From the NCBI GenBank assembly GCA_027456965.1, contig DAIDUA010000032.1, forward strand, positions 1-36,905: 36,905 nt of DNA, written 5' to 3'. Every line of letters begins with the position of its first letter. Position 1 is the stretch's first letter. The notes beneath the pieces are model-generated. The model searched no databases. It was not told the origin of the DNA and worked only from the letters and a program-made list of their open reading frames with translations. The DNA comes from Alphaproteobacteria bacterium. Its GTDB lineage: Bacteria; Pseudomonadota; Alphaproteobacteria; Micropepsales; Micropepsaceae. Positions 1-36,905 of this stretch are shown piece after piece. The position numbers and the translations under genes were made by a program.

Positions 1-409
1 GGGCCCGCGCGGCCTCATCCATGCCGCGCGCCGTCACGATCAGGGTGGGCTTTGGAGGGTTGGCGGGGATGGGATGGTCGCGCTTCAGCGCGCCGCGCGT
101 CACCTGAAGATAGAGCAATCCGTCGCGCACGCCGTTGCGGCGGACGATCTCCGCCATCACCAGCTTGAGCGCGCCACGGCGCATCGGCATCGCCATCTCG
201 ATCTCGCGGAGCGAACGTTCGAGGCGGTCGAGATGTTCCTCTTCGTAGAGCAGATGCCCGTTGTCGATGCGGCAGACTTCATAGACGGCATCACCGAGCT
301 GCAGGCCGCGATCCTCGACATGCACGCCGGCGTCGCCATGGCGCAGATAGCGGCCGTTCACATAAGCGACGCGGCCGGCAGGCCGCCGTCCGTTCCAGTG
401 GCCGGTCAA
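1..409 (-). CDS. dat: D-amino-acid aminotransferase (class IV aminotransferase), 3' end truncated by the window edge
   Basis: Reverse-strand reading from a TTG at 407-409 gives TGHWNGRRPAGRVAYVNGRYLRHGDAGVHVEDRGLQLGDAVYEVCRIDNGHLLYEEEHLDRLERSL..., a typical class IV aminotransferase N-terminus. TTG overlaps the ntrX stop (TTGA). Missing from the supplied ORF track because it runs off the window and starts with TTG. Confidence 0.85.
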   Translation of the reverse strand, partial: MTGHWNGRRPAGRVAYVNGRYLRHGDAGVHVEDRGLQLGDAVYEVCRIDNGHLLYEEEHLDRLERSLREIEMAMPMRRGALKLVMAEIVRRNGVRDGLLYLQVTRGALKRDHPIPANPPKPTLIVTARGMDEAARA

Positions 410-1821
410 GCGTTAAAGCCTTCCCGGCCGCCGAGGCTCGATCCCACGCCCAGCGATTTCAGCTTCCGGTGCAGCGCCGAACGCTCCATGCCGATGAAGG
501 CCGCGGTGCGCGAGATATTGCCGCCGAAGCGGTTTATCTGCGCCACGAGGTAGTCGCGTTCGAAAATCTCGCGCGCCTCGCGCAGCGGCAGCGAGATGAC
601 GAGATCGCTGCGCCCGCCGCCGCTCCACGGCGCATTTGTGCCCAGATCGGAGGGCAGCAGATCGGCCGAGATCGCCTGCGCCGGATCATCGGTCGCCAGG
701 ATCAGAAGCCGCTCCACGATGTTGCGGAGCTGGCGGACGTTGCCGGGCCAGTTATGCGCCTGCAGCACCGCCATGGCGTCGTCGCCGATCTCGCGCATCG
801 GCAGGCCGGACGCCGCCGACAGCCGCTTCATGAAATGCGCGACCAGCATCGGGATGTCGTCGCGCCGCTCGGCCAGCGACGGCACGCGGACCGGCACGAC
901 GTTGAGCCGGTGATAGAGGTCTTCGCGGAAGCGTTCCGCCGCAATTTCGGGACGCAGATCGCGCGAGGTGGAGCTGATGACGCGCGCGTCGACCTGTACG
1001 CGGGCGGAACCGCCGACCCGCGAGAAGGTCTGATCGACCAGGACGCGCAGCACCTTGCCCTGGGTCTCCAGCGGCATGTCCGCGACCTCGTCGAGGAACA
1101 AGGTCCCGTTATGCGCCAGCTCCAGGAGGCCGATCTTGCGCGGCCCCTCGCCGCCTTCGACGCCGAACAGCTCGACCTCGATGCGATCCGGCTCCATCGT
1201 CGCGCAATTGACGGCGACGAAGGCGTTTGCGGCCCGGCGCGAACGCGCATGGACGAGGCGCGCCAGCAATTCCTTGCCAGCCCCCGGCGGTCCGGAGATG
1301 AACACGCGGCTGTTGGTCGGAGCGATCTTCTCGACGGCCTGGCGGATCTGCGACACCGGGGAGGATACGCCCACCAATTCAGTTTCGTCGCCGGCCTTAA
1401 GCTTGAGCTCCTGCACTTCCCGTTTCAGGCGCGCGGCTTCCAGCGCACGGCCGACGACGTGGATCAGTCGATCCGCCTTGAACGGCTTTTCGATGAAATC
1501 GTAGGCGCCCTTCTTGATCGAGGCGACGGCGGTTTCGATCGTGCCGTGGCCGGAGATCATCACGATCGGCAGGTCGGGCTGCTCGCGCTTCAGCGTGTCG
1601 AGCACCTGGATGCCGTCGAGCCGGCTGCCCTGCAGCCAGATGTCGAGCACGACGAGCTGCGGCCGTCTCAGCCGGACCGCGGCCAGCGCGCTGTCGCTGT
1701 CGGCCGCGACCCTCGTCTCATAGCCTTCGTCGCGGAGAATTCCGGCAATCAGGTCGCGAATGTCTTCCTCGGCGTCGACGACGAGGATTTCAGACGCGAT
1801 TGACAATCCGTGCTTGCTCAT
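406..1821 (-). CDS. ntrX: NtrX response regulator (receiver + AAA+ + Fis-type HTH)
   Basis: Receiver domain ILVVDAEEDIRDLI / VVLDIWLQ, Walker A GPPGAGKE, Walker B GTLFLDEVADMP, C-terminal HTH; directly follows ntrY. Confidence 0.93.
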   Translation of the reverse strand: MSKHGLSIASEILVVDAEEDIRDLIAGILRDEGYETRVAADSDSALAAVRLRRPQLVVLDIWLQGSRLDGIQVLDTLKREQPDLPIVMISGHGTIETAVASIKKGAYDFIEKPFKADRLIHVVGRALEAARLKREVQELKLKAGDETELVGVSSPVSQIRQAVEKIAPTNSRVFISGPPGAGKELLARLVHARSRRAANAFVAVNCATMEPDRIEVELFGVEGGEGPRKIGLLELAHNGTLFLDEVADMPLETQGKVLRVLVDQTFSRVGGSARVQVDARVISSTSRDLRPEIAAERFREDLYHRLNVVPVRVPSLAERRDDIPMLVAHFMKRLSAASGLPMREIGDDAMAVLQAHNWPGNVRQLRNIVERLLILATDDPAQAISADLLPSDLGTNAPWSGGGRSDLVISLPLREAREIFERDYLVAQINRFGGNISRTAAFIGMERSALHRKLKSLGVGSSLGGREGFNA

Positions 1822-4084
1822 CTGTCACACCTTTTTCACGCATATTTTTTTGCTTCAAAGGAAAAGCCAGCGTCACCTGAGCCCCCTTTGTTTCTTCCCC
1901 TGCATCTTCCAGTACGATTTCGCCGCCGTGGTCTTCCATGATCTTCCGCACGATCGCCAGACCGAGCCCCGTGCCTTTGACGCGCGTCGTCACATAGGGT
2001 TCGGTCAGGCGATGGCGATGCTCCGCCGGCAAGCCGATGCCGTTGTCGGAGACCTTGAAGGCGATCTGCAAGTCCGGCGTCTCGATCGCCACCGCGATGC
2101 GGCCCGGCGTGTCGTCGCCTGCGGCGTTGCGCGCCGCGATACCTTCGGTGGCGTTCTTGAGCACATTGGTGAGCGCCTGGCTGACCAGGCGGCCGTCGCA
2201 CTCGAACCAGACGAGTTCCTTCGGAATGTGCGTCTCGAAGGTGATCTGCGGATTGGCGACGCGCTGCAGGAACACCGCCTGCTGCAGAAGTTCCTGGGCG
2301 CATTCCCGCCGCATGACCGGCGTCGGCATGCGCGCGAAGGATGAAAATTCGTCGACCATGCGGCCGATGTCGCCGACCTGGCGGATGATCGTGTCGGTGC
2401 ACTGTTCGAAGATCTCGCGGTCGGCGCCGACCTCGCCGCCGTATTTGCGTTTTAGCCGTTCGGCGGAAAGCTGGATGGGGGTCAGCGGATTCTTGATTTC
2501 GTGGGCGATACGGCGCGCGACATCGGCCCAGGCGGCCGTGCGCTGCGCCGACACGAGGTCGGTGATGTCGTCGAACGTCGCGACATAGCCGCCGTCGTGG
2601 CGGCCCTGTTCGCTGGCGACCTGGACGCTCAAGGAGCGCGTGGTGCCGGCGCGCTTGACCGTAACCTCGCCGCCGGCCCGGGCGACAGGTTCCTGGATGG
2701 CGCGCCGTATCAGGGCCGCCAGTTCGGGTACGGCCTCGGCATAGTGCTGGCCCTCAAGTTCTTCCGGCTCGGCATTCAACAGGCGCGCGGCGGCGCGGTT
2801 GACGATGGTGATCTGCCCGTCGGGATCCAATCCGATTACGCCGGCGCTGACGCCGGCAAGCACGGTCTCGGTGAAGCGGCGGCGTTCGTCGATCTGGCGG
2901 TTGGCAGCAATCAACGCGCTGCGCTGGGCGTCGAGTTGTTGCGTCATGCGGTTGAAGGCCACGCCGAGAGTCCCGATCTCGTCGTCGCTGCGCTCGATGT
3001 CGACCTGCGCCTTGAGGTCGCCCTCCGAAACACGTTCGGCCGCACCGATCAGGCTGGAGACGGGTTTGACGAGGCGATTGGCCGCCCACAGGCCCAGCCA
3101 TACCGCAGCCAGCAGGACAACGAGCGAAACAAGACCATACAGCGTCGCGAAAGCGAGCTGTACGCGCGAGAGGCTGCTTTCGAGCCGGTTGTACTCCTGT
3201 ATCGTGCCTTTGGTGCGATAGTAGTAATTGAACACCGTGGGATCGACGACACGCACGACCTCCAGATAGGCGTCGTTGAGGGCCTGCAGCCTGATCAGCG
3301 CGCGAACCATGCCGGCTTCGGGAATGGCGTCGATAAAAATCGTGCCCTGGGCCGCCTGCTGGATTTCGCTCGGCGCAAACGGCTTGAGAGCCGCGGACCT
3401 CCTCTGTTTCGAGTTGTCGCGCAGCGGCGTCGTGCTGCCCAGAACATCGTTGTGGCTGTCGATGATATACGACGAATACAGGCCATGATCCTGCGTCAGT
3501 TCCTGAAGCTTGGTGAACATCAGGCCGAGGTGGACCTTTTTCTCCTTCAGATCGAAGATGCGCGGATCGTTCTGAAGCCCCGCCGCGATTTCGCCGGCGT
3601 CTATGATGATGCCGCGGGCACGCTCCAGCACATATTGGCGCGCCACGTTTTGTGCGCCGTCGAGCGCCGTCTTCACGCGCTGCGAAAACCACGCCTGGAC
3701 GCCGAGATTGAGCGTCACCGCTGCGAAGATGGCGACCAGGATCGCCGGCACCACGGCGATGGCGCTGAACATCGCCACCAGGCGCACGTGCAGCTTCGCG
3801 CCCGCCCTGCCCGAACGCCGCTCACTCCATAGCCGCACCAGCCGCCAGGCGATGAGCGCGCCGAGCGACAGCCCCAACGTCAAATTGATGAGGATAAGGG
3901 CCGTCACCATGCCTTGCGTGGGCGCGTAAGGGACGAGGCCCATCAGGATGGCGTAGGTGAATATCCCGGACAGGACAGCCAGCAGCGCCACGCCAAGCGC
4001 CAGCAGCGACGGCCGCGATGCCGCGCGCAAAAGATCGAGCACGCCGTGTCCTTTGGACTTTCCGACTACCGTGGCTGTGGCCAT
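1790..4084 (-). CDS. ntrY: NtrY sensor histidine kinase (TM, HAMP, PAS, HisKA, HATPase)
   Basis: HAMP DDEIGTLGVAFNRMTQQL, H-box [23 protein letters not shown]-box TGLGLAIVRKI. ORF extends to 4198 but MATATVVGKSKG at 4084 is the more likely start. Confidence 0.92.
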   Translation of the reverse strand: MATATVVGKSKGHGVLDLLRAASRPSLLALGVALLAVLSGIFTYAILMGLVPYAPTQGMVTALILINLTLGLSLGALIAWRLVRLWSERRSGRAGAKLHVRLVAMFSAIAVVPAILVAIFAAVTLNLGVQAWFSQRVKTALDGAQNVARQYVLERARGIIIDAGEIAAGLQNDPRIFDLKEKKVHLGLMFTKLQELTQDHGLYSSYIIDSHNDVLGSTTPLRDNSKQRRSAALKPFAPSEIQQAAQGTIFIDAIPEAGMVRALIRLQALNDAYLEVVRVVDPTVFNYYYRTKGTIQEYNRLESSLSRVQLAFATLYGLVSLVVLLAAVWLGLWAANRLVKPVSSLIGAAERVSEGDLKAQVDIERSDDEIGTLGVAFNRMTQQLDAQRSALIAANRQIDERRRFTETVLAGVSAGVIGLDPDGQITIVNRAAARLLNAEPEELEGQHYAEAVPELAALIRRAIQEPVARAGGEVTVKRAGTTRSLSVQVASEQGRHDGGYVATFDDITDLVSAQRTAAWADVARRIAHEIKNPLTPIQLSAERLKRKYGGEVGADREIFEQCTDTIIRQVGDIGRMVDEFSSFARMPTPVMRRECAQELLQQAVFLQRVANPQITFETHIPKELVWFECDGRLVSQALTNVLKNATEGIAARNAAGDDTPGRIAVAIETPDLQIAFKVSDNGIGLPAEHRHRLTEPYVTTRVKGTGLGLAIVRKIMEDHGGEIVLEDAGEETKGAQVTLAFPLKQKNMREKGVTDEQARIVNRV

Positions 4085-4213
4085 TCCCAACCGTCGTTGA
4101 CGGGTGAACTCGCTAACCCGCGAGTGTTGCTTCGTAATCTGGCAGTGTAGCGATCTGGCCACCTGTTGCAAGAATGCTGCGATGCAATCCGACAACACGG
4201 TTAAGGTGGGGCG

Positions 4214-5665
4214 TCAGTCCGACTTCAGCCCTCGAATTACTTCCAGGCCCAAATCACGGATTTTCTTGCGCAGCGTGTTGCGGTTGAGGCCGAGCAGATG
4301 GGCGGCGCGGATCTGATTGCCGCGGGTGGCGCCCAGACAGATCGACAATAAGGGGCGTTCGATTTCCTGGAGGATGCGGTCATAGAGGCCCGGCGGTGGT
4401 AAGCGCTCGCCATGTTCGGCGAAATACTTCGTCAAATGGCGCTCTACGGCGCCTCCAAGCGTCACCGGCTCGTCCCCGTCCTCGAAGCTGCTCGTCCTGG
4501 TCGGTTCCGTCAGCTCCGCGGCAATCGCCGTGGCGGGAATCGCGTCGCCGGAGTGCAGAACGGCCAAGCGGCGGATCAGATTTTCCAGTTCGCGCACATT
4601 GCCCGGCCAGCGATGGTGGCGCAGCAGGTCGAGTGCGTCGCCGTCCAAACGCTTGGCCGGCAGACCCTCCTCCTCCGCCTTGCGGAGAAAATGCCGCACC
4701 AGATCGGGGATGTCCTCGACGCGCTCGCGCAAGGGCGGCAGGCGCAGCGGCACGACATTGAGCCGGTAATAGAGGTCCTCGCGGAACATGCCCTGCTGGA
4801 TGAGCTGGCGCAGGTCGCGGTTGGTCGCGGCGATGATGCGTACGTCGGTCTTGATCGGCGTCCGCCCGCCGACCGTCGTGTATTCGCCCTGCTGCAAGAC
4901 GCGCAGCAACCGGGTTTGCGCCTCCAGCGGCATATCGCCGATCTCATCGAGGAACAGCGTGCCGCCCTCGGCCTGTTCGAAGCGGCCGACGCCGCGGTTG
5001 GTGGCGCCGGTGAAGGCGCCGCGTTCGTGACCGAACAATTCGCTTTCGACGAGTTCCTTGGGAATGGCCGCCATGTTCACGGCCACGAAGGTGCCGTGCC
5101 GGCGCTTGCCGTAATCGTGCAGCGCGCGGGCGACGAGTTCCTTGCCCGTGCCGCTTTCGCCCATGATCATCACGGTCAGGTCGGTCTGAGTCAGCCGTGC
5201 GATAACGCGATAGATTTCCTGCATCGCCGGGGAACGCCCGATCAGCGGCAGCCGATCCTCGCCGCCGCTGTCGTCCGACGGCGCGTCGCGCTTGCCCTGC
5301 GGACTGGCGAGCGCGCGCTGGACGACGGCGGTCAGTTCCTTCAGGTCGAACGGTTTCGGGAGATAATCGAAGGCGCCGCGCGCGGCCGCCGTGATCGCCG
5401 TGAGTATCGTGTTCTGCGCGCTCATGACGACGACGGGCAGATCCGGCCGCAACCGTTTGATGCGTGGAATGAGATCGAAGCCGTTTTCGTCCGGCAGGAT
5501 CACGTCTGTGATGACGAGATTCCCGTCGCCGGCGGCTACCCAGCGCCACAACCCGGCCGCCGTGCCTGTCGTGCGCACGTCGTAGCCGGCGCGTCCCAAA
5601 GCCTGATTGAGAACCGTGCGGATCGCGGAGTCGTCGTCGGCGATGAGGATCATGCCATCAGGCAT
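4214..5665 (-). CDS. ntrC: NtrC nitrogen regulation response regulator
   Basis: Starts [19 protein letters not shown]; Walker [37 protein letters not shown]-terminal Fis [23 protein letters not shown] track extends upstream to 5788, into ntrB. Confidence 0.94.
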
Positions 5666-6773
5666 CGGCTTCTCCTTCACTGTCGTTTGCCGCTTTCGGC
5701 AACAAAATGCGGAAAACGGTGCGGTGCGAGACGGAATCACATTCGATGACGCCGCCGTGGTCGCCGATGATCTTGGCCACCAGTGCAAGGCCGAGGCCGG
5801 ATCCGCCGCGTTTCGTGGTGACGAACGGATCGAAGATGTAGGGCATCAGGTCGGCGGGCACGCCCGCGCCGTTGTCGCGGACGGTGACCTCGAGCGGCAG
5901 GCTCAGCCGTTCTCCCGCCACCGCCGCGCCGAAGCGCACGCCGGGACGGTATCCCGTGGTCAGCGTGATCTCGCCGCCGGAGTCCGGCACCGCGTCGGCC
6001 GCGTTGCGCACCAGGTTCATGAACACCTGGATGAGCTGGTCGCGGTCGCCCAGCACGCGCGGCAAAGAAGGGTCGAAGGTCTCCACGAAATTGACGTGCC
6101 TGGCGAAACTTGTCTCCGCGACGCGGCGCACGCGGTCCAGCACTTCATGGATATTGACCGGCGCCCGCGGAAAAGCGCGCGTGTCGCCGAAAGATTCCAT
6201 GCGATCGATCAGGGCGCGGATGCGGTCAGACTCGTCGCAGATGAGCCGCGTCAGATCGCGCTCGTTGGACGGAAGGTGTTCTTCGATCAGCTGCGCTGCG
6301 CCGCGAATCCCGGCGAGCGGATTTTTGATTTCGTGCGCCAGCACCGCCGCCATGCCGTGCATCGAGCGGACGGCGCCGCGGTGGAGCAGTTGCCGGTCGA
6401 TACGCTGCGCCAGACCGCGCTCCTGCAGCATGATGATCACCGTGCCTTCGGGGTCCGGCATCGGCGTGACGATGAGATCGGTGATATGTTCGCCATGCCG
6501 CGGTGTCGACAGGTCGACGTCGCGTTCGCCCACCGACGCGCGCCGCTCCAGCGCCTGGCCGATCAGTTGAAACAGCGGACTTCCGAACGGGATCAGATCC
6601 GCGAGTTTCTGCTTTCGCAGCAGCGGCGCGCCCATGCCAAAGAACTGCTCCGCGGCGGGATTGACGAAAAGGATCTGCTGCTGCGGGCTGATCACGATCA
6701 CGGGCATGGGAAGGGCCGCCGCGATCAGGCTTGTCGCCGGGCTTTCCAGGGGCAGTTTTGCGCTCGCGCTCAC
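5658..6773 (-). CDS. ntrB: NtrB nitrogen regulation sensor kinase
   Basis: PAS-like N-terminus, H-box [22 protein letters not shown]-box [11 protein letters not shown]-box [12 protein letters not shown]; overlaps ntrC. Confidence 0.93.
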
Positions 6774-6782
6774 CGATGATCC

Positions 6783-6824
6783 ATGCCTAATACTTAGGCA
6801 TCATATTACACTGCCGATAATATG
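6783..6824. promoter_or_regulatory. Two adjacent perfect inverted repeats in the ntrB/ispDF divergent promoter region
   Basis: ATGCCTAA-TAC-TTAGGCAT at 6783-6801 and CATATTA-N9-TAATATG at 6802-6824, both read directly. Minus-strand TTGCAC...TAATAT is promoter-like. Confidence 0.6.
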
Positions 6825-6897
6825 TGCAACTGCCCATGGGTCGTTTTTTTTAGGCCCGCGCGTGCTACCAAGAAAATCAATGATTCCGGAGAAAACA

Positions 6898-8045
6898 TGG
6901 CCCGCATAGCCATCCTGATCGTCGCCGCCGGCAAGGGCGAACGCGTGGGCGGCAGCATCCCCAAGCAATATGCCCCCCTGCTCGGCCAGACGATGCTCCG
7001 CCGTTCGATAGAGGCTTTCAACGGCCTGGCGGATGCCGTCGTCCAGGTCATGATCGGCCCAGGCCAGGCCGAACTCTACCGCGGAGCAACACAAGGATGC
7101 GACGCGCGTCCGCCGGAAGTCGGCGGTGCGACGCGCCAGGAATCCGTGCGACGCGGGCTGGAGGCGCTGACGGCCGACGCGCCCGCCTTTGTGCTGATCC
7201 ACGATGCCGCCCGTCCGCTGGTTTCGCGCAGGCTGATCGACGGCGTGATTGCGACGCTGGCGGCGGGTGCGGACGCGGCGGTGCCTCTGCTTCCCGTGGC
7301 CGACACGCTGCGCAAGCAGGAGAACGGCAAGTGGATCACCGTGCCGCGCGCCGGCCGGCTGCGCGCGCATACGCCGCAAGGCTTCCGCTTCGCGGCGATT
7401 TTGAAGGCGCATCGCGATCACGCGGCGCAGGATGTCACCGACGATATGGCGCTGGCGGAATTGGCAGGCTTGCAGATCGTCGCCGTGCCGGGCGAGGAAA
7501 CCAACATGAAAGTGACAAATCCGGAGGATTTTGCGGTGGCCGAAGGTTTGCTGTCCGCGCGACTGGGCGAGACGCGCACCGGATCGGGTTTCGACGTCCA
7601 TCGCTTTGCGCCGGGCGACCATGTCTGGCTGTGCGGCCTGAAAATCCCGCACGACCATGCGCTGGAAGGCCATTCCGACGCCGATGCCGGATTGCACGCC
7701 CTGACCGACGCCATCCTGGGCGCCATCGGCGAAGGCGATATCGGTCTGCATTTTCCGCCTACGGACGAACGCTGGCGTGGCGCGCCGTCTTGGAAGTTCC
7801 TCGACCATGCGGCGGACATGGTGCGCAGGAAAGGCGGTGCCATCGTCCACTGCGACGTGACCATCATCTGCGAGCGGCCGAAGGTGACGCCCCATCGCGA
7901 AGCCATGCGCGCCAAGATCGCCGAGATCCTGCACCTCGCCGTTTCGCGGGTCAGCGTCAAGGCGACAACCACCGAAGGGCTGGGCTTCACCGGACGGCGC
8001 GAGGGGCTTGCCGCGCAGGCCATCGCCACGGTGCGCCTGCCGTGA
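6898..8045 (+). CDS. ispDF: Bifunctional IspD/IspF (MEP cytidylyltransferase / MECDP synthase)
   Basis: IspD LIVAAGKGERVGGSIPKQY then IspF GSGFDVHRFAPGDHVWLCGLKIPHDHALEGHSDADAGLHALTDAILG; ATG preceded by a purine-rich RBS (ggagaaaac). Confidence 0.95.
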
Positions 8046-8494
8046 GCTGGAGCGCGCGCCTCGCGACCTTGTTCGGCCTCGGCCGCATGCCGCATGCGCC
8101 CGGCACGGCGGCGAGTCTGGTTGCGGCGGCTGTCGCCTGGCCGATCGCCGCGGCGGCCGGTTCCTGGGTACTGTTACCACTGGGGGTCGCGGTTGGGTTG
8201 GCGGCAGTTCCGATCGCCGATCGCTACGCGCGCGAATGCGGCCGGGATGATCCGTCCGATTGCGTGATCGACGAACTGGCCGGACAATGGCTGGCCTGCG
8301 CCTTCGCACCGTTGTCATTGTGGGGTTTTATGCTGGCATTCGTGGCTTTCCGCCTATTCGACATGACCAAGCTCTGGCCGGTCTCGGCGGCGGAGAGTCT
8401 GAAGGGTGGCGTCGGAATCGTGGCCGACGATATCGTGGCGGGGTTGCTGGCGGGCGTCGTGGTGATGCTGCTCTGGAGGTTCGGACTGGCGTGA
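8042..8494 (+). CDS. pgpA: Phosphatidylglycerophosphatase A
   Basis: GTG start overlapping ispDF stop; SWSARLATLFGLGRMPHAPGTAASL... and DPSDCVIDELAGQWLA typical of PgpA. Confidence 0.88.
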   Translation: MSWSARLATLFGLGRMPHAPGTAASLVAAAVAWPIAAAAGSWVLLPLGVAVGLAAVPIADRYARECGRDDPSDCVIDELAGQWLACAFAPLSLWGFMLAFVAFRLFDMTKLWPVSAAESLKGGVGIVADDIVAGLLAGVVVMLLWRFGLA

Positions 8495-8979
8495 TGTTCT
8501 CCCCACTTCTTCTTTCGCTGGCGAAGACGGTGCTGGACGAAGCGCGGGCGAAAGACCTGCGCGTCGTCACGGCGGAAAGCTGTACGGGCGGATTGATCGC
8601 GGGCCTTCTCACGGAGATTCCCGGCTCGTCGGATGTACTGGAACGCGGCTTCGTCGTCTACTCTAATCGCGCCAAGCAGGACTTGCTGGGCGTGGCCGGC
8701 GAATTGATCGCCGATCATGGCGCGGTGTCCGAAGAAGTGGCACGGGCGATGGCGCAAGGCGCAGCGGCGCATTCCGACGCGCAACTGGCCGTCTCGGTCA
8801 CCGGAATCGCCGGGCCAGGTGGCGGGACGGCTGCGAAGCCCGTCGGCTTGGTCCACGTCGCCGCTTGCCGCGATGGCAAGGTTCTGCACGAGGAATGCCG
8901 TTTTGGCGATCTCGGGCGGACGGAGATACGGACGAAAAGCGTGGAAGCGGCGCTGAACCTGCTACGCCGCCTTTTCTGA
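8494..8979 (+). CDS. CinA C-terminal domain protein (nicotinamide-nucleotide amidase family)
   Basis: ATGA overlap with pgpA; RVVTAESCTGGLIAGLLTEIPGSSDVLERGFVVYSNRAKQDLLGV and TGIAGPGGGTAAKPVGLVHVA. Confidence 0.9.
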   Translation: MFSPLLLSLAKTVLDEARAKDLRVVTAESCTGGLIAGLLTEIPGSSDVLERGFVVYSNRAKQDLLGVAGELIADHGAVSEEVARAMAQGAAAHSDAQLAVSVTGIAGPGGGTAAKPVGLVHVAACRDGKVLHEECRFGDLGRTEIRTKSVEAALNLLRRLF

Positions 8980-9414
8980 TAGCGCCTTTGCCCGTGCTTC
9001 GAATGCGTCCGTCATTTTCAGCAGAACGTGTTCAAAGGCTTTTCCCGCAACGGCGCCCAGCAGCCGGTTCTTGAATTCGAAGGCGATGGAGAATTCCACC
9101 TTGCAGCCCTCGCCGTCAGGCGTGAAGCGCCAATGCGTCTCCAATTGGCGAAAGGGCCCTTCGGTCTGCGTCACATCAACCGCGCGCGCGGTCGGATCGA
9201 GCATCACGCGGCTGGTGTAGCGCTCGCGAAGCGCGCCGAAGCCGACAAGCATTTCGGCACGCTGCACCTCGCATGATTTCATGAGTTCCCGCGACAGCAC
9301 GCGCAACCCGATACACCACGGCAGGAACTCGGGATACTTCTCCACGTTCGCCACGACCGCGTACATTAGGTCGGCAGCGTACGGAACGTTTCTGCTTTCA
9401 GAGTGCGTGATCAC
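8962..9414 (-). CDS. RatA / COQ10-type START-domain protein
   Basis: Starts [39 protein letters not shown], matching the RatA/COQ10 pattern; upstream end overlaps lipA stop. Confidence 0.85.
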
Positions 9415-10364
9415 GCGCGCGTGCGCGCCGCCTTGAGCTGCGCGAAATCCGAATCGGCATGATAGGAGGAGCGCGTCAGCGGACTGGCGGAGACCATTTG
9501 AAAGCCCTTCGCGCGGGCCGTCGCCTCCAGCGCCTTGAATTCGTCGGGCGACCAGAAGCGGTCGAGCGGCGCATGTTTGCGCGTCGGCTGCAGGTATTGG
9601 CCGATGGTGAGGTAGTCGACGCCGGCGGCGCGCAAATCGTCCATCACCTGCATGATCTCTTCACGGCTTTCGCCCAGCCCCACCATCAGACCGGATTTGG
9701 TGAAGCCGTCCGGGACCAGTTCTTTGGCGCGCTCCAGCAGCCGCAGCGAGACAAAATAGCGCGCACCGGGGCGGACGTTGAGATAAAGTCGCGGCACGGT
9801 TTCGAGATTGTGGTTGAAGACGTCGGGCCGCGCTTCCATCACGATCTCGATCGAGCCGGGCTTGCGCAAGAAATCCGGCGTCAGCACTTCCACTGTCGTA
9901 CCGGGGCTTTGTCGGCGGATAGCCTGAATGGTTTCGGCAAAATGTTTCGCTCCGCCGTCAGGCAGATCGTCGCGATCGACTGAAGTAACCACGACGTGCT
10001 TAAGGCCAAGCTTGGCCACCGCCTCGGCGACTCGATCCGGCTCTCCGCCATCAAGGGCGCCTGGCAGGCCCGTTTTCACATTGCAGAAGGCGCAGGCGCG
10101 CGTGCACGTGTCGCCCATGATCATCATGGTGGCGTGGCGGTGGGTCCAGCATTCGCCGATATTGGGACAGCCCGCCTCTTCGCAGACCGTGTGGAGCCCG
10201 TGCTCGCGCACGATGGTTTCCGTTTGGGAATACTCGCGCCCCATGGGCGCTTTGACGCGGATCCAGTCCGGCTTGCGCAAGACGGGGTTGTCGGGCCGGT
10301 TCGCCTTTTCCGGGTGGCGGAGGGCACGGCGATCCCTCTCCGCCTGGTCGATCACGGTGGTCAT
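9411..10364 (-). CDS. lipA: Lipoyl synthase
   Basis: Radical [37 protein letters not shown] near the C-terminus. Confidence 0.96.
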
Positions 10365-10466
10365 GGCCCTTACATATAGCTTGCTCTACCGGAAATCACC
10401 GGGTTCCGATAAGTTTGTGCCATAGAGCCAAGGGCGGGCCCTGCCCGCCGCCCAGGGGAGGAGCCA

Positions 10467-12065
10467 TTGGCCGTTGCAACCGTCGCCGCCGCGTCCGGCG
10501 AAGATATCGTGCCGTTCGACATGATCCGCACCAGGAAGCCGGTCTTCCAGGCGCTGATCGATGCCCGGGCCCGTTATGGCGGCAGCAAGCCGGCCATCGT
10601 CGACGGCGACGAGCGCGTCGTGACGTACGACGACCTCGTGCGCGCTTCACTGGCGCTTGGTCATGCTCTGAAAAAGGGAACCGCCAAGGGCGAATGCGTC
10701 GGGATCATGCTGCCGACCAGTATCGGCGCGGTGGTTTCGTTCTTCGCGCTCTCCGCCTTCGGCCGCATCCCGACCATGCTGAACTTCACCAGCGGCGCGG
10801 CCGGGATCATGAGCGCGCTGCGCACCGCGCAGGTCAAACGCGTCATTACGGCCCATCGGTTCATCGAACTCGCAAAGCTCGAAGTGCTGGAAGCCGAACT
10901 CTCCATGGCCGCGGAGATCGTCTATCTGGAGGACGTGCGCGAGAAGCTGTCTGTGCTCGACAAGGCGGTTGCGGCGATCGGTCAATATGTGCCGGGCGCC
11001 GTCACGGCGCGCGCGGCGGCCGAAACGCCGGCCGTGATTCTGTTTACTTCTGGCACGGAAGGTGCGCCAAAGGGTGTCGCTCTGTCGCACACCAATCTTC
11101 TGGTCAATGTGGAGCAGGTCCGCGCGCACATTGCGCTGTACCCGACCGACATCCTGTTCAATCCCCTGCCCACGTTCCATTGCTTTGGGCTGACGGTCGG
11201 CGCGCTGATGCCGCTCTTCCTCGGGTTGAAGGCCGTGTTCCACCCGACGCCCCTGCAGCCGCATGAGATTGTTCGCCGCGTCAAGGAGACCGGCGCCACG
11301 ATCCTGCTGTCGACGGACACCTTCATGTCGCAATACGCGCGCGCGGGCGAACAGGGCGACCTGAATTCGCTGCGCATCGCCGTGTGCGGCGCGGAGCGCG
11401 TGCGCGACGAAACGCGCCAGCTCCTGCGCAAGAAATACGCGATCGATCTGATCGAGGGCTACGGTGTGACCGAGACCGCGCCCGTCGCCGCCGCGAACCA
11501 GCCTGGCGCCAACCGCCCGGGGACGGTGGGCCGGCTGATGTCCGGCATGCAGGCGCGGCTCGAACCGGTTGAGTGTATCCCGCATGCCGGACGGCTGTTC
11601 CTGAAGGGGCCGAACGTCATGCTCGGCTACATCAAGGCGGAAAATCCCGGAGTCATCGTCCCGGTGGAAGGCGGTTGGCACGATACGGGCGATGTCGTCG
11701 CGATCGACGACGAAGGATTCATCTCCATCAAGGGCCGGCTGAAGCGGTTCGCGAAAGTCGGCGGCGAAACGGTTTCGCTCGCGGTGGTGGAAAACTGCGC
11801 TACCTCGCTATGGCCGGACTACAATCACGCGGCCATCGCGCTGCCGGACGGCCGCAAAGGCGAACAGATCGTCCTGGTCACCACAAATCCGGAAGCCCAA
11901 CGCATCGACCTTGTGGGCTGGGCCCAGAACCACGGTGTGGCCGAGATCGCCGTGCCACGCAGGTTGATCCACGCGAAAGACATCCCCGTGCTTGGCACTG
12001 GGAAAACGGATTACGTGAGAGTCGAGAAAATCGTGATGGCCGAAAAGTCGGCTTCGGCGGCGTGA
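10467..12065 (+). CDS. AMP-dependent acyl-ACP/acyl-CoA synthetase, Aas synthetase-domain-like, stand-alone
   Basis: FTSGTEGAPKGVALSH (AMP-binding P-loop), GYGVTETAPVAAAN, HDTGDVVAIDDEGFISIKGRLKRFAKVGGE; TTG start after aggggaggag. No acyltransferase domain. Confidence 0.82.
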   Translation: MAVATVAAASGEDIVPFDMIRTRKPVFQALIDARARYGGSKPAIVDGDERVVTYDDLVRASLALGHALKKGTAKGECVGIMLPTSIGAVVSFFALSAFGRIPTMLNFTSGAAGIMSALRTAQVKRVITAHRFIELAKLEVLEAELSMAAEIVYLEDVREKLSVLDKAVAAIGQYVPGAVTARAAAETPAVILFTSGTEGAPKGVALSHTNLLVNVEQVRAHIALYPTDILFNPLPTFHCFGLTVGALMPLFLGLKAVFHPTPLQPHEIVRRVKETGATILLSTDTFMSQYARAGEQGDLNSLRIAVCGAERVRDETRQLLRKKYAIDLIEGYGVTETAPVAAANQPGANRPGTVGRLMSGMQARLEPVECIPHAGRLFLKGPNVMLGYIKAENPGVIVPVEGGWHDTGDVVAIDDEGFISIKGRLKRFAKVGGETVSLAVVENCATSLWPDYNHAAIALPDGRKGEQIVLVTTNPEAQRIDLVGWAQNHGVAEIAVPRRLIHAKDIPVLGTGKTDYVRVEKIVMAEKSASAA

Positions 12066-12067
12066 CC

Positions 12068-12676
12068 ATGGCGCGGGTTCGTCAAGCGATGCAGCCGCAC
12101 GGCTTCCGGGGTCGGGTCTTCGGCCGGCTGATGGACCGTTTCAACGCATCGGCGCATAATTTCGCTTTCAAACGTCTCGACGTGCACAATTCGGATCGTG
12201 TGCTGGAGATCGGCTTCGGGACCGGGCGGCTGGCGCGCAAACTGGCAAAGGCGGCGCGCGACGGACTGGTTGGTGGCGTCGATCCTTCCGAATTGATGTT
12301 GGAAACGGCGGAGAAGCGCACACGGAGGTTCCGCAAGAAGGGACGCGTGGAGTTGAAGCTGGGAGACGCTTCCGCCCTGCCCTGGCCTGACGAAACCTTC
12401 GACAAGGCTGCAGCACTGCACAGTTTCCAGTTCTGGAGCGATCCGGCGCACGACCTTGCCGAAGTCCATCGCGTGCTAAAACCGGGCGGACTGCTGCTGC
12501 TGATCCTGCGTGCGCACAGGAAAGCGGGCCCGAAATGGCTGCCCAATCCGATCAGCCGCTCCGGGCAGGAAATCGCGGGCGTCCTACAACTGCTGACCGA
12601 CAACGGCTTCGTCGGCACGCGCCTCGAAGGCAAGGTCGGTTCGTCGGCAGTGCTGACGGCGCGAAAAGCCGCCTGA
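12068..12676 (+). CDS. Class I SAM-dependent methyltransferase
   Basis: VLEIGFGTGRLARKLA, LPWPDETFDKAAALHSFQFW, EVHRVLKPGGLLLLI; ATG 2 nt after the synthetase stop. Confidence 0.85.
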   Translation: MARVRQAMQPHGFRGRVFGRLMDRFNASAHNFAFKRLDVHNSDRVLEIGFGTGRLARKLAKAARDGLVGGVDPSELMLETAEKRTRRFRKKGRVELKLGDASALPWPDETFDKAAALHSFQFWSDPAHDLAEVHRVLKPGGLLLLILRAHRKAGPKWLPNPISRSGQEIAGVLQLLTDNGFVGTRLEGKVGSSAVLTARKAA

Positions 12677-12679
12677 GAT

Positions 12680-13489
12680 CTATTTTGCCGCAAACAGCAT
12701 TTCATGCCGGGCGCAGATCTTCGGCCAGAGCAACGCCGCTTCTGGGAGCTTCAGGCCAAAGACATCATCCAGCGCGGTGACGTATTCGTCTGCGTCGGCA
12801 AGGACGCGGTCCTTGTGGCCGTCCGGCGTCAGATGGCGCAGCATGCGGCCGCGCAGAACAGAGAGCCCCATCGCAGTGTGACGCTGGCATATGGCGTTTT
12901 GCACGAACACAGACTCCTGAGAAATCTGCAGCCAGTCGCACTTCCTGGCGAGCAGAGCCTCGTCCGCCTCGACCAGATTGAAATCGAAGGACGGCGCACC
13001 GGCCCCCGCGTGATTGTGCAGGCGCCACCATCCGCCATCCTGGCGCGAGAGCGCAAAGTCGAAGCCGCGCGAGACGAAGGCGCCGGGCGCAACGCGGATG
13101 GGATCGATCGGTCCGTCGCCGAATCCGACGTCCGCGAGATAAATCCCTTCCTCCAGTTCGACCTTCAGCACCAGATGATTGCCGATCGACGTGTCGCCGG
13201 ACGCTTCGCGCATTACGGCGCCGGCGCTGCGCGTCACCTTGAAACCCAGTTGGCCGAGCGCCCAGCCGAACAAGCCGTTCATCTCGTAGCACCAGCCGCC
13301 ACGCCGGTTCGTGACCATTTTATCGAAGATGGCCGCGAGTCCGGTGGTGACCGGCTGACCGAGTTGCACGTCAAGATTTTCGTAGGGAATGGCCAAGAGA
13401 TGGGCGCGATGCAGGGCGGTCAGCGTCGCGAGGTCCGGGCGCGTCACACCACCGAAGCCAATGCGTTCGAGATAGGCGGCGACGTTCAT
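12680..13489 (-). CDS. Arylamine N-acetyltransferase
   Basis: MNVAAYLERIGF..., HLLAIPYENLDVQLG, RRGGWCYEMNGLFGWAL (Cys), NHLVLKVEL (His), YLADVGFGDGP (Asp): catalytic triad context of NAT. Confidence 0.9.
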   Translation of the reverse strand: MNVAAYLERIGFGGVTRPDLATLTALHRAHLLAIPYENLDVQLGQPVTTGLAAIFDKMVTNRRGGWCYEMNGLFGWALGQLGFKVTRSAGAVMREASGDTSIGNHLVLKVELEEGIYLADVGFGDGPIDPIRVAPGAFVSRGFDFALSRQDGGWWRLHNHAGAGAPSFDFNLVEADEALLARKCDWLQISQESVFVQNAICQRHTAMGLSVLRGRMLRHLTPDGHKDRVLADADEYVTALDDVFGLKLPEAALLWPKICARHEMLFAAK

Positions 13490-13614
13490 TAGGCGCCCCT
13501 GAGCCAAGCTGCCGCGCCTGCTATCACAGGCAGCCAGCCAAATCCTAGGAGTGTATTCCGTTAACTGTTTCGTTTGCCGAATCAAAATATTTTCAAGTTC
13601 CCTATAGGGTGGTC

Positions 13615-13655
13615 TTGCATATTACGAAGTTCATGCTAGATATGAGTTCGTAATA
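13615..13655 (+). promoter_or_regulatory. Candidate PadR operator/promoter
   Basis: Perfect 9-bp inverted repeat TATTACGAA-N18-TTCGTAATA (13620-13655) with CTAG at the centre; TTGCAT and TAGATA hexamers with about 16 bp spacing overlap it, about 30 nt before the padR GTG. Confidence 0.6.
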
Positions 13656-13684
13656 GTTGGAGGGCGGAAGAAAGGCGCGTTTCA

Positions 13685-14080
13685 GTGGCAGACGAAACTC
13701 AATACACGCGCAAATTCCGTAAGGAACTCATGGCCGGGCTCTCATCGCTCGTCCTCCTGGCTGTGCTCGCTCGCGCGGGCCGGGAGATGTACGGATACGA
13801 AATCGCCAAAGCCGTGAAGGCCGAGGGCGAAGGCGGTCTGATCTTCAAACAGGGGGCAATCTACCCCGTCCTGCGCTCGCTCAATGTCCTGGGCCTGCTG
13901 GAGAGCCGGGTAGAGGCTTCCGCCTTCGGTCCGCCGCGGCGCTACTACAGCATCACCGACGAAGGGCGGCGCGCGCTCGCCGAATGGCAGTTTGCCTGGC
14001 GCGACATGCGCGAGTTCGTCGACGACGCGCTCAAGGCCGGCACCGGAGGGATGGCCCATGAATTCCAGCCAAGCGCCTGA
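13685..14080 (+). CDS. PadR family transcriptional regulator
   Basis: LSSLVLLAVLARAGREMYGYEIAKAV, FKQGAIYPVLRSLNVLGLLESR, RRYYSITDEGRRALAEW: PadR winged helix. Confidence 0.9.
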   Translation: MADETQYTRKFRKELMAGLSSLVLLAVLARAGREMYGYEIAKAVKAEGEGGLIFKQGAIYPVLRSLNVLGLLESRVEASAFGPPRRYYSITDEGRRALAEWQFAWRDMREFVDDALKAGTGGMAHEFQPSA

Positions 14081-14960
14081 GACAGTCCGCGCCTATCTCG
14101 ACCAATTGCGCAGAGCTCTCAAGGGCGCCCCGCCAGGCCTGATCGCCGATGCGCTGGCGGACTGCGAAGAGCATCTGAACAACGAGATCGCACAGAACCC
14201 CGGTCAGGACGAAGCCAGCGTGCTGGCTTCCGTGGTGGAGACCTACGGCTCGCCACAAGAAATTGCGGAGGAGTATCGCGACATGGAAGCAACGATTTCC
14301 ACGCCATTTCCCAAGCAGGACGAGCCAGCTCGGCGCCGTCACGGATTTTTCAACGTCATCTCCGATCCGCGCACCTACGGTGCGTTGCTCTATATGCTGC
14401 TGGCGCTGGTCACCGGCATCTTCTATTTCACATGGACGGTCGTCGGCATCTCCATTACGGCCGGATTTGCGATCCTTATTCTCGGCATTCCATTCGCCCT
14501 GCTCTTCGTCGGTTCGATCCGCCTGCTAAGCCATGTGGAGGGACGCATCGTCGAAGGCCTGCTGGGCGTGCGCATGCCGCGCCGCCTGCCCCCGACCACC
14601 GCACCGGACGAGTCCATCTTCACACGGATCAAGGAAGCGCTGGTCGACATGCGGACATGGACCTCGATGTTCTATCTGCTGCTGATGCTGCCGCTCGGCA
14701 TCATCTATTTCGTGGTGGCGGTGGTCGGGCTTTCCGTGTCCATCGGGGTCGCTGGCGGCGCGATCTACGGGCTCATCACCAATCACAGCAACTTCCAGGT
14801 CGGCGACGTCCCCTGGCTCGACCACCTGCTCCACACGGCGCCGGGGCTATTCCTGGTGGCGCTGGTCGGGCTGCTGCTGTTCTTCGTCGTCCTGCACATC
14901 GCAAGGGCAGTCGGCTGGATGCACGGCCGCATTGCGGAAGGGCTTCTCGTCCGGCTTTGA
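14058..14960 (+). CDS. HAAS/DUF1700-like N-terminus fused to two multi-TM sensor-like modules
   Basis: VRAYLDQLRRALKGAPPGLIADALADCEEHLNNEI...YGSPQEIAEEY (HAAS type) followed by two similar hydrophobic modules; overlaps padR by 23 nt. Confidence 0.72.
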   Translation: MNSSQAPETVRAYLDQLRRALKGAPPGLIADALADCEEHLNNEIAQNPGQDEASVLASVVETYGSPQEIAEEYRDMEATISTPFPKQDEPARRRHGFFNVISDPRTYGALLYMLLALVTGIFYFTWTVVGISITAGFAILILGIPFALLFVGSIRLLSHVEGRIVEGLLGVRMPRRLPPTTAPDESIFTRIKEALVDMRTWTSMFYLLLMLPLGIIYFVVAVVGLSVSIGVAGGAIYGLITNHSNFQVGDVPWLDHLLHTAPGLFLVALVGLLLFFVVLHIARAVGWMHGRIAEGLLVRL

Positions 14961-14991
14961 CAACCCCCGAAAAGTCCGGCCGAAGCAGGCG

Positions 14992-15030
14992 CGGTCCATG
15001 GGCCAAAAGGTCCGTGGACCGTGCTTTTCT
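14992..15030 (+). terminator. Rho-independent terminator after the padR/HAAS pair
   Basis: CGGTCCATGGGCC-AAAA-GGTCCGTGGACCG: 13-bp stem with two G-U wobbles and a 4-nt loop, then TGCTTTTCT. Confidence 0.75.
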
Positions 15031-15239
15031 GTGGTCTGGCAGTCGCCGCGGGAAATGTCAGAATCACAAATTAGTACAACCCTTTGTTCCGAGCTGGTGC
15101 AGGCAATTGTTAACACGACGGTAATGGTTGACGTCGCAGTATGGGCTCGGGCTATATGCCACGTCGCCGGCTCGCCAGCGGGCTGATCTAAGGGCTTGGT
15201 TTCGCGTATGACCGCGAAAATCGTAAGGCAGGAGCCAAC

Positions 15240-16847
15240 GTGGACGGGCTAAGAGAACCGACGGCACAGTCACCTCTGTATGAATGGGGCCGCTCCGCGC
15301 GCTCCGCCCTGTCTACCACCGACGGCCGCTGGGCCTTGGTTTCGACGTCCCTGACCGCCGTGATCGCGGGTTCCATTGCCTGGCTGGCCATGGGCACGAT
15401 GCCGCCCGCGAACTCCATCGGTTTTGATACCGCCAACCACCAATTGCTGCCCTATCGCCTGTTCCAGAATCTGATGCAGTCGAGCGGCGGCGCGCTGTAC
15501 GCTGCACTCGGGAATTCCGGCAATGTCCACGTCAGGACGATGCCGTCCGCGACCAGCCAAGTCCCGCTAGACAATACCTTGGCGGCGGAGCAAGCGAGCG
15601 AAAATCAGAAGCCGAGCGTTGAGACCCATACGGTCACGCTGGACGACGGCGATACACTTGCCGGTGCGCTCGAAGATGCGGGCATTTCCGCAAGCGACGC
15701 AAACGCGGCGATCGCCGCGCTGGCAAAAGTCTACGATCCGCGCAGCCTACGCGCCGGGCAAGCGTTCGACCTGACCTACTCGACACAGCCGGATCAATCT
15801 GCCCAACCCTCAAATTTCACGGATACCTCGTCCGGCGACAATGGCAACCTAGCCGGCGCACAACCGGTGAACTCGCAATCGGTCGAGCGGCTGCTGTCGA
15901 TTACCTTCTCGCCGACGATCGAGCACGACATCACTGTCACGCGTGCGGCGGACGGAACCTTCGCGGCGACCGACGCCGTGAAGCAGCTCACGGCGCATGT
16001 GCATCGCGCCGGCGCGACGATCGATTCCAGTCTCTATCTCTCCGCGATGCATGCCGGCATCCCCGCCGACGTCGTTGTCGAGATGATCAAGATGTTTTCC
16101 TACAAGGTAGATTTCCAGCGCGACATCCACCCCGGTGACTCGTTCCAGGTCTTCTACGACTACTACTACACGCCGCAGGGACAGCCCGTGAAAGTGGGCA
16201 ATATCTCCTACGCGATGATGAAGCTGGGCGGCCGTGAGATTTCGCTCTACCGCTACCAGCCGAATCCGAATGAACCGGCGGATTATTTCGATGCCCACGG
16301 CCAGAGCGCCAAGGGCATGCTGATGAAGACGCCGGTGGATGGCGCCCGCATCACCTCGGGTTTCGGCATGCGCTTCCACCCGATCCTGGGCTACACGCGG
16401 ATGCACAAGGGCGTCGATTTCGGCGTGCCGATCGGAACGCCGGTGATGGCCGCCGGCTCAGGCACCATCGCGTTCATGGGATGGGAAAACGGCTACGGGA
16501 AATTCGTCCTGCTGAATAACGGCAACGGCTATTCGACCGCCTATGGGCATCTGTCGCGCTTCGCGCCCGGCCTGCACAAGGGCTCGCATGTTCGTCAGGC
16601 CCAGGTGATCGCCTATAGCGGCATGACGGGTATGGCGACCGGCCCGCACCTCCATTACGAAATCCGCATCAACGGCGTGCAGGTTAATCCGCTGAAGGTG
16701 AAGATCGCGCAAGGGCGCAAACTTCAGGGTCGCGAATTGCAGAAGTTCCTCGCCGCCCGGATGCATATCGACGCCGAACTGGCCGCCACCAAGCTGGAAA
16801 CCAAAGTCGCGGATATCTCCACGGACCTGCGCCAGGCCGCACGGTAA
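15240..16847 (+). CDS. M23 family metallopeptidase (LytM-type), membrane anchored
   Basis: GFGMRFHPILGYTRMHKGVDFGVPIGTPVMA and GPHLHYEIRINGVQVNP (HxxxD and HxH motifs); N-terminal TM; GTG start. Confidence 0.9.
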   Translation: MDGLREPTAQSPLYEWGRSARSALSTTDGRWALVSTSLTAVIAGSIAWLAMGTMPPANSIGFDTANHQLLPYRLFQNLMQSSGGALYAALGNSGNVHVRTMPSATSQVPLDNTLAAEQASENQKPSVETHTVTLDDGDTLAGALEDAGISASDANAAIAALAKVYDPRSLRAGQAFDLTYSTQPDQSAQPSNFTDTSSGDNGNLAGAQPVNSQSVERLLSITFSPTIEHDITVTRAADGTFAATDAVKQLTAHVHRAGATIDSSLYLSAMHAGIPADVVVEMIKMFSYKVDFQRDIHPGDSFQVFYDYYYTPQGQPVKVGNISYAMMKLGGREISLYRYQPNPNEPADYFDAHGQSAKGMLMKTPVDGARITSGFGMRFHPILGYTRMHKGVDFGVPIGTPVMAAGSGTIAFMGWENGYGKFVLLNNGNGYSTAYGHLSRFAPGLHKGSHVRQAQVIAYSGMTGMATGPHLHYEIRINGVQVNPLKVKIAQGRKLQGRELQKFLAARMHIDAELAATKLETKVADISTDLRQAAR

Positions 16848-16995
16848 GCGTCACGGCCTTGTCGATTTAGCCATGAAGACGGCCCGCCGGCATTAAAGTG
16901 TCGTTGGCGAGGCCAGTTTTGTTTGGCCGAATCCCGCGAATCCCTGCAGTCTCTCCCGTCTGACGGCCCAACGAGCCGCTTATGGGGAGGAAAAC

Positions 16996-17571
16996 ATGTC
17001 CAACGCAACAACCGCGCCAGAGGCGAATCCGGCCGCGCTAGGATTGGTGGGTTTCGGCCTGACGACTGTCCTGCTGAGCCTGATCAACGCCGGCATATTG
17101 CCCGCCGCCGGCGAAAGCGTCGTGATTCCGCTGGCCATTGCCTATGGCGGGACCATCCAGATCATCGCCGGACTGCTGGAAGTCAGATCCAGAAACACCT
17201 TCGGAATGACTGCCTTCCTGAGCTACGGCGCGTTCTGGTGGTGGTTCGCATTGTTATTGATGCTCGGCCACAACGGCATTCTCGACCTCACGGGCGCAGG
17301 AACCACCATTGGCGTGGCCCTGCTGTTGTGGGGCGTCTTTACGTTCTACATGTGGGTGAGCACGTTCAAGCTTTCGCGAACGCTCTTCCTGATTTTTCTC
17401 ACCCTGTGGATCACGTTTTTCCTGCTGGGCGCCGGCGCGCTTCTCGCCATGCCGCAGCTGTCGCAACTTGGCGGCTGGCTCGGCCTGTTGTGCGGCACCC
17501 TTGCGATGTACGGAAGTTTTGCCATCGTCACGAACGCGACGTTCGGGCGAACCGTTGTGCCGCTGGGTTGA
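16996..17571 (+). CDS. GPR1/FUN34/YaaH (SatP-like) acetate transporter
   Basis: EANPAALGLVGFGLTTVLLSLINAG (NPAPLGL-type motif), six hydrophobic segments. Confidence 0.85.
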   Translation: MSNATTAPEANPAALGLVGFGLTTVLLSLINAGILPAAGESVVIPLAIAYGGTIQIIAGLLEVRSRNTFGMTAFLSYGAFWWWFALLLMLGHNGILDLTGAGTTIGVALLLWGVFTFYMWVSTFKLSRTLFLIFLTLWITFFLLGAGALLAMPQLSQLGGWLGLLCGTLAMYGSFAIVTNATFGRTVVPLG

Positions 17572-17576
17572 TCGCG

Positions 17577-18623
17577 ATGGCTGCCGGAAAGAACGTCGCT
17601 GTCGCACTCGCGCTTCTCGCATTCGGCGGCGCGATCACCCCGGCAGCCGCTCGACTCGATCCAGCTCGGGACGGCAACTTCATCATCGGCCCCGACTATG
17701 CGCCAGCGCCCGAGATGGTTGTCCAGGCCGGCGTTCCCGTGGGCACGATCCACGAATTCACGATGGATTCGGCGGACAGCAAAATCTATCCCGGCATCGC
17801 ACGAGCGTACAACGCGCTCACGGAGCGCCGCGACCCCTATGGCAACCGTCTGGCGGCGCCTTTCGCCGAGGAGTCGGTGGCGGCGCCCTATAAGCGCAAG
17901 GTTTGGGTGTATGTACCCGCCCAATATGTCCCGGGTACGCCGGCGCCCTTTATCGTCGTGCAGGACGGGCACAGTTATGTGAAGTGGCTACCGACAGTCC
18001 TCGACAACTTGATCGCGGCGCATCGCGTGCCGGTGATAGTCGCGGTGATGGTGGACCCAGGGGGCGGCGACGCCCAAGGCAGCGAACGTGGATTGGAGTA
18101 CGACACGCTGTCAGGCCGCTACAGCGATTTCATCGAGAGCGAAGTCCTGCCGAAAATTGTCAAGAATTACGGCATCGTCTTCACCAGCGATCCCAACGGG
18201 CGTGCGGCTATGGGCGGAAGCTCCGGCGCCGCCGCGGCTTTCACAATGGCGTGGTATCATCCCGAGCGATACCATCGCGTGCTCTCCTACTCCGGTACGT
18301 TCGTAAACCAGCAGTCGCCAGAGAACCCGGCGACGCCGCGCGGCGCCTGGGAGTATCACGCCCACCTCATCGCCCAGAGCAAGCGCAAGCCGCTACGGAT
18401 ATGGCTGGAAGCGGGCAGCAAGGATCTGCACTACGACGATCCCGAATCCACCTATCACAACTGGCCGATGGCCAATAAACGGATGGCGGCCGTGCTGAAG
18501 GCGAAGGGCTATCAGTACCAGTTCGTCTTCGCTGTGGGCGCGCATCACGTCGACAACAGAGTCATCGAACAGACGCTGCCCGAAGCACTCCAATGGCTCT
18601 GGTGCGGCTACCCAACAAAATGA
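17577..18623 (+). CDS. Secreted esterase, enterochelin-esterase-like alpha/beta hydrolase
   Basis: Signal peptide MAAGKNVAVALALLAFGGAITPAAA; nucleophile elbow AMGGSSGAAAAF; HHVDNRVIEQTLPEALQWLW. Confidence 0.8.
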   Translation: MAAGKNVAVALALLAFGGAITPAAARLDPARDGNFIIGPDYAPAPEMVVQAGVPVGTIHEFTMDSADSKIYPGIARAYNALTERRDPYGNRLAAPFAEESVAAPYKRKVWVYVPAQYVPGTPAPFIVVQDGHSYVKWLPTVLDNLIAAHRVPVIVAVMVDPGGGDAQGSERGLEYDTLSGRYSDFIESEVLPKIVKNYGIVFTSDPNGRAAMGGSSGAAAAFTMAWYHPERYHRVLSYSGTFVNQQSPENPATPRGAWEYHAHLIAQSKRKPLRIWLEAGSKDLHYDDPESTYHNWPMANKRMAAVLKAKGYQYQFVFAVGAHHVDNRVIEQTLPEALQWLWCGYPTK

Positions 18624-18650
18624 GCCTCAGGCGTCGCGGCCCGAATATCG

Positions 18651-21275
18651 CTAATGCAGCGCGCGGCTCGGAGCCTGCTCGATCTGGACATCGTCCGGCG
18701 AGGCCGAAAACTCCTGCCCGTTGACCGTGAGCCCGTTTTTCCCGGCACCGACTTTCACCTTGGCGCCATCGGTGATCGTTCCCTCCAACAGCAAATGCGC
18801 GAGCGGATCCTGCAGGCGACGCTGGATGACGCGCTTCAGAGGGCGCGCGCCGTAGACGGGATCGTAGCCGGCATTCGCCAACCATTCGCGCGCTTTGGCA
18901 TCCAGCGCGATCTCGATTTTCCGGTCTGCAACCAGATTTTGGAGGCGCACGATCTGGATGTCGACGATCTTGTCCATGTCGGCGCGGCTGAGCCGATGAA
19001 AAACGATGATCTCATCCAGCCGGTTGAGAAATTCCGGACGGAAATGCGCCCGCACAGCTGCCATCGCCTGAGCGCGTGCGGCCCGGGTGTCGTCTCCCGC
19101 AAGATATTCTGTGCCCAGGTTGGAAGTCAGGATAATGACCGTGTTCTTGAAATCCACCGTGCGGCCCTGCCCGTCCGTCAGACGACCATCGTCCAGCACC
19201 TGCAGCAGCACGTTGAAAACGTCCGCGTGGGCCTTTTCTACCTCGTCGAACAGGATAACCTGGTAGGGTCGCCGGCGTACGGCTTCGGTGAGCACGCCGC
19301 CCTCCTCATAGCCGACATAACCCGGCGGCGCCCCGATCAACCGCGCAACCGCGTGCTTCTCCATGAATTCGCTCATGTCGATGCGCACCATCGCGTTGTC
19401 GTCGTCGAACAGATAGGACGCCAGCGCCTTGGTCAGCTCTGTCTTGCCGACGCCGGTCGGGCCCAGGAACAGGAAAGACCCGATGGGGCGGTTGGGATCC
19501 TGCAAGCCAGCGCGCGCGCGGCGTACGGCGTTGGAAATGGCCCGCACGGCCTCATTCTGGCCAACCACGCGGCTTTCCAGAGCTTGCTCCATCTTCAGGA
19601 GCTTTTCGCGCTCGCCTTCCAGCATCTTGTCGACGGGAATGCCGGTCCAGCGTGAGACGACGCCTGCAATATGCTCCGGCGTCACGGCTTCCTTCACCAA
19701 ATCGGTATTCTGCTTTTCCTCGATCGCCTTCAGCTTACGTTCAAGATCGGGAATGACGCCGTAGGTCAGTTCACCGGCGCGCGCAAAATCGCCGCGGCGC
19801 TGGGCGATCTCGGCATCATGCAGCGCCTTGTCGAGTTTCTCCTTCAGACCCTGCACGTCCTGGACGGATTTCTTCTCTTCGTGCCACTTTGCGGCAAGCG
19901 CCGACGCATCCTGCTCAAGATCGGCAAGTTCCGCTTCGAGGGTCGCAAGGCGATCCTTCGACGCCTTGTCGGTCTCTTTCTTCAGCGCCTCGCGCTCGAT
20001 CTTGAGCTGCACGACGCGCCGGTCGAGTTCGTCCAGTTCCTCGGGCTTGGAATCCACCTGCATGCGCAGGCGGCTGGCCGCCTCGTCCATCAGGTCGATG
20101 GCCTTGTCCGGCAGGAAACGGTCTGTGATGTAGCGGTTGGACAACGTGGCCGCCGCGACGATGGCAGAATCCGTGATGCGCACACCATGGTGAACTTCGT
20201 ATTTCTCCTTCAAACCGCGCAGGATCGAGATCGTGTCTTCCACCGTCGGCTCGGATACAAACACGGGCTGGAACCGCCGCGCCAGCGCCGCGTCCTTCTC
20301 GATGTGTTTGCGGTATTCGTCGAGCGTCGTGGCACCTATGCAGTGTAATTCGCCGCGCGCCAAAGACGGCTTCAGCAAGTTGGACGCGTCCATCGCGCCC
20401 TCCCCTTTTCCGGCGCCGACCAGCGTATGCATCTCGTCGATAAAGAGGATGACCTTTCCTTCGGCCGCAGTGATCTCGCCAAGCACGGCCTTCAGCCGCT
20501 CTTCGAACTCACCGCGGTACTTTGCTCCGGCGATCAACGCACCCATGTCGAGCGACATCAGTCGCTTGTCGCGCAGGCTTTCCGGCACGTCGCCGTTGAC
20601 GATGCGCAAGGCCAGACCTTCGGCGATCGCCGTCTTGCCGACACCCGGTTCGCCGATCAACACGGGATTGTTCTTGGTACGGCGGGACAGCACCTGGATG
20701 GTGCGACGGATTTCCTCGGCGCGGCCGATCACCGGATCCAGCTTGCCGTTGCGAGCAAGCTCGGTGAGATCGCGGGCATATTTCTTCAGGGCGTCGTAGG
20801 CGTTCTCGGCGGTAGCGCTGTCCGCCGTGCGACCTTTGCGCAAATCGGCAATGGCCTTGTTGAGATTTTGCGGCGTAACGCCAGCGTCCGTCAAAATTTT
20901 CGCGGACGCCGTGCCCGTTGTCATGGTCAGCGCCAGCAACAGATATTCGGCGGTGACGAAGCTGTCTCCCGCCTTCTTCGCGGCCTGCTCGGCCGTGTCG
21001 AACACGCGCGCAGTTTCAGGCGCGAGGTAGACCTGCCCCGAGCCGGAGCCTTCGATCGTCGGAAGCTTGGCCAAGGTGCGCGCGATGCCGTCCCGCACCT
21101 GCTCCGGCTTGCCACCGACTGCGGCGATCAGGCGCGCCGCCAAGCCTTCCTCATCGTCGATGAGGACCTTCAGCAAATGCTCCGGAGTAAAATACTGGTG
21201 GTTGGAGCGCAGCGCCAATCCTTGGGCGGACTGCATAAAGCCGCGGGCGCGTTCAGTGAATTTCTCAATATCCAT
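18651..21275 (-). CDS. clpB: ClpB disaggregase chaperone
   Basis: Starts [38 protein letters not shown]; Walker [16 protein letters not shown] and [15 protein letters not shown]; middle coiled-coil domain. Confidence 0.97.
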
Positions 21276-21376
21276 CTCTGCCTCTCAAGCCCAGGTCCAG
21301 GCCCTTGGTTAGCAGCCTAGGACAAGTCTTATCGATTTAGGCTACGGCCCCGTTAAGGGCGCCGCGTCCATATCGA

Positions 21377-21407
21377 CTATTTGGGAACTGAGAGGCAAAA
21401 GGACAAG
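21377..21407 (-). promoter_or_regulatory. Possible heat-shock (RpoH-type) promoter of clpB
   Basis: Minus strand reads CTTGTCC-N15-CCCAAATAG, about 100 nt upstream of clpB; imperfect match to CTTGAA / CCCATNT consensus. Confidence 0.4.
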
Positions 21408-21459
21408 GGGGGCGCAGAAACACCCAAATTTCCTTCCTTTTTGAGCAGAGAAGCCGAGG

Positions 21460-21996
21460 CTATTCCTGGCCGTCCCCCTCATTGCCGTCTTCGTCGCCGT
21501 CCGTTTCCTCATTCTGCCCTTCCGTTAATGAGAATGACGGTGCGCTGGTCGGTGCGCCTGGCGGTTGGACAAAGGGCTGATCGCCGGACCCGTTCGGCGG
21601 GCGATATTGGGCGTTGCCGTTATTTTGGCCGTTCTGCGCCTGATATTGCTGAGCCTGGGCCTGCGCGGCCGCCAAGATGCGATAATAGTGCTCGGCGTGC
21701 TGGAGGTAGTTCTCGGCCATGACCCGGTCGCCGGACGCGTTGGCGTCACGAGCGAGCTGCAGGTATTTCTCGTACACGTGCGAAGCCGAGCCGCGAATCT
21801 TGATCTCAGGGCCATTGGAATCATAGGTGCGGTTCGGGTTGTGCCCGTTGCCGCCACCGCCGCCGCCGCCACTACCGCTATGACCGTTATGACCGTTCTG
21901 CGGCCGACGGCCGCCTCTTCTCGAGCGTTTCACTGTTGCCCCTTTGGGTTCGGACGGCTGTATTCCGTCGCGCGGGTTACCATTTATCGCCGTCAA
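21460..21996 (-). CDS. DUF4167 family protein
   Basis: KRSRRGGRRPQNGHNGHSGSGGG..., then EIKIRGSASHVYEKYLQLARDANASGDRVMAENYLQHAEHYYRILAAAQ, the conserved DUF4167 core. Start codon uncertain. Confidence 0.85.
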   Translation of the reverse strand: MTAINGNPRDGIQPSEPKGATVKRSRRGGRRPQNGHNGHSGSGGGGGGGNGHNPNRTYDSNGPEIKIRGSASHVYEKYLQLARDANASGDRVMAENYLQHAEHYYRILAAAQAQAQQYQAQNGQNNGNAQYRPPNGSGDQPFVQPPGAPTSAPSFSLTEGQNEETDGDEDGNEGDGQE

Positions 21997-22202
21997 CTGC
22001 GCGCGCGCGTGCCGCGTTGCATTGAAAGCATCCAGACTTTGTCTTTCGCTATGTCCAAGGCGTGACGCGTCCGACGCGTCGTCTCCGCCGCAACAACCAC
22101 CATATCCATCGGTCGCTCGGCGGGGTGCCTTTCCCCGGTCCGGGAAACTAACGGTTCATCCTTGCTTTTCCAATACATTTTTCGCGCCAGCCCAAAGGTT
22201 CG

Positions 22203-22994
22203 CTACCGGCGCCCGGCGGTCAAAACACGCCGGATTCCCGCCAAATCGGCCGTTACCTCGGCTGTCTTAAGGCCGGCCTGGGCCAGGAGGATCGCCACAT
22301 CATCGCTCTGTCCGGCCCCAACTTCGACCAAAGCCAGCCCCCCTGGGCACAACAGACGGGCTATCTGCGGCGCCAAGGCGCGATAGGCCGACAACCCGTC
22401 AAGTCCGCCGTCCAGAGCCTGGACCGGCTCGTAGCAAGTTACCTCCGGCTGCAGGCCCGGTATGTCCGACGTTCTGATATAGGGAGGATTCGACAGGATC
22501 ACCTCGTAGGCCCCCCCGACCGCGTCGGCCCAATCTCCCCCGTGGACTTCGCATCGGCCGACAAGCCCGTGACGGACCACATTGTTGAGAGCAAAAGCAC
22601 GTGCTTCTTCAGATTTCTCAACGCCCAAGCCGTGTGCATTTACAAATTCGTTGAGGAACGCGATGAGCAGGCATCCGGTCCCGGTGCCCAGATCGAGGAC
22701 GTTCAGCGGGGCAACCCGGTCCGGGAAAGCGGCCAGCGCCGCTTCGATCACCGTCTCGGTCTCAGGACGGGGAATCAGGACCCCGGGACCGACTTCGAAA
22801 TCCAGGCTCCAGAACTCCTTGTGGCCGGTGATGTACGCAAGAGGCTCCCGCGCGGCTCGGCGAGCGACGAAGGACTCAAAAAGGGCCTCGTCGCCGCCGC
22901 TATGCGCCCACAGCACCCGAGCGTCGAGGCGCGGATTGTCGATTCCCGCGGCGGCAAGGCGGCGCACCGCGCCGACGACCAGCGGATCACTCAC
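22203..22994 (-). CDS. prmC: Release factor glutamine methyltransferase
   Basis: [17 protein letters not shown] and catalytic NPPY in [14 protein letters not shown]; overlaps prfA. Confidence 0.94.
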
Positions 22995-24073
22995 GTCGCG
23001 TCCGCTTCCAGCTCGGCAAGCCTGCTTGCCTGGTCTTCGGTGACCAGCGCGTCGACGATATCTCCCAGCTCGTCGCCCGAAATGATCCTATCGAGCTTGT
23101 AAAGCGTCAGGTTGATTCGGTGATCGGTTACCCGGCCCTGCGGGAAATTATAGGTGCGGATGCGCTCCGAACGATCGCCCGAACCAACCATGCTCTTCCG
23201 ATCGGCGGCACGGGCGCTGTCGACGCGGTGACGTTCCATCTCATAAAGCTTTGCCTTCAGCATCTTCATCGCCTGGGCCTTGTTCTTGTGCTGGGATTTT
23301 TCCGTCTGCTGGGCAATAGCGATTCCCGTCGGCAGGTGGGTGATACGCACTGCGCTTTCGGTCTTGTTGACATGCTGGCCGCCGGCGCCTTGCGCGCGAT
23401 AGACGTCGATCCGCAAATCCTTGTCGTTGATGACGACATCGACATCCTCCGGCTCCGGCAAGACGGCAACGGTGGCGGCCGACGTGTGGATACGCCCGTT
23501 CGCTTCGGTGGCGGGCACGCGCTGCACACGATGCACGCCGCTCTCGAATTTCAGCTTGGCATAGACGCCGGTGCCAACGACGTCGAGGGTCGCATCCTTG
23601 ATTCCCCCAAGGTCGCTTTCGCTCATGGACATCAGTTCGGTGCGCCAGCCCTGAAGCTGACAATACCGCTGATACATGCCCAGTAGGTCGGCCGCAAACA
23701 GCGCCGCTTCATCCCCGCCGGTGCCGGCCCGGATTTCAACGATGGCTGACGAGTCATCGGCGGCGTCCTTGGGAAGAAGCTTCAGTTTCAGTTCATGTTC
23801 GAGCGATTCAAGCCGCGATTTCAGGTCGACACGTTCCTGTTCGGCCAGCGCGCGCATTTCGGTTTCGATCGATGGGTCGTTCACAAGGGTATCCGCTTCG
23901 GCGAATTGTTTTTCCGCGGAGCGATAGGACTCCACCGCCGCGATCACAGGTGCGAGTTCGGCGTGTTCCTTCGACAGCTTCACATAGCCGGCCCCCGCCA
24001 CGCCCGACGAGAGCTCCGCTTCGATCGCATGAAAGCGATCCAACAGACGTTCGAGTTTGGCCGTGGGAATCAT
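22991..24073 (-). CDS. prfA: Peptide chain release factor 1
   Basis: GGQ motif in [50 protein letters not shown]. Confidence 0.97.
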
Positions 24074-24128
24074 GACTGCATCTCACCCACCCACGCCGGG
24101 GAGGCAAAAACGGGCGCATAATGCATCG

Positions 24129-25259
24129 CTACTGCGCGGCTTCGAGAGTCTTGCCGCGCGTCGCCTCTATCTCCGCAGCTTTCTTTTCGCAGAGATCAAC
24201 GATGTGCTCCACGAGATCCTTGTTGTCGAGGCGATAGGCGATCTCGCCGTTCAGATAAATCTGGCCGTGGCCCTTGCCGGCGCCGCCCCCGGTGAAGCCC
24301 AGATCTGTTTCCCGCGCCTCGCCCGGCCCGTTCACCACGCAGCCGATGATCGAGAGCGACATCGGCGTGGTGATGTGCTTGAGGCGATCCTCCAGAAGCT
24401 TCACCGTCTCGATCACGTTGAATCCCTGGCGCGCGCAGGACGGGCAGGAAATGATGTTCACGCCGCGATGGCGCAGGTTCAGCGATTTCAGGATGTCGAA
24501 GCCGACACGGACTTCTTCCTCCGGCTCGGCGGAGAGCGAAACGCGAATGGTGTCGCCGATGCCGCTCCACAACAGCATGCCCATGCCAATCGAGGATTTT
24601 ACCGTGCCGGAGATCATGCCGCCTGCTTCGGTGATGCCCAGATGGAGTGGGCAATCAATTACTTCGGCCAGCGCCTGATAGGCGGCCACGGCAAGGAACG
24701 GATCTGAGGCCTTCACCGAAATCTTGTATTCGCGAAAGTCGTTGTCATCGAGAATCTTGGCGTGGCTGAGAGCGCTCTCCACCATCGCTTCGGGGCACGG
24801 TTCGCCGTAGCGCTCAAGCAGATCCTTCTCGAGCGAGCCTGCGTTGACGCCGATTCGCATCGAGCAGTCGTGATCCTTCGCCGCCTTGACGACATCCCTC
24901 ACGCGCTGCGCGCTGCCAATGTTGCCTGGATTGATGCGCAGACAGGCGGCACCCGCCTCCGCCGCTTCGATAGCGCGCTTGTAATGGAAGTGGATGTCGG
25001 CGACGACGGGAATTGGCGACGCCTTGCAGATCGCCTTCATCGCGGCCGTGGCGTCTTCGTCGGGGCACGAGACGCGCACGATGTCGGCACCAGCCTCCGC
25101 CACGCGACGAATCTGATCGATCGTGCCGCGAACGTCGGACGTAACCGTGTTGGTCATGGTCTGCACGCTGATCGGGGCATCGCCACCGACGGCCACGGGA
25201 CCCACGTGAATCTGCCGGGATTTACGCCGGTAAATATCGCGATACGCTCGTATGCTCAT
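24129..25259 (-). CDS. ispG: 4-hydroxy-3-methylbut-2-enyl diphosphate synthase
   Basis: [74 protein letters not shown]. Confidence 0.97.
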
Positions 25260-25280
25260 GACAACCTTCCGCCGAACGCC

Positions 25281-26324
25281 TTAGCCAGGCCGGCCGTTAT
25301 TGTAACGATCCATGACCGACTGTGGATCGAGAGAGAGAGCCTCGACAGTCTCACCACCCTTGCCGAGAAGCCCCATCGACATGCCGTCCAGATCAAGTTC
25401 GACCGCCCCGGCATCCGAGGTGGTTAACGTCAGACCGACAAGATTGGGCACGCGATAGGTGTCGCCGGGCTTCAGCGTGCGGTTGATATAGACCATACCA
25501 TCCGGCCCCTCGACGAGAATCCGGGCCGCTTGCCGGGCGCGCAGGATGACCCGCGCGTTTTTGTTCTGCTCACCATAGACCTGGCCTTGCGGCAGAGGCG
25601 CGGCAGGTACACCGGAAGGCTGAAGTCCGGCGGCAGAGCCATTGTTGTCCGCAGGCGCTGGCGCCGCGGGTGCCGTTTGTTGGCCCGCCGTAGCTTGTGT
25701 TGCCGGCAACTGCGGCGCCAGCGTGCCGGTGAAGCCCGTTTGCGCCGGCGTTACCGGCGCCGGTTGAACAACAATGGGCTTGGGATGCGCGATGACCGGT
25801 TTGGGCGCCAATTGCTGCGGCGGCGGTGCGGTTATGGGCTCGTTGAGCATGCGATCCGCAGAGGTAGCAAGTTGATAGGCGCCGTAAAGAACGAGCACCA
25901 GCACTACGCCTGCAATAACCTTCCAGCCCTGCGGCAGCCGGCGGTGTTCGTCTTCATCAATGACGGTGACCGTCGGGGTGGTCTCGTCGGTGCGGCCTGC
26001 GATCTCGGCCTTGAACCGTTCGACGCATTGGACCGCGTCGAGCCCAAGATAGTCCGCATACGACCGCACGAAACCCACGGCGTAGGTACGGCCGGGCAAG
26101 GCCTCGATACGGTCTTCTTCCAACGCTTCCAGATGGTCCTTGCGAATCTTCAGAACCCGAGAGACCGTCGCAAGATCGTCGCCGCGCCGCAGCCGCGCCG
26201 CGTGGAGATCCTGGCCGACAGTCTCCAGCGGCGCATCGAGGTCGCCGGAAATTTCGCGCAGATGAATACGACGGCGGTTGAGCCCACCCTCTTCATCCAA
26301 TGTCAGGCGCGTGACTTTTGTCAT
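25281..26324 (-). CDS. RodZ-like protein (HTH, TM, C-terminal DUF4115-like domain)
   Basis: LHAARLRRGDDLATVSRVLKIRKDHLEALEEDRIEALPGRTYAVGFVRSYADYLGLD; TM WKVIAGVVLVLVLYGAYQLA; Pro/Ala/Gln-rich linker. Alternative TTG start at 26333. Confidence 0.85.
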   Translation of the reverse strand: MTKVTRLTLDEEGGLNRRRIHLREISGDLDAPLETVGQDLHAARLRRGDDLATVSRVLKIRKDHLEALEEDRIEALPGRTYAVGFVRSYADYLGLDAVQCVERFKAEIAGRTDETTPTVTVIDEDEHRRLPQGWKVIAGVVLVLVLYGAYQLATSADRMLNEPITAPPPQQLAPKPVIAHPKPIVVQPAPVTPAQTGFTGTLAPQLPATQATAGQQTAPAAPAPADNNGSAAGLQPSGVPAAPLPQGQVYGEQNKNARVILRARQAARILVEGPDGMVYINRTLKPGDTYRVPNLVGLTLTTSDAGAVELDLDGMSMGLLGKGGETVEALSLDPQSVMDRYNNGRPG

Positions 26325-26374
26325 CGATTGCAAAAAACCTACACAAGCCGCGCAAAGCGCAGTGGATTCAATAC

Positions 26375-26403
26375 ATTATATCGCTTCCATTACTAACCGA
26401 AAA
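26375..26403 (-). promoter_or_regulatory. Promoter candidate for the rodZ-like/ispG genes
   Basis: Consensus TATAAT on the minus strand (ATTATA at 26375-26380), about 50 nt upstream of the rodZ-like start; -35 element weak. Confidence 0.45.
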
Positions 26404-26861
26404 TCGACAGGCAAACCACCGAAAACCGCTATTTTTTGGTTTCCGTCACGGCCCGGACGTATTTGTCCTCCTTGCCGGAGTTTGAGCCAGACGTCTACTT
26501 TGTGCCGTTGCCTGTTGCGAATCTTGGCCTAGCCGGCGCCGCTCCGTTTGATAAATCGCCGGCCGAAACCTGTTCCGTACCGGACGATGTTGTTTTTTCA
26601 CCCGCATCGATCTCATCCCATGGAGGACCGACACGTCAGCGGTCCTGCTCAGGCGTCCAACTCGGGAGTAAACCAATCTTGATAAGCGGCCAGCGGCGGC
26701 ATCTGGGATGTAGCAACAATCCAGCTAGTAACCAATGAACGTAACCTATCTTTCGGTCAATCCATAACCCATTGTAATTACTGCGGATTGCGCTTGCGAT
26801 GCGTCTTTCCAACCGGCATCGAGGTTCTCGGCTTTCTCGTCACAGCCACCGGCCGACCACC

Positions 26862-29129
26862 CTATTTCAGCAAAACGCCGCGCTCGGCCGCAAAGGCGGC
26901 GAGCCTAGTGCGCAGGGAATGGTCAGTCCGTCCACACAATTTGTCGACGAAGACCGAGATTTCCCCGTAATTAAGACTGCGGATCATCATTTTTACAGGG
27001 CCGATTTGGCCCGGCGACATGGAAAGTGTCCGAAGGCCAAGCCCAATCAAGGCCATAGCGTCTAACGGCCGGCCGGCCATCTCGCCGCAAAGCGATACCT
27101 CGCCGCCACCTTCCGCCGCGCTCGTGATGATCTGCCGGATCAAGGTGAGCGCGGCCGGATTCAGAGTATCGTAGCGGCGCGCCACGCGCGGATTGGTCCG
27201 ATCCACGGCGAATGCCAGCGACAGAAGATCATTCGACCCGATTGAAACGAAGTCCGCGCTACGCATGATCTGGGGCAGCATGAACGCCAAGGCTGGCACC
27301 TCCAGCATGGCTCCCACCAGAACTTGGCGCGGCTGCGGTTTGGCGAGAGTGCGCGCCCGCTCCATCTCTCGGTCTATAAGCGCGCGCGCGGCGTTGAATT
27401 CTGAGACATCACTGACCATCGGCAGAAGAATGCGCAACACCTTCCCGGCGGCGGCGGTAAGCAGCGCGCGCGCCTGATAACGAAGGAGCGCCGGACGGTC
27501 CAGCGCAATGCGGATCGCCCGCCAGCCAAGGGCTGGATTTTCTTCCCGCTCCCATCGCGCATAAGGCAGAACCTTGTCGCCACCGAGATCGAGGGTGCGA
27601 AACACGACGAGTTTGTCGCCGGCGGCATCCAGGACTTCCTTGTAGAAGGCGATCTGGTCCGCCAGACGGGGCATCGTCTCGCCAATCATAAACTGCAGCT
27701 CTGTGCGGAACAGGCCGATCCCATCGGCGCCGGATTCATGCAAATGGGGCATGTCGAGCAGCAGGCCGGCGTTCATCAGAAGCCTGATGTGCACGCCATC
27801 CTTGGTCACGGCGGGCATGTCGCGGACGCTGGCGAATTGCGCAACGCGATGGGCACGCAGCGTTCGTTTCGCTTCGAACGCGGCGACGATCTCTTCCGCG
27901 GGACGCAGATGCACCTCGCCGGCCTCGCCATCGACCACAATCGAATCGCCCGCTCGCGCGGCATCCGTGACACCTTCGGCGGACCCCACCAGCGGCAAGC
28001 CCATGGCGCGTGCGACGATGGCGACATGCGAGGTGAGAGCGCCTTCTTCCAGCACAAGCGCGAGCAGCCGATCGCGGCCGTAGTCAAGCAGTTCCGCAGG
28101 CCCCATGGCGCGTCCGACCAAGACGGCATCCTCGGGCAAATCCCGCACCGTACCGTGACCGTCGCCGGATAGATGGCGCAGCAGACGCCGCGCCAGATCG
28201 TCGAGATCATGGGCACGCTCGCGCAAGATAGCATCACCAAAGCGGCTCACGCGCAGGCGCATCTCGTCCTGCACGCGTTCGACGGCCGCCTCGGCCGTAA
28301 GGCCTGTACGCACGGCATCGCGCATGCGTTGGCGCCAGCCCTGGTCATGTGCGAACAAGCGATAGGCTTCGATGACCTCGCGGCTCTCGCCCGTCAAATC
28401 GAGTTCGCTGGAATCCAGCATATGGTCGACGGCATCGCGCAGGCTGCCAATGGCCTCCTCCAGGCGGACGAGTTCCTCCTGCGGATTGTCGGCGATCATG
28501 CGCTCGACCTTCACGCGGGGCTCGTGCAGAACGACGTGACCGACGGCGACGCCTTCCGACAGACCCTCGCCGCGGAATTTGCGTGGCCGGTCTGGACGCA
28601 GTTCCGGCTCGTCCAGTTCTGCGATGTTGAACAGGCCGCCCTGCGCCACGACTTCCGCCAGCACCATGGCGACGGTCTGCAGCGCCTCGACTTCTTCTTC
28701 GGCATACTGGCGCGCGGCGCGATTTTGTACCGTCAGCACGCCGAACACCTGCCCGCCGCGCACGATCGGAACGCCGAGGAACGCATGGTAGGGATCTTCC
28801 CCGGTCTCCGGGCGATACGAAAAGTGCGGGTCGCTTGGCGCATCGCTGAGATTGACCGCTTCTCCTGTCTCGGCGACGAGACCAACCAGGCCCTCGCCCT
28901 CCTTCATGCGCGTGCGGTGGACAGCGGCAGGATTCAAGCCTTCGGTGGCAAACAGTTCCAGCGTCTTGCCGGCGCGGCGCAGGTAGATCGAGCAGACCTC
29001 CGCCACCATGTTCGCGGCGATGACGGTAACGAGCTTGTCGAGGCGCGTCTGGGCGCTCGTTTGCTCGGCCATGATCTCGCGCAACCGGCGCAGGAGGACG
29101 CGCGGGCCGCCGGCGGCGACCGGCGGCAT
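26862..29129 (-). CDS. ptsP: PTS-Ntr enzyme I (GAF domain + PTS EI)
   Basis: N-terminal GAF-type region, ALTSHVAIVARAMGLPLVGSAEGV (phospho-His domain), GIGLFRTELQFM, SLCGEMAGRPLDAMALIGLGLRTLSMSPGQIG. Confidence 0.95.
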   Translation of the reverse strand: MPPVAAGGPRVLLRRLREIMAEQTSAQTRLDKLVTVIAANMVAEVCSIYLRRAGKTLELFATEGLNPAAVHRTRMKEGEGLVGLVAETGEAVNLSDAPSDPHFSYRPETGEDPYHAFLGVPIVRGGQVFGVLTVQNRAARQYAEEEVEALQTVAMVLAEVVAQGGLFNIAELDEPELRPDRPRKFRGEGLSEGVAVGHVVLHEPRVKVERMIADNPQEELVRLEEAIGSLRDAVDHMLDSSELDLTGESREVIEAYRLFAHDQGWRQRMRDAVRTGLTAEAAVERVQDEMRLRVSRFGDAILRERAHDLDDLARRLLRHLSGDGHGTVRDLPEDAVLVGRAMGPAELLDYGRDRLLALVLEEGALTSHVAIVARAMGLPLVGSAEGVTDAARAGDSIVVDGEAGEVHLRPAEEIVAAFEAKRTLRAHRVAQFASVRDMPAVTKDGVHIRLLMNAGLLLDMPHLHESGADGIGLFRTELQFMIGETMPRLADQIAFYKEVLDAAGDKLVVFRTLDLGGDKVLPYARWEREENPALGWRAIRIALDRPALLRYQARALLTAAAGKVLRILLPMVSDVSEFNAARALIDREMERARTLAKPQPRQVLVGAMLEVPALAFMLPQIMRSADFVSIGSNDLLSLAFAVDRTNPRVARRYDTLNPAALTLIRQIITSAAEGGGEVSLCGEMAGRPLDAMALIGLGLRTLSMSPGQIGPVKMMIRSLNYGEISVFVDKLCGRTDHSLRTRLAAFAAERGVLLK

Positions 29130-29165
29130 CAGGCGTCTCCTAGCATGCGGCGCGAGTCGGTCATG

Positions 29166-30389
29166 CTATGCCGCATCCAGTTCGTAGGCCGAGTGCAGCG
29201 CCCGAACCGCAAGTTCTACGTACTCCTCGGCAATCAGAACGCTTACCTTGATCTCGGATGTGGAGATCACCTGGATATTGATGCCCTTGTCCGAAAGCGT
29301 ACGGAACATGGTCTGCGCCACGCCGGGATGAGCACGCATGCCGATGCCGATGATCGAGACCTTGGCCACATTCGCATCGGAAGTGATCTCCCGGTAGCCG
29401 ATCGACGGACCAGCCTTCTCCAAGGCGTCGAGCGCGCGGGTCAGCTCGCTGCGCGCACAGGTGAAGGTCAGATCGGTTCGGCGGCCGTCCTCCGAGACGT
29501 TCTGAACGATCATGTCGACGTTGACCCCGGAATCGGCCAGCGGGCCGAAGATCGCTGCGGCAATGCCGGGGCGGTCCGGGATTTTCATCAGAGAAATCTT
29601 GGCTTCGTCGCGCGAATAGGCGATGCCGGTGACCGGTTTCTTTTCCACGATGTCTTCCTCGTCGCACAGAAGCGTGCCGCCCGCGTCCGGGGCGAAGCTC
29701 GACAGGACGCGCACAGGCACGCGGTAAAGCATAGCGATCTCGACCGAGCGCGTCTGGAGCACTTTGGCCCCCAGAGACGCCATCTCGAGCATTTCTTCAA
29801 AGGCGATTTTTTCCAGCCGCCGCGCCTTGGGTACGATGCGCGGATCGGTGGTGTAGACGCCATCGACGTCGGTGTAGATGTCGCAGCGGTCGGCTTTGAT
29901 CGCCGCGGCTACCGCGACGGCGCTGGTGTCGGAGCCACCGCGACCAAGGGTGGATATGCGGTTGTCGGACGCGATACCCTGGAAGCCGGCGACCACCGCA
30001 ACCTGCCCCTGGCCCAGCCGTTCGTTCAGCAACGTGGAATCGATGCCCTCAATCCGGGCCGAACCGTGCATGGCCGAGGTACGGATCGGAATTTGCCAGC
30101 CCATCCATGAGCGCGCCGAGACACCGATGGCACCCAAGGCCACCGCAAGCAATCCCGCCGTCACCTGCTCGCCCGAGGCAACGACCACGTCGTATTCGCG
30201 GGCGTCGTGAAGGGCCGAGAGTTCGCGCGTCCAGCCGACCAGCTTGTTGGTCTCCCCGGCCATGGCCGAAACGACCACCGCAACCTGATGGCCGCGCGAC
30301 ACTTCTTTGGCGACCAGTCCTGCGACATGGCGGATGCGATCCAGGTCGGCCACCGAGGTACCGCCGAATTTCATCGCAATCTTTGCCAT
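29166..30389 (-). CDS. lysC: Aspartate kinase
   Basis: [62 protein letters not shown]-terminal ACT domains. Confidence 0.96.
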
Positions 30390-30471
30390 AGGTCCTGCCC
30401 GTTTGCGCGTCTGCCTTTCGCGGGTCATACATAGACGGCACTTCGTTCCTGCTCAACGCCGAAAGAGGTTC

Positions 30472-31200
30472 ATGACCGACGCACCCTCCATCGATCCGGC
30501 CGAGGTCGCGAAATTTTCCGCCATGGCGGCGGAATGGTGGGACCCAACCGGCAAATTCGCTCCCTTGCACAAGTTCAACCCGGTCCGGTTGGGCTTCATC
30601 CGGGACGTGGCCGGCACCCATTTCGGGCGCCAGGGCTTGAAACCATTCCAAGGACTGACGTTGCTCGACATTGGTTGTGGCGGCGGGCTGCTCAGCGAGC
30701 CGATGGCCCGGCTGGGCTTTCAGGTGCTTGGGGCCGACGCTTCGGAAAAGAATGTGAAGACCGCGGCCACCCATGCCGCCTCGGCCAATGTCGAGATCGA
30801 CTACCGGGTGGCAACGGCCGAATCACTCGCCGACGAGAAACAAGCCTTCGACGTCGTCCTCAACATGGAGGTGATCGAGCATGTCGCAGACCTGCCCGGC
30901 TACCTGGGTGCCTGTGCCCGGCTGTTGAAACCCGGCGGCCTGATGTTCGTCGCAACCCTCAACAGGACGCTCAAATCCTTGGCATTGGCCAAGATCGGGG
31001 CGGAGTACGTCCTGCGCTGGCTGCCGCCGGGAACCCACGACTGGAGCCGCTTCGTCGAACCGCCAAAGCTTCGTGCGACGCTCGAAGAAGCGGGACTTAA
31101 GGTACTGAAGACACAAGGTGTTGCCTTCGACCCGCTGTCCTGGTCCTGGCATCTGTCGAATGATGTAGACGTCAATTACATGGTCGTGGCAGAACTCTAG
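30472..31200 (+). CDS. ubiG: Ubiquinone biosynthesis O-methyltransferase
   Basis: [83 protein letters not shown]. Confidence 0.96.
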
Positions 31201-31613
31201 TTCGCCGCTTCGTCGAGGTCCGGCGGCAAGGGCGCGACATCGACGCCTTCCTCGATCAACTCCTTGGCTTCCTTCAGCGTCGCCTCGCCATAGATGTGTC
31301 GTTCTTCAGTCTCGCCGTAATGGATCTTGCGTGCCTCCTCAGGAAAGCGTGGGCCGACATATTCCGCGTTCTCTTCGACGTATTTGCGCATGCCGGACAC
31401 AAACTGACGCATTTTCTTCAGCTCATCTTTCGCAGAAACAGACTTCTTCGTGCCGGCGACGGCGGGCGCCATCATGGCCTTCTCGATCTTGCGGGACGCG
31501 CACATGGGGCATGTAAGCTTGCCGCCAGCCGCTTGCTCGTCGTAGGCGGTGCTGTCTCTAAACCAGCCCTCGAATTCGTGGCCGCTGCCGCATCTGAGAT
31601 TATAGACGATCAC
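31197..31613 (-). CDS. DUF1178 family protein
   Basis: [52 protein letters not shown], Cys-rich N-terminus typical of DUF1178. Confidence 0.88.
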
Positions 31614-31694
31614 GTGCCTGCACCTTCCGCCAAGGTCATTCTACAAGATGTGCGCGATAAAAGCATGGGCTCGCAACCGGTTCGATGCGAGAGA

Positions 31695-32516
31695 TCATGG
31701 TACCTCGAATGGACGATCATGCCGCAGATTGGGCACGCGCGCCCGTGCCTCGTCCGATAGCGCCGGATCGATGTCGGCCACGATTACGCACGGATCGCTG
31801 CCAGCTTCGGCCAACACCTCGCCCCAAGGCGCGACGATCAACGAATGGCCATAGGTCTTGCGGCCATTGGCATGCGTGCCACCTTGCGCGGGCGCCACGA
31901 CAAAGGCGCCATTCTCGATGGCTCGCGCCCGTAGCAGCACGTGCCAGTGCGCCTTGCCAGTGGTTTCGGTGAAAGCCGACGGAACGGTCAACAGAAATGC
32001 GCCGGATTGCGCCAGAGACCGATACAGATGCGGAAAGCGCATGTCGTAGCAAATGGTCAAACCAACTCTGCCCCACGGCAAGTCGGCCGTCACGGCGCGG
32101 TCGCCGCCGGCCACGGTGCTGGACTCGCGGTATTTCTCGCCCGACGGCAGATCGACATCGAACATGTGAATTTTGTCATAGCGCGCAGCGATACCGCCTT
32201 TCGGATCGAACAGCACCGAGCGGTTGGCGGTCTTGGTGTCACTCACCTTGATGGCCACGGAACCGATCAGCAGCCATATGCCCAACTCCGCAGCCAAGGC
32301 GCTGAATGCAGGCAGAGCAGGATCGGATTGCTCATCAAAGCTGCGTTCGAGTTTGGCGCCGCCGTCGGGCGCCATCAGCGTGGTGTTCTCGGGCGTGGCA
32401 ATGAAACCGGCACCCTTGCCTTTTGCTTCGCGGATCAACGCCAAGGTAACGCGGATGTTCTCCGCGACATCGTCGGAAGATCGAAGCTGCACGCAGGCGG
32501 TGCGAAAACTGTTCAT
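31695..32516 (-). CDS. Carbon-nitrogen hydrolase (nitrilase/Nit family)
   Basis: ATPENTTLM (Glu), KIHMFDVDLPSGEKYRESSTV (Lys), VGLTICYDMRFPHLYRSLA (Cys): nitrilase triad. Confidence 0.92.
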   Translation of the reverse strand: MNSFRTACVQLRSSDDVAENIRVTLALIREAKGKGAGFIATPENTTLMAPDGGAKLERSFDEQSDPALPAFSALAAELGIWLLIGSVAIKVSDTKTANRSVLFDPKGGIAARYDKIHMFDVDLPSGEKYRESSTVAGGDRAVTADLPWGRVGLTICYDMRFPHLYRSLAQSGAFLLTVPSAFTETTGKAHWHVLLRARAIENGAFVVAPAQGGTHANGRKTYGHSLIVAPWGEVLAEAGSDPCVIVADIDPALSDEARARVPNLRHDRPFEVP

Positions 32517-32770
32517 CCGGCCAGCAACGGATCGAGTTCGCCCGCCTGATCCAGCGCATAAAGGTCGTCGCAGCCGCCGATATGACGGTCGCCTATGAAA
32601 ATCTGCGGGACGGTGTACCCGCCACTTGCCTTTTCCTGCATGTCCTTGCGCGCGTCGCTGTCCATGTAGACGTCGATCTCCTCGAAAGAGACGCCCTTTT
32701 TGGCCAATAGGGCTTTCGCACGCATGCAATAGGGGCAAATCGGCGTGGTGTAGATGCGGACTTTGGACAT
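32513..32770 (-). CDS. grxC: Glutaredoxin 3
   Basis: MSKVRIYTTPICPYCMRAKALLAKKGVSFEEIDV, CPYC motif, GYTVPQIFIGDRHIGGCDDL. Confidence 0.95.
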   Translation of the reverse strand: MSKVRIYTTPICPYCMRAKALLAKKGVSFEEIDVYMDSDARKDMQEKASGGYTVPQIFIGDRHIGGCDDLYALDQAGELDPLLAG

Positions 32771-32798
32771 GGACAGACGCGACGAGTGTGACATTCTC

Positions 32799-33563
32799 TT
32801 ATATAGGGTCCGACAGCGGCCGGACAACGCGGGCGAGCGCCAGGACGAATACCTTTTGCGCCCCAGCCCGTTTCAGGGCCTTGGCGCAGGCGTTGGCGGT
32901 TGCCCCGGTGGTAAGCACGTCGTCGACCAGGAGAATCCGCTTTCCGTCTACAACAGACTGACGCTTTTCCCTCATATCGAACGCCCCCCGGACGTTACGC
33001 TGGCGGGCGCTGGCCGACGGCATTTCGCCCTGACTGGGCGTCGCACGGGTCCGGCACAGCACCAGCGAGTCGACTGGCACGCCACCGCGCCGCGACAGGG
33101 CGCGGGCCAGCTCAGACGACTGGTTGTAGCGCCTGCGCCAGAGCCGGACGCGGTGCAGCGGCACCGGAACGATCAGATCGGACGCCGCGAGAAGATCGCG
33201 CCCTGCGCGTTCCAGCCACCGCCCAAAGGCCGGCACGAGGTCCAGGCGGTCGGCATGCTTGAGGGCAAGTATGGGACGGCGGCTGGCATCATCGTAGCGC
33301 AACACGGCGCGCGCCTTGTCGAAGGATGGCGGACGCGCATGGCAGCCGGCGCACAGCATCTCGCTGCCCGGGTCAAGCTCGAACGGCAGCCCGCAGGACG
33401 CGCAGACCGGTCCGTCCAGGAAATGCAGGGCCTGCCAGCAATCGGGGCACAAGGCACCGGGTTCGGAAATCTGCTCATGACAACCGATGCAAACCGGCGG
33501 ATACAAAAAATCGAGGACATGACGTCCCGCCCGCCGCCAACCGTTCTCCATTGCCGCGATCAT
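32799..33563 (-). CDS. ComF family phosphoribosyltransferase-like protein
   Basis: CIGCHEQISEPGALCPDCW and CASCGLPF zinc-finger pairs; VPVPLHRVRLWRRRYNQSSELAR; PRTase motif ILLVDDVLTTGATANACAKAL. Confidence 0.93.
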   Translation of the reverse strand: MIAAMENGWRRAGRHVLDFLYPPVCIGCHEQISEPGALCPDCWQALHFLDGPVCASCGLPFELDPGSEMLCAGCHARPPSFDKARAVLRYDDASRRPILALKHADRLDLVPAFGRWLERAGRDLLAASDLIVPVPLHRVRLWRRRYNQSSELARALSRRGGVPVDSLVLCRTRATPSQGEMPSASARQRNVRGAFDMREKRQSVVDGKRILLVDDVLTTGATANACAKALKRAGAQKVFVLALARVVRPLSDPI

Positions 33564-33580
33564 TTTGCTAGTGTAGCGCG

Positions 33581-34429
33581 ATGACCAACGGACCGCCGCG
33601 TCTTTTCGATTCTCATGCACAGGCTTGCTACCGCGCCAGGGCCGCACGGATGGCGGGCGACCGCTTCCTGCTGCGTGAGGCGACGGAGGGTGTTGCAGCC
33701 CGCCTGGCCCCCGTGAACCGGAGGTTTGGCGCCGCACTTGCCGTAGATGGGCGCGCGGCAGAGCTGCTGCGAGATGCCGCGACGTCCTGGCGCAGCGGGC
33801 TATTCGACGGTAGCGAGCGACTGGACGCCGGCGACGGCGGTTACGATCTGGCGGTCAGCGTTCTGTCGCTGCATGGCGCGAACGATCTGCCGGGCGCACT
33901 GGTGCAGATTCGCAGGGCCCTGAATCCGGACGGTCTGTTCGTGGCCGCGCTGTTCGGCGGCGCGACGCTTTCCGAGCTGCGGGACTCGTTCGCCGCGGGC
34001 GAGATCGAGACACTGGGCGGTGTCAGTCCGCGCGTCGCGCCGTTCGCCGATGTGCGCGAGCTCGGCGCGCTGCTGCAGCGGGCGGGCTTTGCGCTGCCAG
34101 TGGCGGACGTGGAGCGCACGACAGTTCTGTATCGCGACTTCAACACGCTGGTGAACGATCTGCGCCTGCTGGGCGAGACGAACGCGCTCGCCCAGCGCCG
34201 CCGCACGCTGACGCGCGCCACGCTGCGCGCCGCGCTGGCACACTATGCTGCCAAATATGCGGAAGCCGACGGAAGACTGCGCGCGACCTTCGATATCGTC
34301 TATTTGACTGGCTGGGCGCCGCATGAAAGCCAGCAGAAGCCACTGAAACCCGGCAGCGCGAACGCCCGGCTCGCTGAAGCCTTGGGAACAATCGAATACA
34401 AGGCCGGCGACAAGGCGAAGCCGCGCTAA
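33581..34429 (+). CDS. NDUFAF5/BioC-like SAM-dependent methyltransferase-fold protein
   Basis: DLAVSVLSLHGANDLPGALVQIRRALNPDGLFVAALFGGATLSELRDSF, VNDLRLLGETNAL, IVYLTGWAPHESQQKPLKPGSA: pattern of NDUFAF5-type alphaproteobacterial proteins. Confidence 0.85.
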   Translation: MTNGPPRLFDSHAQACYRARAARMAGDRFLLREATEGVAARLAPVNRRFGAALAVDGRAAELLRDAATSWRSGLFDGSERLDAGDGGYDLAVSVLSLHGANDLPGALVQIRRALNPDGLFVAALFGGATLSELRDSFAAGEIETLGGVSPRVAPFADVRELGALLQRAGFALPVADVERTTVLYRDFNTLVNDLRLLGETNALAQRRRTLTRATLRAALAHYAAKYAEADGRLRATFDIVYLTGWAPHESQQKPLKPGSANARLAEALGTIEYKAGDKAKPR

Positions 34430-34884
34430 TCCCTCAGGAAGGCGGCGACCTTGGGATCGGACATGAGCGCTTTGCGTTCGTCCTCGCTCGGCAAAGCCGG
34501 TTTGTCGCGCTCGACATTGACCATGCAGAGAAAGCCGAGTGGCGTATCGGCGTTGGCGCGGAACTGATGCCAGGTCCACGGCTCAATGGTGACGAGATCG
34601 TTGGTGTCGATTTTATGGACCTTGTCGCCAATCAAACATTCGCCGCGACCGCGCAGGATCAGAACCGCATGCATGTGCTCGTGGCGTTCCAGAGTCGAAT
34701 AACCGCCAGCCGCGACTTCGAAATAGCGCAGCTCGCATTTGATGGCCGGATCGCGGAACAGCGTCTGGCGGGTAATCGCCTTGAACGGCGCGCTGCCTTC
34801 TTCCTTGTAGGCGAGCAAATCCGTGTCCTCCCAGCGGAAGGCATCGAAGCGGCGTATCGGGCTCTTCTTGTCCAAAGTCGTCAC
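34426..34884 (-). CDS. Cupin-domain protein, possible MTXu-5-P methylsulfurylase-like
   Basis: STLERHEHMHAVLILRGRGECLIGDKVHKIDTNDLVTIEPWTWHQFRA (cupin motifs with His cluster); ATGA overlap with the RuBisCO-like gene. Confidence 0.75.
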   Translation of the reverse strand: MTTLDKKSPIRRFDAFRWEDTDLLAYKEEGSAPFKAITRQTLFRDPAIKCELRYFEVAAGGYSTLERHEHMHAVLILRGRGECLIGDKVHKIDTNDLVTIEPWTWHQFRANADTPLGFLCMVNVERDKPALPSEDERKALMSDPKVAAFLRD

Positions 34885-35984
34885 CGGGTCCGACAGGTCC
34901 GCACGGCGTCCACATAGCGCGCGGTTTCTGCGGTAATGCGCTCGCGCGTCGACAGCAAGCTACCGCCGATCAGCAGCATGACATCGGCGCCGAAGAAATC
35001 CAGCAGCTCGGGGATCCGCTCCAGCACCATGCCGCCGGCCGGAACCGGCACGCAGGGTTTGACGCCGGTCCGGTCCTGCAAAGCGAAGTCCGCCAGGCGC
35101 TTGCACTCCTGCGGCGTATAGCCGAAGCGGCCGCCGTAATTGGCAAACACGGTGGCGTCGGACCCGAGCAGGCGGAGGAACTTGCCCAGCAGGAACGATG
35201 GCATGATGCGCGATGCCCCTGCCATCGTCGGGTGCGTCATGAAGGCGAAGTCGGGGTTTTCCTTCACCATCGTCTGAAACGTATCCACACCGGCAATCAG
35301 CGGCGCAATCAGGACGCTGTCGAGCCCGCAGGAGCGCGCCAGCGCGATCTGCCGGCGCATGGAATCCAGATTGCCGCAAAGGCTCGGGAGGTAGCGCGTC
35401 GGAATGCCGGTGCGCGCGGCGGCGTTCGCAACCGCCTCGGCACAGGCGGGTACGCGTTCGGCGAACGGGCTGTAGCTTTGGTCCGCAAGACCGTGGTCGT
35501 CTTTCAGATAGTCGATGCCGCCGGCCGCGATCTGGCCGGCAAGCTTGGCAAGCGCGGCAGGTGTGGAGCCCTGCGGCTTGAGCGCCGAACAGGTCAGCGC
35601 GCGCGACGGCGCATTCACGCGGGCGCGCAGTCCGGCGAGACCGTGGCGCGGCCCGCCGAAAGCCTCGGTGAACTCTGCCGGAAACTTTGCATCCACCAGG
35701 ACGGTGTCGTCCTGCATGGAGGTGTTGCCGAAGATCATGTTGAGCGTCTGGCCCGCCGCCATGCCGGTGGTGATCGACGCCAGACCGATGCGCACCTCGA
35801 ACGTACCGTCGCCGATGTCCTTGATATCGTCGACCCGGCCCAGGGTTTCGCGGAGCACGAAGGGATCGTCGATGGGCTCGACCGGCATCTCCACGCTCTG
35901 CTCGACGGCAATGCCGGTGGCGCGGGCGGCGATGGACTTGGCGTCGCCGCGGACGCGATAAAGGACTTCAATTCTGCTGCTCAT
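34881..35984 (-). CDS. RuBisCO-like protein (form IV)
   Basis: CSALKPQGSTPAALAKLAGQIAAGGIDYLKDDHGLADQSYSPFAERV (RuBisCO active-site region), loop-6 region VFANYGGRFGYTPQEC without the RuBisCO-type loop-6 Lys, PVPAGGMVLERIPELLDFFGADVMLLIGGSLL. Alternative start at 35996. Confidence 0.9.
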   Translation of the reverse strand: MSSRIEVLYRVRGDAKSIAARATGIAVEQSVEMPVEPIDDPFVLRETLGRVDDIKDIGDGTFEVRIGLASITTGMAAGQTLNMIFGNTSMQDDTVLVDAKFPAEFTEAFGGPRHGLAGLRARVNAPSRALTCSALKPQGSTPAALAKLAGQIAAGGIDYLKDDHGLADQSYSPFAERVPACAEAVANAAARTGIPTRYLPSLCGNLDSMRRQIALARSCGLDSVLIAPLIAGVDTFQTMVKENPDFAFMTHPTMAGASRIMPSFLLGKFLRLLGSDATVFANYGGRFGYTPQECKRLADFALQDRTGVKPCVPVPAGGMVLERIPELLDFFGADVMLLIGGSLLSTRERITAETARYVDAVRTCRTR

Positions 35985-36028
35985 AAGGCCGACCATATGA
36001 GCGGCCCGGCGTCATTGCGCAAGCGATT

Positions 36029-36172
36029 TCAGAACGTGATGGCCGCGAACATGGCCTTTACCTGGGTGCCGATCGTCGACAAGGCGCTGACGATCACGAT
36101 CGAGATCAGGCTGGCGACCAGCGCGTATTCGATGGCGGTGGCGCCGTGCCGGCTGCGCAGAAAAGCCGTCAC
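36029..36172 (-). CDS. Flp/Fap-type pilin (47 aa)
   Basis: GTG start overlapping the mutT stop (GTGA): MTAFLRSRHGATAIEYALVASLISIVIVSALSTIGTQVKAMFAAITF; classic Flp pattern GATAIEYALVASLI. Confidence 0.88.
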   Translation of the reverse strand: MTAFLRSRHGATAIEYALVASLISIVIVSALSTIGTQVKAMFAAITF

Positions 36173-36576
36173 AAGAGATCGCGCAGCATCGGGATGAGCG
36201 GGATGTCCGCAGGCGTCAGCGGATAGTTCGGCATGTCCTTCGGCCGGACCCATTTGATCTGCGGATGCTCCAGCGGACGGGGCGTGCCCTCCCACCGGCG
36301 GCAGACGTAGAGCGGCATGAGCAAATGAAAGTCCGCGTAGCTGTGCGACGCAAAGGTGAACGGCGCCAGACACGGTTCCTTCACCTCGATCCCCAGCTCC
36401 TCGCGAAGCTCCCGGATCAACGCCTCTTCCGGACGCTCGCCCGGCTCCAACTTCCCACCCGGAAATTCCCATAGTCCCGCCAGGTTCTTTCCCTCCGGCC
36501 GCTGTGCCAGAAGCACGCGCCCGTCGGGATCGATCAAGGCGCAGGCGACGACATGAACAACCTTCACCTGCGTCAT
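36169..36576 (-). CDS. mutT: Nudix hydrolase, 8-oxo-dGTP diphosphatase (MutT-like)
   Basis: Nudix box GKLEPGERPEEALIRELREELGI; N-terminus VVHVVACALIDPDGRVLLAQRPEGKNLAGLWEFPGG. Confidence 0.93.
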   Translation of the reverse strand: MTQVKVVHVVACALIDPDGRVLLAQRPEGKNLAGLWEFPGGKLEPGERPEEALIRELREELGIEVKEPCLAPFTFASHSYADFHLLMPLYVCRRWEGTPRPLEHPQIKWVRPKDMPNYPLTPADIPLIPMLRDLL

Positions 36577-36603
36577 AGAGGGTCCATTTTGCGGTGTGTG
36601 GGC

Positions 36604-36618
36604 TTAAGAGGCCTTTAA
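36604..36618. promoter_or_regulatory. Candidate CtrA box upstream of mutT-flp-RLP-cupin
   Basis: Exact TTAA-gaggcct-TTAA (TTAA-N7-TTAA), 28 bp upstream of the mutT start codon. Confidence 0.5.
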
Positions 36619-36725
36619 GAGATAGGACAGCGAACCGCGGCTGGGAATGGCGGATGACCGGTTCAGCCGTCACAATTCAAGACATTTCGGGCTGAAATCG
36701 CCATCAAGCCACCCTTTTAAACAGG

Positions 36726-36753
36726 CGAAAAGCGAGTGCCGCGTCGGCACCCG
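36726..36753 (-). terminator. Rho-independent terminator-like hairpin, minus strand
   Basis: Minus strand GCGGGTGCC-GACGC-GGCACTCGC (9-bp stem with one G-U) followed by TTTTCGCC, upstream of mutT. Confidence 0.5.
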
Positions 36754-36905
36754 CTATCCATCATGATGTGTGGTGCGCGCGGAAAACCCGCTTTTTCGCT
36801 GGAAACTACGGCAAGCCCTAGGAATCCGCACGTCAGGCGGCAAACCAATGAGCACCTTTGCTTCCCATTACTCCGATCGGGTTTTACGCCGCCGGACCGT
36901 CGCAT

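Follow-up and report, generated by a model that had tools for sequence, protein, structure and literature searches.

A RuBisCO-like protein and a cupin encoded by overlapping genes, a predicted MTA-isoprenoid shunt pair in an uncultured relative of Rhizomicrobium

Which reaction is served by a gene for a form IV RuBisCO-like protein (RLP) that overlaps a small cupin gene? This question is raised by a 36,905-nucleotide stretch of DNA, referred to below as the window (contig DAIDUA010000032.1 of assembly GCA_027456965.1; Alphaproteobacteria, Micropepsaceae). A preliminary description of the window had proposed that the pair may run a shunt from a methylthio-sugar to 1-deoxyxylulose-5-P (DXP). 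The proposal is supported by the grouping of the RLP, by the metal ligands of the cupin, and by the presence of mtnP, mtnA, and dxs in the assembly. It is highly probable that the RLP and the cupin are the enzyme pair of the 5'-methylthioadenosine (MTA)-isoprenoid shunt, their activities being predicted from sequence.

Overlap and conserved pairing of the two genes

The genes and their junction are located as follows.

34881 to 35996, minus strand: RLP, predicted 5-methylthioribulose-1-P 1,3-isomerase of the Rhodopseudomonas palustris RLP1/Rru_A1998 type (371 aa; open reading frame [ORF], Pfam, PDB match, model, and tree)
34426 to 34884, minus strand: cupin, predicted 1-methylthioxylulose-5-P methylsulfurylase of the Rru_A2000 type (152 aa, GTG start; ORF, Pfam, PDB match, and fold search)
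34881 to 34884, minus strand: overlap GTGA of 4 nt, with the GTG start of the cupin gene over the TGA stop of the RLP gene (ORFs and junction sequence)

The shared bases and the GTGA junction bear out the 4-nt overlap of the preliminary description, an arrangement consistent with translational coupling of the RLP and cupin genes. The cupin gene adjoined the RLP gene in all 14 of the complete same-genus loci first examined. It was located downstream of the RLP gene, on the same strand, at 78 of the 80 named loci inspected (nearly all alphaproteobacterial), which were drawn from at least 554 candidate stretches encoding relatives of the window RLP. The two exceptions were locus L085, which ends 278 bases past the RLP gene, and locus L095, with no cupin gene within about 6 kb. 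The distance from the RLP gene to the start of the cupin gene was about 1.4 kb at L083 and about 0.3 kb at L091. A divergent RLP from genome G082, 40% identical to the window RLP, also had a cupin alongside, again with a 4-nt overlap. Close relatives share the arrangement mutT, Flp pilin, RLP, cupin, methyltransferase, comF, and other genus members (e.g., G031) carry the pair at another site.

Additional features were observed at these loci. The RLP without a nearby cupin (L095, positions 6001 to 7116) belongs to the clade of the window RLP and has downstream an antisense ORF resembling, by eye, a cysteine synthase gene. The RLP of the G082 pair (L183, positions 3130 to 4676) has an HQGGRF loop, and upstream of the pair lies an ORF named by eye as an XRE-cupin-like regulator. 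At L020 (G032:C149:79694-80755), the RLP frame contains one in-frame TAG, reflecting a pseudogene or an assembly error. In the window, a lone Flp/Fap pilin gene (positions 36029 to 36184; 54.5 bits) is located about 30 nt upstream of the RLP gene on the same strand, and in close relatives this pilin gene is kept between mutT and the RLP gene.

Assignment of the RLP and of the cupin

The window RLP was matched by the Pfam model RuBisCO_large (75.4 bits for a cut-off of 30.1). Its best PDB match was 3qfw (393 bits, residues 4 to 366), the next-best solved structure scoring 111 bits. The two proteins are about 51% identical end to end, and the predicted model of the RLP (pLDDT of 93.5) aligned with 3qfw with a TM score of 0.92 and an rmsd of 1.0. 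In the titles of the structure library, 3qfw is an RLP of R. palustris and 2qyg is rlp2 of the same species. Since RLP1 and RLP2 are the two RLPs of R. palustris (PMC5893883), 3qfw should be RLP1, by deduction. RLP1 (RPA2169, with cupin RPA2170) is proven to convert 5-methylthioribulose-1-P into 1-methylthioxylulose-5-P and 1-methylthioribulose-5-P in a 3:1 ratio with a kcat of 1.3 per s (PMC5893883). The identity of the window RLP is based on comparison with this R. palustris protein, RLP1 by deduction. The values of dN (0.039) and dS (0.59) obtained with a 93% identical relative indicate purifying selection and, thus, a maintained gene.

A quick tree was built with 92 proteins, namely, the window RLP, 3qfw, 86 others, and four outgroups (two MtnW-type proteins, the Photo RLP, and the OiaX-like RLP of the genome itself). 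A branch with an SH-aLRT value of 99 separated the 88 proteins including the window RLP and 3qfw from the four outgroups; this branch is used for a coarse split only, given the length of the outgroup branches and the incompleteness of some outgroup sequences. Placement in a form IV tree, a check that the preliminary description had called for, thus grouped the window RLP with its R. palustris homologue and with relatives linked to cupins, away from the MtnW, Photo, and OiaX-like proteins. Rhizomicrobium electricum provided the nearest named relative among the matches listed (RLP 64% identical), which lies near the window RLP in the tree.

Three motifs of the active site were compared among these proteins.

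35571 to 35579, minus strand: KPQ motif of the RLP (K140 to Q142, in ALKPQG), KPQ in 87 of 88 relatives
35493 to 35504, minus strand: KDDH motif of the RLP (K165 to H168, in YLKDDHG), KDDH in 88 of 88 relatives
35124 to 35141, minus strand: NYGGRF of the RLP (residues 286 to 291, in ANYGGRFGY), replacing RuBisCO loop 6 (motif alignment)

The retention of lysine at the KPQ and YLKDD positions (K140 and K165) and the occurrence of NYGGRF at the site of the loop-6 lysine of RuBisCO, both claimed in the preliminary description, were read directly in the ORF. In RuBisCO, the glutamate following KDD is a metal ligand. The residue at this position is histidine in all 88 relatives and glutamate (KDDE) in the MtnW, Photo, and OiaX-like outgroups. 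The GGRF loop occurs in all common variants among the 88 relatives and in none of the four outgroups, and PAGG is common to 87 of the 88. KPQ, KDDH, and GGRF are all shared with 3qfw, taken as the proven member RLP1. A CO2-fixing RuBisCO was considered and rejected, the scores of the form III and large-subunit models being 121.3 and 108.1 bits for cut-offs of 497.45 and 438, respectively, and the protein having KDDH and NYGGRF rather than KDDE and the loop-6 lysine.

The window RLP might instead be MtnW, the 2,3-diketo-5-methylthiopentyl-1-P enolase of classical methionine salvage in Bacillus and Geobacillus. MtnW has the same RuBisCO fold and, as predicted for the window RLP, follows MtnA in a methionine salvage route; the window RLP is indeed matched by the MtnW-type NCBIfam models. 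However, these matches fall far below the cut-offs (144 versus 409 bits and 101.7 versus 513.6 bits), identity in structure alignments is only about 21 to 27%, and the motifs differ (KDDH/GGRF in the window RLP versus KDDE/YGSV in MtnW). In addition, the MtnW route is oxygen dependent, and acireductone dioxygenase was over the cut-off in none of the 60 same-genus genomes; classical salvage is thus not the alternative in this genus. An MtnW function is, on this evidence, very improbable.

Even less probable is a function as an apionate-pathway decarboxylase or a similar sugar-acid enzyme. OiaX, the 3-oxo-isoapionate-4-P decarboxylase, is also form IV RuBisCO-like, and its model weakly matches the window RLP, but at 57.7 bits for a cut-off of 700. 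The genome encodes a separate form IV RLP on another contig (C34 of assembly G000; L033, positions 7303 to 9892) that scores 460 bits against OiaX, next to a kinase scoring 462 bits against OiaK (cut-off of 700 for both). This second RLP and the window RLP are about 31% identical over 198 aa. The apionate reading therefore fits the C34 gene, not the window RLP. A transporter-like ORF and further ORFs of catabolic appearance surround the OiaX-like gene, and this region is likely a sugar-acid catabolic cluster.

The cupin was matched by Pfam Cupin_2 (48.2 bits for a cut-off of 27.2). Its best PDB match was 3jzv, Rru_A2000 of Rhodospirillum rubrum (183 bits; 85 of 142 residues identical, 60%), followed in the fold search by 3kgz of R. 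palustris and 3ibm of Halorhodospira halophila. Rru_A2000 is the methylthioxylulose-5-P sulfurylase (PMC4958253), and its reported in vivo coenzyme is glutathione (PMC4334135). The following residues of the cupin are conserved.

34669 to 34683, minus strand: HEHMH (H68, H70, and H72), candidate metal ligands, invariant in 26 aligned cupins and common to 3jzv, 3kgz, and 3ibm
34567 to 34569, minus strand: H106, candidate distal metal ligand, invariant or nearly so in the aligned cupins
34525 to 34527, minus strand: C120, in GFLCMVN, invariant or nearly so in the aligned cupins

Alignment with the R. rubrum methylsulfurylase, also proposed as a check in the preliminary description, revealed that the HxHxH motif and the distal histidine of Rru_A2000 are kept. 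The cupin thus has close homology to, and the conserved candidate ligands of, an Rru_A2000-type methylsulfurylase, its activity being predicted. These ligands also bear on the possibility that the main substrate of the pair is a different but related sugar phosphate (e.g., 5-deoxyribulose-1-P derived from 5'-deoxyadenosine) or that the pair has come to act on some other compound. Different RLP families do catalyze different reactions, and the dihydroxyacetone phosphate (DHAP) shunt enzymes MtnA and Ald2 accept both methylthio- and deoxy-sugars (PMC10986504). Yet a cupin that removes a methylthio group would have no role on a deoxy-sugar, and it is nearly always paired with the RLP; its retention of the Rru_A2000 ligands likewise argues against such a substrate. 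We regard this possibility as improbable, although less so than the MtnW and apionate readings.

The window pair therefore compares most directly with two known systems. The R. palustris pair RLP1 (RPA2169; 3qfw by deduction) and cupin (RPA2170; 3kgz) shows about 51% (RLP) and 53% (cupin) identity over the aligned length, with a common gene pair and common motifs. Unlike in R. palustris, the window pair is flanked by Flp pilin, mutT, and methyltransferase genes, and R. palustris additionally has RLP2 and the Ald2 route. With the R. rubrum Rru_A1998/Rru_A2000 system, the comparison covered the cupin and the pathway genes mtnP, mtnA, and dxs, which are common to both. The R. rubrum loci are separated by one number, whereas the window genes overlap.

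Substrate supply and the predicted route

The preliminary description had found no mtnP or mtnA in the window and had proposed a search of the genome for MTA phosphorylase, methylthioribose-1-P isomerase, and dxs. All three were found elsewhere in the assembly (G000; 67% complete, 224 contigs). mtnP (285 bits) and mtnA (415 bits), both over the cut-off, share one 3.3-kb contig, and a full-length dxs (818 bits) is carried by another. The order on the 3.3-kb contig is mtnP, adenine phosphoribosyltransferase, a glutathione-S-transferase-like gene, and mtnA, the middle two being named from their sequence only. Since this is a short contig of an incomplete draft, its binning is slightly uncertain, but the closest relative in the genus (G027, 95% complete) has mtnP, the transferase-like gene, and mtnA in matching order, which lessens this concern. 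Of the 60 same-genus genomes, 55 had a match to mtnA and 59 had a match to mtnP, with all 42 high-quality genomes having both. The RLP gene was near mtnA or mtnP at none of the 80 inspected loci, indicating no conserved linkage with the genes that supply the substrate.

The glutathione-S-transferase-like gene between mtnP and mtnA (L034, positions 1401 to 2012, and homologous loci) was present in 19 of the 20 genomes that carry the RLP and in 16 of the 27 that lack it, counts uncorrected for relatedness. It is perhaps linked to a glutathione-methylthiol adduct.

Two genes of the MEP pathway are present in the window itself.

6822 to 8042, plus strand: ispDF
24132 to 25259, minus strand: ispG

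Their distances from the pair are as the preliminary description gave them, but their nearness to the pair carries no weight because they lie about 10 to 28 kb away among ordinary core genes; their presence in the window is coincidental. The genome as a whole contains MtnP, MtnA, and the MEP pathway genes (dxs, ispDF, and ispG), as the MTA-isoprenoid shunt needs.

In the predicted route, use of S-adenosylmethionine, for example in polyamine synthesis, would leave MTA, which MtnP would convert by phosphorolysis to methylthioribose-1-P and MtnA would then convert to 5-methylthioribulose-1-P. The RLP would shift protons along this sugar to form mainly 1-methylthioxylulose-5-P. The cupin, a putative metal enzyme using a thiol, probably glutathione, would take off the methylthio group. 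The resulting DXP would enter the MEP pathway, and methanethiol may serve in this strain for methionine resynthesis. O-acetylhomoserine sulfhydrylase gave weak matches below the cut-off in the 67% complete assembly and is full-length in G027. Because the genome has the substrate-supply genes, the pair is a sound further case of a known pathway: very likely another instance of the described MTA-isoprenoid shunt and not a new kind of system.

The aldolase/dehydrogenase fusion in the genus

In the majority of RLP-free genus members, mtnA is followed by a gene whose 685-aa product belongs to the bifunctional class II aldolase/short-chain dehydrogenase family (1113 bits to PRK08324.1-6); this fusion is mostly missing from RLP-bearing members.

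L129, positions 13469 to 15526 (RLP-free genome G028): aldolase/dehydrogenase fusion, 685 aa, mtnA-linked

The 60 same-genus genomes comprised 17 with the RLP only, 37 with the fusion only, 4 with both, and 2 with neither, for totals of 21 with the RLP-cupin pair and 41 with the fusion. The two genomes with neither were G036 (58% complete) and G075 (no mtnA match). The corresponding numbers for the 42 high-quality genomes were 12, 26, 4, and 0. Class-wide, mtnA or mtnP was beside the fusion gene at 18 of the best-matching 30 loci. On the mtnA contig of the window genome, about 230 bases follow mtnA, so the evidence for absence of the fusion comes from near relatives and from finding no close match in the rest of the assembly.

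Relatedness accounts for much of the anticorrelation (Fisher p of about 2e-9 for 60 genomes), which was therefore not taken as formal proof: the MtnA tree needs only five RLP changes and three aldolase changes and the independent pairs were nonsignificant (none in the same direction, about two in opposite directions; median p of 0.5). These counts suggest that the alternation rests on few independent evolutionary events. We tentatively propose that the genus has two interchangeable exits for methylthioribulose-1-P, the RLP-cupin pair or the fusion, and that lineages swap these modules, a reading that is possible rather than probable. The fusion would act as a one-protein DHAP shunt, cleaving the sugar to DHAP and methylthioacetaldehyde before turnover of the aldehyde. 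A limited literature search found no DHAP-shunt role for this fusion, and this side result may be new.

With this assignment, an uncultured alphaproteobacterium related to the genus Rhizomicrobium joins the organisms predicted to use the MTA-isoprenoid shunt. With at least 554 candidate stretches and a cupin gene nearly always adjacent in the 80 inspected, the route is apparently much more common than its study in a few organisms would suggest. No NCBIfam model was above its cut-off for the RLP or the cupin, so such genes are likely misnamed as RuBisCO or as plain cupins. If the alternation with the fusion is true, it would assign a role to a common unassigned enzyme and would provide a natural experiment on why one waste sugar is directed into isoprenoids in some bacteria and into glycolysis in others.
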